A stretch of 64,000 nucleotides of DNA from contig NZ_FQXT01000002.1 in NCBI RefSeq assembly GCF_900130045.1, positions 186,001 through 250,000 of the forward strand, read 5' to 3'. Of the stretch, positions 1 through 64,000 are shown piece after piece. Both the position numbers and the translations under genes were made by a program. Position 1 is the first letter of the stretch; every line of letters begins with the position of its first letter. Under the pieces are notes generated by a model that had not been told where the DNA came from, made no database searches, and saw only the letters and a program-made list of their open reading frames with translations. This DNA is from Leeuwenhoekiella palythoae. GTDB taxonomy: Bacteria > Bacteroidota > Bacteroidia > Flavobacteriales > Flavobacteriaceae.

Positions 1-1
1 G

Positions 2-1036
2 CTTGTGAGCGAGATCGCCGACCGTGTTATCGTGATGTATAAAGGGAAGATCGTTGAGCGTGGGAGTTCGGCGTCTATTTTTAAAAATCCTCAAGAAGAA
101 TACACTAAAGCCCTTATTTATGCCCGGCCCTCTACAAAAGAGCGTTTGGAGCGACTCCCTACGGTTGCTGATTTTTTAAATCAAAAGCCAATGGCGCCAG
201 CGGTAAGCGAGGCGGTAAGAACAGCGAAACACCAAAAACTGTATTCAAAAACTCCGTTGCTTGAGATTAAAAATGCTCAAAAGGAGTATTATAGTAACGT
301 TTCATTCTTTGGTAAAAAAGAAACCATAAAAGCTGTAAATGATGTGAGTTTTAAGATTTACGAAGGCGAAACCTTAGGGCTCGTGGGTGAAAGCGGCTGC
401 GGAAAGTCTACGTTAGGTAATTTAATTCTTCAATTAGATCAAGTGACTTCCGGTCATATCTTTTATCAGGGTACCGACTTGACTCGTTTAAAAACCCGTG
501 AATTGCGGAAACTGCGCAGAGATATTCAAATCATTTTTCAAGACCCTTATTCCTCTTTAAATCCGCGATTAACAGTGGGTCAAGCGATCACCGAAGCGAT
601 GGAAGTTCATAAACTTTATGCATCAAAAAAAGAGCGCAGAGCAGAAGCCTTAAAATTGCTGGAGCAGGTAGGCTTACTTCCCGAACATTATGACCGCTAT
701 CCGCATGAGTTTAGCGGAGGTCAGCGCCAGCGTATAGGTATCGCACGTACCATCGCTGTAAAGCCTAAATTTATTGTTTGTGACGAGTCGGTCTCCGCTT
801 TAGATATTTCGGTGCAAGCTCAAGTGCTCAATCTTCTGAACACCTTAAAAGAAGAGTATAATTTTACGTATTTATTTATCTCTCATGATCTGGCTGTGGT
901 AAAATACATTTCAGATCGTTTACTAGTAATGCGCAATGGACAATTTGAAGAAATGGGAGAGGCCGATGCGGTGTACGCTGCTCCTCAAAGCGATTATACG
1001 CAAGCACTTATTAATGCAATCCCAAAAGGGATTTAA
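2..1036 (+). CDS. Fused peptide-type ABC transporter ATP-binding protein, C-terminal part (partial)
   Basis: ATPase that would drive import of di/oligopeptides or related nickel-type substrates at the inner face of the inner membrane. The reading frame is open to the window edge: the first codons read as the end of a first ABC domain (the region after its H-loop), followed by the oligopeptide-transporter C-terminal extension and then a complete second ABC domain. In that domain I see Walker A GESGCGKST (about residues 128-136 of the visible part), the signature SGGQRQR, a Walker B ending CDESVSALD and the H-loop ISHDL. This tandem arrangement matches the DppD-DppF/YejF type fused ATPases. The true start lies upstream of the window; the GTG at 5 is only an internal codon. 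Permease partners would be expected upstream. Substrate cannot be told from the sequence. Confidence 0.9.
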   Translation, partial: LVSEIADRVIVMYKGKIVERGSSASIFKNPQEEYTKALIYARPSTKERLERLPTVADFLNQKPMAPAVSEAVRTAKHQKLYSKTPLLEIKNAQKEYYSNVSFFGKKETIKAVNDVSFKIYEGETLGLVGESGCGKSTLGNLILQLDQVTSGHIFYQGTDLTRLKTRELRKLRRDIQIIFQDPYSSLNPRLTVGQAITEAMEVHKLYASKKERRAEALKLLEQVGLLPEHYDRYPHEFSGGQRQRIGIARTIAVKPKFIVCDESVSALDISVQAQVLNLLNTLKEEYNFTYLFISHDLAVVKYISDRLLVMRNGQFEEMGEADAVYAAPQSDYTQALINAIPKGI

Positions 1037-1155
1037 AACATAAAGAAAAACACTTTACGTACCAAGTACCACAGCATTGCAATAACCGCTACGGTTGCTT
1101 TAAAGCTATATGTTATTTTTTGGAAGAAAGACACGGGTTGGGTAAGTGTACGCAT
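1033..1155 (-). CDS. Candidate 40-aa single-pass membrane microprotein
   Basis: A short ATG-to-TAA frame of 40 codons on the minus strand whose stop overlaps the stop of the preceding ABC gene by a few bases (convergent overlap). The product starts MRTLTQPVSFFQKI, then has a hydrophobic stretch (roughly residues 20-32, VAVIAMLWYLV) followed by basic residues RK and a phenylalanine-rich tail, i.e. a plausible inner-membrane helix with a cytoplasmic positive patch. There is no clear ribosome-binding site, as is usual in Bacteroidota. I do not recognise a family. Support is only the composition and an uninterrupted frame in an otherwise gene-free stretch; it could be chance. Confidence 0.4.
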   Translation of the reverse strand: MRTLTQPVSFFQKITYSFKATVAVIAMLWYLVRKVFFFMF

Positions 1156-1196
1156 TGGGCGATGCTTTTAATGAAACATAGATTATTAAGACTAAA

Positions 1197-1228
1197 AAAC
1201 ACCTTTGATAGTAAAGGTGTTTGTTTTT
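1197..1228. terminator. Intrinsic terminator, probably bidirectional
   Basis: Ten-base stem AAACACCTTT (1197-1206) and AAAGGTGTTT (1213-1222), six-base loop, followed by GTTTTT on the plus strand and preceded by an A-run that gives a T-run on the minus strand. It lies 160 bases after the ABC gene and just upstream of the microprotein candidate. Confidence 0.7.
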
Positions 1229-1265
1229 ATAATTGGAATCTTACGATTCAGGGTTTCTATAAAAT

Positions 1266-1297
1266 AAAAACCGCAAGGCTCCCCTCGCGGTTTTTTT
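1266..1297. terminator. Intrinsic terminator, probably bidirectional
   Basis: Stem AAAAACCGC (1266-1274) and GCGGTTTTT (1287-1295), extended inside by AGG/CCT, then a run of seven T on the plus strand; A-rich left flank gives T on the minus strand. Second terminator in tandem behind the ABC gene. Confidence 0.75.
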
Positions 1298-1557
1298 AAC
1301 AAATCATAACATCAAAATACTCCTATTTTGAAGCTAAACAACAACCTCTGTTTGCAATTCCTAGGGTTGTTATAAAATCTTACCGAGTTGGAATGCTGCT
1401 AATGTAGGATTTTTTTTCATTGCTCCAAACAAAATCAGTTGATTTTATCAAAACAATGTTAAAAATTATTGCTTTTCAACCGAATTTAAGTGTTTTTCAG
1501 CGTTGAAAATTCTGAAACAAGTATTTCAACGAATAACATACATCGTTCAAAGACAAA

Positions 1558-1583
1558 AAAAGAGCCTCTTTAAAGGCTCTTTT
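1558..1583 (-). terminator. Terminator of the sco operon
   Basis: Stem AAAAGAGCCT (1558-1567) and AGGCTCTTTT (1574-1583) with a six-base loop; on the minus strand it is followed by a T-run (1555-1560 read in reverse). It sits 23 bases beyond the scoB stop. Confidence 0.8.
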
Positions 1584-1605
1584 ATATCGATAAACTACAA
1601 ATTAT

Positions 1606-2262
1606 TCATGCTAGAATCATTTCGGGAACCTCATCCGGTATTTCGAGTGTTCCTTCGGTCGCTTTCTTGATTTCTTCTACAGAAACTCCAGGGGCGCGTT
1701 CTAAAAGCTTAAACCCTTTAGCAGTAACTTCTAACACCGCCAGGTTGGTGACTATTTTAGTAACACAACCCACACCGGTAAGCGGCAGTGTACAACGCTT
1801 TAAGAGTTTAGACTGCCCGGCACGATTGGTATGCATCATTGCGACAATGATATTTTCGGCACTCGCGACAAGATCCATCGCGCCGCCCATACCTTTCACC
1901 ATTTTACCCGGAATTTTCCAGTTAGCAATATCCCCGTTTTCAGCAACTTCCATCGCACCTAAAATAGTAAGGTCAACGTGTTGCCCTCTGATCATGGAGA
2001 AACTTAAAGCCGAATCAAAAAACGAAGCGCCCGGGAGCGTAGTAATGGTCTGTTTACCGGCATTAATAATATCAGCATCCTCTTCCCCTTCAAAAGGAAA
2101 AGGCCCCATTCCTAAAACCCCATTCTCACTTTGAAATTCGACTTCAATATCATCTCGCACATAATTGGCAACCAGTGTAGGTATGCCAATACCGAGATTC
2201 ACATAAAAACCGTCTTGAACTTCACGTGCGATACGCCTGGCGATTCCGTTTTTGTCTAGCAT
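1606..2262 (-). CDS. scoB: 3-oxoacid CoA-transferase subunit B
   Basis: Beta subunit of succinyl-CoA:3-ketoacid CoA-transferase, which moves CoA between succinyl-CoA and acetoacetate in ketone-body and branched-chain amino-acid breakdown in the cytoplasm. The catalytic glutamate motif SENG is present (E46 N47 G48), followed by the family's VLGMGPFP stretch; the length of 218 aa is normal for a B subunit. It is the last gene of a three-gene operon: the stop of the upstream peroxiredoxin gene and this ATG are separated by a single base, so translation is probably coupled. Its A-subunit partner lies on the far side of the peroxiredoxin gene, which is unusual. Transcription ends at the hairpin at 1558-1583. 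Confidence 0.93.
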   Translation of the reverse strand: MLDKNGIARRIAREVQDGFYVNLGIGIPTLVANYVRDDIEVEFQSENGVLGMGPFPFEGEEDADIINAGKQTITTLPGASFFDSALSFSMIRGQHVDLTILGAMEVAENGDIANWKIPGKMVKGMGGAMDLVASAENIIVAMMHTNRAGQSKLLKRCTLPLTGVGCVTKIVTNLAVLEVTAKGFKLLERAPGVSVEEIKKATEGTLEIPDEVPEMILA

Positions 2263-2263
2263 C

Positions 2264-2902
2264 TTATTTGTTTGGTTGTGGCGTCATTCTCAAGTAAGGC
2301 TTAATTTCTGTGTGCCCTTTAGGGAAAAACTCCGGAATTTGTTCATTACTTACACTTGGCGAGATCACACAGTCTTCCCCATCCTTCCAGTTGGCCGGCG
2401 TAGCCACTTTATGGTATGCTGTCAACTGAAGCGAATCGATCACGCGTACAATTTCGTCAAAGTTTCGACCTGTTGAAGGGGGATATGTCAACGTAAGTTT
2501 GATTTTCTTATCTGGTCCTATCACAAAAACCGAACGTACCGTAGCTTTCTCACTTGCATTAGGATGAATCATATCATAAAGCTCTGCAACTTTACGGTCT
2601 TCATCGCCAATGATTGGATAATCTACAGTGGTATTTTGAGTTTCGTTGATGTCTTTGATCCACTCTCTGTGTGATGCCACGCCATCTACGCTGAGTGCGA
2701 TAGGTTTCACATTACGCTTTTTAAATTCGTTGTGATAATTGGCTACTGTTCCCAACTCTGTTGTACAAACCGGAGTATAATCTGCCGGATGCGAGAATAA
2801 AATCCCCCAGCTGTCGCCAAGCCATTCGTGAAAATTTATAGTTCCTTCTGTGGTATCTGTTGTAAAATCTGGTGCAACATCACCTAATCTTAAATGTGCC
2901 AT
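2264..2902 (-). CDS. Peroxiredoxin, Prx6 (1-Cys) type
   Basis: Thiol peroxidase that reduces hydrogen peroxide, organic hydroperoxides or peroxynitrite in the cytoplasm. The peroxidatic site reads HPADYTPVCTTELG, with the reactive cysteine at C46 and the conserved P-x3-T/C environment. The 212 aa length and the long C-terminal dimerisation part fit the Prx6 subfamily. Another cysteine near residue 174 (EDCVIS) might act as resolving or be free. The gene lies between the two CoA-transferase subunit genes, 38 bases after scoA and one base before scoB, so it must share their mRNA. The reason for that coupling is not shown by the sequence. Confidence 0.92.
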   Translation of the reverse strand: MAHLRLGDVAPDFTTDTTEGTINFHEWLGDSWGILFSHPADYTPVCTTELGTVANYHNEFKKRNVKPIALSVDGVASHREWIKDINETQNTTVDYPIIGDEDRKVAELYDMIHPNASEKATVRSVFVIGPDKKIKLTLTYPPSTGRNFDEIVRVIDSLQLTAYHKVATPANWKDGEDCVISPSVSNEQIPEFFPKGHTEIKPYLRMTPQPNK

Positions 2903-2940
2903 TATTAAATTAATTTTTGGTTGTTATATATGTTTAGTTG

Positions 2941-3645
2941 TTAGTCGTTGTGTTTCCTTACGGTGCGCTGCTCAATGCGTTTCTCGTAGTTTTTACCTTC
3001 AAAAATGCGTTGAACAAAAATTCCAGGAATATGTATTTGGTTAGGGTCTAATTCGCCGGCAGGCACGAGCTCCTCAACCTCAGCAACTGTGATTTTTGCT
3101 GCTCCACACATCGGCGGATTGAAGTTGCGCGCCGTTCCTTTAAAAATGAGATTACCTGCGGTATCTCCCTTCCAGGCTTTTATAAATGAAAAATCGGCTT
3201 TAAAAGCATGTTCCAGTACATACATTTTACCATCAAATTCTCGGGTTTCTTTGCCTTCAGCTACTTCGGTTCCATAGCCTGCCGGGGTGTAGATCGCCGG
3301 AAAACCTGCCTGTGCAGCGCGGCAACGTTCTGCTAAAGTTCCTTGCGGAATCAATTCGACCTCAAGTTCGCCACTTAACATTTGACGTTCAAACTCAGCA
3401 TTTTCGCCCACGTAAGACGAGATCATTTTTTTGATCTGCTTTTTCTGAAGCAGTAAGCCCAAGCCAAAATCATCTACTCCGGCATTATTAGAAATACAGG
3501 TTAGATTTTTCACGTTAAGTTTAACGAGTTGCTCGATCGCTTTTTCCGGAATACCGCTCAGCCCAAAACCACCTAACATCAAGGTCATATTGTCCTCAAT
3601 GCCCGTTAATGCTTCTGTAACCGAGTTTACCGTTTTTGTTATCAT
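2941..3645 (-). CDS. scoA: 3-oxoacid CoA-transferase subunit A
   Basis: Alpha subunit of succinyl-CoA:3-ketoacid CoA-transferase, partner of the product at 1606-2262. The glycine-rich CoA-binding signature [10 protein letters not shown] is near residues 26-35, and a central [11 protein letters not shown] stretch matches the family. The 234 aa length is normal. First gene of the scoA - peroxiredoxin - scoB operon; it follows PBP1A on the same strand after an 84-base gap with no visible terminator, so read-through from the ricT-gldH-PBP operon is possible. Confidence 0.93.
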
Positions 3646-3729
3646 TTTCTCATTTTAGTTTAAGAAAATTACAAAATACGTTTTCTAACCACAATCTTTT
3701 AGCAGTAATTTATGGTATTCTAAAAAGGA

Positions 3730-6069
3730 TTAAAAGTCCAACTCATCTGGCAAGTCTACCTCTTGTGCTGCGCCTTCTGCCGGGGCCGAACAATCTACAC
3801 GGATTGATAAGTTTTCAGGTCGCTCAAAATCTCCTTTTGAAATTTTAAGCTCTTCGTCTTCGTAGCATTTTTTCATAAAAACCGCCCAAATAGGTAATGC
3901 CATTGTTGCTCCCTGACCATAGGTAATTGAAGGGAAGTGCACCGAGCGGTCATCGCCTCCTACCCAAACACCACTAACCAGGTTAGGAACCATACCCATA
4001 AACCAACCGTCACTTTGATTTTGTGTAGTTCCTGTTTTTCCGGCAATTGGATTTTTAAACGCATAAGGATGCCCCGTAACTACATTGTTGTACACATAGT
4101 TATTGATCGCTCCTGAGCGTAATCTAGCACCAGAACCATACTGGGTCACCCCTTCCATCAGATTAACGGTTACGTAAGCCGACTCTTGACTGATAATATC
4201 TTTAGCTTTAGGAACACTCTGATATAAAACAGTACCGTTTTTATCTACGATAGTCGAAACGATCTGTGGCTCTACATGAACGCCCTTATTTGCAAAAGCT
4301 GAATATGCCGAGACCATCTCAAACAAACTCAAGTCTGCTGTACCCAAAGCAATAGAAGGCACTTCCGGGATATTTTCTGTATCCACTCCTAGTTTTTCAA
4401 TAAGATTGATAACCGGTTTAGGACCTACACGATGCATTAAACGCGCTGAAACGGTATTGATCGAGTTTGCTAAAGCCGACTTTAGTGTTACCATTCCCTT
4501 AAAGCCACTGCTAGAATTTTCTGGACACCAAGCTTTTTGAGCCCCCATTTCTCCTGCAGGAATACAGTATGGAATATCTGGAACCGTATCGCAAGGCGAA
4601 AGGTGCAATTGATCTATGGCTGTGGCGTACAAGAACGGCTTGAATGTAGAACCTACTTGTCGTCTACCCGTTTTTACGTGATCATATTGAAAATGCTTGT
4701 AATTGATTCCTCCTACCCAAGCTTTAACTTCTCCTGTTTGCGGAGTCATACTCAACAAACCTGCGCGTAAGAAACGTTTGTAATACAAAATACTGTCGCG
4801 TGGAGTCATCACGGTATCCACTTCTTTTGCACCGTCTTTCCAGACAAAAACCCGCATATCAGTTTTTTTATCAAAGGAAGCCTTGATATCTTTTACCGAA
4901 ATATCCTGAGCGGCCATCTTTCTCCAACGGTCAGAATTACGCATTGCGCGATTAATAATTACTTCTTCTTCCTCTTTACTAATATCTCTAAAGGGTGCCG
5001 TACTATTCTTTTCGTTTTGACGGTCAAACTCGCGTTGAAGATTTTCCATATGTGCGGTTACCGCTTCTTCTGCATAACGTTGCATACGAGAATCAAGCGT
5101 TGTGGTAATTACGAGTCCGTCGCGATAGATGTTGTAATATTCTTCATTACCATCAGCATCTACACCTTTTGGATTTTCTTCGATCCATTCAGACATAAAG
5201 GCTCTTAAGTATTCTCTAAAATAGGTTGCAATCCCATCTGCGTGACCCTCAGGAGAGAACTTGATCTCCATAGGCATTGCGATCAGACTGTCGCGCTCGG
5301 TTTCAGTAATTTTTCCAGTTTCGGCCATAAGCGCTAAAACCGTATTTCTGCGCTCTAAAGACTTATCTCTTGAAATCTCCCGATACGGATTAAACTGTCT
5401 TGGGTTTTTGAGCATCCCGGCGATGATCGCAGATTCTTCGGGATGTAACTCACGAGGCTCTTTGTCAAAATAGATCTTTGAAGCAGAACGAATTCCCACC
5501 GCCTGAAACAGAAAATCCTGCTTGTTGAGATACATTGTAATAATCTCTTCTTTAGTATACTGGCTTTCTAAACGCGCGGCAATAATCCACTCTTTTACTT
5601 TTTGCAGCACACGCTCAAACTTACTGCTAGGAGTGTCAGAAAATAGAAGTTTGGCCAACTGCTGCGTGATAGTACTTGCTCCTCCTTTTGAACCTAAAAA
5701 GGCTACAGCTCTAGCCGTACCTCGCATATCGATCCCGGAGTGCTCATAAAAACGTCTATCTTCGGTTGCAACTACAGCATCAACAAGGTTTTGCGGCAAG
5801 TCTTCATATTTAACCGGAGTTCGGTTTTCATTATAAAATTTACCTAAGGTTTTTCCGTCAGAAGAAAGAATTTCAGTAGCGAGATTGCTTTCTGGGTTTT
5901 CAAGCTCTTCAAAGGTGGGCAGTTTACCAAAAGCTCCCCAAGAAGCAAGAAGAAACACTAAAATTACAGCAGCTAATCCGCTTAAAAACAAAATCCAAAA
6001 CCCTTTGATATAAGGTTTATGATTTGAAGTTTTCGCCTGTTTTGCAGGCTTCTTTTTACTTTGAGCCAT
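3730..6069 (-). CDS. Class A penicillin-binding protein 1A (transglycosylase/transpeptidase)
   Basis: Bifunctional enzyme that polymerises lipid II glycan strands and cross-links peptides on the periplasmic side of the inner membrane. In order: a basic cytoplasmic tail, one membrane helix (about 24-46), a GT51 domain with catalytic E103 in EDRRFYEHSGID and the second motif GGASTITQQLAK, then a transpeptidase domain with S474-TFK (SxxK), S536-IN (SxN) and K678-TG (KTG). All active-site residues are present, so both activities are expected. The 779 aa length is normal for flavobacterial PBP1A. It is the third gene of the ricT-gldH-PBP operon, only 7 bases after gldH. E. coli names it mrcA; the flavobacterial orthologue is usually left without a symbol. 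Confidence 0.95.
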   Translation of the reverse strand: MAQSKKKPAKQAKTSNHKPYIKGFWILFLSGLAAVILVFLLASWGAFGKLPTFEELENPESNLATEILSSDGKTLGKFYNENRTPVKYEDLPQNLVDAVVATEDRRFYEHSGIDMRGTARAVAFLGSKGGASTITQQLAKLLFSDTPSSKFERVLQKVKEWIIAARLESQYTKEEIITMYLNKQDFLFQAVGIRSASKIYFDKEPRELHPEESAIIAGMLKNPRQFNPYREISRDKSLERRNTVLALMAETGKITETERDSLIAMPMEIKFSPEGHADGIATYFREYLRAFMSEWIEENPKGVDADGNEEYYNIYRDGLVITTTLDSRMQRYAEEAVTAHMENLQREFDRQNEKNSTAPFRDISKEEEEVIINRAMRNSDRWRKMAAQDISVKDIKASFDKKTDMRVFVWKDGAKEVDTVMTPRDSILYYKRFLRAGLLSMTPQTGEVKAWVGGINYKHFQYDHVKTGRRQVGSTFKPFLYATAIDQLHLSPCDTVPDIPYCIPAGEMGAQKAWCPENSSSGFKGMVTLKSALANSINTVSARLMHRVGPKPVINLIEKLGVDTENIPEVPSIALGTADLSLFEMVSAYSAFANKGVHVEPQIVSTIVDKNGTVLYQSVPKAKDIISQESAYVTVNLMEGVTQYGSGARLRSGAINNYVYNNVVTGHPYAFKNPIAGKTGTTQNQSDGWFMGMVPNLVSGVWVGGDDRSVHFPSITYGQGATMALPIWAVFMKKCYEDEELKISKGDFERPENLSIRVDCSAPAEGAAQEVDLPDELDF

Positions 6070-6076
6070 TTTATCT

Positions 6077-6559
6077 CTATTCGTTTGTTTTTTCTATACG
6101 CAAACCTACATCTCTGATTCCTTCTAAATCAGCAATAGGATTTACGTCCCCGTTGCGACGCATTGCCTGCTTCAGCTTAAAGGTGTAGCTGCCTGCTTCG
6201 CTAAATTGTATATGTTCTTTATACCAAAGTTTATTTTCTTTAATATCGCCAAAACCGGTGCCTAGCCAGCTTCCGTCAGGATTTGCCATCTTGTACTCTA
6301 GCGTATCTGTAATGGTTTTTCCGTTAGGAAATTGCATCGAAGCAATCAAAAACACGTTGCTAAAGGCATATGAATTGTCATTGCGCAAGGTTATAAACGC
6401 ATTATACGTACTTAAAGTGTCTAAGTTATCGACTTTTAGCGTTACCGCAGAATCGCTTTTCCAATGCTTGGGCAGCGATTTATATTCGTGAAAAGCAGCT
6501 GTTTTATCGCAAGACCAAAAACAGCTTAAAACTAAAAGCGCACAGAGGAATTTATGCAT
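6077..6559 (-). CDS. gldH: Gliding motility lipoprotein GldH
   Basis: Lipoprotein needed for gliding and for stability of other Gld/T9SS parts in Flavobacterium johnsoniae. The chosen start gives a 160-aa protein beginning MHKFLCALLVLSCFWSC, a typical lipoprotein signal with cysteine after a hydrophobic core; an upstream extension to 6640 is open but would bury the signal peptide, so I reject it. The start overlaps the end of ricT by 8 bases, which implies translational coupling. The body is a beta-rich extracytoplasmic domain with no enzyme motif. Downstream PBP1A follows after 7 bases. The ricT-gldH neighbourhood is a familiar one in flavobacteria, which supports the name. Confidence 0.88.
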   Translation of the reverse strand: MHKFLCALLVLSCFWSCDKTAAFHEYKSLPKHWKSDSAVTLKVDNLDTLSTYNAFITLRNDNSYAFSNVFLIASMQFPNGKTITDTLEYKMANPDGSWLGTGFGDIKENKLWYKEHIQFSEAGSYTFKLKQAMRRNGDVNPIADLEGIRDVGLRIEKTNE

Positions 6560-7721
6560 TTTTCTTAGGTCCCTTTTTTCGGAAATTTCCTTTTTTACGA
6601 CGGTTTTTTGAACGCTTTCTGCTGTTTTTAGGTTTGTCAAAACGGGTTAAACTGTCTTGCCCTACAACGTTTCCAAAATCTACTTTAGCGTCTGTAATAA
6701 GTTCTGCAGCATACTCTTCTAGACTTGCTACTTTGTTTTTATTCTTATTGGCTTCAATGATCTCATTGGCCTGCGTGGTGGTGAGCTTGTGCCAGTTCAT
6801 CCACTCGCCTTCATAAGCATACCAAAGGTGTCCTTGAAAAATATCAATCTTCTGGCAAACCGCTGTACCCTTGTCTGTATACAGTTTTTGTTCTGTTTTT
6901 GGGAAATCTTTTAGCGCATCTAAATAGGCGTCCAACTCATAATTTAAGCAGCATTTTAGCTTCCCACATTGACCTGCCAATTTTTGCGGATTTAAAGAAA
7001 GTTGCTGATAGCGTGCTGCGCTTGTGGTCACCGATCTAAAATCTGTTAACCAGGTTGAGCAACACAGCTCGCGCCCACAAGAGCCTATTCCGCCTAAACG
7101 CGCCGCTTCTTGTCTAAAGCCTATTTGACGCATTTCGATACGGGTTCTAAACTCCTGCGCAAATTCTTTGATCAGTTGTCTAAAATCTACGCGCTCCTCT
7201 GCGGTATAGAAAAAAGTCGCTTTAGAGCCATCGCCCTGAAACTCAATATCAGAGATTTTCATCTGAAGTCCTAAACGAATAGCGATCTGACGCGAACGTA
7301 CTTTAATGCCTTCTTCACGCTCTTTTACGCTTTCCCAAACTTCAATATCCTTTTGATTGGCTTTGCGGTAGATTTTTAGAAAATCGTCTGAAGTGTAGGA
7401 GATCTTCTTCTTTTTCATTTGAATGCGTACCAACTCGCCGGTCAATGAAACGATACCCACATCGTGACCCGAAGCCGCCTGAACTGCTAGCACTTCGCCT
7501 ACGTTGATCTGTAATTTATCTACGTTCTTCACGTATTCTTTGCGACCATTTTTGAAGCGAACTTCAACAAAGTCAAAGGGTTCCTGCCCGTCAGGCAGAC
7601 TCATATTTGAAAGCCAGTCAAAGACTGTTAGTTTGTTACATCCGTCGGTACCACAGGTACCATTATTTTGACAACCACGTGGTTGACCGTTTTTGGTCGT
7701 ACCACAATTTCCACACGCCAT
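6552..7721 (-). CDS. ricT: RicT/YaaT-like PSP1 domain protein
   Basis: Cytoplasmic protein of the PSP1/RicT family. In Bacillus RicT works with RicA and RicF as an iron-sulfur complex that stimulates RNase Y-dependent mRNA maturation; the role in Bacteroidota is not settled. The N-terminus has a small cysteine cluster (CGNCG, residues 3-7, plus CQNNGTCGTDGC), the centre carries the PSP1 domain with the diagnostic cysteine pairs GSCGRELCC and GQCGKLKCC, and the C-terminus is a lysine/arginine-rich tail. Length 389 aa. First gene of the ricT-gldH-PBP operon; a TATTTTTG box lies 119 bases upstream. Confidence 0.88.
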   Translation of the reverse strand: MACGNCGTTKNGQPRGCQNNGTCGTDGCNKLTVFDWLSNMSLPDGQEPFDFVEVRFKNGRKEYVKNVDKLQINVGEVLAVQAASGHDVGIVSLTGELVRIQMKKKKISYTSDDFLKIYRKANQKDIEVWESVKEREEGIKVRSRQIAIRLGLQMKISDIEFQGDGSKATFFYTAEERVDFRQLIKEFAQEFRTRIEMRQIGFRQEAARLGGIGSCGRELCCSTWLTDFRSVTTSAARYQQLSLNPQKLAGQCGKLKCCLNYELDAYLDALKDFPKTEQKLYTDKGTAVCQKIDIFQGHLWYAYEGEWMNWHKLTTTQANEIIEANKNKNKVASLEEYAAELITDAKVDFGNVVGQDSLTRFDKPKNSRKRSKNRRKKGNFRKKGPKKNA

Positions 7722-7792
7722 GAGATCCTATATGTTTGTAAATCTCCAGATTAAAAAACTCCGGGATTTGATGATTTATATATGTTGACAAC

Positions 7793-7847
7793 GGAAAGCT
7801 TCCGTCTTAATTGCTGCTAAAGATAACATTTTAGCTATGCAAAAATA
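7793..7847 (-). promoter_or_regulatory. Probable ricT operon promoter (-7 box) and leader hairpin
   Basis: On the minus strand 7847-7840 reads TATTTTTG, a perfect match to the Bacteroidota -7 element TAnnTTTG. The leader of about 110 bases carries a small inverted repeat ACGGAA/TTCCGT (7793-7807). The -33 element is not clear, so the assignment is tentative. Confidence 0.4.
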
Positions 7848-7912
7848 TAGTAATTCTAATTGGGGATTAAAGCAAATGTGCGGCATTTTGCATTTTGGAA
7901 GCTGTTGCGCAT

Positions 7913-7945
7913 AAAAAAAGTCGGTTACCTAAAACCGACTTTTTC
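7913..7945 (-). terminator. Terminator of trhO
   Basis: Eleven-base stem AAAAGTCGGTT (7916-7926) and AACCGACTTTT (7933-7943), with T-runs on both sides; it lies 20 bases past the trhO stop. Confidence 0.8.
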
Positions 7946-7964
7946 TGCTTTGTTTCTTCAATTC

Positions 7965-9002
7965 TTATACTTTCTTCTGAAACTTCAGCTTTTCAGATCT
8001 TCCTTTTTTAAAGATCTTATTGCTGTTAGGAATGCCTTTTCGCAATTCTTTTTGCACTTCATAAGGCAAAGCGATCACCTCTTTACATTCGTCTGAACAG
8101 GTGTGATTCATCGCTTCGGCACACTCGTCACATTGAATGAAAAGTAAATGACAAGCTTGGTTAGCACAGTTTACGTGCGTATCGCAAGGCTTTCCACACT
8201 GGTGGCAATTTGAAATAATATCTTCTGAAATTCGCTCGCCACGACGATGGTCAAATACGAAGTTTTTCCCTTTAAATTTATTTTCAAGCTTTAACTGCTC
8301 AACCTGACGTGCGTATTCAATAATTCCGCCTTCTAGTTGATAGACTTGTTTAAAACCTTTGTGTTTATAGTACGCACTGGCTTTTTCACACCTAATTCCA
8401 CCGGTGCAATACATTACCAATTTTTTGTCTTCTTTGTGATCGCGCAGGTCTTCTTCAATAAGATCTAAGCTGTCGCGAAAGGTATCAACATCTGGTGTTA
8501 CTGCATTTTTAAAATGCCCGATCTCGCTCTCATAGTGGTTGCGCATATCCACAAGCACCACATCATCTGCTTCAATGAGTTCGTTAAAGGTTGCAGCATC
8601 TACGTGAACACCTTTATTGGTAACGTCAAAAGTCTCGTCATCAAGACCGTCTGCTACGATCTTAGGACGCACTTTAACTTTGAGTTTTAAAAAGGATTTT
8701 GCGTCTTGCTCGATGGCGATATTGAGACGTACATTTTCTAAGAAATTAATTCCGTCTAAAAAGGTTTTAAATTCTTCAAAACGTTTTGCCGGCACCGAAA
8801 GTTGGGCATTAATTCCTTCTTGAGCCACGTAAATACGGCCCAGGACGTCCATTTGATTCCAAGCTAAAAATAGGTGATCTCTAAAAAGTTGCGGATTGCC
8901 GATTTTGGCATATTGATAGAACGAGAGCGTCAAGCGGTCTTCGCCTGCCTCATCAATTAATGCTGCTCGTTCTTTTGCGCTTAATTTGTTGTACAGTTGC
9001 AT
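7965..9002 (-). CDS. trhO: tRNA uridine-34 hydroxylase TrhO (rhodanese-like)
   Basis: Oxygen-dependent hydroxylase that makes 5-hydroxyuridine at tRNA position 34, first step to cmo5U/mcmo5U-type modification (YceA family). An N-terminal acylphosphatase-like domain is followed by a rhodanese domain with DMRNHYESEIGHF and the active-site loop CTGGIRCEK, whose first cysteine is the expected catalytic residue. A cysteine-rich C-terminal segment (CHQCGKPC, CANQAC, CDEC, CSDEC) looks like a metal-binding extension and is common in this family. Length 345 aa is normal. Single-gene unit with its own promoter (9034-9065) and terminator (7913-7945). Confidence 0.92.
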   Translation of the reverse strand: MQLYNKLSAKERAALIDEAGEDRLTLSFYQYAKIGNPQLFRDHLFLAWNQMDVLGRIYVAQEGINAQLSVPAKRFEEFKTFLDGINFLENVRLNIAIEQDAKSFLKLKVKVRPKIVADGLDDETFDVTNKGVHVDAATFNELIEADDVVLVDMRNHYESEIGHFKNAVTPDVDTFRDSLDLIEEDLRDHKEDKKLVMYCTGGIRCEKASAYYKHKGFKQVYQLEGGIIEYARQVEQLKLENKFKGKNFVFDHRRGERISEDIISNCHQCGKPCDTHVNCANQACHLLFIQCDECAEAMNHTCSDECKEVIALPYEVQKELRKGIPNSNKIFKKGRSEKLKFQKKV

Positions 9003-9033
9003 GCTATACTTAATTTTAAGGTTAAAAGTGGCG

Positions 9034-9065
9034 CAAAAGTAGCATTTTTAAGTCATTAGCTGCAA
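9034..9065 (-). promoter_or_regulatory. Probable trhO promoter
   Basis: Minus-strand TACTTTTG (9041-9034) matches the TAnnTTTG -7 element, with TTG at 9065-9063 and a 21-base spacer, in keeping with the Bacteroidota -33/-7 layout. The start codon follows 31 bases further on. Confidence 0.55.
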
Positions 9066-9104
9066 GAATAGCCGCGCGTGTTTTAAAACTTGTCTCGCTA
9101 TAAA

Positions 9105-9227
9105 CAAAAAAATGCCCGCGAGTTTTCTCGGGGGCATTTTTCTTGAACGGCTAATTCAGGTTATATATTATTTGATTTCATCAACATAATACCGCTAACC
9201 GCCGTCCAATCTGATATTGCAAAAATA
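9105..9227 (-). ncRNA. Candidate small RNA of about 110 nt
   Basis: Predicted only from signals: a minus-strand TATTTTTG box at 9227-9220 and the strong terminator at 9141-9106 would delimit a transcript of roughly 105-110 nt beginning near 9213. No protein frame fits inside it. A matching -33 element is not visible at the right distance, and I do not recognise an RNA family, so this is a low-confidence inference. Confidence 0.25.
9106..9141 (-). terminator. Strong intrinsic terminator with no assigned gene
   Basis: Stem of 14 pairs with one mismatch: AAAAATGCCC (9108-9117) plus CGAG (9119-9122), loop TTTT, CTCG (9127-9130) plus GGGCATTTTT (9132-9141). The T-run is longer on the minus strand (seven T). 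Neither neighbour ends here: both trhO and recA start on the outer sides. Confidence 0.8.
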
Positions 9228-9437
9228 AGGAATGCCGACACAGCCCTTATTTACGCAATGTATTTGCTTAACTTTCTGCACCATAGCACATAAGGTTTTA
9301 CATTTAGATACATACTTACGCAAGAGGTTGCTTTGGTAGATGTTAAATTTTATTCGGAAATATTCCGTCTCAAGGTGTTCAATCTCTTTAAAAATTCAAT
9401 TAAATAGGAATTTTTCCAATAATTAGGATTGATTTCA

Positions 9438-9468
9438 TTGGTGTGCATTAAAAGAAATAGTACTTTAG
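9438..9468 (+). promoter_or_regulatory. Probable recA promoter
   Basis: TTGG (9438-9441), a 19-base spacer, then TACTTTAG (9461-9468), one mismatch from the TAnnTTTG consensus. It places the transcript start near 9475, upstream of both possible recA start codons. No LexA-type box was recognised. Confidence 0.45.
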
Positions 9469-9546
9469 CAGCGTGTAAATAAAGAAGCTATAGTTAGTAG
9501 TGATTCTTTAAAAATGCACTCAAAATCAGCGTTAAAGACAAAAACT

Positions 9547-10557
9547 ATGAGCAAAGAACAAGAAGCTAAATTAAAAGCCCTGAAGCTTACCCTTGATAAA
9601 ATGGATAAAACCTACGGAAAGGGTACCGTAATGAAGATGGGTGATAACGCGATCGTTGAAGTTGAATCTATTTCTACAGGTTCGCTTGGTCTTGATATGG
9701 CATTAGGCGTTGGTGGTTTGCCTAAAGGTAGAATCATCGAGATCTATGGTCCTGAATCTTCAGGTAAAACAACCCTGACTTTACACGCTATTGCAGAAGC
9801 GCAAAAGAAAGGTGGTATTGCAGCCTTTATTGATGCGGAGCACGCCTTTGATCGTTTTTATGCTGAAAAACTTGGTGTAGATATAGAAAACCTCATCATT
9901 TCACAACCGGATAATGGGGAGCAAGCACTAGAAATTACAGATAATTTAATTCGCTCCGGAGCTATTGACATTATTGTTGTTGACTCTGTTGCTGCATTAA
10001 CCCCAAAGAGTGAGATCGAAGGAGAAATGGGAGATTCTAAAATGGGATTACATGCTCGTTTGATGTCTCAAGCCTTACGTAAACTTACGGGATCTATCAG
10101 CAAAACCAACTGTACTGTTATCTTCATCAACCAATTGCGTGAGAAGATCGGGGTGATGTTTGGTAACCCAGAGACAACTACCGGTGGTAATGCACTTAAG
10201 TTTTATGCTTCGGTACGTCTTGATATTCGTCGTTCTACACAGATCAAAGATTCTAACGGCGAAGTACAAGGAAACAAAACCCGTGTAAAAGTGGTTAAAA
10301 ATAAAGTTGCGCCTCCGTTCCGTCAGGCAGAATTTGATATAATGTATGGCGAAGGCGTTTCTAAAGTTGGTGAAATCCTTGATATTGGTGTTGATTATGA
10401 AATCATCAAAAAGAGCGGTTCTTGGTTTAGTTATCAAGATACCAAACTAGGACAAGGACGTGATGCAGTAAAAGCCATCTTGAAAGACAACCCGGATCTC
10501 TTAGAAGAACTCGAAGTTAAAATCAAAGAAGCCATTAAAATAGCTAAAGAAGCTTAG
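9547..10557 (+). CDS. recA: Recombinase RecA
   Basis: DNA strand-exchange ATPase for homologous recombination and SOS signalling. Walker [10 protein letters not shown] (about 68-76), the Walker B region [10 protein letters not shown], loop L2 with [22 protein letters not shown] and the C-terminal domain are all intact. I place the start at ATG 9547 ([10 protein letters not shown], 336 aa) because flavobacterial RecA proteins begin this way; an in-frame ATG at 9514 would add 11 residues and cannot be excluded. A promoter lies at 9438-9468. A long hairpin spans the gap to the next gene (10581-10643). Confidence 0.97.
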
Positions 10558-10580
10558 AAAAAATTTTAAACGGCTTACGC

Positions 10581-10650
10581 AACCTTTTTCATCTTAAAGT
10601 ATCTACTTACAAAAAGCAGATAATTTTAATGATGAAAAAGGTTTTTTTAT
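10581..10650 (+). promoter_or_regulatory. Long inverted repeat enclosing the start codon of the next gene, with T-tract
   Basis: A perfect 13-base repeat, AACCTTTTTCATC (10581-10593) against GATGAAAAAGGTT (10631-10643), with a 37-base loop, followed at once by a T-run (10642-10648). It could be the recA terminator or could hide the ATG at 10629/10632 of the lipoprotein gene in a stem. Visible as sequence; the role is inferred. Confidence 0.5.
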
Positions 10651-11045
10651 TAATTGGTTTATTAGGTTTAATAACCAGTTGTTCACTGGATGATGAAGGG
10701 CAAGTGGTGAGCTATGAAGCGCTCCCGATTGCAGATTATGAGTTACCCGAAAGTTTTGTCTACGGCGAGCGCTATCAATTGCCGGTTTCGTTTGTATTAC
10801 CTACAACGTGCCACGAGTTTTACAATTTTGAAGCCGCTAGAGAAGACAGCACCCGTTTTGTGTATGCCATAAGTCAGGTTTTAGAAAGTGATATGTGTAC
10901 TGACACACCAAACGACACGATTTCCACTTTTTTAAATTTCGATGTAATTTACCGCTACACCTACGTCTTTAAAATGTATAAAGGTGATGATGAAAATGGT
11001 GAGCCTATTTATGAAACTCAAGAAGTTCCTGTAGAGCAACCGTAA
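10629..11045 (+). CDS. Hypothetical lipoprotein
   Basis: 138-aa protein with a lipoprotein signal (MMKKVFLLIGLLGLITSC, cysteine 18) followed by acidic residues SLDDE, so probably retained in or sent to the outer membrane. The mature part has two further cysteines (TTCHEF and SDMCTD) that could form a disulfide. I do not recognise a named domain. Two ATG codons are adjacent (10629 and 10632). The gene is between recA and the ECF sigma gene; 17 bases separate it from the latter, so it may be cotranscribed with the sigma/anti-sigma pair and belong to that envelope regulon. Confidence 0.8.
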   Translation: MMKKVFLLIGLLGLITSCSLDDEGQVVSYEALPIADYELPESFVYGERYQLPVSFVLPTTCHEFYNFEAAREDSTRFVYAISQVLESDMCTDTPNDTISTFLNFDVIYRYTYVFKMYKGDDENGEPIYETQEVPVEQP

Positions 11046-11062
11046 TTTAAGCACGTAACAAT

Positions 11063-11611
11063 GTGAGTTTAGAAAAGCTCTTAAAAGGTTTAACTAAGGA
11101 AAAACCCAAAGCGCAGGCCGAGTTGTACACTTTGTACGCTCGCACGCTCTTTGGGGTTTCCCTTAAGTATTCTCGTAATTATGAGGAGGCCGAAGATAAC
11201 CTTCAAGATGCTTTTTTAACCATTTTTAAAAAAGTACATCAGTACAAAGGCAAAGGCTCTTTTGAAGGATGGTTAAAGCGTATTGTGATCAATACCGCTT
11301 TGCAACGGTATCGTAAACAGAGTTTGTTTGAACTTGTAAATGAAGAACAGATTGAGCAGGAAGAGGTTCTTGTTGACACCAATGAGATCCCGCTTCAATT
11401 TCTATTAAAAATAATACAAGAATTACCAGACCGCTATAGGCTGGTGTTTAACCTTTATGTTCTAGACGGTTACCCGCACAAGGAAATCGCGCAAATGCTA
11501 AGCATAAGCGAAGGAACCAGTAAATCTAATCTGGCGCGTGCCCGAATGATCTTAAAAGAAAAAGTTGAAAATTATCAGCAGAGTGAAACCCTACAATCCT
11601 CAACACGGTGA
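11063..11611 (+). CDS. ECF-type RNA polymerase sigma factor
   Basis: Group 4 sigma factor that redirects RNA polymerase to a regulon, normally held inactive by a membrane anti-sigma factor. Region 2 (about 17-88) contains the DNLQDAFLTIFKK and GSFEGWLKRIVINTALQRYRK stretches typical of ECF sigmas; region 4 (about 118-172) contains the helix-turn-helix HKEIAQMLSISEGTSKSNLARAR. The start must be GTG at 11063, since the ATG two bases upstream runs straight into a stop. The stop overlaps the GTG of the next gene by four bases (GTGA), coupling it to a probable dual-membrane anti-sigma protein. Confidence 0.93.
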   Translation: MSLEKLLKGLTKEKPKAQAELYTLYARTLFGVSLKYSRNYEEAEDNLQDAFLTIFKKVHQYKGKGSFEGWLKRIVINTALQRYRKQSLFELVNEEQIEQEEVLVDTNEIPLQFLLKIIQELPDRYRLVFNLYVLDGYPHKEIAQMLSISEGTSKSNLARARMILKEKVENYQQSETLQSSTR

Positions 11612-13047
11612 AAGAGCAAAAAAACATAGACCGCCTGTTTCAGGAAAAGTTTAAAGACTTTGAGGCAATGCCTGATGACAAAGTCTGGGCTGGCATTGTA
11701 GACAAGCAGCAGAAAAAACGCGCAATAATCCCGCTATGGCTTCAATTGAGCGGCGCAGCAGCTGTCTTAGCCCTAATCCTTCTGGCCGGTAACTTTATAT
11801 TCTCAACATCAGATGCGCAAGATGTAGAAGTGGTTTTAGAGGAAACTGAAACGCCTGAGCAAGAGCAGCGCGCACCTAAAACTATTGAGCAAACTGCGAA
11901 CAATGCCGTAGTTTCTTCCGAAGAAAAAAGCACTGAAGATTCTAATTCGCTAAAGAAGGCTGAATCTAATTCAAGTACTAAAGCTACTACTGTTGCTTCT
12001 ACTTCAGCCACGGAAGCAAATCAAGAAAAACATAAAGCATTAAACACAACTCAAAACCGAAACACTTCGGAGTCGAAAAAATCTGGCAGCACTGCTGCTT
12101 CAACAGGCATTGCTACCGCTGACCAAGGCAATGATGCAAATGCTACACAGGACGACAAAACTTCAAACACAGAGCAGAACACAACCGCTATAGCCGCCAC
12201 TGAAAACGAATCCCAAGAAAATGCTGCGGCAGATGAATTACCCTCATTGGAAGAAATTGCAAACGCGCAAAATGAGGAAGAAGCTCTAGCGGATACTGAA
12301 ACTTCAAATACAGCATCTCAAGACGCATCACGCTGGGGTATTACGCCTATGGTGGCTCCTGTGTATTACAACAGTTTTGGTGGCTCAGGGATCGCAGCAG
12401 AATTTGCCGATAACAAGAAAAGTGGCGATGTGAATTTCAGTTATGGGGTTCAAGTAAGTTATGCCATTAACGACAGGCTTACGGTGCGCTCCGGAGTAAA
12501 TAAAGTTGATTTGGGCTACCGTACGGAACAAGTAAACTTTGCCCCCAGCATTCAGGGGCAATCTATTAGTAGTATAGATTATAATCAAAATTCCCAGTTG
12601 ATTCAGGTGGCAGATGCTAATAAAAGTCTGGCTTCTTCAGCAGCAGAATTTGCAAGTAATGCTTCAGTTGCGGGTACGAGTATCAACAATGCCTTGCGTC
12701 AAGAATTAGGCTACATTGAGGTTCCTTTTGAAGCTGAATATGCTTTGCTCAATCGTAAATTCGGCATTCAAGTGATTGGTGGTTTTAGCACCCTATTCTT
12801 AAACGATAATTCCATTTCACTTGAAGAAAATAATAATTTGGTTTCTCGCATCGGGTCGTCAAACAGTCTTAATAATACTAGTTTCAGTACCAACGTTGGT
12901 TTGGGCTTAGATTATAAATTCACGCCTCACATTCAATTCAATCTGGAACCTATGTTTAAATACCAACTGAATGCCTATACCAAATCGGTGAGCGATTTCA
13001 GACCATATTATTTAGGTCTTTACACCGGTTTAAGCATTCGGTTTTAA
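11608..13047 (+). CDS. Probable dual membrane-spanning anti-sigma / outer-membrane barrel protein
   Basis: 479-aa protein with an unusual order of parts. Residues 1-40 are a short charged cytoplasmic tail containing FQEKFKDFEAMPDDKVWAGI, as in anti-sigma tails; 41-64 form one membrane helix; 66-240 are a low-complexity spacer rich in S, T, A, E, Q and N with no cysteine; from about 241 to the end is a beta-barrel-like domain of alternating strands ending in the aromatic SIRF, a typical outer-membrane C-terminus. The layout matches what is described as dual membrane-spanning anti-sigma (Dma) factors in Bacteroides: sigma binding inside, barrel in the outer membrane. It starts with GTG, overlapping the ECF sigma stop by four bases, so the two are almost certainly partners. 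Barrel and sigma binding are inferred. Confidence 0.85.
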   Translation: MKEQKNIDRLFQEKFKDFEAMPDDKVWAGIVDKQQKKRAIIPLWLQLSGAAAVLALILLAGNFIFSTSDAQDVEVVLEETETPEQEQRAPKTIEQTANNAVVSSEEKSTEDSNSLKKAESNSSTKATTVASTSATEANQEKHKALNTTQNRNTSESKKSGSTAASTGIATADQGNDANATQDDKTSNTEQNTTAIAATENESQENAAADELPSLEEIANAQNEEEALADTETSNTASQDASRWGITPMVAPVYYNSFGGSGIAAEFADNKKSGDVNFSYGVQVSYAINDRLTVRSGVNKVDLGYRTEQVNFAPSIQGQSISSIDYNQNSQLIQVADANKSLASSAAEFASNASVAGTSINNALRQELGYIEVPFEAEYALLNRKFGIQVIGGFSTLFLNDNSISLEENNNLVSRIGSSNSLNNTSFSTNVGLGLDYKFTPHIQFNLEPMFKYQLNAYTKSVSDFRPYYLGLYTGLSIRF

Positions 13048-13072
13048 AATATATGAAAGGGGAAGATGAGAT

Positions 13073-13113
13073 AACCAAAGTTTGGCTGTATTTCAACCGG
13101 CCGGACTTTGGTT
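13073..13113 (+). terminator. Probable terminator of the sigma/anti-sigma operon
   Basis: Perfect 9-base stem AACCAAAGT (13073-13081) and ACTTTGGTT (13105-13113) with a long loop that can pair further internally; the T-tract behind it is weak (TTAATCTT). Confidence 0.5.
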
Positions 13114-13221
13114 TAATCTTCAAACTTTAAAAGAAACTGTGTACTGCCAACTAACAGTGCACAGGAAGTTAGGTTAGTTTTTTAGTTGGTTAGGTTAATT
13201 ATTGCATATGCAATGATGAAG

Positions 13222-13251
13222 AAAAGTCGCCTTGTGGTTAGGGCGACTTTT
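13222..13251. terminator. Terminator of plsC, possibly bidirectional
   Basis: Ten-base stem AAAAGTCGCC (13222-13231) and GGCGACTTTT (13242-13251) with a ten-base loop; it ends next to the plsC stop. A plus-strand T-run also follows. Confidence 0.75.
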
Positions 13252-14043
13252 TTAGGTTTCCGCGTAGGCTTGGTCTTTTAGCAATTCGGCATGAATGGCT
13301 TTAAAAGCCTGCTCTTTTACAGTTTTTCGATCTATCGCTTTTAGGCCTTTAGTTTGAATAAATGGCAAGACTTTTACGCGCATCAATCCCGGCGTACCGG
13401 TGAAAAATTCATAAGAAAAACGCTTTTTATTATCATAAAACACCATTGGCACAATAGGCACTTGATGATCTATCGCTAGCCTGAATGCTCCGTCTTTAAA
13501 GGTATCAAGCACTATGCTTGTGTCATCGGGCACACCACCTTCAGGAAAAATACAAATACTAAGCCCTTGGTTGAGTCTGTTTTGAGCACTTTCAAATACC
13601 GCTCTTCTACTTTTGGGATCCCCGCGGTCTACCAGAATACACGTTTGTTTGTAGAAATATCCAAACAGTGGAAATTTTGCCAGCTCTTGTTTTCCAACAA
13701 ACACAAAAGGGTTACGTACACTACTCAACATCAACATTATATCTGTCATTGAAGTGTGATTAGCGATATACATATAGCTTTTACCCTGTTCTGTTTTTTC
13801 AAGACCTTTTACCTCTGGCCAAAAGCCCATTCCATATAAAATAATGCGCGCCCACAATCTAGCCATTTTAAAAAAGTAAGGATACCAGGAGTCTTTAGCT
13901 ACCGAAATAAGTAGGAAGGGCAGCAATATGATAATGGGCACTATGATGAGCACATAGAACCATATGCGCCAAAGTAAAATCAGTAATTTCTGAAGCAGTC
14001 TTAACATCAACAGTATAGGATTTCTGCCGACTTGCAGATACAA
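13252..14043 (-). CDS. plsC: 1-acyl-sn-glycerol-3-phosphate acyltransferase
   Basis: Inner-membrane enzyme that adds the second acyl chain to lysophosphatidic acid to give phosphatidic acid in phospholipid synthesis. The acyltransferase motif I is NHTSMTD (H96, D101), motif III is FPEGG (166-170), and a hydrophobic N-terminal segment (about 13-48) anchors it. Length 263 aa is normal. A start at the internal ATG of residue 13 is also possible. It is a single gene transcribed away from trpS; the stop abuts the hairpin at 13222-13251. Confidence 0.9.
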   Translation of the reverse strand: MYLQVGRNPILLMLRLLQKLLILLWRIWFYVLIIVPIIILLPFLLISVAKDSWYPYFFKMARLWARIILYGMGFWPEVKGLEKTEQGKSYMYIANHTSMTDIMLMLSSVRNPFVFVGKQELAKFPLFGYFYKQTCILVDRGDPKSRRAVFESAQNRLNQGLSICIFPEGGVPDDTSIVLDTFKDGAFRLAIDHQVPIVPMVFYDNKKRFSYEFFTGTPGLMRVKVLPFIQTKGLKAIDRKTVKEQAFKAIHAELLKDQAYAET

Positions 14044-14122
14044 ACCGACGTCTCAAAAATAGACATTTTAAAAGGAGTTAATACTTGAAAAGGGGTAACT
14101 TTACGCAAAATTTAAATGAACC

Positions 14123-15091
14123 ATGTCACGAATTTTAACAGGTGTTCAAAGTACGGGAACACCACATTTAGGTAACTTATTAGGAGCTATAATCCCTGCG
14201 ATCAATATGGCTAATCAGCCTGAAAATGAATCCTTTTTATTCATCGCAGATATGCACTCGCTTACTCAGATTAAAAATGGCGAAACCTTAAGACACAACA
14301 CCTATTCTACTGCCGCGACATGGCTTGCTTGTGGTCTTGATATTGAAAAAACGGTTTTCTACCGCCAGAGCGATATCCCACAAACCACAGAGCTTACTTG
14401 GTATTTAAGCTGTTTTTTTCCGTATCAGCGCTTAACATTAGCACATAGTTTTAAAGACAAAGCAGATAGACTGGAAGATGTAAATGCCGGACTTTTCACC
14501 TACCCGATGCTTATGGCCGCTGATATCTTGTTATATGATGCCGAAATTGTTCCGGTAGGTAAAGATCAATCGCAACACTTAGAGATGACGCGCGATGTCG
14601 CTTCTCGTTTTCACGCGCAAATGGGTGAAACTTTTGTAATTCCTGAGCTGAAACTTCACGAGGAAACGATGTATATCCCAGGAACAGATGGTGCCAAAAT
14701 GAGTAAGAGCAAAGGCAACACCATCATAATTTTTCAATCTGACAAAGCATTGAAAAAACAAATTATGAGTATCGAGACTGATAGCACGCCGCTTGAAGAT
14801 CCTAAAGATCCTGATACCTGTAACGTTTTTGGCATTTATAAATTATTAGCTTCAAAAGATGAAGTTGCTCAAATGCGTAAAAATTATGAAGCCGGAGGTT
14901 ATGGTTACGGTCACGCTAAAAAGGCTTTATATGAACTTGTCCTAAACAAGTTTGAAAAAGAGCGCGCATTGTACAACCATTATATGGACAATCTTGACGA
15001 ATTGGATGCCGCACTACGTGTTGGAGCAGAAAAAGCTCGAGTAATTGCAAACGAAGTTCTAGATCGCGTACGTAAGAAAGTAGGATACTAA
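14123..15091 (+). CDS. trpS: Tryptophan--tRNA ligase
   Basis: Class I aminoacyl-tRNA synthetase that charges tRNA-Trp. The HIGH-like motif is TPHLGN (13-18) and the KMSKS motif is exact (192-196, AKMSKSKGN). Length 322 aa is typical. The gene is divergent from plsC and convergent with dprA: its TAA (15089-15091) is interlocked with the dprA TAG (15088-15090 read in reverse), so there is no room for a terminator between them. Confidence 0.96.
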   Translation: MSRILTGVQSTGTPHLGNLLGAIIPAINMANQPENESFLFIADMHSLTQIKNGETLRHNTYSTAATWLACGLDIEKTVFYRQSDIPQTTELTWYLSCFFPYQRLTLAHSFKDKADRLEDVNAGLFTYPMLMAADILLYDAEIVPVGKDQSQHLEMTRDVASRFHAQMGETFVIPELKLHEETMYIPGTDGAKMSKSKGNTIIIFQSDKALKKQIMSIETDSTPLEDPKDPDTCNVFGIYKLLASKDEVAQMRKNYEAGGYGYGHAKKALYELVLNKFEKERALYNHYMDNLDELDAALRVGAEKARVIANEVLDRVRKKVGY

Positions 15092-16188
15092 GTCAGTTCA
15101 AACTGTTTTCCCGGCAAGGGTCTTACTACTCCTTTTAATTCCATATTAAGCAAGATACTGGCTACTTTAAACGTGGGCATTTTGCAATGCAGTGCGATCA
15201 AATCGAGTTGCTCTTTGCCCACGTCTGATAAAAAATTGCAGATCACTTTTTCTTCTGCATTGAGTTCTACAAAAAGTTGCTTTTGCACAGGTTTGAGCTC
15301 TTCTTCTATTTGCCAATTGAGCAGATAAATTAAATCTGCTGCGCTGGTGATCAACTGTGCTTTCTGCGTTTTGATCAGGTTATTACATCCCAAACTTTGC
15401 GCATCTCCCGGTCTTCCGGGGACTGCAAAAACATCTCTGTTGTAAGAATTTGCGATATCTGCAGTTACGAGCGAGCCTCCTTTTTCGGCACTTTCGATAA
15501 CTACCGTAGCTTCACTCATCCCGGCAATGATGCGGTTTCTACGTAAAAAGTTCGTTCGGTCAAACGCGTCACTGCTCCAAAAATCAGTAATGAATGCGCC
15601 CTGCGCTTCAACAGGTTTTACATACTTAGCATGAACCTTAGGATAGATCTGGTTCAAACCATGGGCTAACACCGCAATCGTATCTAAACCTTGATCTAGC
15701 GCTGCGCGATGCGCAGTAATATCTACTCCGTAAGCAAACCCCGAAACCACAAGCGGATTTAAAGGTGCAAGATCCTCTACAAACTGCTTTATAAAGTCTA
15801 CTCCGTGATTGGTGACTTTACGCGTTCCTACAATAGAGATCATTCGCTGCTGAGAAAAATCTTTACTTCCGCGTTTAAAGAGTAAAATTGGCCCGTCAAT
15901 ACAATGCTTTAATCGCTCAGGATAGTTTTGATCTTTATAACTGCAGTAATCAATGTTATGCTCTTGAATGAATTTTAATTCTTCTTCTGCCGCAAGCCTG
16001 TGTTCCTTTTCAAAAAAAGCTTTCAATTTAAAAGCGCCGATTCCGTCTAGTTTTAAAAGGCTTTCTTTCTTTTGATCTAGCACTTGTTGTGCAGTTTCAA
16101 ATCGCGCAATAAGTCTTTTGATCGATGTGTCGCCTAAATTAGGAATACGCTGTAAGGTCAGAAATGCGTGAAGTTCGTCTTCTTTCAT
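15088..16188 (-). CDS. dprA: DNA-processing protein DprA
   Basis: Loads RecA on incoming single-stranded DNA during natural transformation. N-terminal helix-hairpin-helix/SAM-like region (about 1-60), then the Rossmann-like DprA domain with VGTRKVTNHG, the phosphate-binding stretch SGFAYGVDITAHRAAL and AVLAHGLNQIYP, and a C-terminal winged-helix-like domain. Length 366 aa is normal. Its 3' end overlaps that of trpS. Presence suggests competence potential, though many non-competent bacteria keep dprA. Confidence 0.95.
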   Translation of the reverse strand: MKEDELHAFLTLQRIPNLGDTSIKRLIARFETAQQVLDQKKESLLKLDGIGAFKLKAFFEKEHRLAAEEELKFIQEHNIDYCSYKDQNYPERLKHCIDGPILLFKRGSKDFSQQRMISIVGTRKVTNHGVDFIKQFVEDLAPLNPLVVSGFAYGVDITAHRAALDQGLDTIAVLAHGLNQIYPKVHAKYVKPVEAQGAFITDFWSSDAFDRTNFLRRNRIIAGMSEATVVIESAEKGGSLVTADIANSYNRDVFAVPGRPGDAQSLGCNNLIKTQKAQLITSAADLIYLLNWQIEEELKPVQKQLFVELNAEEKVICNFLSDVGKEQLDLIALHCKMPTFKVASILLNMELKGVVRPLPGKQFELT

Positions 16189-16283
16189 TATTTTAAATTG
16201 CTGTTAATAAAGGTATTGCAAAATTGTTAACAAATCACGAACAACTTTCTAAAGGCGGTAGCATTTTTTTTTAATTTTACTTT

Positions 16284-17216
16284 ATGCATTTTTCAAACTA
16301 CATCAGCGACTTACTTTATAGATACGAGTGTGTGATCGTTCCCGGCTTTGGAGCGTTTTTAGCACACCGCGTTTCTGCATATCACGACGAAAGCGCACAG
16401 GCCTTTTTCCCACCTAAAAAACGTATTTCTTTTAATGCACAATTGAAAGAAAATGATGGACTATTAGCTAATTATGTCGCTTCGGCAGAGCATTTAAGCT
16501 ATGAAAGTGCATTACTAAAAGTGCAAGAATTCGCTGTGAATATTCAGCAAAAATTGAATGCTGAAGAAACGCTTGTATTTGATAAAATTGGTACCTTGTC
16601 TCAAAATGAAGCCGGAAACTTGAGTTTTGAGCCTGAGCAATCTACCAATTATTTAACCGAAGCTTTTGGTCTTGCCTCGTATACCGCTCAACCGGTGACA
16701 CGCGAAGTATTAGCGCAAGAAGCCGAAGCTCTTGAAGAGAAAGCGCCTATACACCTCACTCCTGCCCGCCGCTCAAACGGCTGGATGAAGTATGCCGCAG
16801 TAGGATTGCTTACCATAGGTTTATCTGGAGCATTAGGCTTTTTATATTTCAAGGATATTGCAGATCATAATTTTGCCGAAAAACAAAAGGCAGAAAGTCA
16901 GATCGAAAATACCATTCAGCACGCGACCTTCACGATTGATAATCCGTTGCCTGCCGTTACTTTGAATGCCTTTAAACCAAAAGGAAATTTTCACATCGTA
17001 GCAGGAGCTTTTAGAATTCCTGAAAATGCTGAAACACGTGTAAATCAACTGCGCGAAGCCGGTTATAAAGCACGCACTTTAGGTGAAAACAAATACGGCT
17101 TGCATCAAGTGGTTTACGGAAGTTACACAGATCGCACCGAAGCTCTAAAAGAATTACGCAACATACGTAACACAGATAATCCTAATGCTTGGATGCTGAT
17201 CCAGGAATTGAATTAA
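16284..17216 (+). CDS. HU-CCDC81 and SPOR domain membrane protein
   Basis: Probably binds denuded peptidoglycan at the septum through its C-terminal SPOR domain while its N-terminus faces the cytoplasm. In order: a tandem of bacterial CCDC81-like HU domains (about 1-130, beginning with the IVPGFGAFLAH stretch), a linker, one membrane helix (about 168-188), a periplasmic linker and the SPOR domain (about 232-310, FHIVAGAFRIPENAETRVNQ). Length 310 aa. The combination is common in Bacteroidota and suggests a link between the nucleoid or a cytoplasmic partner and the cell wall, but the function is unproven. It is followed by the terminator at 17242-17269. Confidence 0.88.
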   Translation: MHFSNYISDLLYRYECVIVPGFGAFLAHRVSAYHDESAQAFFPPKKRISFNAQLKENDGLLANYVASAEHLSYESALLKVQEFAVNIQQKLNAEETLVFDKIGTLSQNEAGNLSFEPEQSTNYLTEAFGLASYTAQPVTREVLAQEAEALEEKAPIHLTPARRSNGWMKYAAVGLLTIGLSGALGFLYFKDIADHNFAEKQKAESQIENTIQHATFTIDNPLPAVTLNAFKPKGNFHIVAGAFRIPENAETRVNQLREAGYKARTLGENKYGLHQVVYGSYTDRTEALKELRNIRNTDNPNAWMLIQELN

Positions 17217-17241
17217 AGGTTTATTTTTACGATTAATATGC

Positions 17242-17269
17242 AAAAGCCTCCAAACTAGGAGGCTTTTTT
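17242..17269 (+). terminator. Terminator of the SPOR gene
   Basis: Ten-base stem AAAAGCCTCC (17242-17251) and GGAGGCTTTT (17258-17267), six-base loop, T-run to 17269; 25 bases after the stop. Confidence 0.85.
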
Positions 17270-17301
17270 GATTTTCTACCGGCTTTTTCTTCCTATTTTT
17301 G
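17267..17301 (+). promoter_or_regulatory. Probable promoter of the thioesterase gene
   Basis: TATTTTTG at 17294-17301 is a perfect TAnnTTTG -7 element. TTTG at 17267-17270 may be the -33 element, but the 23-base spacer is a little long and it overlaps the preceding terminator. Confidence 0.45.
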
Positions 17302-17315
17302 CCGAAAATCAAACT

Positions 17316-17825
17316 ATGAAAGCAAAAACGCCTTCTGAATCGCGTACCACGCAAACCGATCTGGTTTTGCCGAATGAAACGAACCCTTTAAACAATATGT
17401 TTGGAGGCGAACTTCTTGCACGTATGGATCGTGTTGCGAGTATTACCGCCAGAAGACATTCGCGCCGAATTGTAGTTACTGCATCGGTAAATCACGTGGC
17501 GTTTAATAAAGCGATTCCGTTGGGGAGTGTAGTGACTGTAGAAGCTTCGATTTCCAGAGCTTTTAAGACCTCTATGGAAGTTGTGATCGATGTGTGGGTA
17601 GAAGACCGCGAAAATGGCCTTAAATCAAAAGCAAACGATGCAATTTACACCTTTGTTGCCGTAGATGAAACCGGAATGCCCGTGCCTATCCCTCAAATTA
17701 AACCGGAAACCGAAAAAGAAATCCAGCGTTATGATGCCGCTTTACGCAGAAAACAACTCAGTCTTGTTCTCGCCGGAAAAATGGAAGCTAAAGAAGCTAC
17801 TGAATTAAAAGCGCTTTTTGAGTAA
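17316..17825 (+). CDS. Acyl-CoA thioesterase (hotdog fold)
   Basis: Cytoplasmic hydrolase of acyl-CoA to free acid and CoA. The hotdog signature is visible: NPLNNMFGGELLARMDRVASITARRH followed by the central hydrophobic strands and VNHVAFNKAIPLGSVV, as in the YciA/BACH acyl-CoA hydrolase family. I choose the ATG at 17316 (169 aa, MKAKTPSESR) because the frame upstream runs through the promoter box at 17294-17301. Single-gene unit with its own promoter and terminator (17845-17874). The chain length it prefers cannot be read from the sequence. Confidence 0.9.
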   Translation: MKAKTPSESRTTQTDLVLPNETNPLNNMFGGELLARMDRVASITARRHSRRIVVTASVNHVAFNKAIPLGSVVTVEASISRAFKTSMEVVIDVWVEDRENGLKSKANDAIYTFVAVDETGMPVPIPQIKPETEKEIQRYDAALRRKQLSLVLAGKMEAKEATELKALFE

Positions 17826-17844
17826 GCCAGTTCAATCATAAAAC

Positions 17845-17874
17845 AAAAACGGGAAGCAGTTGCTTCCCGTTTTT
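17845..17874. terminator. Bidirectional terminator
   Basis: Thirteen-base stem, AAAAACGGGAAGC (17845-17857) and GCTTCCCGTTTTT (17862-17874), tetraloop AGTT; serves the convergent thioesterase and amidohydrolase genes. Confidence 0.88.
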
Positions 17875-17889
17875 TGTTTAGTACGTATA

Positions 17890-19308
17890 CTAGTTTCTAT
17901 AATCTAGTGCCGGTTCTCGATCTCCCAATAAAGGGATATATTCAAAATCTTCGCCGCGCTTTTCTTCAAATTCAGTCCAAGCTGCTTTAAGAATTTCGGG
18001 TTGGTCAAATAAGTCCATACCGGTTTTAGCCATAGTTTTTGCCGCTACCATCATTCCTTTGGTGCCTATACTGGTTCCACCCGCTGCCACTGCTTGCCAA
18101 CTGTGTGCAGGTGTTCCCGGTACCCAAGTAGCCGTATACAGGCCAACGGTAGGTACGGTAAAACTCACGTCTCCCACATCTGTAGAGCCGCCCGCTTCAG
18201 GAATAGGGTTGTACTCACTTATACCTTCTACATTTTTTACATCAAGGTCTGTATTCAAGCTTGTAGCAATTTCTTCGGCAAACTCACGTTCTTCGGGCGT
18301 ATAGGTATATCCACCAACCTCTTTCAAGTTGTCATACATAAGTTTCTGTAGCGTAAGATTGGGTAGTAATTCGTGCGTTCCGCCAATCATTTCATAATCC
18401 ATTGTTGTACCGGTTCCTAGTGCTGCTCCTTCAGCTGCTTTAACCATTCGGTCAAACACATCGATCACCACATCTCGGGTCGTGTGGCGCGCATAATAAT
18501 ATACCTCAGCAAAATCAGGAACAACATTGGGCGCCTTTCCTCCTTCAGTGATCACGTAATGAATACGGGTATCTTCGGGCACATGCTCGCGCATCATATT
18601 GACCATATAATTCATCGCTTCCACGCCATCTAATGCAGAACGCCCTTTCTCAGGAGCGCCAGCTGCGTGTGCGGCTATTCCGTGAAATCTAAATTTAGCC
18701 GATTTGTTTGCTAATGCCGCGCCGGGATCAGCGCCGTTAGAATTTCCCGGATGCCAATTGATCACCGCATCCACATCGTCAAAAAGTCCGGCGCGCGTTA
18801 AATATACTTTACCCGAACCTCCTTCTTCGGCAGGACATCCGTAAAAACGAATGGTTCCTGATGTTCCTGTATTTTCCAGATAGTGTTTTATTGAAATCGC
18901 CGCGGCCGCAGATGCTGTACCAAACAAATGATGCCCGCACGCGTGTCCGGCCACACCGCCGTTTGATTCTTTATGCGCAACGGCCTTTTGCGATAAACCA
19001 GGCAAGGCATCATATTCTCCTAAAACCGCGATCACCGGCTTACCCGAACCATAACTCGCAACAAAAGCAGTAGGCATTCCCGCCACGCCGGCTTCAATGG
19101 TAAAATCTTCTTCTTTTAAAGTTTTTTGAAGTAAAGCAACGCTTTGTTCTTCTTGATATCCCATTTCGGCAAAAGACCATATTTTATGGGCGATCTCGCC
19201 GTAGGCTTGGGTGTTTTGATCAAGCTGTTCTAAAACTTGCTCTTGTTTGTTTTGGGCGAAAAGAATCGTGGAGAGTAAACACGTAAAAAGGAAGGTAGTT
19301 TTTTTCAT
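17890..19308 (-). CDS. Exported AbgB-like M20 amidohydrolase
   Basis: Metal-dependent hydrolase of the M20/ArgE family resembling AbgB (aminobenzoyl-glutamate hydrolase subunit). A signal peptide (about 1-18, ending LFAQ) sends it to the periplasm. Metal-site motifs seen: GEYDALPG, HACGHHLFG, the CPAEEGGSGK stretch with paired glutamates, and INWHPG. A dimerisation domain lies in the middle (about 200-320). Length 472 aa. Transcribed alone or with the EnvC operon upstream, from which it is separated by 68 bases. The substrate is unknown; N-acyl amino acids or p-aminobenzoyl-glutamate-like amides are possible. Confidence 0.88.
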   Translation of the reverse strand: MKKTTFLFTCLLSTILFAQNKQEQVLEQLDQNTQAYGEIAHKIWSFAEMGYQEEQSVALLQKTLKEEDFTIEAGVAGMPTAFVASYGSGKPVIAVLGEYDALPGLSQKAVAHKESNGGVAGHACGHHLFGTASAAAAISIKHYLENTGTSGTIRFYGCPAEEGGSGKVYLTRAGLFDDVDAVINWHPGNSNGADPGAALANKSAKFRFHGIAAHAAGAPEKGRSALDGVEAMNYMVNMMREHVPEDTRIHYVITEGGKAPNVVPDFAEVYYYARHTTRDVVIDVFDRMVKAAEGAALGTGTTMDYEMIGGTHELLPNLTLQKLMYDNLKEVGGYTYTPEEREFAEEIATSLNTDLDVKNVEGISEYNPIPEAGGSTDVGDVSFTVPTVGLYTATWVPGTPAHSWQAVAAGGTSIGTKGMMVAAKTMAKTGMDLFDQPEILKAAWTEFEEKRGEDFEYIPLLGDREPALDYRN

Positions 19309-19376
19309 ATAAAATCAGTTTGAAGAATTTGTGCACTTCTAAAATACAACAATCTGATTTTACGAACTATACTCTA

Positions 19377-20630
19377 CTACATATTGTAAATCCAGTCTTC
19401 AGGATTCAAGCGCTCTGAATCTTTATAAACTAAAAATTTCAAAATGGTTTTTCCATTAAATGAGTTCTCAGCAATTTCTCCTAAGGCTTGTTTTGTTGAA
19501 ACTTGATCGTTCACCTTAACCTTAAGGTTTTTTAAGTTTTGATACACTGTGAGGTAATTACCGTGACGAATGAGTATAGTATAACCACCGCCTCGTATTA
19601 ATTGCACTTGTTGTACGGTGCCTTTAAATGCTGCACGCGCAACACTACCGGGTGCAGTCTCAATCTCGACACCACTATTGTATGTGGTAATATTAGGAAG
19701 CGTAGGATGCTTTGAGGTTCCGAATTTTTTATACACCCTGCCTCGTTCCACAGGCCAGTCCATTCTCCCTTTATTAGAGGCAAAATCATTAGCAAGTGCT
19801 TTTGCCGCCGGAGTCAACGCAAAAGTAGGCATCGCTCCCTTTTTGATCTCTGTTTCAGAAGTAGTGGTAGCGCCACTTTCCTTTTTAGAAGCAGCGATCG
19901 CTTCCCGAATCAATCGGTCTATTTCCCGGTCAATGCGATTGGCTTCGGCTTGCTTTTTATTGATCTGCGCAGCATAAGAGGATTCTTTCTCACGTATGGT
20001 CGCGATCAACGCATCTTGCTGTTTTTTCTCATCTTCAAGCTTTTCTTGCTCTCTTTTGTTTTGAGCGATCAATTGCTGTTTTTCTTCTTTTTGATCTATG
20101 AGCTTGGTATTAGTTTCTTGTAAAAGTGTTGTACGCTCTTTAATCTGGTCGCCTTGTTTTTTGCGGTAATTGCTGTACTGTTTCATATACTGCACCCGCT
20201 TATAAGCTTGTAAAAAACTCTCTGAAGACAGCAAAAACATAATACGGCTCTGACTGCTTTTACTCTTGTATGACTTTTGTACCATCGCCGCGTAATCTTC
20301 TTTAAGCTTTGATAATTCGGCTCTCAGCTCACTAATTTTATTGATGTTTTGATTGATCTTTTGGGTGAGCAAATTCGCCTGACTGTTGGTTACCCTTATG
20401 AGGTTTTCCCGGGTTTTAATTTTTGAAGCTAAATCTTCAACCTGGCTCAGCACGTTAATCTCCTTCTTTTTATTGCTTTGTCGCAACTTGCTCAACTCTT
20501 CAATCTGACTCATCAGCGCGCGACGCTGGCGCTCCAGCTCAGCTTGTTTGTCATTTTGGGCAACAGCGAGTAACGAACTTAGCAAAAGTCCAAAAAATAG
20601 GGTGTATTTCAATTTCAGCTTCAACTGCAT
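19377..20630 (-). CDS. EnvC-like murein hydrolase activator (degenerate M23)
   Basis: Periplasmic protein expected to activate cell-separation amidases. Signal peptide (about 1-24, AVAQ), a long coiled coil (about 28-245) rich in Q, K and E, and a LytM/M23-like domain (about 300-410). The metal ligands are missing: where active M23 enzymes have HxxxD the sequence has SGVEIE, and in place of the HxH motif it has TILKFLVY. That is the signature of EnvC-type activators rather than peptidases. It overlaps the DUF4292 gene by one base (TAATG) and is the last gene of an envelope operon. Length 417 aa is normal for EnvC. Confidence 0.88.
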   Translation of the reverse strand: MQLKLKLKYTLFFGLLLSSLLAVAQNDKQAELERQRRALMSQIEELSKLRQSNKKKEINVLSQVEDLASKIKTRENLIRVTNSQANLLTQKINQNINKISELRAELSKLKEDYAAMVQKSYKSKSSQSRIMFLLSSESFLQAYKRVQYMKQYSNYRKKQGDQIKERTTLLQETNTKLIDQKEEKQQLIAQNKREQEKLEDEKKQQDALIATIREKESSYAAQINKKQAEANRIDREIDRLIREAIAASKKESGATTTSETEIKKGAMPTFALTPAAKALANDFASNKGRMDWPVERGRVYKKFGTSKHPTLPNITTYNSGVEIETAPGSVARAAFKGTVQQVQLIRGGGYTILIRHGNYLTVYQNLKNLKVKVNDQVSTKQALGEIAENSFNGKTILKFLVYKDSERLNPEDWIYNM

Positions 20631-21397
20631 TAAAGTTCGATTTCTTTTAAACCACCGGGAATATTAAACGGAAAACTCACTTCAGAATTAAAATCTAAAC
20701 CGCGGTATGTGATGTCAATAGTTGTGGTTTTTTCTGCCTCTTGTGCTTTCACGTGGATTTCTGAAGGAAAAAAGCCTTGTTGCTCCTCGATATAATCTCC
20801 GTAGGAAATGGTGAGGTCGCGCTGAGCTTCCCGCTGCGCCAGTCGCTGTTCTTGCAGCGTAAACGCCCCGCTGTTAAGATAGAAAAACAAATCAAACAAG
20901 GCAGATTGCTTGCGTGGTGCTACCAAATAACGCGAAGAGGTTGCGCCGGCGCTAAAACCCCCACTTCTTAAATCGTAAATAGGTTGCCCCAGCAGTAAAG
21001 CTTCCACTTGGTCATAATCTAGCTCTGTGCCTAGTAAATCACTTAATAATTCAAAGTCGCCGTCAAAGTAAGTACCGTCTATTTTCTCGTAGAATTGAAC
21101 ACGGTCTTTAGTAATCATTGCTTTCGCTAAAGAAATTCCCAAAACCGAAGCACTCATCCAGATGGTTTCTCCTTGTTTCATTCTTAGACTTACGGTTACA
21201 TTTTGTGTGGTCTCAGGATCTGAATAACGAATTTTAAGCCGTGCTGCCAACGTCTGAAACTCAGGGTGCGTGTCATAATGCGCTTTGATGATTTTTGCCG
21301 AAGCTAAATCTTCTGTAGATGCTGCATTTTTGGTCGCCTTACATCCCACAAGACCTATAAGCGTTAGCACTAAAATTCCTCGATATATCAATTGCAT
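20630..21397 (-). CDS. DUF4292 lipoprotein
   Basis: Lipoprotein with signal MQLIYRGILVLTLIGLVGC (cysteine 19). The mature 237 aa fit the DUF4292 family, which resembles LolA/LolB-type half-barrels in length and in repeated beta strands. It lies one base after the TPR gene and overlaps envC by one base, a conserved set in Bacteroidota. An outer-membrane role beside the TPR protein and the EnvC-like activator is likely; LolB-like lipid handling is only a guess. Confidence 0.85.
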   Translation of the reverse strand: MQLIYRGILVLTLIGLVGCKATKNAASTEDLASAKIIKAHYDTHPEFQTLAARLKIRYSDPETTQNVTVSLRMKQGETIWMSASVLGISLAKAMITKDRVQFYEKIDGTYFDGDFELLSDLLGTELDYDQVEALLLGQPIYDLRSGGFSAGATSSRYLVAPRKQSALFDLFFYLNSGAFTLQEQRLAQREAQRDLTISYGDYIEEQQGFFPSEIHVKAQEAEKTTTIDITYRGLDFNSEVSFPFNIPGGLKEIEL

Positions 21398-21398
21398 A

Positions 21399-22745
21399 CT
21401 ATTGTGTCAAATTTGTTAATCGCTTGCGATACACTGCGGCCTTTTCGGCATTTCCCAGCGTTTCGTAAGCGCGCGCAAGTTCGCTATAAAAATCGGCTTG
21501 CATTTGAGGATTTTCAATTACATAATCAATCCCCATCTCTAAATAATCTACCGCGTTCTGCGCTTTTCCTAAAGCGTTTTGCGCTACCCCATAAACTAAA
21601 TAAAATACCGCCTGCGCCGGATATAATGCCAGCGCTTCTTCACTTAACGCAGCAGCATTCTCAAACTGCTGTGCCTGTAATTGCAAGAGTACCAAATTAC
21701 GCAGCACATTTACATCGTCAGGATTTTTTTTATAAGCAGCCTCATAATAAGACAACGCCTTTGTTTTATCATTATTCTTTAGATAATAAGCTCCTAATTC
21801 TTCATTAACATCAGTCGCCTCTTCCTCAGAAAATAAAGCGATCGCTTGTTCTAATTCTGGTTCAAACTCTGGATTGCGATCTACAAAGATTAAAAAATCA
21901 TTAAGGACGCTATGTTTTGCTTTGGCTTCAACTTTTGAACTTTTCATCACACGTTCTAAAGATTGAAAAGCGCGCGCTACATCATTCTGTTCTAAATGAA
22001 ATTTGTACAGCGCCAAATGCACTTCATCTGCCTTTGGATTTACTTTAAGTAACTTTTGTGCAGTAGCATAAGCCTGTTGTGTTTTACCTTGTTCACTATA
22101 GATATAAATAAGATTCAGGTAATTTTTTTCGTTTTGCGGATTTTGAGCAATCGCGTCTAGAAGCATTTTTTCTTTATAATCACCTCCGCTCAATGCCATA
22201 GCCTGTTTTCTGATCTGATTGCGATAAGCATCTTTACCCAACGCTTCATCCAGCTCATCTAAAACGTCTAAGGCTTCTTTAAAGGCTCCCTTACGCACAT
22301 AAATACGCGCTAGATCTTCTTTATACTTAATGTCAAACTTAGCCAGGTCTTGAACGAGATCTATCGCTTTATCAAAATCCTGACGCGCATAGTACACTTC
22401 GTATAAAGCCTCCATTATATCCCGCTGATTGGCTTTAAGCTGAAGTGCTTTCAGGTAATTGTTTTCGGCTTCTTGAGTGTTGCCCAAAGCCGCCTCATTT
22501 TTACCTTTTTCAAAATATAAAATGGACTCTTGCGGCCGTAATGCGATGCATTTATCTAATGCTGCGATCGCGCGATCATAGTTCTCGATTCCTTTTTGCT
22601 TCAGCGCTTCAAAAAAAGATTCTTGAAAAGCGTCTGTAACATCTTCCAACTGATCTACATTCACGTCTTGCAAAGGTGTAGGCTCTTGGGCTTCCGCCAA
22701 AGGCGAAAACAAAAGCAACATTCCTAAAAACGCGAATCTTTTCAT
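21399..22745 (-). CDS. Exported TPR repeat protein
   Basis: 448-aa protein with a signal peptide (about 1-19, ending AEAQ) and TPR repeats through the rest of the chain, for example the stretches around 45-115, 200-255 and 310-440 with the A-G-Y-P pattern of tetratricopeptide helices. TPRs are protein-interaction scaffolds; this one is periplasmic or outer-membrane associated. One base separates it from the downstream DUF4292 gene, so the two and the EnvC-like gene are co-translated. Nine bases separate it from the sugar nucleotidyltransferase gene upstream. Confidence 0.88.
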   Translation of the reverse strand: MKRFAFLGMLLLFSPLAEAQEPTPLQDVNVDQLEDVTDAFQESFFEALKQKGIENYDRAIAALDKCIALRPQESILYFEKGKNEAALGNTQEAENNYLKALQLKANQRDIMEALYEVYYARQDFDKAIDLVQDLAKFDIKYKEDLARIYVRKGAFKEALDVLDELDEALGKDAYRNQIRKQAMALSGGDYKEKMLLDAIAQNPQNEKNYLNLIYIYSEQGKTQQAYATAQKLLKVNPKADEVHLALYKFHLEQNDVARAFQSLERVMKSSKVEAKAKHSVLNDFLIFVDRNPEFEPELEQAIALFSEEEATDVNEELGAYYLKNNDKTKALSYYEAAYKKNPDDVNVLRNLVLLQLQAQQFENAAALSEEALALYPAQAVFYLVYGVAQNALGKAQNAVDYLEMGIDYVIENPQMQADFYSELARAYETLGNAEKAAVYRKRLTNLTQ

Positions 22746-22754
22746 TCTGATCTT

Positions 22755-23765
22755 TTAAACCAACTCAGAATAGTCTCCTATGCTGATTGCCGTAAAGTTA
22801 CCATCGAATTTAGCATAATTACCAATCATAGCATTTTTTAACTGCGCATTAGTAACCTGACTATAATTCTGAATCAAACTTTCTTCAATGGTGCTATTTT
22901 CAATAACCGTGCCTTCACCTATAGAGACATTTGGGCCAATGGTAGCATCCTTTATCACTGCATTTTCACCAATATAACACGGCGGAATCACCGATGCATT
23001 CTCTAGTTGAGCTGAAGAAGCAACTAGGTGCGCACCTTCTTTGTGCAAAAACTGAAGCATTCTTCCGTTGGTCTCTACAGTTACATTTTTATTGCCACAG
23101 TCCATCCACTCATCGATTTTACCGGGTTTAAAAGTGTAGCCTTTCGCCTGCATTTGCTTGATCCCGTCGTTGATCTGATACTCGCCACCGTGCATCAATT
23201 TAGCATCTAAAACCGCCTGCAATTCGCTCTTGAGCACAGCTCCATCTTTAAAATAGTAAATGCCTATAACCGCAAGATCTGAAACGAAATCTTTGGGTTT
23301 TTCTACCAGACCTTCGATCTCATTGTTTTCATTTAGCGAAACTACGCCATAGGCTTCTGGATTTTTAACCTGTTTTACCCAGATCACACTGTCTGCTTCT
23401 TTATCTAACGTAAAATCTGCTCTGAAGAGTGTGTCTGCATAAGCAATTACACAAGGGCCGCTCAAAGATTGTTGCGCGCACATAATGGCGTGCCCGGTTC
23501 CTAAGGGTTTATCTTGATAATAAATGCTTCCTTTTGCGCCTAAATTTTGTGCGATTTGTTTGAGGTTATCTTCGGTTTCTTTACCAAAATCCTCTGCGAT
23601 CACGTACGCTACTTCTTCGATTTTCTCATCCAGAACGCTTGCGATATCTTCCACCAAACGCTGCACAATAGGTTTGCCCGCAATAGGGATTAAGGGTTTT
23701 GGAATGGTTAAGGTATGCGGCCGTAGTCGTGATCCACGACCTGCCATAGGGACTATGATTTTCAT
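22755..23765 (-). CDS. Sugar-phosphate nucleotidyltransferase
   Basis: Makes an NDP-sugar (likely UDP- or dTDP-linked) from NTP and a sugar 1-phosphate for glycan synthesis. The N-terminal pyrophosphorylase signature is PMAGRGSRLRPHT with the PKPLIPI lysine motif; D111 in IAYADTLF is the metal-binding acid. Residues about 240-336 form a left-handed beta-helix of hexapeptide repeats (for example PPCYIGENAVIKDATIGPN), so a second acyl- or regulatory domain may be present. Length 336 aa. It lies between dut and the TPR gene in the envelope operon; the exact nucleotide and sugar are not decided. Confidence 0.87.
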   Translation of the reverse strand: MKIIVPMAGRGSRLRPHTLTIPKPLIPIAGKPIVQRLVEDIASVLDEKIEEVAYVIAEDFGKETEDNLKQIAQNLGAKGSIYYQDKPLGTGHAIMCAQQSLSGPCVIAYADTLFRADFTLDKEADSVIWVKQVKNPEAYGVVSLNENNEIEGLVEKPKDFVSDLAVIGIYYFKDGAVLKSELQAVLDAKLMHGGEYQINDGIKQMQAKGYTFKPGKIDEWMDCGNKNVTVETNGRMLQFLHKEGAHLVASSAQLENASVIPPCYIGENAVIKDATIGPNVSIGEGTVIENSTIEESLIQNYSQVTNAQLKNAMIGNYAKFDGNFTAISIGDYSELV

Positions 23766-23858
23766 ACGTTTAAATTTCTGGTTGTTCTCTGCAAAAAGAA
23801 CCGTTATTAGAATTTAAAAGGCGTGTTTTGGGTGAATGCCTCTTAAATCATTAGCTCA

Positions 23859-24293
23859 TTATTTGGTTCCGGTACTTCCAAAACCTCCAGCGCCGCGAGC
23901 TGTTTCACTTAAAACTTCAACTTCATTCCAATCAGCACGCTCGTGTTTTGCGATGACTAGTTGGGCAATGCGTTCGCCATTTTCGATCGTAAAATCTTCG
24001 TTAGATAGGTTGACTAAAATCACGCCGATTTCCCCACGATAATCTGCATCAATCGTTCCCGGAGCGTTAAGCACAGTAATACCTTTTTTTGCTGCCAGAC
24101 CACTTCTGGGGCGCACCTGGGCTTCAATTCCCACAGGGAGTTCAATGAACAAACCTGTTTTGATGATCGCGCGTTCTAAAGGTTTTAAGGTCACCGGTGC
24201 ATCAAGTGCTGCGCGCAGATCCATTCCTGCAGAAGCTTCGGTCTCGTAATGCGGTAATGCGTGATTAGATGTATTGATAATGTTTATTTGCAT
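23859..24293 (-). CDS. dut: dUTP diphosphatase
   Basis: Trimeric enzyme hydrolysing dUTP to dUMP and PPi, protecting DNA from uracil and supplying dTMP synthesis. All five motifs are visible: [16 protein letters not shown], the [10 protein letters not shown] stretch, GERIAQLVI and the glycine-rich arm [12 protein letters not shown]. Length 144 aa is normal. It sits between a flippase gene (32 bases upstream) and the nucleotidyltransferase gene (93 bases downstream) on the minus strand; the housekeeping gene is embedded in an envelope operon. Confidence 0.97.
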
Positions 24294-24325
24294 AATGTGC
24301 TTTTAAGTTCCACGCTGTGGAATTT

Positions 24326-25786
24326 CTATTTTTTATTTCGCCCTAAAATGGCATTTAATTCCTTATGTTCCAGCAAGAGTGTTAATCCCATAAAAGCCAG
24401 AAAAATTACACCATTCACGCCATAATTTGATCTGAAAAAATAAAAGGAGACCAAAGCTCCGCTGGTAGCCAGAAGAAGATACATACTTATTCTGCTTACG
24501 TTGTAGGGGATCTGATAATATTTTTGGCCGTAAAAGTACGAAATCAGCATCATCGTACCATAAGCTACCACCGTCGTATATGCCGAAGCCATAAAACCAA
24601 TGAGCGGTATAAAATACCAATTGAGCGCAATGGTAAGTGCTGCGCCTAGAATTGAGAAATACATTCCATACCTGGTTTTATCGGTAAGCTTATACCACAC
24701 TGATAAGTTGTGATAGATTCCTAAAAATAAATTGGCTAATAAAATATAAGGAACTATCTCAATGGCTTTAAAATAGCTTGAGTCACTAATGAGAAGTGCT
24801 TTAAAAAAGTCGATAAAGCACACGATAAAAAGTAATCCGGCAGCACCCACAACCACAAAATATTTTAGAATGGTGGCATAGGTAGTTGGAGCATTTTTGT
24901 TTTTAGCATGACTGAAGAAAAAAGGTTCAGCTCCCAAGCGAAATGCCTGTATAAAAATGGTCATAAAAACCGCCAACTTATAACATCCTGAATAGGCGCC
25001 CATAATATCCTTATCGAGCATATTCCCAATTAGAAGCTTGTCTAAATTCTCATTTACTACAAAAGCCAAACCCGCAACAAGCACCGGCCAACCATATTGC
25101 CACAACTGACCGAATAACTGCTTATCAAATACAAGTTTGATCCTAAAAAAATCAGGCGCGATCAAGAGAAACGTCACCGCGCTCGCAGCTAAATTGGCCG
25201 CAAAAATATACGTGAGTAAAGCAGTTGGATCGTACCAACTAAACTGCATATTAAATTCTGGAATTGCCCAAAGGAAAAAGATATTGAGCACAACATAGAT
25301 CGCAAGGTTGGTAAGTTTTATTCCTGTAAAGCGCAACGCTTTACCTTTTGCTCGCAAATACGCAAAAGGAGCTACTACAAGCGCATCTAAAATGGTGACA
25401 CCTAACAAGTATCCAAAATATTCTACAGGAAGCTCTAGAGCCTCGCAAATGGGTACACGCAATGCATAAAGTAGGGTGAACGCAATTAAAGAGGTTACAG
25501 TAAGTGCGATCAGCACCGTGCTGTACACCTTATTTTCATCTTCGGCTTTAGAAAAAAAACGGAAGAAGGCCGTTTCCATACCGTAAGCCAACAAGACATT
25601 TAAAAATGCCGCCCCCACATAAAAGGCTGTATTATCCGCATAGCCCGAAGTTTCCAAACTATCGGTGTGCAGACTGATCAGAAACAGGTTCATCAATCTG
25701 GGGAGAATAGTGGCCAGCCCATAAACCGCCGTATCTTTTACAAAACCTTTAAGTACGCTCAAAGAAGTTCGATTTTTTCCATTCAA
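24326..25786 (-). CDS. Polysaccharide flippase-like MATE/Wzx membrane protein
   Basis: Integral membrane protein with about 13-14 hydrophobic segments throughout its 486 aa and no soluble catalytic domain, fitting the oligosaccharidyl-lipid flippase (MOP/PST) superfamily; such proteins move lipid-linked glycans across the inner membrane. It lies in a cell-envelope operon upstream of dut, away from the polysaccharide locus at 47-60 kb. A second flippase is encoded at 54208-55518, so the window has two. Its cargo is unknown. Confidence 0.85.
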   Translation of the reverse strand: MNGKNRTSLSVLKGFVKDTAVYGLATILPRLMNLFLISLHTDSLETSGYADNTAFYVGAAFLNVLLAYGMETAFFRFFSKAEDENKVYSTVLIALTVTSLIAFTLLYALRVPICEALELPVEYFGYLLGVTILDALVVAPFAYLRAKGKALRFTGIKLTNLAIYVVLNIFFLWAIPEFNMQFSWYDPTALLTYIFAANLAASAVTFLLIAPDFFRIKLVFDKQLFGQLWQYGWPVLVAGLAFVVNENLDKLLIGNMLDKDIMGAYSGCYKLAVFMTIFIQAFRLGAEPFFFSHAKNKNAPTTYATILKYFVVVGAAGLLFIVCFIDFFKALLISDSSYFKAIEIVPYILLANLFLGIYHNLSVWYKLTDKTRYGMYFSILGAALTIALNWYFIPLIGFMASAYTTVVAYGTMMLISYFYGQKYYQIPYNVSRISMYLLLATSGALVSFYFFRSNYGVNGVIFLAFMGLTLLLEHKELNAILGRNKK

Positions 25787-25834
25787 AATTAACTATTCGG
25801 AAGCAATCCAAAACCGAGACTGCAACGCTTTCTC

Positions 25835-26257
25835 CTATTTAACCTCCAGAACGGTATAAAAGGTCTTATCTCCTACTTTGTATTCTAATAAGGCTTCATT
25901 TGCTTTTATTTTAAAGGGAACTTCAACCGGAATTTGAGGTAGAGGATTTTTTGCCTCATCTTCACGATTTACTGACAATACGCGGTCTTTACTATTCGCG
26001 GGCACTGTCGAGAAGGTTGCGTAATACAAGTTGGTATCTTCCCATAGTACTTTAGATTTTTTCTGCTGAAAATATAAAGATTCAAAGCTTACCTCTTGCG
26101 GAATATTTTTGGCTACAAAACGAATGTTTTCGAGGCCCTTAACCCCAGATTTACGAGTCGTTTTTTCAATCTCAAAAGGCGGGTTCTTAACGAGTTGGTT
26201 GCTTCCTCCACAAGAGAATAAGGTAAATAAGAACAAAGCTGATAACATTTTTTTCAT
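25835..26257 (-). CDS. Hypothetical lipoprotein
   Basis: 140-aa protein with lipoprotein signal MKKMLSALFLFTLFSC (cysteine 16) followed by GGSNQ. The mature part is lysine-rich with beta-type pattern; I do not recognise a family. It may head the flippase-dut operon, since 48 bases separate it from the flippase gene and a TAGCTTTG box lies just upstream (26285-26278). No enzymatic motif is visible. Confidence 0.75.
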   Translation of the reverse strand: MKKMLSALFLFTLFSCGGSNQLVKNPPFEIEKTTRKSGVKGLENIRFVAKNIPQEVSFESLYFQQKKSKVLWEDTNLYYATFSTVPANSKDRVLSVNREDEAKNPLPQIPVEVPFKIKANEALLEYKVGDKTFYTVLEVK

Positions 26258-26277
26258 AAGTGCTTAGATTGGGTTTA

Positions 26278-26285
26278 CAAAGCTA
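26278..26285 (-). promoter_or_regulatory. Probable promoter of the lipoprotein/flippase operon
   Basis: Minus-strand TAGCTTTG (26285-26278) matches TAnnTTTG exactly, about 20 bases upstream of the lipoprotein ATG. No convincing -33 partner was found. Confidence 0.4.
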
Positions 26286-26382
26286 ACGTATGGATTGTTT
26301 AGGTCGTATACAACAGATAAACTATCTCTGTCTATCGCAATAGCTATCAGAACTGGATATTAAGCGCTGCGATTGTACCAAC

Positions 26383-26412
26383 AAAAAAGCCTTGCAGCAA
26401 TTGCAAGGCTTT
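26383..26412 (-). terminator. Terminator of the atp operon
   Basis: Eleven-base stem AAAGCCTTGCA (26386-26396) and TGCAAGGCTTT (26402-26412) with a T-run on the minus strand; 22 bases beyond the atpG stop. Confidence 0.85.
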
Positions 26413-26434
26413 AAGATATGAAATAAAATAATTT

Positions 26435-27310
26435 CTAGTTGTTTAATGCTTCTGCACCACCTACGATCTCAAGAATTTCGTTAGTAATTGCAGCCTGACG
26501 CGCTTTGTTATACGTTAGTTTAAGCTGATCTCTCAACTCGGTCGCATTATCTGTTGCTTTATGCATCGCCGTCATACGTGCACCGTGCTCACTTGCTACA
26601 GAATCTCTGATTCCTTTGAAGAATTGTGTTTTTAAAGCTTTAGGTATAAGCTGTTTTACAATCTCTTCTTTTGATGGTTCAAAGATATAATCTGTAGTGT
26701 TTGCCGGAGCTACCTCTTCAAATTGCTCTTTTAAAGGAACAATAGGTAAAAACTGCTCACGGGTAACAATTTGTGTAGCAGCATTTTTGAAGGAATTGTA
26801 AAGCAATTCAACTTTATCATAAGTTCCTTCGGTAAATAAATTCATTGCACGCTCAGCAATTGCTTCAACATTCTCAAACGTTAAATCATCAAAGATCTCA
26901 CTGTCATTAAAAATCACGGTATGTGATTTTTTCAGAATGTCATTTGCTTTTTTACCAATGGTTAAGAAGTGAACTTCTTTACCGGCGTAAACAGTATCTG
27001 CAATGTTCTTAGCTTCTTTTACGATGTTTGAGTTGAAAGCACCTGCTAGACCTCTATTTGAAGAGATCGCAATTACAAGCACTTTTTCAACAGGACGCTC
27101 TTCAGCAAAACGGCTTCCGCTGTCTCCTTCCATCGAAGCGCTAAGATTTTGAAGCAACTCGGTTAATTTATCAGAATAAGGGCGCATTGCTGTAATAGCA
27201 TCTTGAGCCTTCTTCAACTTAGCAGCAGACACCATTTTCATAGCGCTTGTGATCTGCATCGTTGAAGATACTGATGAAATTCGGTTACGTATTTCCTTTA
27301 AATTTGCCAT
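26435..27310 (-). CDS. atpG: ATP synthase gamma subunit
   Basis: Central rotor stalk of F1-ATPase. N-terminal helix IRNRISSVSSTMQITSAMKMVSAAKLKKAQ and the C-terminal helix KATDNATELRDQLKLTYNKARQAAITNEILEIVGGAEAL are the two conserved ends that form the coiled coil. Length 291 aa is normal. Last gene of the atp operon; the usual atpA-atpG junction is broken by the S23 gene at 27340-27684. Its start follows 29 bases after that gene's stop, and 401 bases after the atpA stop. Confidence 0.97.
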   Translation of the reverse strand: MANLKEIRNRISSVSSTMQITSAMKMVSAAKLKKAQDAITAMRPYSDKLTELLQNLSASMEGDSGSRFAEERPVEKVLVIAISSNRGLAGAFNSNIVKEAKNIADTVYAGKEVHFLTIGKKANDILKKSHTVIFNDSEIFDDLTFENVEAIAERAMNLFTEGTYDKVELLYNSFKNAATQIVTREQFLPIVPLKEQFEEVAPANTTDYIFEPSKEEIVKQLIPKALKTQFFKGIRDSVASEHGARMTAMHKATDNATELRDQLKLTYNKARQAAITNEILEIVGGAEALNN

Positions 27311-27329
27311 TTATTTAATTCAAAATGTT

Positions 27330-27342
27330 GAATTGAGAATTA
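27330..27342 (-). repeat. Direct repeat at the 3' border of the S23 gene
   Basis: Plus-strand reading GAATTGAGAATTA, 12 of 13 bases identical to the repeat at 27701-27713. On the minus strand its first three bases are the TAA stop of the S23 gene. An imperfect hairpin (AATTC against GAATT) follows toward atpG. Confidence 0.6.
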
Positions 27343-27684
27343 TGAGTTTTTGATTATACTAACCAACAACCTAATTAATTCCTCACAGTTTTCCGAAAGA
27401 GCTTTAGATACTTCAGCTATTTCAGTATGTTCAATAATTTGCAACCAATATTGAGTTTCTTCTGCTTCTTTTAAAGCTATACTCAATTTATTCTTAAAAT
27501 CTTTGGTACTTACTGCGCGTTGCGATTCACGCACATTAGCACCAATACTTGTTCCAGATTTTAAAAGTTGTGATCCTATCTCATAAAAACCTTGGGCTTT
27601 TAATTGTTGTGTGTAAACAACTATTTCACACGCAAAATGAAAGGATTTATCAACTATCGCATTATTTCTAGGAACATAAGCCAT
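27340..27684 (-). CDS. Four-helix-bundle S23 (23S rRNA intervening-sequence-type) protein
   Basis: 114-aa cytoplasmic protein of the four-helix-bundle IVP/S23 family (known from 23S rRNA intervening sequences and as free-standing Bacteroidota genes; also structurally like the Avd accessory of diversity-generating retroelements). The family's KSFHFACEIVVYTQQL start and the conserved LLKSGTSIGANVRESQRA turn are visible. It lies between atpA and atpG, which are normally adjacent, and is bracketed by near-identical 13-base direct repeats (27330-27342 and 27701-27713) that contain the stop codons of both itself and atpA. Function unknown; insertion-like. Confidence 0.92.
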   Translation of the reverse strand: MAYVPRNNAIVDKSFHFACEIVVYTQQLKAQGFYEIGSQLLKSGTSIGANVRESQRAVSTKDFKNKLSIALKEAEETQYWLQIIEHTEIAEVSKALSENCEELIRLLVSIIKNS

Positions 27685-27700
27685 CTAAATTCTACATTCA

Positions 27701-27713
27701 GAATTTAGAATTA
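27701..27713 (-). repeat. Direct repeat at the 5' border of the S23 gene
   Basis: Plus-strand reading GAATTTAGAATTA, 12 of 13 bases identical to 27330-27342; its minus-strand first three bases are the atpA TAA stop. It also pairs with CTAAATTC beside the S23 start codon to form a short hairpin (27685-27708). Confidence 0.6.
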
Positions 27714-29291
27714 CTTCTTATATCGAGCGGCAAGGTCATTTGCTACAGTAGTCAAGGTGTCGATCACCTCATCTGTAAGCTTACCTGCTTTCAACGTATC
27801 TAAAGTAGCTCTGTGCTTTGCATTTAAAAGTTCAAGATAGTCTGTTTCAAACTCTTTTACTTTATCGATAGGCACATTGCGCAATAGGTTCTTAGAACCT
27901 GCGTAGATAATTGCGATTTGATCTTCTACAGTATAAGGCGTGTTTTCCGCTTGCTTTAAGATCTCAACGTTTCGTTTACCTTTTTCAATAACGCTTAACG
28001 TAGCGGCATCAAGGTCTGAACCAAATTTAGCAAATGCTTCTAGTTCACGGAAAGCTGCTTGGTCTAACTTAAGCGTACCAGATACTTTCTTCATCGACTT
28101 GATTTGAGCAGAACCACCCACACGTGACACTGAAATACCTACGTTAATCGCCGGACGTACACCTGAGTTGAATAAGTCACCATCAAGGAAGATCTGACCA
28201 TCAGTAATCGAGATTACGTTTGTTGGGATATATGCTGAAACGTCCCCTGCTTGAGTTTCGATAATTGGAAGCGCTGTTAATGAACCACCACCTTTAACGA
28301 TAGGCTTCAAGCTATCAGGAAGATCATTCATGTTCTTTGCGATATCATCATCAGCAATCACTTTTGCAGCACGCTCTAATAAACGAGAGTGTAGGAAGAA
28401 AACGTCTCCAGGATACGCCTCACGACCCGGTGGACGACGTAATAAAAGTGAAACCTCACGATAGGCAACCGCTTGCTTAGATAAATCATCATAGATGATT
28501 AAAGCAGGACGACCTGTATCTCTGAAATACTCTCCAATTGCAGCACCTGCGAATGGAGCATAAACCTGCATAGGAGCAGGATCTGATGCATTTGCAGCTA
28601 CAATTGTAGTATAAGCCATTGCACCTTTTTCTTCAAGTACACTAGCGATACCAGCTACAGTAGAAGCCTTTTGACCTACAGCAACGTAGATACAATAAAC
28701 AGGCTCTCCAGCATCATAAAATTCTTTTTGATTCAAAATGGTATCAATACAAACAGTAGTCTTACCTGTCTGACGGTCACCAATTACAAGCTCACGCTGA
28801 CCACGACCTACAGGAATCATCGCATCGATAGATTTGATACCTGTTTGTAAAGGCTCATTTACCGGCTGACGATAAATAACACCAGGCGCCTTACGCTCAA
28901 GTGGCATCTCATAAGTTTCACCTTCAATTGCTCCTTTACCATCGATAGGTTGTCCTAGGGTGTTAACAACACGTCCTACAATACCTTCACCTACGTTGAT
29001 CGAAGCGATACGTTGTGTACGTTTTACTGTAGCACCTTCTTTAACTTCTTTAGAAGGACCTAAAAGTACAACCCCAACGTTATCTTCTTCTAAGTTCAAT
29101 ACAATACCTTCAAGACCTCCGTCAAATTCAACGAGCTCTCCGTATTGTGCGTTAGAAAGACCATAAACACGGGCAATACCATCACCCACGGTGAGTACTG
29201 TTCCTACCTCATCTAATGAAGCTGATGCTTCAAAGCCTGAAAGTTGTTTCTTTAAAATCGTTGAAACTTCAGCTGGTTTTACTTCTGCCAT
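27711..29291 (-). CDS. atpA: ATP synthase alpha subunit
   Basis: Non-catalytic nucleotide-binding subunit of F1. Walker A GDRQTGKT (171-178), the region [32 protein letters not shown] and the [13 protein letters not shown] stretch are intact. Length 526 aa. Downstream, the S23 gene lies between it and atpG: its TAA is part of the 5' direct repeat. The catalytic beta subunit gene atpD and epsilon atpC are not in this window and must be elsewhere, as is usual for flavobacteria. Confidence 0.98.
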
Positions 29292-29341
29292 TTTGTTTGA
29301 TATCTAAGTAAGCTTTGATACAACTCAAAGCTAAGTTGTAA

Positions 29342-29881
29342 TTATAAACGTTTACTAAATTCTTTTTGTACGCTCACAAGTTGATTTGCAACACTTGCGT
29401 CGTACTGTACATCTCCTACACGAAGAATGAACCCTCCTATTAAACTTGGGTCAATATGCTGTTCTAAAGTAACCTCACTGCTATTGGTAAGCTCTTTTAC
29501 TTTAGCTAAAATTTTTGCTTCTAAACTAGCGTCTAACTCCACAGCTGTTGTTACCTGAGCAACAACAATTCCTTTAGACTCATTATATAAACTCACATAG
29601 CTTTGAGCTACCTGACCTAAAAGAGCGCTACGCTTTTTATCAACCAAAAGATCGATAAGGCTTAGTGTGCTTGGGTCATAATCCGCAAAAACAGCCTTTA
29701 ACGAAGCTCTTTTATCTTCGGGCTTTATAACAGGACTTTTAAGCACACTGCGCAATTCTTTACTTGCGTTTAGTGTAGCATCAATAGATTTCATATTACC
29801 AAAAACAACTTCTTCAGTACCTTTTTCTTTGGCCTGATCTAAAATTGCCTTTGCGTAACGTATTGCTGCTCTTGATGACAT
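29342..29881 (-). CDS. atpH: ATP synthase delta subunit
   Basis: Peripheral-stalk subunit that ties the b subunits to the top of F1. 179 aa, with the conserved N-terminal SRAAIRYAKAILDQAKEKG and the C-terminal VTLEQHIDPSLIGGFILRVGD motif of the OSCP/delta family. Located between atpF (16 bases) and atpA (50 bases) as in other atp operons. Confidence 0.95.
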   Translation of the reverse strand: MSSRAAIRYAKAILDQAKEKGTEEVVFGNMKSIDATLNASKELRSVLKSPVIKPEDKRASLKAVFADYDPSTLSLIDLLVDKKRSALLGQVAQSYVSLYNESKGIVVAQVTTAVELDASLEAKILAKVKELTNSSEVTLEQHIDPSLIGGFILRVGDVQYDASVANQLVSVQKEFSKRL

Positions 29882-29896
29882 GAACTGCTTGTTTTA

Positions 29897-30397
29897 TTAA
29901 TTAAGGGTAGCGTCTTGCAGCATTTTATCTACATACTGCTGCTGTTTCTCTTTATCTGAAAGCTCTTGCTTAACCACTTTCTCTGCAATTTCAAGAGAAA
30001 GTTCTGCAACTTGACCTTTTAACTCAGCCACTGCCGCACGCTTTTCTGCTGCGATAGCCTCTTGTGCTTGAGTGATAATTTTATCGGCTTGCGCTTTTGC
30101 ATCACCTTCAGCTTCTGCGATCATTTTTGTTCTGATCTCACGAGCTTCTTTCAGCATAGCATCACGCTCTGCACGTGCTTCCTGCAATGCTTTTTCGTTG
30201 TCTGCCTGAAGATTTTTCATCTCCAAACGCGCTTTTTCTGCTGCTTCTAATGCACCTTGAATTCCTTGCTCACGCTCATCTAAAGAACTTAAGATAGGTT
30301 TCCAAGCAAATTTCTTCATCAATAAGATGAGGATAATTAATATAACAGCTTGCATTACAAACAAGCCCGGCGAAAAATCATTTAATAACTGATCCAT
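29897..30397 (-). CDS. atpF: ATP synthase b subunit
   Basis: Peripheral-stalk subunit. One N-terminal membrane helix (about 12-30, VMQAVILIILILLMKKFAW) followed by a long charged coiled coil of A, E, K and Q residues. I choose the ATG at 30397 (MDQLLNDFSPG, 166 aa) because an upstream extension to 30439 does not look like a transmembrane start. It lies between atpE and atpH. Confidence 0.93.
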   Translation of the reverse strand: MDQLLNDFSPGLFVMQAVILIILILLMKKFAWKPILSSLDEREQGIQGALEAAEKARLEMKNLQADNEKALQEARAERDAMLKEAREIRTKMIAEAEGDAKAQADKIITQAQEAIAAEKRAAVAELKGQVAELSLEIAEKVVKQELSDKEKQQQYVDKMLQDATLN

Positions 30398-30473
30398 CTT
30401 TGAATTTAATGTTTTAAATAAAACAACTCCTGTAACCAACCGTTACAGGAATTGCTTAGTTGTTTAAGCTTGA

Positions 30474-31867
<1,394 letters not shown>

Positions 31868-31902
31868 TATTATTTTTTAAAAAATCAGGCTTGCTAAAAT
31901 TT

Positions 31903-31937
31903 GGTGCAAAACTAATCAATTTATTCACAATTGCACC
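31903..31937 (-). promoter_or_regulatory. Possible internal promoter and hairpin upstream of atpB
   Basis: Minus-strand TAGTTTTG (31914-31907) is a perfect TAnnTTTG box, about 40 bases upstream of the atpB start. It overlaps an inverted repeat GGTGCAA (31903-31909) against TTGCACC (31931-31937). No -33 element is evident. Confidence 0.35.
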
Positions 31938-31957
31938 TTTTTTATCAAGAAATAGAC

Positions 31958-32356
31958 TTAAGATTCTTTTTTTAAGATTTTAACAATTACCAACACCTCA
32001 TAAATCAAGAATATAAATATGGGTATCAACATACTAAGACGCTCCATTCGCGTGAAAACAGTTTCAGAAAAGAGCAAATTCTTAAAAACTAAAGCCCACA
32101 AAAAGAGTTTACCAAAAATGGTAAACAAAAACATATATCCTACCTTATCGTGAAGCTCCGGAAGCAGTGCCGGAAGGGTAATAAATGTGAGACAAATGAT
32201 CAAGCTGCTGACACCACCAAACAAATAAAAATTGAGCAGATTGTAAGGAAGTTCTACATCAAGAAGATGGAGTATACCTAAATGCAGGCCATAAAAAACT
32301 ACAGCCAGGCCGATGATCGTTCCTGCTGTGGTAAGAAGAGGTTTTGTAAGATTCAT
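31958..32356 (-). CDS. DUF6168-type membrane protein
   Basis: 132-aa protein with four hydrophobic segments (about 7-27, 42-64, 70-90, 105-126) and a lysine tail. It matches, from memory, the DUF6168 family found in flavobacterial atp operons. It lies between atpZ (4-base overlap) and atpB and could be an assembly factor playing the part of AtpI/Atp-Z partner; that role is inferred only from position. Confidence 0.75.
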   Translation of the reverse strand: MNLTKPLLTTAGTIIGLAVVFYGLHLGILHLLDVELPYNLLNFYLFGGVSSLIICLTFITLPALLPELHDKVGYMFLFTIFGKLFLWALVFKNLLFSETVFTRMERLSMLIPIFIFLIYEVLVIVKILKKES

Positions 32357-32568
32357 GAATTTAGATCTTTGACGGCTTTAATAATCACGTACATCGACAA
32401 AAATACGGCGAGTAACGTAACCGCAGGTTCTAAAAATGTAGTATTAAATTTTCCATCGAGCCAAGAGCCCAAAAGATTCCCCAAATAAATGGTGACCCCC
32501 ATTTGGATGGCAACGGTAGAAAATTTTGCCCAGCTTTTAAGCGGACTTTCCGGTTTCTTTTCTGACAT
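32353..32568 (-). CDS. AtpZ/AtpI-like membrane protein
   Basis: 71-aa protein with two membrane helices; the first carries the GNLLGSWLDGKFNT motif typical of AtpZ/AtpI family proteins, which assist c-ring assembly or magnesium transport. It overlaps the bactofilin gene by 32 bases and the DUF6168 gene by 4 bases, marking dense translational coupling. Confidence 0.82.
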   Translation of the reverse strand: MSEKKPESPLKSWAKFSTVAIQMGVTIYLGNLLGSWLDGKFNTTFLEPAVTLLAVFLSMYVIIKAVKDLNS

Positions 32569-32941
32569 CTTTAGACAGGTTTTTTACACCGCTTCCCATA
32601 ACACAACTCGCATTGAAGTCGGCACCGGGTTCTATCGCAAGTTTTTCGGTAGCGACTTCTCCTTTGATGACCGCCGAAGCTCTCAGGTTTAATAAACCAC
32701 TAATAGCTACTGTGCCATCTACTTTACCTTCAATATCTGCTTCCTTACACTCGAGCGTACCGATTAAAACTCCAGATTTACCAATAACCACCTTGCCGGT
32801 GCTTTCAATTTTTCCTTCTAACTTTCCATCAATTCTAAAATCACCTTCAGACTTGATTTCTCCGGTAATCGAAGTTCCATCACTTATTCTGTTTTGTTTA
32901 TTGCCTGTTTCAGGAGCTTTTACAGATCTGTCTTTTCTCAT
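32537..32941 (-). CDS. Bactofilin (polymer-forming cytoskeletal protein)
   Basis: 134-aa bactofilin: a flexible charged N-terminus, then a right-handed beta-helix of repeating strands (about 25-108, for example GKVVIGKSGVLIGTLECKEADIEGKVDGTV), ending in a short tail. Bactofilins form filaments that organise cell-wall or secretion machinery. It lies immediately downstream of sprE (the last base of its start codon is the first base of the sprE stop) and overlaps atpZ by 32 bases. Confidence 0.9.
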   Translation of the reverse strand: MRKDRSVKAPETGNKQNRISDGTSITGEIKSEGDFRIDGKLEGKIESTGKVVIGKSGVLIGTLECKEADIEGKVDGTVAISGLLNLRASAVIKGEVATEKLAIEPGADFNASCVMGSGVKNLSKDVRKETGKSA

Positions 32942-35502
32942 TATTGTGAATCTAAATTTTTATATGCTTCCAAGTTTTTATGCAGTTGTATAATTCTATA
33001 ATTGGCAGAACTTATCACAACAGGTTCTTGATCTTCTTCAATCACAACGAGCTTAGCCTCTTTCAGTCGCTCACCAAAATATAAAGCCTCGACTTTTGAT
33101 TTAAATCCGTGAAGGGCCAAAAACTGCGTTGCCTCATCATAAACGTCTCTTGATACGCTCAATTGTGTAAAATTATTTTGCTTTAAATAGTTGCTGATCG
33201 AATCTTGCTTTTGTAACAACGTATTCTTTTCGCTGGTTTTAAAAGTATACAGCAAATTGTATTTTTTAGCCTCAGCATCAGCAACAAACGTATTGTTTTT
33301 GAGCTGTGGTAAAGCTTTTTCTAATAACTCTTTAGCCTTCTTCCCTTCTTCTTGGTTGGGATAATTCAGCGCCACATAATTTAGGGCTTGCTCATAAGCA
33401 TCATAACCTTTTGAGCGGCCAATTGCGGTTGCTTTTAGCAATTCAAACTTCGGAACAAAAGCATCTCCCGCATACTCGTCTATGTAGCGATTAGCTTGCG
33501 TAATGACCCGAGCATATTCTTGATTCTCAAAATCCCGATATAGGTTGTTATAAAGCACTTCAGGACTATTCTGATCTTGCTCTAAGGCCTTATCAGGATT
33601 GTTGATGATACTCGCATATCTGGTGTCCCCGTAATTCTGAAGAATATCAAATTTATATTTATCGCTGTTGAAGGTATCGCCGCTCGCTTCATAAAGCTGA
33701 TACAAATTATATTTTGCCGGAAGCACTAAACGTTCTTCAGGATTGGCTGCCAGCAATGCTTCTAAACGCTGAATGGCCAACTGCGGTTCTTTTAATTTTT
33801 CTTTATAGATCAAGCCTAGCTGATAGTAAGCAAAATTGCGTGCTGTACTGATGCTATCGATGATAGGTTGTTCCGAAGGAATTTTACTGATGTAATTGTC
33901 TGCATTGTAAATCCCGTTATCCACTTCTTCAAGGAGATCTTTCTCACCTGCAATCTCATTAGAAGCGAGTGCACTGCCTACACTGCTTGAAACACGCCAG
34001 TTATCAGCATTTTCACGAGAGCCCCAACGCTGTTTAAAATCAAGTTTTCCTTGTGCCACCTGCACCGGATTGTAGAAATAAAACCCACTGCTTCCGCCTG
34101 GTGGATTGGGTCCGGAGTTTGGATTATTTGCGACAAAAAATTCGTTGTTCGCAATAGCTGCTTCGGCGTTTGCTTCAGCGATAGAGTCTTTTGCTTTTTG
34201 TTCTTTAAGCGCTGTGATATACGATTCAAAATATGCCTGCCGATCTGCATCGTTCATATAAACCAAATTGAGAATACTGTCGTTGCGCGTGGCGATTCCT
34301 TCATATAAAATCACATCGCTAAGATTCTCGCGCTTTTTACTGATGTTGCGGTATTCTCGAGTATTTTCCGGAATAAAAGCTAACGTACTGTCGTAATAAG
34401 CGCCCGCGATCAAATATTCTGAATTGTTGAAATTGAGATCCCCCAGACTTAAATAATCGCGCGAAGTCAGGTATTTATCTTCCCCTTGCGAGGCAATAGA
34501 TTTATTATAGTAGGCTACCGCCGAATCTTCGCGACCTACATTGCGGTAGAATTCTGCAAACTGATACTGAATGATGTCTAGATACGGCCTGTTTTCTCGA
34601 TTTTCCTCTAAATCTGTAAGTAGCTTAAAAAGGCGTTCTTGATCTCCCGTCTCATAATCAAAATTCCTAATCTTGTTAATGTATGCATTGATCATATAGC
34701 GGCGCGGAGAACGACGGTTGAGATCAATAACCTTGTCATAATTTGCATTGGCCAACTGGTTCTGCCCGATGTTGTCATAAAGCTGACCCTTGATAAAATA
34801 ATACCGGCCTTTTTCTTCGTTTTTACGGGTGAGGTAGGCTGCTTTTTCAATATAAACCAAGGCGCTATCCAGACGGTTTTCAAAAATATATCCTTGTGCC
34901 AGCATCGCAGAAGCATCGGCAAAATCCTGGCGATCAAGGGCGTCTTCTTCCTCCAGAAGTTTATGCAGGCTCGCTATCGCCAGTTTGGTATTGTCCAAAC
35001 GAATTTGAGTTTTCGCCTTCCATATCTTGGCTTGGGCAATGTTATCACTTGCCGGATAATAGGATAAAATGTAGTTGAAGGCCTCTAACGCACGTAAAAA
35101 ACGCAAATCATAATATCGCGCTTTTCCGAGCAGCATAAATGCTTCATCAATCTGCGGATTGCGCTCAGTCCCGTTAATTTCCATACTGTGTTTTTGTATG
35201 GCTTTTACGGCTTTTTCTTCGGCAATTTTAAAACTAGGGTCAATCGCTTCTCCCGGTAAGGGCACAAAATCTGGAGAATCTAAACGTTCGATGGGTAAGA
35301 TGGCCCAAAAATTATCTTGATAGCCCTCAATAAGTGCATCACGCCCTTGCTCAAAGGCCTGGCGTCCATTAAAAAGGGTATTGTATTCTGCGGTGATCGC
35401 ATGAAAATTGCGCGATAAAAATTTGTCCTTCTTACGGGAGCAGCCCACAAGAACAGTCAAAAGCACCAGAATAGCGAGTAATTTTTGTACCTGAGTTTGC
35501 AA
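32941..35502 (-). CDS. sprE: T9SS/gliding TPR lipoprotein SprE/PorW
   Basis: Periplasmic lipoprotein of the type IX secretion system, called SprE in Flavobacterium and PorW in Porphyromonas. Lipoprotein signal MQTQVQKLLAILVLLTVLVGC (cysteine 21), then repeated TPR helices through 853 aa with a central glycine/asparagine-rich spacer around 460-480 and paired helices to the end. Length and order match SprE. It is the first gene of the run bactofilin-atpZ-atp genes, so a T9SS factor and the ATP synthase appear to share a transcript. Confidence 0.85.
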   Translation of the reverse strand: MQTQVQKLLAILVLLTVLVGCSRKKDKFLSRNFHAITAEYNTLFNGRQAFEQGRDALIEGYQDNFWAILPIERLDSPDFVPLPGEAIDPSFKIAEEKAVKAIQKHSMEINGTERNPQIDEAFMLLGKARYYDLRFLRALEAFNYILSYYPASDNIAQAKIWKAKTQIRLDNTKLAIASLHKLLEEEDALDRQDFADASAMLAQGYIFENRLDSALVYIEKAAYLTRKNEEKGRYYFIKGQLYDNIGQNQLANANYDKVIDLNRRSPRRYMINAYINKIRNFDYETGDQERLFKLLTDLEENRENRPYLDIIQYQFAEFYRNVGREDSAVAYYNKSIASQGEDKYLTSRDYLSLGDLNFNNSEYLIAGAYYDSTLAFIPENTREYRNISKKRENLSDVILYEGIATRNDSILNLVYMNDADRQAYFESYITALKEQKAKDSIAEANAEAAIANNEFFVANNPNSGPNPPGGSSGFYFYNPVQVAQGKLDFKQRWGSRENADNWRVSSSVGSALASNEIAGEKDLLEEVDNGIYNADNYISKIPSEQPIIDSISTARNFAYYQLGLIYKEKLKEPQLAIQRLEALLAANPEERLVLPAKYNLYQLYEASGDTFNSDKYKFDILQNYGDTRYASIINNPDKALEQDQNSPEVLYNNLYRDFENQEYARVITQANRYIDEYAGDAFVPKFELLKATAIGRSKGYDAYEQALNYVALNYPNQEEGKKAKELLEKALPQLKNNTFVADAEAKKYNLLYTFKTSEKNTLLQKQDSISNYLKQNNFTQLSVSRDVYDEATQFLALHGFKSKVEALYFGERLKEAKLVVIEEDQEPVVISSANYRIIQLHKNLEAYKNLDSQ

Positions 35503-35538
35503 ATCGATTTAGATTATATAGCAATAACTGCAAAGTAG

Positions 35539-35546
35539 CAAAATTA
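35539..35546 (-). promoter_or_regulatory. Possible promoter of the sprE-atp operon
   Basis: Minus-strand TAATTTTG (35546-35539) matches TAnnTTTG, about 37 bases upstream of the sprE start. A second partial box, TACTTTG, lies just downstream. No clear -33 element. Confidence 0.35.
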
Positions 35547-35631
35547 GTATGAAGGGGTTAAAAAGACGTTAAAATAATTTTTCGTAGAATGTGAAGCACT
35601 CATTTCATATTTTTAGAATAACGGCTGTGCT

Positions 35632-36825
35632 ATGAAAAAAATAATTCTACTTATATCGCTCTTTTCTTTAGTTGGCAGCAATTTATTATTTGCCGCTCAT
35701 AGGCAAGGTGATAGCAAAAATCCTTTAATTAATCTAATAAGCACTCTCGAACATAATTATTTTGATATCACCGAAAACCTATTAAATGAAGAGCTTGAAG
35801 CAAATTTTGAACTTAGCAGATTAAAATTTCTCCTAAATGATTTTCATCAAGTAACAGAAGTTATTCTTCAATCAATTTCTACAGCTGATCAAACAAGGGT
35901 CCTGAAAGAGAATAGCTCATTTAATCAAATCAGACAATTAACGCTACTCAACCTTAAAGAAATTGAAAGTAAGCTTATTCAGCTTGAGGCCCGTTCAACA
36001 AGCTATAACCTGATTAATCTCTTAAAATTAGTTGAACTTGCTAATACTTATTGTGAGGAAATAGTTCGTTATCGAGAACATATTAACAACCCTTATTTTG
36101 CTAAAGCGAGCCTGATAAAAAAGGTGAGAAAGTCTAAAATGCTTGAAGAGCGTTTAGGTGCAGATGGAATTACAAATAATCAATGGCAAAAAATTATGAC
36201 TTCTGGAGTGGGAAGCCAAGCCCCAGATTTAATTAGACAAATTAACAGACAAAATCAAGATTTACTAATTCAATTTAGAAAGGAAGAAAAAGCTATTGTA
36301 AAAACTGGTACTTTAGAAGAAGTAGTTACCAATACTAATGTGGTTGATGGTTTAATTTACACCTACAGCGACTTTCCTCCAGACAAGCTATCCTATATTT
36401 ATAGTTCTGATAGCTTTCTAATTCAAGGTTTAATCAGTTGGTTAGTATATATTAATTCTGGAACCAAGGTTTTACTTTCAGAGCTTTTTCATTCCCGCTT
36501 AGATGAACAAAGGCTGCTCAAAGAGCTCAATTTAAAATCTGCGACCACCAATACAATTCATAGGTCTATTAAAAATGAAAATCAAGATGAAATATGGTTA
36601 GAGTTAAATTCTTCGATTCTAAAAAATAAGTATTTCTCAGAAATAAGAATCGACCGTGTCTCAATCGAAAAAGAGAATATTATATTTTATTCTCAGGAGA
36701 ACGCTATCCTTAGTTTGAACAATAGGTCTGGTGACCTATTAGAACAAATTAAAGCCCAAATCAATAATCAAAGACAGCTTGAATATCAAATGAATTCATT
36801 TAACATCCAACTGAGTACTTATTAA
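35632..36825 (+). CDS. Exported hypothetical protein, no recognised family
   Basis: 397-aa protein with a signal peptide (about 1-22, MKKIILLISLFSLVGSNLLFA) and no later membrane helix, so periplasmic or secreted. The mature part is rich in N, K, I, L and E and looks mostly helical (for example the segments around 65-160 and 185-245). Only one cysteine is seen. It is more AT-rich than the neighbouring genes and sits alone between the sprE operon (divergent) and an ABC exporter operon (convergent), with no terminator before the opposite gene. I do not recognise it; a lineage-specific gene or recent acquisition is possible. Confidence 0.78.
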   Translation: MKKIILLISLFSLVGSNLLFAAHRQGDSKNPLINLISTLEHNYFDITENLLNEELEANFELSRLKFLLNDFHQVTEVILQSISTADQTRVLKENSSFNQIRQLTLLNLKEIESKLIQLEARSTSYNLINLLKLVELANTYCEEIVRYREHINNPYFAKASLIKKVRKSKMLEERLGADGITNNQWQKIMTSGVGSQAPDLIRQINRQNQDLLIQFRKEEKAIVKTGTLEEVVTNTNVVDGLIYTYSDFPPDKLSYIYSSDSFLIQGLISWLVYINSGTKVLLSELFHSRLDEQRLLKELNLKSATTNTIHRSIKNENQDEIWLELNSSILKNKYFSEIRIDRVSIEKENIIFYSQENAILSLNNRSGDLLEQIKAQINNQRQLEYQMNSFNIQLSTY

Positions 36826-36829
36826 GCTC

Positions 36830-37543
36830 CTACTCTACCAAAGGCTCCTCCTTGCTAAAATAGGCCTCAAGCTCTTTAAGCGTAGCTTCAGAAGTTTTGA
36901 TGTCTTTTACAACACTTCCTTTTTCTAAGACTACAATGCGCTCGCAAACTTCGGTAACGTGCATCAGGTCGTGACTCGAGACCAAAACCGTAACACCGGT
37001 TTCTGCTGCCAATTTTTTGATGATGCCTTTTAGTCGTATTTGGGTGGTTGGATCCAAATTTGCAAAAGGTTCGTCAAGAATTACCACTTCAGGATTTCCG
37101 ATCAAGGTTGCGACGATACCCACCTTTTTCATATTTCCTTTAGAAAGATCGCGTAGGTACTTGCGTTTATTTAAAATCTCATCATTAAAGAAATCTTCAA
37201 ATCCGGCAAGCAACTTATCTACATCAGCTTTGTTCTGCCCGCGCAATTCTCCTATGAAATAGAAATATTCTTCCGCCGTGAGATAGCCAATTAAAAAACT
37301 CTCATCTATAAACGATGCCGTATGTGATTTCCAGGCTTCGCTCTCGTGTACTTTGACTTCGCCATTTTGAATATATCCCGTAGTAGGCTGAATCAAATCG
37401 AGCAATGCACTAAATAAAGTGGTTTTTCCGGCACCGTTATTTCCTACTAAACCAAAAGATTCGCCTTTAGGAATTTGAAGTTCGTCTATTTTTAAAACGG
37501 TAACGCCGTTGTAAGTTTTTGATAAATCGTGAATATGTATCAT
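36830..37543 (-). CDS. ABC transporter ATP-binding protein
   Basis: 237-aa ATPase with Walker A GNNGAGKTTL (about 36-45), signature LSKGNMKKVGI, Walker B VVILDEPFANLDP and H-loop SSHDLMHV. It lies 61 bases after the DUF5687 membrane gene on the same strand and is its natural partner. The exporter type (short single ABC plus a large membrane protein) is common in Bacteroidota; cargo unknown. Confidence 0.93.
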   Translation of the reverse strand: MIHIHDLSKTYNGVTVLKIDELQIPKGESFGLVGNNGAGKTTLFSALLDLIQPTTGYIQNGEVKVHESEAWKSHTASFIDESFLIGYLTAEEYFYFIGELRGQNKADVDKLLAGFEDFFNDEILNKRKYLRDLSKGNMKKVGIVATLIGNPEVVILDEPFANLDPTTQIRLKGIIKKLAAETGVTVLVSSHDLMHVTEVCERIVVLEKGSVVKDIKTSEATLKELEAYFSKEEPLVE

Positions 37544-37604
37544 AATATCAATTTTTAGTGGTTAGTGAGGTTTTTCTCCCACAGGGAGGGATTGAGGAAG
37601 AGCC

Positions 37605-39074
37605 TTAGTTTTTCTGTTTGTAAGCTGCTATCGTTTTATATTTTTCGGTCTTGTAGATGCCAATAATCTTTTTGAACATAAAATCTCTAAACGCAAAACC
37701 GGCAATTCCGGCTAAAGCTACTAGCGCATAGCCAAATACGGGCCCGAGTGTAAAATGCCCTATGGTATACAGTACAATGGGCAATAACAGCTTCGGCATT
37801 GTGATCAATAAAGTTTTAACATTGAAAGAAGAACTATCGCCAAAGGCTTTTTTATTACTCGTCAAATCGATGGGTGTTTTGATATAAGCACCGCCCCAAA
37901 GCACCACGTGCCCGTTTACTCCCATATTGTAGATTCCGCCAACAAAAACAGCTGCATACGCTTCCCAACCAAAATATAAATAGCCCAAAGCTAGAATCGT
38001 AGAGATCCCCGAAGCTAACACGACAAGCATCCATTTAGACCGTAAATATTCTTCATAACTGATGTTTTGAGTCATCATAAGCGGATAGTACGAGCTGTCC
38101 CAACTGGGTACAAACTGCCCAAAACTGAACAGGAACCCACCGGTGACAAAGATCCCGGCAAAGATTTTCATAAACGGATTGTCGTAGCTGTCAATTCCGC
38201 CGGAGAAAAAGAGTAATCCATAGAATAAAAACAGGACGCTCATAATCACAGTAGTTTTTGAACGCTTGTTACGCTTAATAAGCTTAATATCATTTTTAAG
38301 GAAAATAGCCGTTTTACCAAAACGATCTAACCAATCTAGATTTTCGGTAGAAGCTTCTTTAGTTTTTGCTGAAAGTCCGGCGTCGAGGTACAGTCGGTTT
38401 AAGAAATAGCTGTGCGCCACTTTATACAACGCTATCGAGACTAAAACCGGAATGGCGAACATCCATAATTGTTCAAATAAACCTTGAAAATACACGCCAG
38501 TATACGGTGTAACATCAAAAATCCCGTAATACTGCAGCGCGCCTAGACCAATAAGCACCGAGGCTACGCCTACTACCAGCGGCATGGCGTCGTTCAAAAA
38601 TACATTGATAAAGTTGTTGATGTAGATCATCGCCATCATTCCCAAATGCCAGGTGATCACGTGAAGCGGGTCATACCCCTGTGTCAACAACACCACGCTA
38701 AACGGAATAAAGAAAAATGCGTGCACAATGTTGAAAAATGAGAATATCGTTTTGCCCAATGCAAAGTTTACGATCTTCGATTTTTTAAACGGCATCAAAA
38801 GCAGCGGTTTAATATTAACCACCGGCATTTTTTGCAGCATATACTTAATCACCAGATCAAGCACCACATAATAAATCATAAAGCGATTTACGGTTTCTAG
38901 TGGCTCTAGACCGGCTTTTTCAAGACCAAAATAAGCACCAACACCCGCCAGTGTAAAAAGTCCAATAAAATATAGCGCTCCCAGCGCCATAAAGATTTTT
39001 AGAATAAGATTGGTCTGAAAAGCGGCAGATCTAAAAAAACTCTTCCACTCGAGTGTGAGGAAATATTTTATCAT
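37605..39074 (-). CDS. DUF5687 ABC exporter membrane subunit
   Basis: 489-aa membrane protein with about ten hydrophobic segments. The start chosen is ATG 39074 (MIKYFLTLEWKSFFRS) because the frame upstream to 39197 has no membrane or family-like sequence and covers the divergent promoter region. It belongs to the DUF5687 family, ABC-2 type permeases that pair with the ATPase encoded next (36830-37543). Substrate unknown. Confidence 0.85.
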   Translation of the reverse strand: MIKYFLTLEWKSFFRSAAFQTNLILKIFMALGALYFIGLFTLAGVGAYFGLEKAGLEPLETVNRFMIYYVVLDLVIKYMLQKMPVVNIKPLLLMPFKKSKIVNFALGKTIFSFFNIVHAFFFIPFSVVLLTQGYDPLHVITWHLGMMAMIYINNFINVFLNDAMPLVVGVASVLIGLGALQYYGIFDVTPYTGVYFQGLFEQLWMFAIPVLVSIALYKVAHSYFLNRLYLDAGLSAKTKEASTENLDWLDRFGKTAIFLKNDIKLIKRNKRSKTTVIMSVLFLFYGLLFFSGGIDSYDNPFMKIFAGIFVTGGFLFSFGQFVPSWDSSYYPLMMTQNISYEEYLRSKWMLVVLASGISTILALGYLYFGWEAYAAVFVGGIYNMGVNGHVVLWGGAYIKTPIDLTSNKKAFGDSSSFNVKTLLITMPKLLLPIVLYTIGHFTLGPVFGYALVALAGIAGFAFRDFMFKKIIGIYKTEKYKTIAAYKQKN

Positions 39075-39134
39075 AAAGAATTGATTTTCTGTGTGGGCAC
39101 ACCTCATTGGTATGAAAATTATAAAAATGTTACG

Positions 39135-39163
39135 TTGCAAAACCGCATCGCTTTGTATTTTTG
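39135..39163 (+). promoter_or_regulatory. Probable promoter of the reductase gene
   Basis: TTG (39135-39137), 18-base spacer, TATTTTTG (39156-39163), a perfect TAnnTTTG element, 16 bases before the ATG at 39179. Confidence 0.55.
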
Positions 39164-39178
39164 CCAAAATTTTATTCA

Positions 39179-40231
39179 ATGAGCGATTTTCACGCACTTA
39201 CTATTCAAGACATTACCCGCGAAACTCAGCAAGCTGTAAGCATCACTTTTGGTGTGCCTAATGCTTTAAAAGAGGCATTTACTTTTAAAGCCGGTCAATA
39301 CATCACCTTAAAAACCAAAATTGATGGCAAAGAAGTGCGCAGAGCCTACTCGCTGTGTTCTACACCAAAAAGCGGAAACTTAAAAGTTGCGGTGAAAGAA
39401 GTTCAAGGAGGTACATTTTCTGTGCTGGCAAACAATAAATTGACTGTAGGAGAATCATTAGAAGTGCATCCACCGGAAGGAAAGTTTATTGTTGAGCCTA
39501 ACGGCGAAAATCAAAAAGATTACGTGGCTTTTGCCGCAGGAAGCGGAATCACACCCGTACTTTCTATCGTAAAAACCGTTCTTGAAGAAGAGCCTAAAAG
39601 TCGTTTTGTGCTTGCTTACGGAAACAGAACCGTTGAAGAAACCATTTTTCATAAAGAGCTTTTAGAGCTTCAATTGAAGTACCCTGACCGCTTATTCATC
39701 GAATTCATCTACAGCCGGAAGCAGGAAACCGATGCGCATTTTGGCCGAATTGAAAAGGCTACTGTAAATTTTGTGCTGAAGAATAAGTTTAAAGCACATG
39801 ATTTTGATCAGTATTTCCTTTGTGGACCAGAAGAGATGATCAACGGAGTACGTGGCGTTCTAGAAGAAAACGGCGTAGCTAAAGAACAAGTAAAGTTTGA
39901 GTTGTTTACTTCATCAGATGATGGCGAGGAGATTGCCGAAGCTTTAGACGGACAAACAACGCTAAAAATTGTTTGCGATGACGAAGAGTTTGAGTTGGTG
40001 ATTCCTCAGGATAAAATTATTCTTGACGCCGCATTAGACAATGATATTGACGCGCCACACTCATGCCAAGGTGGTATTTGTAGTAGCTGCATTGCTCGCG
40101 TAACTGAAGGAACCGCAGTAATGCGTAAAAACCAGATCCTTACCGACGATGAAGTTGAAGAAGGACTCATTTTAACCTGCCAAGCGCTGGCAACCTCAGC
40201 TAATTTGGTAGTAGATTATGACGATATATAA
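39179..40231 (+). CDS. FAD/2Fe-2S ferredoxin-type NAD(P)H oxidoreductase
   Basis: 350-aa electron-transfer protein of the PaaE/phenylacetyl-CoA epoxidase reductase type. FAD-binding domain (about 1-100, RAYSLCSTP), NAD(P)-binding domain (about 110-235, GSGITPVLS and CGPEEMI), and a C-terminal plant-type 2Fe-2S domain with CQGGICSSCIA and the final LTCQA cysteine. I use ATG 39179 rather than the TTG at 39161, which would sit inside the -7 promoter box. It may pass electrons from NAD(P)H to an oxygenase or to ferredoxin-dependent partners; no partner gene is nearby. Own promoter and terminator. Confidence 0.9.
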   Translation: MSDFHALTIQDITRETQQAVSITFGVPNALKEAFTFKAGQYITLKTKIDGKEVRRAYSLCSTPKSGNLKVAVKEVQGGTFSVLANNKLTVGESLEVHPPEGKFIVEPNGENQKDYVAFAAGSGITPVLSIVKTVLEEEPKSRFVLAYGNRTVEETIFHKELLELQLKYPDRLFIEFIYSRKQETDAHFGRIEKATVNFVLKNKFKAHDFDQYFLCGPEEMINGVRGVLEENGVAKEQVKFELFTSSDDGEEIAEALDGQTTLKIVCDDEEFELVIPQDKIILDAALDNDIDAPHSCQGGICSSCIARVTEGTAVMRKNQILTDDEVEEGLILTCQALATSANLVVDYDDI

Positions 40232-40250
40232 GAACTTGCATTATTAAGCG

Positions 40251-40289
40251 AAAATCCCCTGAACATTTGAAATGTTCAGGGGATTTTTT
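40251..40289. terminator. Strong bidirectional terminator
   Basis: Sixteen-base stem AAAATCCCCTGAACAT (40251-40266) and ATGTTCAGGGGATTTT (40272-40287), then T-run; separates the convergent reductase and nitronate monooxygenase genes. Confidence 0.9.
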
Positions 40290-40303
40290 AGTTTGAATAG
40301 ATT

Positions 40304-41248
40304 CTAAATGAAACGCCTAATAATTTTTTCTACCGGTTCTATGGCTTTGCTGTGCTCGATAGTTGGCCCCGCGACCCAAATGGTTTTATACGTAGCTTCG
40401 GTTGCGGCTTTGGTAACCATATTGGTTCCTTTCAAGAAGCGGAGCATTTTTACGTACTTCTTCAACCATTTATTTTTATTGAGAATCTTTTCGAGCCAGG
40501 TTTGCTCAGTGCCTATTTCTTGTACATACGGCGTATTGATGACCGTACACGGCGTTCCGCTGATTTTTTGAGTAAGCACAATATCTTCAGCTCCATAATT
40601 CACACAGGCCTCTTTATACTCTTTAGAAACCCCCGCTTCTTCTGAAGCAATAAACGGACTCCCAACACTTACGCCAACTGCTCCAAAGCTTAGTTTTTCT
40701 TCAAGTTGAGTTTTAGTTCCTACGCCACCCGCTGAAATTACCGGAATCTTTAAAGCTGCGTTTAGTTCTTCTATTAATTGTTTTGGAGCAATATTGCCAC
40801 GGTGACCGCCGGCCTCATTGTTTACGGCAATAACCGCATCACAGCCCAAAGCCTCTACTTTTTTGGCTTGCTCAAGGTTAACAATATCGCAAAACACCAG
40901 AATCCCCTTTTTATGAGCTTCTTCAATGACTTGTTTGGGATTACCCAAAGAAGTAATGATAAAATCACAACCTAGCTCGCAGCAGACCTTGAGTTGCTCG
41001 GGGAATTTCAGATTTGATTTATTGACGATTAAATTGAAACCAAACGCTCCACCTTCGGTTTTAGCGGTCTTCAATTCGGTTAGGGCTTCTCGTAATTCGG
41101 GTAAGGTGCGGTAATTCAACGCTGGAATACAACCCGCGATTCCGGCTTGCATTGCGGCTTTTACCATAGCAACGTTAGACACCAAAAACATAGGCGCCAT
41201 AATGATTGGATGTTTGATATTTAGTAGTTGCGTAAGCGGCGTTTTCAT
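40304..41248 (-). CDS. NAD(P)H-dependent flavin oxidoreductase (nitronate monooxygenase family)
   Basis: FMN enzyme of the 2-nitropropane dioxygenase/nitronate monooxygenase TIM-barrel family. MAPMFLVSNVAMVKAAMQAG start, the EAGGHRG loop, PVISAGGV and the GVSVGSPF phosphate-binding motifs are visible. Length 314 aa is normal. Single gene unit ending at the hairpin 40251-40289. Its physiological substrate (nitronates or other flavin-reducible compounds) is not known. Confidence 0.9.
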   Translation of the reverse strand: MKTPLTQLLNIKHPIIMAPMFLVSNVAMVKAAMQAGIAGCIPALNYRTLPELREALTELKTAKTEGGAFGFNLIVNKSNLKFPEQLKVCCELGCDFIITSLGNPKQVIEEAHKKGILVFCDIVNLEQAKKVEALGCDAVIAVNNEAGGHRGNIAPKQLIEELNAALKIPVISAGGVGTKTQLEEKLSFGAVGVSVGSPFIASEEAGVSKEYKEACVNYGAEDIVLTQKISGTPCTVINTPYVQEIGTEQTWLEKILNKNKWLKKYVKMLRFLKGTNMVTKAATEATYKTIWVAGPTIEHSKAIEPVEKIIRRFI

Positions 41249-41314
41249 TAGCGAAATTTAGAAAAGAAAGATACCTAAATATTGTACGCTAACGCGAAAA
41301 GCTTGAAATGAAAA

Positions 41315-42358
41315 CTAATCTAAAATCTCCGAAAGCCGCTGAAGCACAGTCTCCGGCTGAATGCTATGCATCGCGCGTTCATAGCCTTCAGGAACTTTGT
41401 TTCCGTATGCTGAAGTGGGTATTGCTGGGAACTTTTTACGATCTGCGGTAATTTGGTTTTCCTCCGGCTGCCCATAGGGTGCAAAGCCCAAATACGGGTG
41501 CGTAACGCCCCAAAGCGTCACCACAGGAACGCCAAAAAGCGCAGCCATATGACCATTGCCGCTATCCATCGCGAGCATCGCATCAAGATGGGAGATCAAA
41601 GCTAATTCTTCTTTAAAACTGAATTTACCCGCGACATTTATGCAATTCTCATATTTGGCAGCAAAGGAATTCAGCAGCTGCTCTTCTTCCTTTCCTCCTC
41701 CAAAAAGAATGATTTTTAACGGGTTTTTATTTAAACTAGACAGTACTTGATCTATCAGGTGTAAAGGATATTTCTTACCCTCGTGAGCTGCAAAAGGTGC
41801 AAAACCCAACCATTTGTATGGCTCTTGACCTATGGCTTTCTGTATCGTGTCGTTAAGCTTACGCTTCGGTAGCAACTCATCTCCTTTTAATTGCACCGGG
41901 AAGCCCAAAGCTCCAAACACATCAGCATAACGCTGATGCGTGGTTTTAAGCGGTTTAAAAACTTTATCTGTTTCTCGTGTAAGTGCTTTTTTTTCGGCTC
42001 TACCTTTATCTATTTGTGCTGTTTGACTTCCGCGTAAGCGAAAAAAAGACAACAACACTTTAGACCGAATCACATTATGTAAATCTGCAATTGCAGTAAA
42101 TTGTTCGGGTTTAAGTGCTTTATAAAGTTTATATAAACCGGCAACGCCTTTGAATTTGGTTTTTACCTCGGCACCAAAAAAATGCACGCGCTCAATTCCT
42201 AAGAAAAAAGGCTCAAAAAAAGGTTTAGAAACCACCGTGATTTCCAGCTTTGGATAAGCGCGCGTTAACGCGATTAGCACGGGTACGGTCATCGCCACAT
42301 CGCCCATCGCTGAAAACCGAATGCATAAAATATGCGCTGCTTTTGGAGAAGGCATCAA
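41315..42358 (-). CDS. Glycosyltransferase family 9 (heptosyltransferase-like)
   Basis: Cytoplasmic transferase of the GT9 family that adds heptose or a related sugar in LPS core assembly. N-terminal ILCIRFSAMGDVAMTVPV and the C-terminal GxGE-like MDSGNGHMAALFGVPVVTLWG motif are visible. Length 347 aa. It directly follows the DUF4254 gene with no gap, an arrangement common in Bacteroidota. Confidence 0.9.
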   Translation of the reverse strand: MMPSPKAAHILCIRFSAMGDVAMTVPVLIALTRAYPKLEITVVSKPFFEPFFLGIERVHFFGAEVKTKFKGVAGLYKLYKALKPEQFTAIADLHNVIRSKVLLSFFRLRGSQTAQIDKGRAEKKALTRETDKVFKPLKTTHQRYADVFGALGFPVQLKGDELLPKRKLNDTIQKAIGQEPYKWLGFAPFAAHEGKKYPLHLIDQVLSSLNKNPLKIILFGGGKEEEQLLNSFAAKYENCINVAGKFSFKEELALISHLDAMLAMDSGNGHMAALFGVPVVTLWGVTHPYLGFAPYGQPEENQITADRKKFPAIPTSAYGNKVPEGYERAMHSIQPETVLQRLSEILD

Positions 42359-42973
42359 CTACTTTTTTGCTTGCCCGCGTAGTACCGGATTGAGCTCGTC
42401 GTCGTTGTACATTTTCATCTGCTTATAGACTTTCATGTACTTATCACCGTTGCGAATATCCTTGATCAATTGGTCTATTGCTGTACATAAATCGGTACGC
42501 TGCTCTAGTAAAACATCAAGCTTTTGCTGGCAGGCCAATTTGTGCTCTTGAGAAGCATCTTCGCGCGTAGCTTCTTCCTCCATATGATAGATCTTAAGCG
42601 TTAAAATTGCCAAACGATCTAAGGCCCACGCCGGACTTTCGGTATTGATTATAGCAGATTCTTTAGGCTCAATGTCTTTATATTCATTCAGAAAATAGCT
42701 GTCAATATACTCGACCATATCGGTACGCTCTTGGTTCGACGCATCAATCTGACGTTTCAATTTCAGCGCTGCTTCAGGATCAATTTGCGGATCACGTATA
42801 ATGTCTTCATAGTGCCACTGCACGGTATCAATCCACGCTTTACGATAAAGTAAGTGTTCTAAAAAGTCAACGTCAGTATCATAAGGATTGCTAAAGGGTT
42901 GATCAACGCGATCTTTGATGTGGTAATCGTCAACGGCGCTCTGAAATATACGTTTTGCGGTATGAGTAATCAT
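42359..42973 (-). CDS. DUF4254 protein
   Basis: 204-aa soluble, mostly helical charged protein of the DUF4254 family, which is regularly found next to GT9 glycosyltransferases in Bacteroidota. Function unknown. Its start overlaps the end of the methyltransferase gene by four bases (ATGA), and its stop abuts the GT9 start. Confidence 0.85.
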   Translation of the reverse strand: MITHTAKRIFQSAVDDYHIKDRVDQPFSNPYDTDVDFLEHLLYRKAWIDTVQWHYEDIIRDPQIDPEAALKLKRQIDASNQERTDMVEYIDSYFLNEYKDIEPKESAIINTESPAWALDRLAILTLKIYHMEEEATREDASQEHKLACQQKLDVLLEQRTDLCTAIDQLIKDIRNGDKYMKVYKQMKMYNDDELNPVLRGQAKK

Positions 42974-43974
42974 TTCTGGTGTTTTTCTAAAATGTGTAAA
43001 TATTCGGTGGTGGCGTTTGCTTTATGGTTTCTGTTTTCGGTTTTGTCAGCCTTAAAACGTTGATATTCTTTGGTGACCAAATCATATTTTCCGTAGCGCT
43101 GCATAATTTCTTTTACTGTTGCAGCAGGCATCAATCCTTCGTTATTATAACTTAAAAACAGAGTTTTAAAGCGCGCTTTTGCGATGAGTTCTTCAAAGCT
43201 ATTTTCAACTTCAAGCTTACTGCAAAAAGCACTTTTTGTATACGCTCGTAAACCGGTTTTTCCTTTGGGTACAAAGGTATCTTTTTTTGCAATAGTATTG
43301 AGCACATGATAATTAGCTCCATATTGCCTGGCGTTGTATGGCGGGTCGAGATACAAGATATCTCCCTCAATATCATTAATCAACGCGTTGCTGTTGGTGT
43401 TGTAAACGGAATGACTTCCCGCAGTGATCTCAAAATTAGCCGGTGCTAATTCTAAAGTTTTTTGTGCCGATTTTTTAAGCTTTTTAAGGTAAGCGCCATA
43501 AACCGAAGCAGTATTGGCAACCTTATCAGCACTTTCTAACAAACTTGCTAAAAGGAAAAAATAAGTGTCTTCATCGATTCTGGACTGCTCCAACCACTCC
43601 TCGATTTTAGCCCGAATCGCATCAATTTTCTGACCGTTTTCTGCGGAAAAATAAAGTCGGTTTTCTGAACCGGTCTCACTATACTGATGAAAGATAAAGC
43701 CTTTTCTAGAAGGAATTTCATTAAGCTCTTCAATCAAAGCTGAAGCGTCAATTGCTGAATTATTCCCGATGTAATTTCGGTTTAAAACATAGCTATAAAA
43801 CTCCAAGTCGTTTGCAATAACACTTTTTAAATAAGGTTTAAACGTGCGTCCCACGGCTCCGGTTCCGGCAAAAAGATCACAAAACACCAACTGAGAAAGA
43901 TCATCGCCGCACACGACTTTAATGTTCTCTAGCAGCCAATCTGAAAGTTTATGTTTTGAACCGATATAATTCAT
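42970..43974 (-). CDS. DNA adenine-N6 methyltransferase (D12 class)
   Basis: 334-aa DNA methylase. N-terminal motif X NYIGSKHKL, motif I DLFAGTGAVG (33-42), and motif IV DPPY (210-213) are in the order of the D12/alpha class, so it makes N6-methyladenine in a specific site. Its start overlaps the end of the nuclease gene at 43971-44651 by four bases, and its own stop overlaps the DUF4254 gene by four bases. As the methylase of a type II restriction-modification pair it protects host DNA; the recognition sequence is unknown. Confidence 0.93.
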   Translation of the reverse strand: MNYIGSKHKLSDWLLENIKVVCGDDLSQLVFCDLFAGTGAVGRTFKPYLKSVIANDLEFYSYVLNRNYIGNNSAIDASALIEELNEIPSRKGFIFHQYSETGSENRLYFSAENGQKIDAIRAKIEEWLEQSRIDEDTYFFLLASLLESADKVANTASVYGAYLKKLKKSAQKTLELAPANFEITAGSHSVYNTNSNALINDIEGDILYLDPPYNARQYGANYHVLNTIAKKDTFVPKGKTGLRAYTKSAFCSKLEVENSFEELIAKARFKTLFLSYNNEGLMPAATVKEIMQRYGKYDLVTKEYQRFKADKTENRNHKANATTEYLHILEKHQK

Positions 43975-44651
43975 CGTGTCGCCCAGATGATGTCTGAAAG
44001 GGCCGTTTTATTTGTTGCGGTGGTGACGCTAATTAATTTTTCGGGCTCAAAAGTACTCACATAATTTTCAATTAAAGCCCGAAGCCAAGAAATTTCAGCT
44101 TTCAATTTATAATGCTCGCCGTTGGCGGCAAACACCACCAGAAACAGTCTGTTTTCCAAATGGAAACGTCGTCCTTTGCTTTGGTTTTTATAAAGCCACT
44201 TTATAAGCATTTCAGGATACTTTTGTGCATCGGCAAAATCCTTTTGAAAACCTTTGGGAAATTTGGTGGTTTTTAAGTCAAAACTAATTCCTTGGATACT
44301 GAAGTCTTTAAGACGATCTTTTTCATTTAAAACCGCATTTACATTAGGTTGATCAATAAAAAGCTGCTCTACCGCTCGTGCGCTCCAGTAATTGTACCAG
44401 CGATTTAAACTGTAGTAGAAAAATTCCTTTTTATTAAACTGATTGTGCTGTAGCTGACTTTTAATGCGTTCTATGAGCTCGTCAAAATCCTGTATGTTGT
44501 AAATAAAATTGCTCTGATTATCCCAGATGTTATTTTGCCTTCTAAACCAAACATCTCTGTATGGCCAGCGCTTTTTGAGTTCGTTTTCTATATGTTCTAA
44601 AACTACACGCGCCAAAATATTAAAAGAATTGGAATAAGAAGTGCTAGCCAC
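43971..44651 (-). CDS. Putative type II restriction endonuclease, PD-(D/E)xK-like
   Basis: 226-aa soluble protein that I do not match to a named enzyme. Its position directly before a DNA adenine methylase, with a four-base coupling, is that of a restriction enzyme. The core around residues 110-130 reads KDFSIQG followed by ISFDLKTTK: D116, then D125-x-K127, a good fit to the PD-(D/E)xK nuclease site; E95 in a preceding helix could be the extra acidic residue. The start codon at 44651 overlaps the 3' end of DUF6427 by 49 bases and no later ATG exists before residue 148. Activity is inferred. Confidence 0.7.
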   Translation of the reverse strand: MASTSYSNSFNILARVVLEHIENELKKRWPYRDVWFRRQNNIWDNQSNFIYNIQDFDELIERIKSQLQHNQFNKKEFFYYSLNRWYNYWSARAVEQLFIDQPNVNAVLNEKDRLKDFSIQGISFDLKTTKFPKGFQKDFADAQKYPEMLIKWLYKNQSKGRRFHLENRLFLVVFAANGEHYKLKAEISWLRALIENYVSTFEPEKLISVTTATNKTALSDIIWATR

Positions 44652-45535
44652 ATCATCATCTCTTTAAACCAAAAACTCTTGCTGGTTTCTATGTAGGTGG
44701 CCGTGATGATCGCAAGCGGTCCAAAAAGAAAGTACAGCTCACTTCCATCGCGTAAAGGAGCTACAAAAATTGCTATAAACAGCGCTACAAGCGAACTAAT
44801 TATAATCAGAATGAACGAGGCTTTTAGCTTTTGAGGAGCATCAGAAACTTGTTTAATGTAGCGCAAACCGCACCAAATATAAAGTGCTAGAAAAAAGGAC
44901 GTAGGCAACAGTAGCTTCAAAGAGCTATACGCTCTAAAATCTAGCGTTGGTAATTCAAAATAACTTAAAGCAAACTCCTTTGCACCTTCATAGTATAAAC
45001 TGAATGTAAACGTGAGTAGCAGTACGACAAAGATTCCGCCAAGGGGCATTAGCCAGTTTCGGTATTCGCTTCGGCCGTAAAATAAAATCGAAAAATAGAG
45101 CACAACCAGAAATAGGATGCTCCAAAAGAAAAACAAGGATGCGATGGTGATCCAAAAAGCCGCATCAAAGACTTTCTTTTTAAAATCTTTTTCTGTTTTC
45201 ATACTGATGATGCGCCGCAAAGCCAGCAAAACAAAAAGCCCTGAAAATACGATATCGTAGTTGAAAAAAGAAACCGGAACGGCAAAAGTGAAACACACAA
45301 AGAAGTACAAAATATAGGTCGTTCGCTTAGAAAGTGTATTGCGTTTTACCACAAAATTGAGCACTCCCAAAGAGAACAAATAAGCTAGAAGCACAAAAAA
45401 CTGACCTAACGCCTCTAATGAAGTAAACTCATAAACATCTGATACCAGATAGAATCCTGTGAAGTAAACGATGACTGCCAATACAATCATCGCAAAATTT
45501 ATTGGTTTTGAACCGCCGAAAAAGCTTGTTAGCAT
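44603..45535 (-). CDS. DUF6427 membrane protein
   Basis: 310-aa multispanning membrane protein with about nine hydrophobic segments and no soluble domain. The start chosen is ATG 45535 (MLTSFFGGSKPINF) because the upstream frame to 45565 has no support. The DUF6427/DUF6341 gene pair next to purD is a flavobacterial set. The 3' end overlaps the nuclease gene by 49 bases, so the restriction-modification pair directly follows it. Confidence 0.82.
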   Translation of the reverse strand: MLTSFFGGSKPINFAMIVLAVIVYFTGFYLVSDVYEFTSLEALGQFFVLLAYLFSLGVLNFVVKRNTLSKRTTYILYFFVCFTFAVPVSFFNYDIVFSGLFVLLALRRIISMKTEKDFKKKVFDAAFWITIASLFFFWSILFLVVLYFSILFYGRSEYRNWLMPLGGIFVVLLLTFTFSLYYEGAKEFALSYFELPTLDFRAYSSLKLLLPTSFFLALYIWCGLRYIKQVSDAPQKLKASFILIIISSLVALFIAIFVAPLRDGSELYFLFGPLAIITATYIETSKSFWFKEMMMWLALLIPILLIFWRV

Positions 45536-45555
45536 TTTAGTTTTTTCTATTTTTG
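45526..45555 (+). promoter_or_regulatory. Probable promoter of the DUF6341 gene
   Basis: TTG (45526-45528), 19-base spacer, TATTTTTG (45548-45555), a perfect Bacteroidota promoter layout. It overlaps the start codon region of the divergent DUF6427 gene. Confidence 0.6.
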
Positions 45556-45616
45556 CACAGCACACGTCAAAATTAAGGGTGTGACCGTGGTAATCACGTT
45601 GTAAAAGTATACAATT

Positions 45617-45832
45617 ATGGAATTGAAAGATTTATTTTACGGTATTCAAGATTTTTTTGTCAACGTTGCTTTTGCACCGTTAGATGCAATTCGTGAATTG
45701 CAAGACAGCAGCTGGGTTGCCGCAAACCTTCTTAACTTTGTTTTTATTATTATCGTATCGGTAGCGTTTACTTACTGGTGTGTACAACTTAATAAGTTTG
45801 ACAAAGACGAGCATCACAACATTCACGGTTAA
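45617..45832 (+). CDS. DUF6341 small membrane protein
   Basis: 71-aa protein with an amphipathic N-terminus (MELKDLFYGIQDFFVNVAF), one clear membrane helix (about 38-58) and a charged histidine-rich end (DKDEHHNIHG). Matches the DUF6341 family. Divergent from DUF6427, followed by the terminator at 45853-45882. Function unknown. Confidence 0.85.
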   Translation: MELKDLFYGIQDFFVNVAFAPLDAIRELQDSSWVAANLLNFVFIIIVSVAFTYWCVQLNKFDKDEHHNIHG

Positions 45833-45852
45833 TCACCAACCGTTTTAGATAT

Positions 45853-45882
45853 AAAAAAGCCTGCTATTCAGCAGGCTTTTTT
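45853..45882. terminator. Bidirectional terminator
   Basis: Eleven-base stem AAAAGCCTGCT (45855-45865) and AGCAGGCTTTT (45870-45880), four-base loop, T-runs on both strands; shared by DUF6341 and purD. Confidence 0.88.
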
Positions 45883-45893
45883 ATGCGTGATTT

Positions 45894-47165
45894 TTAAAGA
45901 TCAAAGCCAATATCTTTGCGATAATTCATTTTATCAAACTTGATCTTCTCAATATTTTTATAGGAATTTTTAAGTGCTGCCCTAAAGTCGGCATCTAGCG
46001 AAGTAACCGCCATCACACGGCCTCCGGCAGTAACCACTTCTCCGTCTTTTAAAGTCGTTCCGGCGTGAAATACCAAAACATCTTCAACTTCTTCAGTCCC
46101 TGTGATCATTTTTCCTTTTTCGTAAGCTTCAGGATAACCACCACTCACGAGCATTACTGTAGTTGCAGCACGTGCATCAAGATCTAAAGTAACCTCGTCA
46201 AGCTTTTGCGCTGCCACTTTTTCAAAAACCTCAACAAGATCATTCTTGATACGTGGCAGCACCACTTCGGTTTCAGGATCGCCCATACGTACATTGTATT
46301 CGATCACTTTAGGCTCGTCCCCTACTTTGATCAAACCAATAAAAATAAAGCCTTTATAATCTATGTCTTCAGCTTTCAAACCATCTACCGTTGGCTTAAT
46401 GATTCGGTTTTCTATTTTTTCCATAAAGGCATCATCAGCAAAAGGCACGGGAGAGATCGCTCCCATTCCGCCGGTATTTAAACCTTTATCTCCTTCTCCA
46501 ATACGCTTATAATCTTTTGCTGTTGGCAAAGTGATGTAATTTTTACCATCGGTCAATACAAAAACGCTGAGTTCGATTCCGTCAAGAAACTCTTCAATCA
46601 CCACGGTTTCACTAGCTGTGCCAAATTTTTGATTGGTCAACATATCGGTCAATTCCGCTTTTGCTTCCTCGAGATCATTCAAGATCACCACTCCTTTTCC
46701 GGCTGCAAGACCATCAGCTTTAAGAACGTATGGTGCATTGAGTTTTTCTAAAAATGCCTTTCCCGCCTCCAAACTTTCGGCTTTAAAGCTTTCGTAAGCA
46801 GCAGTTGGGATATCATACATCGCCATAAATTCTTTAGCGCGCTCTTTGCTTCCTTCAAGTAAAGCCCCTCGTTTTGACGGACCAATAACTGCTATTTCGC
46901 TTAATTCCTTATCATTTTGAAAGAAATCGTAAACCCCTTGAACCAATGGATCTTCAGGACCTACAACCACCATTGTGATTTGCTCATCCAGAACCAGTTT
47001 TTTGATCGCTTCAAAATCGGTCACGCCAATGGCAACATTGGTTGCTATACCTGCTGTGCCGGCGTTTCCGGGAGCTACAAAAAGACGCTCACATTTTGAA
47101 CTTTGTGCAATTTTATAGGCAAAAGTGTGCTCACGGCCACCAGAACCCAGAATGAGGATATTCAT
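45894..47165 (-). CDS. purD: Phosphoribosylamine--glycine ligase
   Basis: Second step of de novo purine synthesis: joins glycine to phosphoribosylamine using ATP in the cytoplasm. ATP-grasp enzyme with GSGGREHTFAYK at the N-terminus, GGSKE-like AEGSKERAKEFM, the LKADGLAAGKGV phosphate-binding loop and GDPETEVVLPR metal site. Length 423 aa is normal. Divergent from the CapK-like ligase gene; its -7 box is at 47194-47201. Confidence 0.97.
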   Translation of the reverse strand: MNILILGSGGREHTFAYKIAQSSKCERLFVAPGNAGTAGIATNVAIGVTDFEAIKKLVLDEQITMVVVGPEDPLVQGVYDFFQNDKELSEIAVIGPSKRGALLEGSKERAKEFMAMYDIPTAAYESFKAESLEAGKAFLEKLNAPYVLKADGLAAGKGVVILNDLEEAKAELTDMLTNQKFGTASETVVIEEFLDGIELSVFVLTDGKNYITLPTAKDYKRIGEGDKGLNTGGMGAISPVPFADDAFMEKIENRIIKPTVDGLKAEDIDYKGFIFIGLIKVGDEPKVIEYNVRMGDPETEVVLPRIKNDLVEVFEKVAAQKLDEVTLDLDARAATTVMLVSGGYPEAYEKGKMITGTEEVEDVLVFHAGTTLKDGEVVTAGGRVMAVTSLDADFRAALKNSYKNIEKIKFDKMNYRKDIGFDL

Positions 47166-47193
47166 CGTAATAGCTTAAGATTTGTTTAAGCGT

Positions 47194-47201
47194 CAAAAAT
47201 A
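47194..47201 (-). promoter_or_regulatory. Probable purD promoter (-7 box)
   Basis: Minus-strand TATTTTTG (47201-47194), perfect TAnnTTTG, about 29 bases upstream of the purD ATG; TTAG about 20 bases further upstream could be a weak -33 element. Confidence 0.45.
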
Positions 47202-47235
47202 AATGTTTGTAAATTGACCTACTAATTTTAGTCTT

Positions 47236-48534
47236 GTGAATTTAATCAACCTCAGCCTGCACCTTAATGGTTATGCTATTGCTACTGCGCAGAAGCAACT
47301 TCAGGAACTCAAACAACAGGTTGAACATAATTATGCCGCTTATATTGAAACGAAAAAGACCGAAATTTTAAAGCATCATTTAAAAAACACCCCTTTTTAC
47401 AAGAACTTAGTAGGTGATCAATACCAGACTTGGGAAGACTTACCGGTTTTAACGAAGCAGAATTTACAACAAGCTTTAAAAAGTAGATTATCTAAAGAGT
47501 TTTCAACTAAAAACGTACACGTTCATAAAACTTCAGGATCTTCCGGAACGCCTTTTATTTTTGCAAAAGATAAGTTCTGTCACGCGTTAACCTGGGCTTC
47601 TATCACTCAGCTTTATTCAACTTCGGGAATCGATTTACACAATTCGTATGAAGCGCGATTTTATGGAATTCCCAAGCACGGCGCTGCCCGATTGAAAGAG
47701 CGTTTGAAAGACAGATTAAGCAATCGCTATCGATTTTCAATTTTTGACACTTCGGATGCCAATTTTGAAAGCTTCATCTCAAGATTTAAAAAAGAACCAT
47801 TTGGCCATTTAAATGGCTACACAAGCGCTTTGGTACTTTTTGCACGGTATCTAGCTGGAAAAAAGCTCGTTTTAAAAGACCTCTGCCCGAGTCTTACGCA
47901 TTGCATAGCTACTGCCGAAATGTTGTTTAAAGAAGATATTGAACTGCTTCAGAAGCAGTTTGGCGTGCCGGTGATCAATGAATATGGCGCTTCAGAAACC
48001 GGAATCATTGCTTTAGGAAAAGCCGGGGACATCCTTCATATTGACTCGAGTTTACTCTATGTCGAGATTCTTGATGAGGTCAACAGACCAGTCGATCCGG
48101 GCACTTCGGGGAAAATCGTGGTTACTTCGTTATTCAATAAGGCGCATCCATTTATCAGGTATGAAATTGGCGATCTCGGTGTTTTGTCCTATCAAAACGG
48201 CTTGTCAGTTCTCACGAAATTAGAAGGTCGCGTGGGTGATTTTGCGCTGCTTCCTGACGGAAAAAAAATTCCGGCTTTGGCGTTTTACTATGTGACTAAA
48301 GAAATTATGAACGATACGGCGAGCGTAAAAGAATTCAAGATCATTCAGAATAAACCGAATCATTTCAGTATCAATTATGTTGCAGATGCTGAATTTTCTA
48401 CTCAGGATGTTGAAAAGATCAAGCGCGCTATGCTGAATTATTTAGGCACAGAAATTCAGCTTTCTTTCAATAAAAAACCCATTCTTGACCGAAGCAAGCG
48501 CGGGAAATTAAAACAGTTTACCAGAACGTTTTAA
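47236..48534 (+). CDS. CapK/phenylacetate-CoA-ligase-like adenylate-forming protein
   Basis: 432-aa member of the AMP-binding superfamily closest to CapK-type proteins of polysaccharide loci. The phosphate-binding loop HKTSGSSGTPFIF (about 95-107), the adenylate motif INEYGASETG and the RYEIGDLG hinge are visible. It probably activates an acyl or carboxyl group for transfer to a sugar or lipid carrier. The start is GTG 47236 (or TTG 47234 out of frame); no ATG is present near. It converges on the GT2 gene with a four-base overlap and opens the polysaccharide region. Confidence 0.85.
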   Translation: MNLINLSLHLNGYAIATAQKQLQELKQQVEHNYAAYIETKKTEILKHHLKNTPFYKNLVGDQYQTWEDLPVLTKQNLQQALKSRLSKEFSTKNVHVHKTSGSSGTPFIFAKDKFCHALTWASITQLYSTSGIDLHNSYEARFYGIPKHGAARLKERLKDRLSNRYRFSIFDTSDANFESFISRFKKEPFGHLNGYTSALVLFARYLAGKKLVLKDLCPSLTHCIATAEMLFKEDIELLQKQFGVPVINEYGASETGIIALGKAGDILHIDSSLLYVEILDEVNRPVDPGTSGKIVVTSLFNKAHPFIRYEIGDLGVLSYQNGLSVLTKLEGRVGDFALLPDGKKIPALAFYYVTKEIMNDTASVKEFKIIQNKPNHFSINYVADAEFSTQDVEKIKRAMLNYLGTEIQLSFNKKPILDRSKRGKLKQFTRTF

Positions 48535-49301
48535 TTGCGGTATTTTACAAAACCTTTATACGCCCAGCACATCAAATAGTTGGCAGACGCAAATACTGAT
48601 AATTGCTCAACCTCCCGATAAAATTTCCACTGATGTTTGATCAATCCGGTTTTATTGCGCGAAAGTGAATTCCGTCGAATACGGTAAATTGCCAAGGGTT
48701 CTTGAATACCGTATGCATAATCGATTTTCTTTAAATATTGCAGCCACAACCCCATATCCTGGCGTTTTTTGATAAGCGGCATATATTTTTTACCCAAAAC
48801 CTCGATATCGAGAAAAGCCGTCAAACAACTTATAGCATTGCTTTTTAAAATATCAGTATAACTCACCTTTCTAGGAACAATAAAATCTGAGAGATAAGGC
48901 TCTAAATTTTCATCTAGGCGTTTATAAGAAGCGAACACAAACGGATGCTTTTTTGCTTCGATGATACTTCGCTCTAAAAATTTGGGAAACCAGAGATCAT
49001 CGGCATCTAGAAAGGTCAGGTATTTTCCTCTAGCCTTTTGAATACCCAGATTACGAGCGTGTGCGGGACCTTTATTTTCGCTAAGCGCAATGCAGTCAAT
49101 ACGGAAATCTTTTTCTTGTAATTTTTGAACACAGGCAACCGTCTCGTCTGAAGAAGCATCATCAATAATGAGCAATTCCCAGTCGGTCACGGTCTGTTTT
49201 TGAACAGAGGCGATGGTTTCTGAAATAAACTTTTCAGAATTATAACAGGGGGTTACAATAGAAACTAACGGCCGGGCATCAATAGGCTTTTTTATCGCCA
49301 T
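48531..49301 (-). CDS. Glycosyltransferase family 2
   Basis: 256-aa inverting transferase: VSIVTPCYNSEKFISETIASVQKQ start, DDASSDET and the LDADDLWFP (DxD) metal motif, then the FASY acceptor region. It probably extends the lipid-linked repeat unit. Its start lies 23 bases inside the end of the WcaJ-like gene, so the two are coupled. The 3' end overlaps the opposite gene by four bases. Confidence 0.9.
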   Translation of the reverse strand: MAIKKPIDARPLVSIVTPCYNSEKFISETIASVQKQTVTDWELLIIDDASSDETVACVQKLQEKDFRIDCIALSENKGPAHARNLGIQKARGKYLTFLDADDLWFPKFLERSIIEAKKHPFVFASYKRLDENLEPYLSDFIVPRKVSYTDILKSNAISCLTAFLDIEVLGKKYMPLIKKRQDMGLWLQYLKKIDYAYGIQEPLAIYRIRRNSLSRNKTGLIKHQWKFYREVEQLSVFASANYLMCWAYKGFVKYRN

Positions 49302-50631
49302 AAATCACTTGAAAAAATGTTTTTGCTATAATACGCAGATCCATCAGGATAGACCAGTTTTCAACGTAAAAGATATCAAAACGCACCCTACTTTTGATAT
49401 CATGTTCGGTTTCAATTCCGCCACGATACCCGCTCACTTGAGCGAGACCGGTGATTCCCGGTTTTACCAGATGCCGTACCATAAATTTATCTATTTGCTG
49501 TTTAAACGAATGGGTATGGCTCACCATATGCGGCCGCGGACCAACAACAGACATATCGCCGAGCAATACATTATAAAATTGCGGTAACTCGTCTATACTC
49601 GTTCTTCTTAAAAATTTACCCAGTTCAGTAGTACGCATATCATTTTTACTCGCTTGTTTGTCGTTTGCATCTTTATTGATGGTCATGGACCTGAATTTGT
49701 AGCAATAAAACTCTTTGCCATCAATACCGTTACGCTTCTGTTTAAAAAACAAAGGGCCTTTTGAGGTCAAGGGAATTATAAGTGCCAAAATTGGCGTCAA
49801 CCACGATAAAATCCCTAAGATCACCACTAGTGAAAACACGATGTCTAATAAGCGCTTTAAAAACAAGTTAATAGGGGTATCTATAGGCAGCGTGCGCAAC
49901 GCCAGTATAGGCGTAATACCGTAGTATTGAAAGTCCATCTTCTTGGTAAAAATATCCTTATTGTCCGGTAAGAATTTCAATGCGATGAGATTATTATCAG
50001 CAAACTGAATCAGTTCTTGAATTTCCTTGTTTTTCAATTCGGCGACCGAGCAATAGATTTGATGAATTCTTTGGCCAATAGCAAATCGCGTCACCTCTTC
50101 CAGCTCGATGGTATCAAGGCGAAGATCAAAATTGGCGATAAACTGAAAGCCATACGCCGGATTAAAATTGAAGAAGTTTTTGAGTTGCTCGGTTTTTGCG
50201 TTTCGGCCCACGATAATTACTCTAATAGTATCTCTTCCAAGCTGCTTTCTAAACTTTTTTCGCAGATTAAAAACCACAAGCTTTAAAAGCGCTATAAAAC
50301 CTATGCTGAGACACACATATTCTAGAACAGCAGAAGCAACTACATCGATTTCGTTGAAGATTCCAAAAAAAGAAAAACAACAAACTAAAAGAAGAAACGC
50401 CTGCTTGAGCACCAAGCCTAAAATATTTACCAATGGCGTAAACCTATATACTTTGTAGAAACCAATTCCCACGGATGTAATCAGCCAACTGAAAATTAAA
50501 AAAGGAATAAAATAAGTGTATTCTGCTTTTGAAAATTCAAACAAAAGCGCACACAGCATCAAAATGAGAAGATCACAAAAACCAACTAGGGGTTGAAGGA
50601 CAAAACTATGTTTCGTTCCATTTTCGTTCAT
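49279..50631 (-). CDS. Polyprenyl glycosylphosphotransferase (WcaJ/sugar-initiating)
   Basis: Initiating enzyme that moves a sugar-1-phosphate onto undecaprenyl phosphate. N-terminal half has five membrane helices and a Rossmann-like domain with the FRKQLGRDTIRVIIVGRNA region; the C-terminal catalytic domain has KRLLDIVFS, FKQKRNG, YKFRSM, TSIDELPQFYNVLLGDMSVVGPRP and VKPGITGLAQVSGYRG, the full family set. I choose ATG 50631 (MNENGTKHSF, 450 aa); an earlier ATG at 50691 would lie beyond the promoter-like box at 50683-50676. It starts the minus-strand pair with GT2. Confidence 0.92.
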   Translation of the reverse strand: MNENGTKHSFVLQPLVGFCDLLILMLCALLFEFSKAEYTYFIPFLIFSWLITSVGIGFYKVYRFTPLVNILGLVLKQAFLLLVCCFSFFGIFNEIDVVASAVLEYVCLSIGFIALLKLVVFNLRKKFRKQLGRDTIRVIIVGRNAKTEQLKNFFNFNPAYGFQFIANFDLRLDTIELEEVTRFAIGQRIHQIYCSVAELKNKEIQELIQFADNNLIALKFLPDNKDIFTKKMDFQYYGITPILALRTLPIDTPINLFLKRLLDIVFSLVVILGILSWLTPILALIIPLTSKGPLFFKQKRNGIDGKEFYCYKFRSMTINKDANDKQASKNDMRTTELGKFLRRTSIDELPQFYNVLLGDMSVVGPRPHMVSHTHSFKQQIDKFMVRHLVKPGITGLAQVSGYRGGIETEHDIKSRVRFDIFYVENWSILMDLRIIAKTFFQVIYGDKKAY

Positions 50632-50675
50632 ACAAATTCGGTTAGTTGAGCTGACTTGGGACAGAGTCAACTGGA

Positions 50676-50683
50676 CAAATTTA
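50676..50683 (-). promoter_or_regulatory. Probable promoter of the WcaJ-like gene
   Basis: Minus-strand TAAATTTG (50683-50676) matches TAnnTTTG, 44 bases upstream of ATG 50631. An inverted repeat AGTTGA/TCAACT lies in the leader. This supports the shorter start. Confidence 0.45.
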
Positions 50684-50831
50684 GCAAACAAGTTGAGTGC
50701 TACTTGAGGAGTATTCTTAAAATTTTTATAAAGCGCATCTCTAAGTAATGGCTTTAGATAATGGTTTAATTGAATTTATGATGCTATCTTGCTATCCTTC
50801 AAAAGCGCTAAAACACCCCAAGTTACTGCTC

Positions 50832-51911
50832 ATGAGTACATTAAAAATCGTTCACATTGTGGAAGCCTTGGGTGGTGGTGTTTACACATATTTTAAAAAC
50901 CTCACTCAGGTTTTATGCGAAGCACCAGATCTAGAGGTAACAGTGATTTACAGCGGAAATCGAGATGAAATCAACAACGATCAGGTCGCTGCTGATTTTC
51001 ATCCTAAAACCCGCTTGATCTGTATCTCAATGCATCGCGAAATACGTTTTAAAGAAGATTTTAAGGCGTTTAAAGCACTCAAAACTACCTTGAAGCAAAT
51101 TGAGCCTGATGTGCTTCACTTGCATTCTTCAAAATCGGGTATTTTGGGTAGGTTTGCCTATTTATTTTCTCCGCGTTTAAAAGCAAAACTCTTTTATACC
51201 CCACACGGATTTTCTTTTCTTCGGAAGGATATTAGTAGTATAAAACGTCATTTATTTTTTAGTATTGAGTTTTTAAGTCAGAAGCTTACCGGCGGAACGC
51301 TAATCGCTTGCGGCGATACCGAATTGCGCTATGCTAAGAAAATTGGTCCGGCGCTTTTAGTGCGCAATGGTATTCAGCAACTGGGGCTAACAAACTTTGA
51401 GAAACAACACCGGCCGCAAATTAAATGTATAGGAACTTTAGGCAGAATCACCTACGCCAGAAATCCGGCCTATTTTAATCAGCTCGCACTAAACCATCCT
51501 GAGCTCGAATTTTTATGGATTGGTGATGGTGAATTGCGTCATCAACTCACCGCGCCCAATATTTTCATTACCGGTTGGTTTAATAACTATGAGCAAGGCT
51601 TGCAAAAGCTAGAAGCATTAGACCTTTATCTTCAGACCTCCTTGTGGGAAGGTTTGCCTATTGCGATTTTAGAAGCTTCCGCCCGGGAAATTCCCATTGT
51701 CGCCACAAATATTATTGGAAATAAAGACATTGTTGCAGACGGAAAAACCGGCTTCCTCTTTGATGCTGAACACGAATTTGACCAGATTTTACAAAAATCT
51801 AAAAATCAATCTACACGAATAGTATTGGGGAACGCTGCCAAGAAACGCACGGCAATTTTATTTAACAGCGAGGTGAATTTTGAAAAGCTTATTAGGCTTT
51901 ATCGAGCTTAA
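50832..51911 (+). CDS. Glycosyltransferase family 4/1
   Basis: 359-aa retaining transferase with the GT-B double Rossmann fold: KIVHIVEALGGGVYTYFKN at the start and the donor-binding EGLPIAILEASAREIPIVATNIIGN motif near the C-terminus. Start chosen at ATG 50832 (MSTLKIVHI); an in-frame ATG at 50748 would add 28 residues without family similarity. Only plus-strand gene inside the cluster between minus-strand genes; its 3' end overlaps that of the Wzy gene by 20 bases. Confidence 0.9.
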   Translation: MSTLKIVHIVEALGGGVYTYFKNLTQVLCEAPDLEVTVIYSGNRDEINNDQVAADFHPKTRLICISMHREIRFKEDFKAFKALKTTLKQIEPDVLHLHSSKSGILGRFAYLFSPRLKAKLFYTPHGFSFLRKDISSIKRHLFFSIEFLSQKLTGGTLIACGDTELRYAKKIGPALLVRNGIQQLGLTNFEKQHRPQIKCIGTLGRITYARNPAYFNQLALNHPELEFLWIGDGELRHQLTAPNIFITGWFNNYEQGLQKLEALDLYLQTSLWEGLPIAILEASAREIPIVATNIIGNKDIVADGKTGFLFDAEHEFDQILQKSKNQSTRIVLGNAAKKRTAILFNSEVNFEKLIRLYRA

Positions 51912-53172
51912 TATCCAGCGCATTTTTAGTAAAAATCGACAACCATAGTGCGCTAAACACGATACCATCAAAACGTATTAGAAAATCATCCACCAGGTTT
52001 GCTGTCAAAAACAGTACAAAGAAAAACACGCACAAAATCTGCCGAGAGCTAAACCCGATATACGCAAACAGGCCAATATAAACCGCAACGACAAGCAGTC
52101 CTAAAATCCCAAATTTGATCCAGAAATCAAGAAATTGATTATGCACCGGAAACTTATATTTTGCTAAAAACTGCTGATTGGTTGCTTCAAATTTATTGAT
52201 CACTGCTTGTTTTCCATCGGCGGCTCCTACGCCTATCACCGGGTGTTCTAAGGCTACGTCAAGACTGGTTTTCCAGATACTCAAACGGGTTACAAGACCA
52301 TTATATGCAGAAGCTTCCGGATTTTCAAGGCTATCTAGTTTTCCTACTTTATCAAGGTGCGCAAAAGTCACTTCAGAAAATTTTTCGACACTGTAAGGAA
52401 AGATTTTTACAAATCCGTAGGAAAGTAATGCAAACCCGAATACCCCGATGACAAGCCGTTTGAGTAAGCCTTTTGTTTTCAATTTTCGCACATCTGCCAG
52501 ACTTATTAAAATGATTCCGAAGAACGCATTTACAATAGCTAGCCTTGTATTTATATACTGCAGCAGTATCACTGAAATTAAAAAGAACACCAAGCGCCAG
52601 ATCACGTGAGTTTTTCTGATCTGCCCTAAAGCTTCTTTAAAAAAATAAAAGTTGATCACTACTACAAAAGCAACGTGCATATTGAGTGCCGGAGCGTGCA
52701 TCTTTATGGAGCGCGCGAAGGCATAACCCATTTCCCAAAGATCAACGCCGTTAAGATATTTGCTGAATAATTCTGGTTCAATTATTGCAAACCTCATCAA
52801 ACACAGACTTAAAATTGCAGTTGTCGCCAGTGCGTAATATCTGAGAATAAGCACCGTATTAAAACGGTGGTTTTGACTTAAAATAAAAAAGGGAAGCAAA
52901 AGCAGGCTTAACCGCTTTTCGCCATGTTTTATACCTTCAGCAATACTGGTGTTATTCCATAAAAACAAGAGATCGAGTATAAAGGGTGCAGCGATTAAAA
53001 ACATAAAAAAAACGCGGCGTCGAGTGAACTTCAGCTGGTTGAAGAATACGAGATTATACACGGCAAACAAGATCAATAACACCGTAGCCGGAATTCGAAA
53101 AGGAATTGATACGGCTAGAATTGTGAGCCACGCATTGTAGCTAAACCGGTATGTTCTTTCTGAAACTATCAT
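51892..53172 (-). CDS. O-antigen ligase/polymerase family protein (Wzy-type)
   Basis: 426-aa membrane protein with about 12 hydrophobic segments and the O-antigen ligase motif HPVIGVGAADGKQAV followed by PVHNQFLDFWIKFG. It polymerises or ligates polysaccharide repeat units on the periplasmic side. Start chosen at ATG 53172 (MIVSERTYRFS), which overlaps the preceding membrane gene by 32 bases. The 3' end overlaps the GT4 gene by 20 bases. Confidence 0.85.
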   Translation of the reverse strand: MIVSERTYRFSYNAWLTILAVSIPFRIPATVLLILFAVYNLVFFNQLKFTRRRVFFMFLIAAPFILDLLFLWNNTSIAEGIKHGEKRLSLLLLPFFILSQNHRFNTVLILRYYALATTAILSLCLMRFAIIEPELFSKYLNGVDLWEMGYAFARSIKMHAPALNMHVAFVVVINFYFFKEALGQIRKTHVIWRLVFFLISVILLQYINTRLAIVNAFFGIILISLADVRKLKTKGLLKRLVIGVFGFALLSYGFVKIFPYSVEKFSEVTFAHLDKVGKLDSLENPEASAYNGLVTRLSIWKTSLDVALEHPVIGVGAADGKQAVINKFEATNQQFLAKYKFPVHNQFLDFWIKFGILGLLVVAVYIGLFAYIGFSSRQILCVFFFVLFLTANLVDDFLIRFDGIVFSALWLSIFTKNALDIKLDKA

Positions 53173-54208
53173 AATACAATGCGACGTAAATAAATGGTAA
53201 GATGCCAATTTTATGCTTAACCGCCGAACCTAGATCGGGTTCAAAAACACCTTGGATGATAAAATAGGCAAAAACGAAGTAAAACGCCCAAAGCTCATAC
53301 CGGTAAGCGTTTTTATTACTGAGACAATTTTTGAACAAATACAACAAATACAGAGAGAGTATCAATTGCCAGAAGACAAAAAGTACAATTTGAGGCCGAA
53401 ATAGATGTTTCAAGCCATTTACAGGTACATTTACCGAAGCAAAACCATAAAGAATACCATAGGCCTCTCCGTACCATGTTTCGGGGTCTATAGGCGATAT
53501 AATAACCGAATTGGTTGCTTCTTCGCCCAAACGCTCTTCATTGAGGGCTTCGCGCGTGCTTTGCGACAGGTATTCTCCTTTTACCATTCCGTAGGAAAGG
53601 CTTATAAAAATCACCATAAGTAGTCCGGAGCAAATGCCTGTGAGGGCTTTGCGCTTAAAACTGATCAAGGTTATTAAATAAATAACTCCTGCAACTATGG
53701 GAATCAAAACATAATACGGCCGATACCAAATACCGAAAAAGAAAAGCCCCAAAACGATTAAAGTAAGAGTAGTTCGCAGACTCCACCTGCGCTTAATCAA
53801 TAGCCAAGGCATCCAAGCGATAAATAGAAAGGTGATAAATTCTTTGGAAGGCATTGAGATGAAAAACGCCAGCATAAGCACTAAAGAGTAGGCCAAAATA
53901 TTACGTACCGTAAGTTTAGCAAACTGTTCTGGAATCCCGATTTTATAAATTACCCAAAGCAAAATAGGAAGTTGAATAATTGCAACAAGTTCAAAAGGTA
54001 AACTGCCTAAACCCGTCTTATCATAAATCAACATCGTCACCGGGTAGCTACGCCAAAAGCCTTTTTCATTGTAAAAATCTTCGGCAATAACGATGGCATC
54101 AAAAAAGAAACGTTCGGGAAGATAACTTGGTGCCAATACTCCCAATACGACAACTACCAGCCCTAAAAGGAGGTAAAGCAAGGTAGATCTTGGGATAAGC
54201 AATCTCAT
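53141..54208 (-). CDS. Polysaccharide cluster membrane protein
   Basis: 355-aa membrane protein with about ten hydrophobic segments and only short loops; I see no catalytic motif. Its place between Wzx and Wzy suggests a second polymerase-like or acceptor-handling role, comparable to EpsG-type proteins, but this is inferred from position only. Its start overlaps the Wzx stop by one base (TAATG) and its stop lies 32 bases inside the Wzy gene. Confidence 0.75.
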   Translation of the reverse strand: MRLLIPRSTLLYLLLGLVVVVLGVLAPSYLPERFFFDAIVIAEDFYNEKGFWRSYPVTMLIYDKTGLGSLPFELVAIIQLPILLWVIYKIGIPEQFAKLTVRNILAYSLVLMLAFFISMPSKEFITFLFIAWMPWLLIKRRWSLRTTLTLIVLGLFFFGIWYRPYYVLIPIVAGVIYLITLISFKRKALTGICSGLLMVIFISLSYGMVKGEYLSQSTREALNEERLGEEATNSVIISPIDPETWYGEAYGILYGFASVNVPVNGLKHLFRPQIVLFVFWQLILSLYLLYLFKNCLSNKNAYRYELWAFYFVFAYFIIQGVFEPDLGSAVKHKIGILPFIYVALYYDSFRKNIPV

Positions 54209-55518
54209 TAGTGTAAAAACAATTTAATTCGGTCTTTTTTATAGACCCAAATCACAGCGCAGCCGTTCCAGAATATCACACTAAATGCTGAAGCAACTGC
54301 AGCTCCCAGCATCCCATATTTCGGGATAAGTATCGCATTTATAATCGCGTTGATCACCACAGCAATGATCAGGATATATTGTAAAACCACTTGTTTTTTA
54401 GTCATATTGAGATACACTTGAGTGACGCCAAACAACGTACTCATAAAATGCCCGGCGATCAATATACGCAATGCCGGAACGGCTTCTTGATATGCGGCAC
54501 CAAAAACGCCAAGAATTTCTGCCGCAAAAACAAATAAAATTACCGAAAGTCCTAATGCAAGACCTACAATAACCCGTACTCCTTTTTTTAAAACAGCTTG
54601 TAAGGCGACTTGATCGGTCACAAATAAATCGGCAATTCGTACCGATAAGTACGAACCCATAACATTGATTAAAGTTGAGATCAAAAAGATGATTTTTATC
54701 GAAGTTCCGTAATACGCTAAAGTCTCAAAATTGGTGTAGCGCTTTAAAAAAAAGACATCAATACTGATGAGTAAATAAAAACCAAAAGCACTTATCGTAA
54801 TAGGAATCGTAGCTTTTAAAACGGTTTTAAATCGTATGGATGTTTGCCTAGAAACCACGGGATTCAAGCGTTTATACTTTATGTAAACCTCCAATCCTGA
54901 GAGCAACGCGCAAAAGAGAAAACTCAGTAAAAAAACCTCAACGACATAGTCGTGCTTATTAAACAGGAAAAGAATTAATAGACCAAAACCAAAAGGCAAT
55001 TGTTTTAAAATACCGCGATATAACTCAGACTTCTCGTGCAGGTCAAAAGCTCTGAAAAATTCGGTATTGAAGAGTGTCACCGCATAAAAAAATAAGCAGA
55101 AGCCCATTTTGATCAATAAAGTTCCTGACCTCTGATCGTTAAAAAACAAATTGTAATATTCTTTCGGAATTACTAAAATGATCCCCAATAAAACGATGGA
55201 AACTCCAAGAAGTAACGCGAGCATTTTTAGGTAGACTTGAAACAAAGTACCTGCCTGCTCAGGTTTTGAAAACCTTCCTGAAAAAAACAAAATGGATTGA
55301 TCTGTTCCTAGTAGCGTAACACCACCGATCAAGAATAAAGAGGAACGTGTAAATTCATAGGCGCCTACGACTTCAGCTGAATAGAAATTTGTTAGATAAA
55401 GTGTGATTCCAAAGAGGAAAATCACGCCCAAAACCCGTAAAATAAGAACGCGCAGCGCACCACCAAGCACATTATGCAGGTTAAATCTATTGAAGTATTC
55501 CTGAAGTTTTTTAACCAT
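54208..55518 (-). CDS. Polysaccharide flippase Wzx
   Basis: 436-aa membrane protein with about 12-14 hydrophobic segments of the polysaccharide transport/MATE superfamily, expected to flip the undecaprenyl-linked repeat unit. Lies between the Wzz-like gene (34-base gap) and the membrane gene downstream (one-base overlap). It has a counterpart at 24326-25786 outside the cluster. Confidence 0.87.
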   Translation of the reverse strand: MVKKLQEYFNRFNLHNVLGGALRVLILRVLGVIFLFGITLYLTNFYSAEVVGAYEFTRSSLFLIGGVTLLGTDQSILFFSGRFSKPEQAGTLFQVYLKMLALLLGVSIVLLGIILVIPKEYYNLFFNDQRSGTLLIKMGFCLFFYAVTLFNTEFFRAFDLHEKSELYRGILKQLPFGFGLLILFLFNKHDYVVEVFLLSFLFCALLSGLEVYIKYKRLNPVVSRQTSIRFKTVLKATIPITISAFGFYLLISIDVFFLKRYTNFETLAYYGTSIKIIFLISTLINVMGSYLSVRIADLFVTDQVALQAVLKKGVRVIVGLALGLSVILFVFAAEILGVFGAAYQEAVPALRILIAGHFMSTLFGVTQVYLNMTKKQVVLQYILIIAVVINAIINAILIPKYGMLGAAVASAFSVIFWNGCAVIWVYKKDRIKLFLH

Positions 55519-55552
55519 AAATACATTTCAACAGTTGGGGATAGCAGGTTAT

Positions 55553-56497
55553 TTAATGCTGGTCTTTCAATCTGTTATGAATTCTCAAAGCGAGATGATA
55601 AAAGATAAAAATTAGTACAAGTATCAGCGGAATGATGTACATCAGAAAACTTCTCAACGAGGTCTTATCAACCCAGTTAGACACCCCATAAACCTTAAAA
55701 ACGGCATCTAAACTTTCTAGTTGCTGCACGAGCTCTGCGTTGCGTTCTAATAGTTTAGTTTTTGAATTGATGATGGCGCTGACCTCATTATTTTCGGCAC
55801 TATTTAGTAGCGCAAGATTGCGATGGTCTTGAGCAACCGCTGAAGGTACAACGGTCAAAATACTATCTAGTTGGTTGATCGAAAATCTATTGGCTTGAAT
55901 TTCTGTTTCTATGCTTTTATAGGCTGCTTTCCGTTTGTTTTGGAGGAAAGTGTTTGCTTCAAGATAATCTAAGATTCCTTGTGCCCTAATGGTATCAGTA
56001 GCGACCACTACAATTTTGTGCAAGTCATAGGCCGGTGCATACAAGGGTTTTTCAAAAAAGCTAGATTCATCATCATAACTTTCAGAAATTCTGGGAACTA
56101 TATCTACGGGAAAGGCTTGAAGATTTTTGAGTACACTGGTAATGTCTTCAACCGGTTCGATCTCAATTTTTTTCAGTTTTTCTGCAGAAAAATATCCAGT
56201 AAAATCTGCTTCATTTTCAGAAATGCTACGGTCGAGGGTTTCAATTTTTCCGTAGAGATAAGAAGTGCTTTGAACGTTAGGAGCTACTAAAATTTCAGCG
56301 GTTTTCAGCGGATTAAAAAGTTTTGACAAGCCATAACCTAACGCAGCGCCTAAGACGATAAGCGCTACCAATATCAGACTATTCCTCAGTAAAAATTTGA
56401 CAAAGCGATACCCAAAAATCAGGAGCTTTTTCATCTGGCTTTTAAGCCCTCTGAATAGATCAAAAACATCGATATCCTGATTATTGTTCTGAGGCAT
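55553..56497 (-). CDS. Wzz-like chain-length determinant protein
   Basis: 314-aa protein with membrane helices near both ends (about 34-58 and 284-304) enclosing a periplasmic coiled-coil-rich domain, the topology of Wzz polysaccharide co-polymerases. No Walker motif, so no attached kinase. Its start overlaps the DUF6909 stop by one base. It would set chain length together with Wzy at 51892. Confidence 0.8.
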   Translation of the reverse strand: MPQNNNQDIDVFDLFRGLKSQMKKLLIFGYRFVKFLLRNSLILVALIVLGAALGYGLSKLFNPLKTAEILVAPNVQSTSYLYGKIETLDRSISENEADFTGYFSAEKLKKIEIEPVEDITSVLKNLQAFPVDIVPRISESYDDESSFFEKPLYAPAYDLHKIVVVATDTIRAQGILDYLEANTFLQNKRKAAYKSIETEIQANRFSINQLDSILTVVPSAVAQDHRNLALLNSAENNEVSAIINSKTKLLERNAELVQQLESLDAVFKVYGVSNWVDKTSLRSFLMYIIPLILVLIFIFYHLALRIHNRLKDQH

Positions 56498-58188
56498 TAG
56501 TCTTTAAAAATTTGTTCTAAGATTTGCTCGGTAATCAAATAGGTAGGTTTAACTCCTGTGGTTCCTAGACCACCTGAGGCCAGCGTACTCCCGGTTTCAA
56601 GCGGATTATCTGAAGCATAATACGCATAGCGCACTTTAACGCTATCGCTAATGCTTCCGCGTAATTTTGCAGCAGCTTGAATCGCTTTTTGATAATGCGC
56701 GCCTTCCATCTCCAGACCAATAACGTTCCACGTGCTTTCATAGAAAAAGCGCAAAATATCTCTGTTTTGCAATGAGGTCCCCAACACCGTGATCATCGCA
56801 CCGTCGTAAACTGAAATTCCGTGCCCTTCAAGATCCTCTTTCTTCAGTTGGTTTTCAAACGGATAATTATCTGCGGTACCCTCAAACAAATGCGCAGTAG
56901 GAATCATAATATCGCCTTTTCCTCCTTCGAGAATTCCGGCTTTTCCCATTATAGAAACCGATTTAACATCAAGATGTACCGTTTCTCTCTTGTCTTCATA
57001 AGGTTTAAGCAGCTCTTCCATCGTTTCATAGGCTTGCTCCCCAAACGCATAATCCATCACGATGATCACCGGCTCCTTCCCTTCTGGGTAAGAGGTTTTT
57101 GAGCAAAAGTTATTTTGTTTCAGATCTAGCTTAGCCGTATCAAAAATCTGTACATCAATATTGGTCCCACTTTGATCAGGAATAAAGAGCATTCCGTGTT
57201 GCTGTGCTGTTTTTTCAACCCGTGCACGCAATTTTCCGCTGCTGGCGTTACTCAACGTCTCATAAATCTCAAGATTGGACTTTTTTGCCATTTCCTTTTC
57301 TAAAGCAACAGGCGCAAAAAGCGTATTCATCACACTGTGCATATTGGCACTGATGATGTGTATGGGGCGTCGCAAAAGGTCTTTAGCATCCAACTCTTTT
57401 TTGATCGAATCGGCCCAAACTTCGCCATGAATATGATGGCCCAAACGCTCTCTTAAAACCGGTGAAAAAGTAACCAGACGCTTATCGCTTTCTACAATCT
57501 CTTCAATCGCCCGCTTGCCCAACCAATAGACCAACTTTAAAAAGCGTTTTTCATTATTTGGCGCTGAAAACTTGCTGTAAATAGAAGTAACCTCGTGAAA
57601 AGTACGCCCCAAAATGTTTGCAGTATGCGTTAATGCGATCTCGCGCTCAGCCTGTGAAAGCGGTTCTTCGGTCAATACGGCTTTCTCTAATTTTTGCCAA
57701 TCGCGCGTGGTATGACCTTCTTCATTGATCACTACGCGTTTCATAATTTTATGAGACTCCACAAACAAGAACGTCAGGTGCGTTAAGATGTCGTAGATCT
57801 CAGAACGGCCCCGTGTGATCTCTATATTCATTTGCTCATCGTCAATACGATAACAATTACGACGACGCTTTGGGGGAACAATAGGTTTAAAATGCGAATT
57901 CTTATAGCCTTCGTCACTGGTGAGATTGATGTATCTACACTCTTCTATTCCTTCCGGAAGGCGGTCAATTACATACAATAAACCATTGAGTTCAACTTTT
58001 TCTTCTGCAATGGTACCGTAAATCTCGGGGCGTAAAATAAGCAAGGCTTCGCGCAGGGTTTCACCCGAAACGCCCATAGGTTTATAAAAGCCTCTGTTAA
58101 ACAAGTGACGCATGGTTATATACATGCGCTCTATTGCTGCAGAGCTTTCCTGAGATCGTGTTCTATCTTGTTGTTTTATTAAACTCAT
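56497..58188 (-). CDS. DUF6909 protein with nucleoside-phosphorylase-like C-terminus
   Basis: 563-aa soluble protein of the DUF6909 family. Start chosen at ATG 58188 (MSLIKQQDRTRS) because the hydrophobic extension to 58284 reads as the shifted end of GH3. The C-terminal part contains GTSLQNRDILRFF and IGLEMEGAHYQKAI; the EMEG glutamate motif resembles the active site of MTA/SAH and AMP nucleosidases. Function unknown; a sugar or nucleotide phosphorolysis role is a guess. It lies between GH3 and the Wzz-like gene in one operon. Confidence 0.82.
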   Translation of the reverse strand: MSLIKQQDRTRSQESSAAIERMYITMRHLFNRGFYKPMGVSGETLREALLILRPEIYGTIAEEKVELNGLLYVIDRLPEGIEECRYINLTSDEGYKNSHFKPIVPPKRRRNCYRIDDEQMNIEITRGRSEIYDILTHLTFLFVESHKIMKRVVINEEGHTTRDWQKLEKAVLTEEPLSQAEREIALTHTANILGRTFHEVTSIYSKFSAPNNEKRFLKLVYWLGKRAIEEIVESDKRLVTFSPVLRERLGHHIHGEVWADSIKKELDAKDLLRRPIHIISANMHSVMNTLFAPVALEKEMAKKSNLEIYETLSNASSGKLRARVEKTAQQHGMLFIPDQSGTNIDVQIFDTAKLDLKQNNFCSKTSYPEGKEPVIIVMDYAFGEQAYETMEELLKPYEDKRETVHLDVKSVSIMGKAGILEGGKGDIMIPTAHLFEGTADNYPFENQLKKEDLEGHGISVYDGAMITVLGTSLQNRDILRFFYESTWNVIGLEMEGAHYQKAIQAAAKLRGSISDSVKVRYAYYASDNPLETGSTLASGGLGTTGVKPTYLITEQILEQIFKD

Positions 58189-58207
58189 TAAATCAAATAT
58201 ACTTTTT

Positions 58208-59701
58208 TTAAAAATCAAGTTGATTAAGGGCATCAGCAATACTACGATCGTTAGCAAGTCTGGGCAATTTATTTTGACCGCCAAGTTTGCCTTTTGATTT
58301 CATATATGCCGTAAAACCTCCCTGCGGAATTACTCTGATTTCTAATCTTTTTAAAATGTTTCCTGTTATTAAATCTTTATAATAACTGTTTTGTTCTTGG
58401 AGTGCCAGGTCAATTGCTTGAGCAAAGGTCTCTAAATTCTCGGGTGGTGCATCAAATTCGATGAACCATTCGTGATAAGGTAAGCCCTGATCAGGATTTA
58501 TTTGCGGCGCTACCGTAAACTCACTCACTTGTGCTTTAAATTGGCTTGCAGTGCTCGTTAAAGCTTCTTCTACCTCCTTGCCTATCACATGCTCGCCAAA
58601 AGCCGAAATAAAGTGCTTAATTCTTCCTGTAACCACTACACGATGCGGTTTTGTTGAAGTAAACATCACAGTATCCCCCACATTGTACGCCCAAAGCCCG
58701 GCTGTGGTAGAAATGAGCATCACATAGTTTACACCAACTTCTACCTCCCCAATGGTTAAACGTTGTGGCTTTTCGGTGAAAAATTCATCTGCTTTTATGA
58801 ATTCATAGAAAATCCCAGAATTCAGCAATAACAGCATTCCCTTTTCCTTTTGAGAATCCTGAAAGGCAAAAAACCCTTCGCTGGCAGGATAAAGCTCAAT
58901 ACTATCTACTCTTCTACCGATGAGATTTTCAAACTTTTTGCGATAAGGTTCATAATTGACCCCACCATATATAAAGAGGTTAAACTCTGGAAAAATATCA
59001 CCTATATTTTTTCCGGTTTTTTCCTGAAGTTTTTCAAAATACATCTGTACCCAAGGCGGAATTCCGCTGATGACCGTCATATTTTCTGGCAAGGTTTCTT
59101 CAACGATGGCATCAACCTTGGCTTCCCAATCGTCAATGCAGTTCGTTGACCAGCTCGGCATTCGATTTCGTTGCAAATACCCGGGAACATAATGCGCTAC
59201 AATTCCTGAAAGCCTTCCGGTTTTTATGCCGTTTTTAATCTGAAGTTCAGGACTTCCTTGTAAGAAAATCATTTTTCCGTCTACAAAATCGCTATTTCCG
59301 CTTTCGGCGATATAATGTAAAATCGCATCCCGAGCAGCGTTGACGTGCATAGGCATAGACGCTTTGGTAATCGGAATATATTTAGCTCCCGAAGTTGTGC
59401 CTGACGTTTTTGCAAAATATTCGGGCTTACCGGGCCATAAAATATCTGGCTTACCGGCAACCGCCTCTTCCACATAGGACTTTAACGCTTCATAATCTCT
59501 AACAGGAACTTTTTTGGCAAACGCCTCAAAGGAATCAATGTGCTGAAAATCGTGATCCTGACCAAATCGCGTCTGCGCTCCATTTTTAATCAAATGTTGA
59601 AAAACCGCTTTTTGTGTAGTCACCGGGTTCGCGCTCCATTTCCAGGTTTTTGAGACAATGTATTTTGCAAAAATTTTTGCTGAAAACGACTTTATAGACA
59701 T
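58208..59701 (-). CDS. GH3-family acyl-adenylate amide synthetase-like enzyme
   Basis: 497-aa protein of the GH3 superfamily, known in plants as enzymes conjugating auxin or jasmonate with amino acids through an acyl-adenylate. The ATP loop is FAKTSGTTSGAKYIP (about 96-110); SIELYPASEGFFAFQ corresponds to the second adenylation motif and NVGDTVMFTS to the third. Bacteroidota have this family widely but the substrate is unknown. It overlaps the M23 gene by one base and precedes DUF6909 by 19 bases. Confidence 0.88.
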   Translation of the reverse strand: MSIKSFSAKIFAKYIVSKTWKWSANPVTTQKAVFQHLIKNGAQTRFGQDHDFQHIDSFEAFAKKVPVRDYEALKSYVEEAVAGKPDILWPGKPEYFAKTSGTTSGAKYIPITKASMPMHVNAARDAILHYIAESGNSDFVDGKMIFLQGSPELQIKNGIKTGRLSGIVAHYVPGYLQRNRMPSWSTNCIDDWEAKVDAIVEETLPENMTVISGIPPWVQMYFEKLQEKTGKNIGDIFPEFNLFIYGGVNYEPYRKKFENLIGRRVDSIELYPASEGFFAFQDSQKEKGMLLLLNSGIFYEFIKADEFFTEKPQRLTIGEVEVGVNYVMLISTTAGLWAYNVGDTVMFTSTKPHRVVVTGRIKHFISAFGEHVIGKEVEEALTSTASQFKAQVSEFTVAPQINPDQGLPYHEWFIEFDAPPENLETFAQAIDLALQEQNSYYKDLITGNILKRLEIRVIPQGGFTAYMKSKGKLGGQNKLPRLANDRSIADALNQLDF

Positions 59702-60567
59702 TATTCAAACGAAATATAATTAGTAGGATCTACAGGGTAACCGCTGTTCCATAATTCAAAATGCAGATGTGGCCCTGTTGAAAATTTTCCGGTAGAGCCG
59801 GCGGTTGCGATGACTTCGCCTGCTTTTACTAAATCTCCTTGGTCTTTGGTAAGTGAGGCGTTATGCTTATAAACAGATAGTAAATCATTTCCGTGATCCA
59901 GAATGATGACATAACCGGTTTCGGCAGTCCATTCAGAAAAAATAACGGTGCCGTCTGCCACCGCTTTGATCGCTTCATTTTTAGGCACCACAACATCTGT
60001 CCCGTAGTGTTTCTCTTCGGCATCAAAACCTTCTGTGATGCTTCCTTTCACGGGCGGGAATAATGAAAAACTTACCGTTGAAGATGCAGGCTCAAATAGG
60101 TTATACCGGTCTTCATTGGCCACTTGCTCTCGCAATAAACTATCCTCTCGAGAGATCCTCATATTGAGACCACTAGTATCTCTGGGTTCTAGAAGCAAAA
60201 TAGAATCTCTATTGAAATTTACCTCCTCAACATCACCGGTAAGCACTTTCTTGATACTCGCAAAATACTGCTGATTGATGTCTAGTTGTCGTTTTAAAGA
60301 ATCGGTCTCAAACATCAACTCGGTTGCCTGACGCTTAAGTTTAACCGAAGAATACCCGGGAATATATTCGCGAAGCGGTGTGTACGCAATAAGCAAAGTG
60401 GTTAATGCGATTAAAATGATAACCGAAAAACCTACAACGATAAATACATTTAACCGCGTCAGTTTAAAAGAAACGCGCTCTTCAAAAGTATCTTCATTTA
60501 AAATAAGGAGCCTGTATTTATGCAGCAGGCGCTTTTTTAGCTTCTTTTTTTCTTTAGATTTTGCCAT
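59701..60567 (-). CDS. M23 family metallopeptidase
   Basis: 288-aa membrane-anchored peptidoglycan endopeptidase. Basic cytoplasmic tail, one membrane helix (about 37-62), a coiled-coil linker and a C-terminal M23/LytM domain with complete zinc ligands: HYGTD (first His and Asp) and HLHFELW (HxH). It can therefore cleave cross-links, unlike the EnvC-like protein at 19377. Start chosen at ATG 60567 (MAKSKEKKKL). First gene of the operon leading through GH3 and DUF6909 to the polysaccharide genes. Confidence 0.9.
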   Translation of the reverse strand: MAKSKEKKKLKKRLLHKYRLLILNEDTFEERVSFKLTRLNVFIVVGFSVIILIALTTLLIAYTPLREYIPGYSSVKLKRQATELMFETDSLKRQLDINQQYFASIKKVLTGDVEEVNFNRDSILLLEPRDTSGLNMRISREDSLLREQVANEDRYNLFEPASSTVSFSLFPPVKGSITEGFDAEEKHYGTDVVVPKNEAIKAVADGTVIFSEWTAETGYVIILDHGNDLLSVYKHNASLTKDQGDLVKAGEVIATAGSTGKFSTGPHLHFELWNSGYPVDPTNYISFE

Positions 60568-60584
60568 AAACGTCAATCGATCAA

Positions 60585-60616
60585 CAAATATAAAATTTAA
60601 TAGGTGTATGCCTATT
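60585..60616 (-). promoter_or_regulatory. Probable promoter of the M23-polysaccharide operon with inverted repeat
   Basis: Minus-strand TATATTTG (60592-60585), a TAnnTTTG match, 18 bases upstream of the M23 start. Just upstream is the inverted repeat AATAGGTGTATGCCTATT (60599-60616), placed where a regulator could bind near the -33 site. Also overlaps the leader of divergent tatA. Confidence 0.4.
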
Positions 60617-60686
60617 GCTAAAGTTTCTTAAGGAACGGTCTATTCTTATGATTTCTTGTTATATTTACCATCTAAATTATCATGAT

Positions 60687-60893
60687 ATGAATGCATTAGC
60701 AATATTTTTAGGAATGGTAGGGCCTTGGCAAATAGGACTTATCGTGGTTGTAATTCTTTTACTTTTTGGAGGAAAGAAAATTCCGGAGATGATGAGAGGG
60801 CTTGGTAGCGGTATCAAAGAGTTTAAAGATGCCTCTAAAGATGAGGAAGCATCTCATAAATCTGATGAAACTTTAGAAGAAAAGAAATCTTAA
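60687..60893 (+). CDS. tatA: Twin-arginine translocase TatA/E
   Basis: 68-aa Tat pore subunit: short periplasmic end MNALAIFLGMVG, one membrane helix (about 9-25), an amphipathic helix after the FGGKKIPEMMRGLGSGIKEFKDA motif, and an acidic-basic tail. Start chosen at ATG 60687; the frame upstream to 60615 is not needed. Exports folded proteins. Divergent from the M23 gene; terminator at 60913-60948. Confidence 0.95.
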   Translation: MNALAIFLGMVGPWQIGLIVVVILLLFGGKKIPEMMRGLGSGIKEFKDASKDEEASHKSDETLEEKKS

Positions 60894-60912
60894 GTTCTGA
60901 AATAAAAGAAAT

Positions 60913-60948
60913 AAAAAAACCGCTTTAGAAAACTAAAGCGGTTTTTTT
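60913..60948. terminator. Strong bidirectional terminator
   Basis: Eleven-base core stem AACCGCTTTAG (60918-60928) and CTAAAGCGGTT (60933-60943) with A/T extensions and T-runs on both strands; between convergent tatA and the DUF4837 gene. Confidence 0.9.
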
Positions 60949-60964
60949 ATGGATTGTAATGCGT

Positions 60965-61939
60965 TTACTTTTTATCTACAAACTTTACCGATCTTAAAAT
61001 AGATTCCAGCTCAAAAAGATTATCTCTTTTATTCGCCGAAGGTTTAAATACAAAGCCTTCTAGCACAAGATATCTATCATTCTCTTTATCATCAACAGTA
61101 AAGTTAACAAAGGGCCCCGCCATATAACGCCCTTTAACTTCCCAAATACCATTCATTTGATACGCCGGTCTTCCTGCAATTGTAGTTTCAGAAAGGTAAG
61201 GAGCAAATGCAGCTTCGGTAATAAAGCGCATACCTTCACTTACAGTAATGTTATCTCCGCCTATAGAATCTCGCATTTTGATCAATGAGCCAATGGTGTT
61301 AGAGTCGCGATCGATAAGATTGTAAGGCACCTCATATACCGTAATGTTCATATCGCCGTTAGGAATGTCTTTTCTGATCCAGAAAAAGTCCTCATCTTCT
61401 TTAGCATAGCGATAAGCTGTGGGGAATTTCATTGTGATCCCAAAAGCTTCGGTGAGCGGTTTATCTTCTTTAAGCGAAAGACTAATTCTTCTAACTTTTT
61501 CAGTAAACTCGGTTTCCTTAATGGTGTTTACAATTTGAGCACTGTCCTGCTTGATCAGATTAATGATCGCTTCTTCAGTAGGACCTTTAACTAAAATTCC
61601 CGTTTGCGGGCGGGCATATTCATCTTTAATAATTTCTAAAGCTGCAGTATCAGCCTGCTCGATCTTTAAAAACGTACGTTGCTTTCGCATAAAGCCAGAA
61701 AAAGCTTCATCAGGCATCTGATTGATCGCAAACATAGGCTCTACTTGTGGCAAACCATTTATGGGCCCCGCGAGTTTCTCCCGAATGCTCTCCCCTACCG
61801 GACCTTCCCACATCGTATTAGGCATCACCACAGTAAGGTTGTTTAAGGCTCCGGAGGAAGCTGATAAGATTTTGCTTGAAGGCTTATCGTTACAAGCCAC
61901 CAGCGCAAAAATTAAAAAGGCTAGGATTAGTTTTTGCAT
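60965..61939 (-). CDS. DUF4837 lipoprotein
   Basis: 324-aa lipoprotein with signal MQKLILAFLIFALVAC (cysteine 16). The mature part matches the DUF4837 family of Bacteroidota, function unknown; an alpha/beta pattern with the MPNTMWEGPVGESIREKL stretch near the start is characteristic. It follows the MltD-like gene by 19 bases on the same strand, so they are probably one operon concerned with the envelope. Confidence 0.85.
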   Translation of the reverse strand: MQKLILAFLIFALVACNDKPSSKILSASSGALNNLTVVMPNTMWEGPVGESIREKLAGPINGLPQVEPMFAINQMPDEAFSGFMRKQRTFLKIEQADTAALEIIKDEYARPQTGILVKGPTEEAIINLIKQDSAQIVNTIKETEFTEKVRRISLSLKEDKPLTEAFGITMKFPTAYRYAKEDEDFFWIRKDIPNGDMNITVYEVPYNLIDRDSNTIGSLIKMRDSIGGDNITVSEGMRFITEAAFAPYLSETTIAGRPAYQMNGIWEVKGRYMAGPFVNFTVDDKENDRYLVLEGFVFKPSANKRDNLFELESILRSVKFVDKK

Positions 61940-61958
61940 AACATAAATAGGTTTAGAG

Positions 61959-63557
61959 TTAGTTAGCTATAACCAAGGTCATTCCCGGTTTGAGTTTTGT
62001 ACCGCTAATATCGTTCCAAACTTTAAGGTTCTCTGCACTTACTCCGGGAAATTTGCGTGCGATCTTCCATAGACTATCTCCTTTGCGCACCACATATTTC
62101 TTCTGAGAACTCCCAGAGCTGCTTTGCGATGAAGCCACTGAAGCTGACGGTTTACTGGGATACAAGGTTAATCGCTGCCCTATACGTAAGTTGTTAGAGC
62201 GTAAATTATTCCAGCGTTTGATCTGAGAAACACCAACTCCATAACGCTCTGCAATTTTTCCTAGATAATCACCGCTGCGCACTCTGTAACTAATGCTTGA
62301 CGGAACTTCCAGATATTCAGGCAATGTTTTTTCATCGCGTTCTAATTCTTTTTTAGCTGTTTGATAAATATTATTTTCATTCGCTACAAAAGGTCCAATC
62401 GCGGTGATAGGTAAGCGCAAATAATAGTTTTCATCTGCTACAAACGGGATTACATCCAGTTTATATGCTGGATTTAAAAACTGAATTTCTTCAAGGGAAA
62501 CACCGGTATATGACGAAACTTGCTGTAAAGTAATGGTCTCTTTCACCTTGATGGTATCAGTTTCAAAATAATTGACATCAGGTTGTGCCGGGTGATAGCC
62601 GTGTTCTTCAGCATATTCAAAGATATACATGGTTGCTAAAAATGCCGGAATATACCCTGCTGTCTCGCGAGGAAGATGATGCCTGATATTCCAATAATTG
62701 GTTCTTCCGCCACTACGACGAATGGCTTTGCTCACATTTCCGGGTCCTGAATTATAACTTGCTAACGCCAGATCCCAATCGCCAAAAATCTCATATAACT
62801 TAGATAAGTATTGTGCGGCAGCTTCAGTAGAAAGAATAGGATCCATACGCTCATCAACGTACGAACTGATATCTAGACCATACAATTTTCCTGTATTGAA
62901 CATAAATTGCCACATGCCCGTAGCTCCAACTCTGGATTTAGCTCTGGGACGTAATGCCGATTCTACGATTGCCAAATATTTAAGCTCAAGCGGCATATCG
63001 TATTTATCAAAGGTTTGCTCAAACCCGGGGAAATAAAACTGGGACAAACCCATTAAACGCTCTAACGTGGGTTTGTGCCGCTTTAAATATCCTTTAATGA
63101 CATTTTCTAAGGAAGGATTATACTCAACATTAAACGGAGTGCGCGCATTAAGGTCTGCTAAACGCTTTTTAAGCGTTTCTGTGGTGAGTTCGGGATAATC
63201 TACCTCTTCATAGTTTGTATCTTCCACTAAAGCCGCCATATCGTCGTATAGCGTGTTTGTGGTAAGTTCTTCTAACCAAAGTTTATCAACCTTAGCCGGA
63301 AATTTACGGTCGTTGAGTTTTTTTGAAGTGCTGTCCCACTTAACTTCTTTAAAAAGAAAAGGCTCAGGAACTTTTTGAACCACATGAGCATTAGCGCTGT
63401 TAAGTTCGCGCATGAGATTCTTGAGTTCTACCGTATCTACAATGGGTAGGGATTGAGAAATTTGCAGTGTTGCTGCATTAGGGTTTTTCTTCTGGGCGTA
63501 AGATGCCAACGAGGTCATGATCGCAAAAGCATAACCGAGACAATAACGTTTTTTCAT
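61959..63557 (-). CDS. LysM-containing lytic transglycosylase (MltD-type)
   Basis: 532-aa periplasmic peptidoglycan lytic transglycosylase. Signal peptide (about 1-21), a helical linker, an SLT catalytic domain with E199 in IVESALRPRAKSRVGATGMWQFM and ALASYNSGPGNV, then LysM modules, two clear ones at about 430-475 (VRSGDYLGKIAERYGV) and 486-531 (VRKGDSLWKIARKF) that bind glycan strands, plus a weaker LysM-like stretch around 335-390. Length is normal for MltD. Upstream of DUF4837 and downstream of pgk on the same strand. Confidence 0.93.
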   Translation of the reverse strand: MKKRYCLGYAFAIMTSLASYAQKKNPNAATLQISQSLPIVDTVELKNLMRELNSANAHVVQKVPEPFLFKEVKWDSTSKKLNDRKFPAKVDKLWLEELTTNTLYDDMAALVEDTNYEEVDYPELTTETLKKRLADLNARTPFNVEYNPSLENVIKGYLKRHKPTLERLMGLSQFYFPGFEQTFDKYDMPLELKYLAIVESALRPRAKSRVGATGMWQFMFNTGKLYGLDISSYVDERMDPILSTEAAAQYLSKLYEIFGDWDLALASYNSGPGNVSKAIRRSGGRTNYWNIRHHLPRETAGYIPAFLATMYIFEYAEEHGYHPAQPDVNYFETDTIKVKETITLQQVSSYTGVSLEEIQFLNPAYKLDVIPFVADENYYLRLPITAIGPFVANENNIYQTAKKELERDEKTLPEYLEVPSSISYRVRSGDYLGKIAERYGVGVSQIKRWNNLRSNNLRIGQRLTLYPSKPSASVASSQSSSGSSQKKYVVRKGDSLWKIARKFPGVSAENLKVWNDISGTKLKPGMTLVIAN

Positions 63558-63642
63558 ATGTGTTTACAACGATGCAAACGCTAAAGTCGTATTTTTTAAT
63601 TAAAATCTAAAACGCCCGGAAGAAAGCCTAAATCATTTTATA

Positions 63643-64000
63643 CTATTCTTTGATAGCTGCTATACCGGGAAGTTCTTTACCCTCAAGCATTTCTAGCATC
63701 GCACCGCCACCGGTAGACACATAACTTACTTTATTTTCAAAGCCAAATTGTTTTACAGCAGCAACACTATCACCTCCTCCAACAAGAGAGAACGTACCAT
63801 TGCTAGTCGCTTCAGCGATTGCATCACCTAGTGCGATGGTTCCTTTAGCAAAAGGCTCCATTTCAAAAACACCTAAAGGTCCGTTCCAAAGAATGGTTTT
63901 GCTGTTTTTTACAACCTGAGCAAAATTCTCTAAAGATTTTGGTCCTGCATCAAGACCTTGCCATCCATCAGGAATCTTGTCAATAGGCTCCACTTTAGTA
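63643..64000 (-). CDS. pgk: Phosphoglycerate kinase, C-terminal part (partial)
   Basis: Glycolytic enzyme converting 1,3-bisphosphoglycerate and ADP to 3-phosphoglycerate and ATP. Only the last third is present: the frame runs to the window edge (the GTG at 63993 is an internal valine). Visible motifs are [30 protein letters not shown] and [19 protein letters not shown], all C-terminal PGK signatures. It precedes the MltD-like gene on the same strand with an 85-base gap. Confidence 0.97.

Follow-up and report, generated by a model that had tools for sequence, protein, structure and literature searches.

Does the ECF sigma factor gene that overlaps the gene for a 479-aa product in Leeuwenhoekiella palythoae belong to a signalling unit whose anti-sigma factor reaches from one membrane to the other, and what would such a unit control? 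The question was raised by an earlier note on the 64,000-nucleotide stretch of DNA analysed here (hereafter the window), and it concerns the Dma and Reo systems, which have been described in gut Bacteroidales and whose sensing and lipoprotein-target roles are open questions there. A Dma anti-sigma factor consists of a tail, a helix, a tether and a barrel, and is encoded next to an ECF21 sigma factor (PMC13088901). Our verdict is that the locus belongs to a real flavobacterial branch of Dma systems with a predicted surface-lipoprotein regulon. The lipoprotein, sigma factor and Dma protein likely form a Dma-type unit that watches the outer membrane and drives promoters sharing one motif, a reading that no experiment on the organism yet supports.

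Pfam recognizes regions 2 and 4 in the sigma gene (E-values of 6.5e-16 and 7.8e-17), whose end shares the GTGA at 11608-11611 with the start of the following gene (Table 1). Residues 259-446 of the 479-aa product match OMP_b-brl_2 (PF13568) with an E-value of 8.2e-8, above the curated cut-off. In an AlphaFold2 model built on a 58-sequence alignment, two N-terminal helices (residues 4-14 and 24-31) and a membrane helix are followed by a stretch, residues 67-237, where pLDDT is mostly below 50, and then by a barrel of eight long strands extending from residue 243 to 478, just before the final residue F479. Means over ten-residue blocks of the barrel are mostly 76-97, with a weaker loop at 341-360 (about 55). 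The best PDB match of the model found by Foldseek is an OmpA barrel (9fzc, E-value 1.6e-8, target TM 0.66), and a second OmpA barrel reaches a target TM of 0.69 (9fzd); no PDB sequence relatives of the product were found at an E-value of 1. The sigma gene, the GTGA overlap, the 479-aa product and the coordinates given in the earlier note all held, as did its claims of a single helix (placed by it at 41-64, and by AlphaFold2 at 43-65), of a 175-residue spacer, and of a barrel-like C-terminus ending in F, to which eight strands and OmpA matches now correspond. It had named a predicted structure without a barrel as a refutation in advance; the structure was predicted, and the barrel was found. 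For the charged cytoplasmic tail that it described, two helices and a conserved sequence are seen, and binding to the sigma factor is inferred. The anatomy itself is shown at the level of model prediction.

Table 1. Predicted and annotated features of the locus, in window positions.
Feature	Positions	Strand	Basis
trhO/yceA-like rhodanese gene, behind the putative short transcript	7965..9002	-	Pfam; homologue in 67/80 named loci
Terminator-like hairpin and T run, end of the putative short transcript before trhO	9101..9140	-	Leader analysis, shuffled control
29-codon ORF ending LDGG, in the putative short transcript	9195..9284	-	ORF comparison across loci
Second promoter-motif copy, directed away from recA	9306..9331	-	Same place in 45/66 named loci
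Putative operon promoter of ECF type, ACGCAACC-N16-ATCTA	10577..10605	+	Pattern in window; conservation
138-aa lipoprotein, SLDDEG after the lipidated Cys	10629..11045	+	Same-place homologue in 54/80 named loci
ECF sigma factor, 182 aa	11063..11611	+	Pfam; adjoins dma in 79/80 loci
Dma-type anti-sigma factor, 479 aa	11608..13047	+	Pfam, AlphaFold2, homologue distribution
Predicted cytoplasmic sigma-binding tail, residues 1-40, two helices	11608..11727	+	AlphaFold2, column consensus, tail profile
Predicted inner-membrane helix, residues 43-65, basic residues before it	11734..11802	+	AlphaFold2
Predicted disordered periplasmic tether, residues 66-240	11803..12327	+	Mostly low pLDDT; homologue alignment
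Predicted 8-stranded outer-membrane barrel, residues 243-479	12334..13044	+	AlphaFold2, Foldseek, PF13568

The tether measures 164-242 residues in the 58 homologues, is rich in E, N, S, T and K, contains about 1.5% aromatic residues and lacks Cys. Mean column consensus over these sequences is lowest in the tether (0.25) and reaches 0.62 in the tail and 0.585 in the barrel. The tether sequence thus drifts but its length stays large, which fits a spacer that has to cross the periplasm. Alternatively, the helix could be a cleaved signal peptide, and the product an ordinary OmpA-like barrel with a linker, the tail being then a separate short anti-sigma peptide. In favour of this, the helix is soon followed by S-D-A and then Q, compatible with signal peptidase I, an enzyme generally known to follow an A-x-A rule. 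Against it, no cleavage site stands out in the alignment when read by eye, the tail is conserved like the barrel (0.62 versus 0.585), basic residues precede the helix, and the spacer never falls below 164 residues, as would be predicted of a tether. We consider the signal-peptide reading unlikely and retain that of a membrane-anchored, tethered barrel, whose spanning of both membranes is inferred. A short helix is also predicted near the end of the tether (residues 214-223, about 12247-12276), within a recurrent KxSIxxAIxE motif of the homologues; this stretch might conceivably represent a periplasmic contact or a cleavage site.

Matches to the Dma protein were found in 164 of 199 Flavobacteriaceae genomes belonging to 198 genera (E-value threshold 1e-4), and in the window's own genome the 479-aa protein has a single significant match. 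Among 80 named records, the closest to the window's protein is that of L. blandensis MED217 (68%), followed by L. aestuarii and L. polynyae (54% over the Dma protein). The order recA, lipoprotein, sigma, dma, acyltransferase (plsC-like) and trpS-like gene recurs in 30 loci, the best of the 164; the lipoprotein is present in 23 of these, recA is out of view in L015, and downstream genes differ in L011, L015 and L027. The 80 named loci were the best of 542 candidates, a choice that favours well conserved cases. The sigma gene lies directly upstream of dma in 79 of them, the only non-adjacent one, L202, resulting from start-codon choice in ORF calling. As some contigs are short, the neighbour counts are lower bounds: recA is upstream in at least 79 of the 80, a plsC-like gene is present in at least 73, a trpS-like gene in at least 72, trhO in at least 67, and the lipoprotein in at least 54, with the promoter core in 77; a recognisable lipoprotein is missing in 26 and the motif in 3. 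This gene order is shown; that the window's sigma factor is the partner of the adjacent Dma protein is inferred.

A search of 296 genomes of the phylum with the family profile (E-value threshold 1e-10) gave 35 genomes with a match, 26 in Flavobacteriaceae and nine elsewhere, six of which were inspected further. L277, L278, L279 and L280 encode a sigma factor and proteins of 468-527 aa, for which Pfam names the barrel family only in L279, slightly below the cut-off, and L278, paired with L277, aligns by profile to the window's barrel. L281 and L282 are other fusions: in both (163-2940 and 1860-4706, respectively) an ECF sigma gene adjoins the gene for a protein of 748-771 aa whose N-terminal tail is related (tail-profile E-values of 2.6e-4 and 5.4e-4). 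Beyond its tail, the L282 protein comprises a stretch resembling a TonB plug, a von Willebrand A domain and a sorting tail for type IX secretion, and might possibly be an anti-sigma factor that reaches the surface by another route. In genus g128 (L283 and L284), a lipoprotein, a small gene, a sigma factor and a more divergent Dma protein occur with the motif upstream. The window's own genome has, at L062 (1144-2458), a further ECF sigma factor with a 254-aa anti-sigma factor that shares the N-terminal tail (profile E-value 1.8e-4) and in which Pfam finds no barrel family. In a tree of sigma factors, those linked to Dma proteins group with three ECFs of the own genome and do not form one clade (3 changes), so that a single origin of the sigma/Dma pairing is not shown.

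How closely is this branch related to the systems of Bacteroides? Dma1/Dma2 with Das1/Das2 of Bacteroides thetaiotaomicron have the same domain order and an adjacent ECF sigma factor, and their own operon is among the controlled genes, as is predicted here (PMC13088901). Dma2 also lies in a three-gene operon, but the third gene is BT_1557 instead of a lipoprotein. The Bacteroides Dma family represses its own sigma factor and its loss raises vesiculation, neither of which has been demonstrated for the flavobacterial protein. Two genomes of the class found via NigD (L292 and L293) encode an ECF sigma factor with a 409-425-aa barrel-family protein, divergent from a NigD lipoprotein, and resemble the published Dma1 and EcfO-Reo systems. 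The window's sigma factor is 38% identical to this type of sigma (E-value 4e-37). Their barrels belong to the same Pfam family as the window's (PF13568, above cut-off), and hhalign aligns them with an E-value of 2.7e-5 but a probability of only 74.5, on two template sequences. No significant likeness was detected between the window's tail and Bacteroides-type tails (E-values of 0.21 and 4.2); the tail profile does find the tails of several Dma-like proteins of other families, not clearly those of Bacteroides type. By sequence comparison, kinship with the Bacteroides type is therefore clear for the sigma factor, suggestive for the barrel and not found for the tail. The earlier note had proposed a relative of Bacteroides Dma, which held as a likeness of architecture and, as to homology, only to this graded extent. 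Its coupling of the sigma factor to the 479-aa protein and its tentative inclusion of the neighbouring lipoprotein both held in the gene order described above, while sensing of the outer membrane, spanning of two membranes and release of the sigma factor remain inferred; the promoter, the regulon and the short transcript on the recA side had escaped it. In the limited literature collection searched, no paper on a Dma1-type anti-sigma factor in Flavobacteria was found.

The operon lipoprotein is predicted to form a beta sandwich, and its homologues share two more invariant Cys. No PDB match to this sandwich was obtained at an E-value of 0.001 or better. Identity with NigD was considered and rejected, as the protein falls below every Pfam and NCBIfam cut-off; NigD_N occurs in 3 of 119 genomes of the class, and in none of the same-family genomes listed (the own genome, G127 and G222). 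The neighbourhood also bears on another rival, namely that the pair is a FecI/FecR-like cell-surface signalling pair which receives its signal from a separate TonB-dependent receptor. FecI/FecR-like pairs are a common ECF arrangement in Bacteroidota. However, a Pfam scan covering the window from trhO to the tRNA-synthetase gene found no TonB receptor, and the anti-sigma factor has a predicted barrel of its own. We regard this rival as very unlikely, and a Dma-type pair as the better description.

A promoter motif accompanies the operon. Its core occurs twice in the window, flanking recA, at 10579-10604 (+) and 9306-9331 (-). Two matches are in themselves unremarkable, since 11 of 100 shuffles reach two, and the case for the promoter therefore rests on conservation. 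Of 29 loci where recA is in view, 28 have GCAACC-N14..18-ATCT between the recA stop codon and the operon, and 23 of the 29 have it in the ACGCAACC form; the sole exception, L025, has GCAACT. In G100 the motif occurs twice in the operon (L156, positions 1691 and 2311): the lipoprotein and the sigma gene are each preceded by a copy. We conclude that the operon has a conserved, predicted ECF-type promoter, ACGCAACC-N16-ATCTA, which is new here. No paper on GCAACC as a Bacteroidetes sigma-factor promoter was found in the limited collection of literature searched. The conservation of the motif is shown, and its reading by the window's sigma factor is inferred.

The motif also follows the system across genomes. 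In 12 genomes with the system, chosen by hand and mostly single-contig, ACGCAACC-N14..17-ATCT has 80 matches versus 10 for reversed-pattern controls. The 20 control genomes, taken from the 35 of the family without a protein match, gave 9 matches versus 7 reversed. Five of the nine sites are in G127, which was set apart because the phylum search finds a divergent Dma copy there; one of the five precedes a lipoprotein gene located 1.9 kb upstream of the divergent dma. No excess remains in the other 19 (4 versus 7). Control genomes are smaller (mean about 2 Mb versus about 4), and per-base control rates are alike. This co-occurrence bears on the possibility that the motif is read by one or more other ECF sigma factors, the Dma pair being one target among many and not the regulator. 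The own genome indeed has more ECFs, of which L062, L068 and L070 fall close to the sigma factors linked to Dma proteins, and overlapping ECF regulons have been raised by the authors of a study of F. psychrophilum (PMC9723704). Against this stand the excess pooled over the 12 genomes with the pair, its absence in the 19 without a match, and the presence of the motif core before the operon in 77 of the 80 named loci. A different regulator is thus unlikely, and we continue with the Dma-linked sigma factor as the inferred one.

What would this sigma factor control? All but one of 73 distinct sites were read in context (G000:C14:13346 was left out, and eight identical copies in G125 were counted once), and 63 of the 72 are intergenic. 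At 42 of these 63 an ORF with a lipobox begins 33-70 nt past the first motif base; the other 21 have no lipoprotein by the lipobox rule. At least two acidic residues occur at positions +2 to +7 in 33 of the 42 predicted lipoproteins, versus none of the seven other lipobox ORFs of the window. An acidic composition after the Cys is the lipoprotein export signal (LES) of Bacteroidetes, for example SDDDD in B. fragilis and SDDFE in F. johnsoniae (PMC5080379), and most targets are accordingly predicted to carry a surface-export signal, their exposure at the surface being inferred. The operon's own lipoprotein accounts for ten of the 42. Once 10 operon sites, one second operon promoter and five sites on the trhO side had been removed by hand, a lipoprotein followed 32 of the 47 remaining sites, versus 7 of 59 other window ORFs under the same crude rule (p 3e-9). 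The rule has its limits: at least one of the ORFs it accepts, at L130, more closely resembles one with an ordinary signal peptide, some of the baseline matches are doubtful, and the window baseline is small (60 ORFs). With G127 added, one lipoprotein family besides that of the operon recurs with the motif in five genomes, and others in two or three. The composition of the predicted regulon is shown; the function of its targets is inferred.

A looser pattern, GCAACC-N15..17-ATCT, matches 46 times in the genome of the window, versus 17 times when reversed. Thirty-six of the 46 were read, and most of them, 29, lie inside ORFs, which counts against the regulon reading. The remaining seven comprise the operon itself, the trhO side, four sites at lipoproteins of 146, 121, 134 and 397 aa, the longest of which contains a VWA domain, and a site with no ORF downstream. 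Some isolated sites elsewhere deserve mention. The eight identical copies in G125 (e.g. C1:1021328), of which the one read (L123) lies inside an ORF, are likely a chance match multiplied by a repeat. In G190 (L112) an lpxB gene, as named by Pfam, begins 36 nt past the first motif base, and in G418 and G568 (L294 and L295) an lpxB-like gene is immediately followed by a NigD gene; a link between lipid A synthesis and these regulons is conceivable.

The second copy of the motif points away from recA, and a short transcript dependent on the sigma factor is predicted to span 9101-9331 (-) of the window. Among 66 named loci whose recA-trhO gap could be read, 45 have the copy in this position, and none has the reversed pattern. 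A terminator-like hairpin follows it in 32 of 43 leaders; in trimmed leaders the count is 31 of 43, versus 0-1 of 43 in each of six dinucleotide shuffles. The second copy was considered as the promoter of trhO itself and rejected, the hairpin intervening between them in those 32 leaders; trhO would be at most a read-through target. The window and 65 loci give 66 places to compare, 22 of which hold a small ORF, usually of 28-30 codons and ending in DGG, EGG, EDG or EGR; 20 of these 22 also have the motif, and the opposite strand gives such an ORF in 1 of 65. The rule on the ending was set after the sequences had been seen, and no DGG-type ORF was found in the other 44 of the 66 places. Substitutions in the ORF tend toward third codon positions (11 pairs, not independent). 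Alignment of 41 leaders shows that many share similar parts, among them GCTATGAA and the terminator. Rfam gave no gathering-level match in the window, and low-threshold matches near 9000-9400 were far below the cut-off. Given the terminator, the ORF in part of the family and the alike parts of the leader, the second promoter likely makes a small RNA, with a micropeptide in part of the family, an inference from sequence alone.

A known regulon of the same family offers a comparison. The SM6 ECF regulon of Flavobacterium psychrophilum also involves an ECF/anti-sigma pair, a promoter at a YceA rhodanese gene and a small RNA, but it differs by its reported -10 CGT box and its T9SS targets (PMC9723704). 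A T9SS link suggested by the SM6 list was rejected, the motif being absent before porU in all nine genomes with a full PorU. With the CGT box, this means that the SM6 motif and the present one are not shown to be identical.

Taken as a mechanism, which is inferred throughout, residues 1-40 would keep the sigma factor at the inner membrane, the tether would span the periplasm and the barrel would sit in the outer membrane. Failure of outer-membrane assembly or integrity would cause the anti-sigma factor to be lost or cut, freeing the sigma factor, which would read ACGCAACC-N16-ATCTA promoters, that of its own operon first, as a positive feedback, and then mostly those of small lipoproteins with a surface-export signal together with the short RNA/micro-ORF gene beside recA. 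A precedent for such control is EcfO-Reo of Bacteroides fragilis and Phocaeicola vulgatus, which has an envelope-spanning anti-sigma factor beside an ECF sigma factor and controls surface lipoproteins, as is predicted here. In P. vulgatus it controls NigD surface lipoproteins and is induced by antibacterial toxins, an induction that the authors read as outer-membrane stress, and Reo is said to span all compartments (PMC9308784, PMC13114119). The targets predicted here belong to other lipoprotein families, and the promoter and inducer are known by inference only. When TamL is depleted in F. johnsoniae, 13 of 16 surface-exposed lipoproteins increase (PMC12045153), which would fit this circuit; no link to it is drawn in the passages concerned.

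A bolder reading, which in our opinion could as well prove wrong as right, is that of a near-core outer-membrane stress circuit of Flavobacteriaceae, in which a two-membrane anti-sigma factor would govern surface lipoproteins together with a small RNA of dual function that depends on the sigma factor; in some members of the family this RNA would also encode a DGG-ending peptide of about 28-30 residues. The circuit would be a Bacteroidota counterpart of sigma-E with MicA and RybB, the E. coli outer-membrane stress sigma factor with small RNA targets. The likeness holds only if the short transcript is confirmed, and there are differences in that RseA, the anti-sigma factor of sigma-E, is not known to have a barrel and the regulon is not the same. 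If true, this would be a sigma-E/MicA/RybB-like response with a different sensor and different effectors. The present work predicts a near-core Dma branch in Flavobacteriaceae, an exact promoter, a testable list of targets and a small RNA, and suggests that the control of surface lipoproteins may be a theme common to distant Bacteroidota. With a predicted branch, promoter and targets at hand, the questions of sensor and effectors would become approachable in fast-growing marine and soil bacteria.
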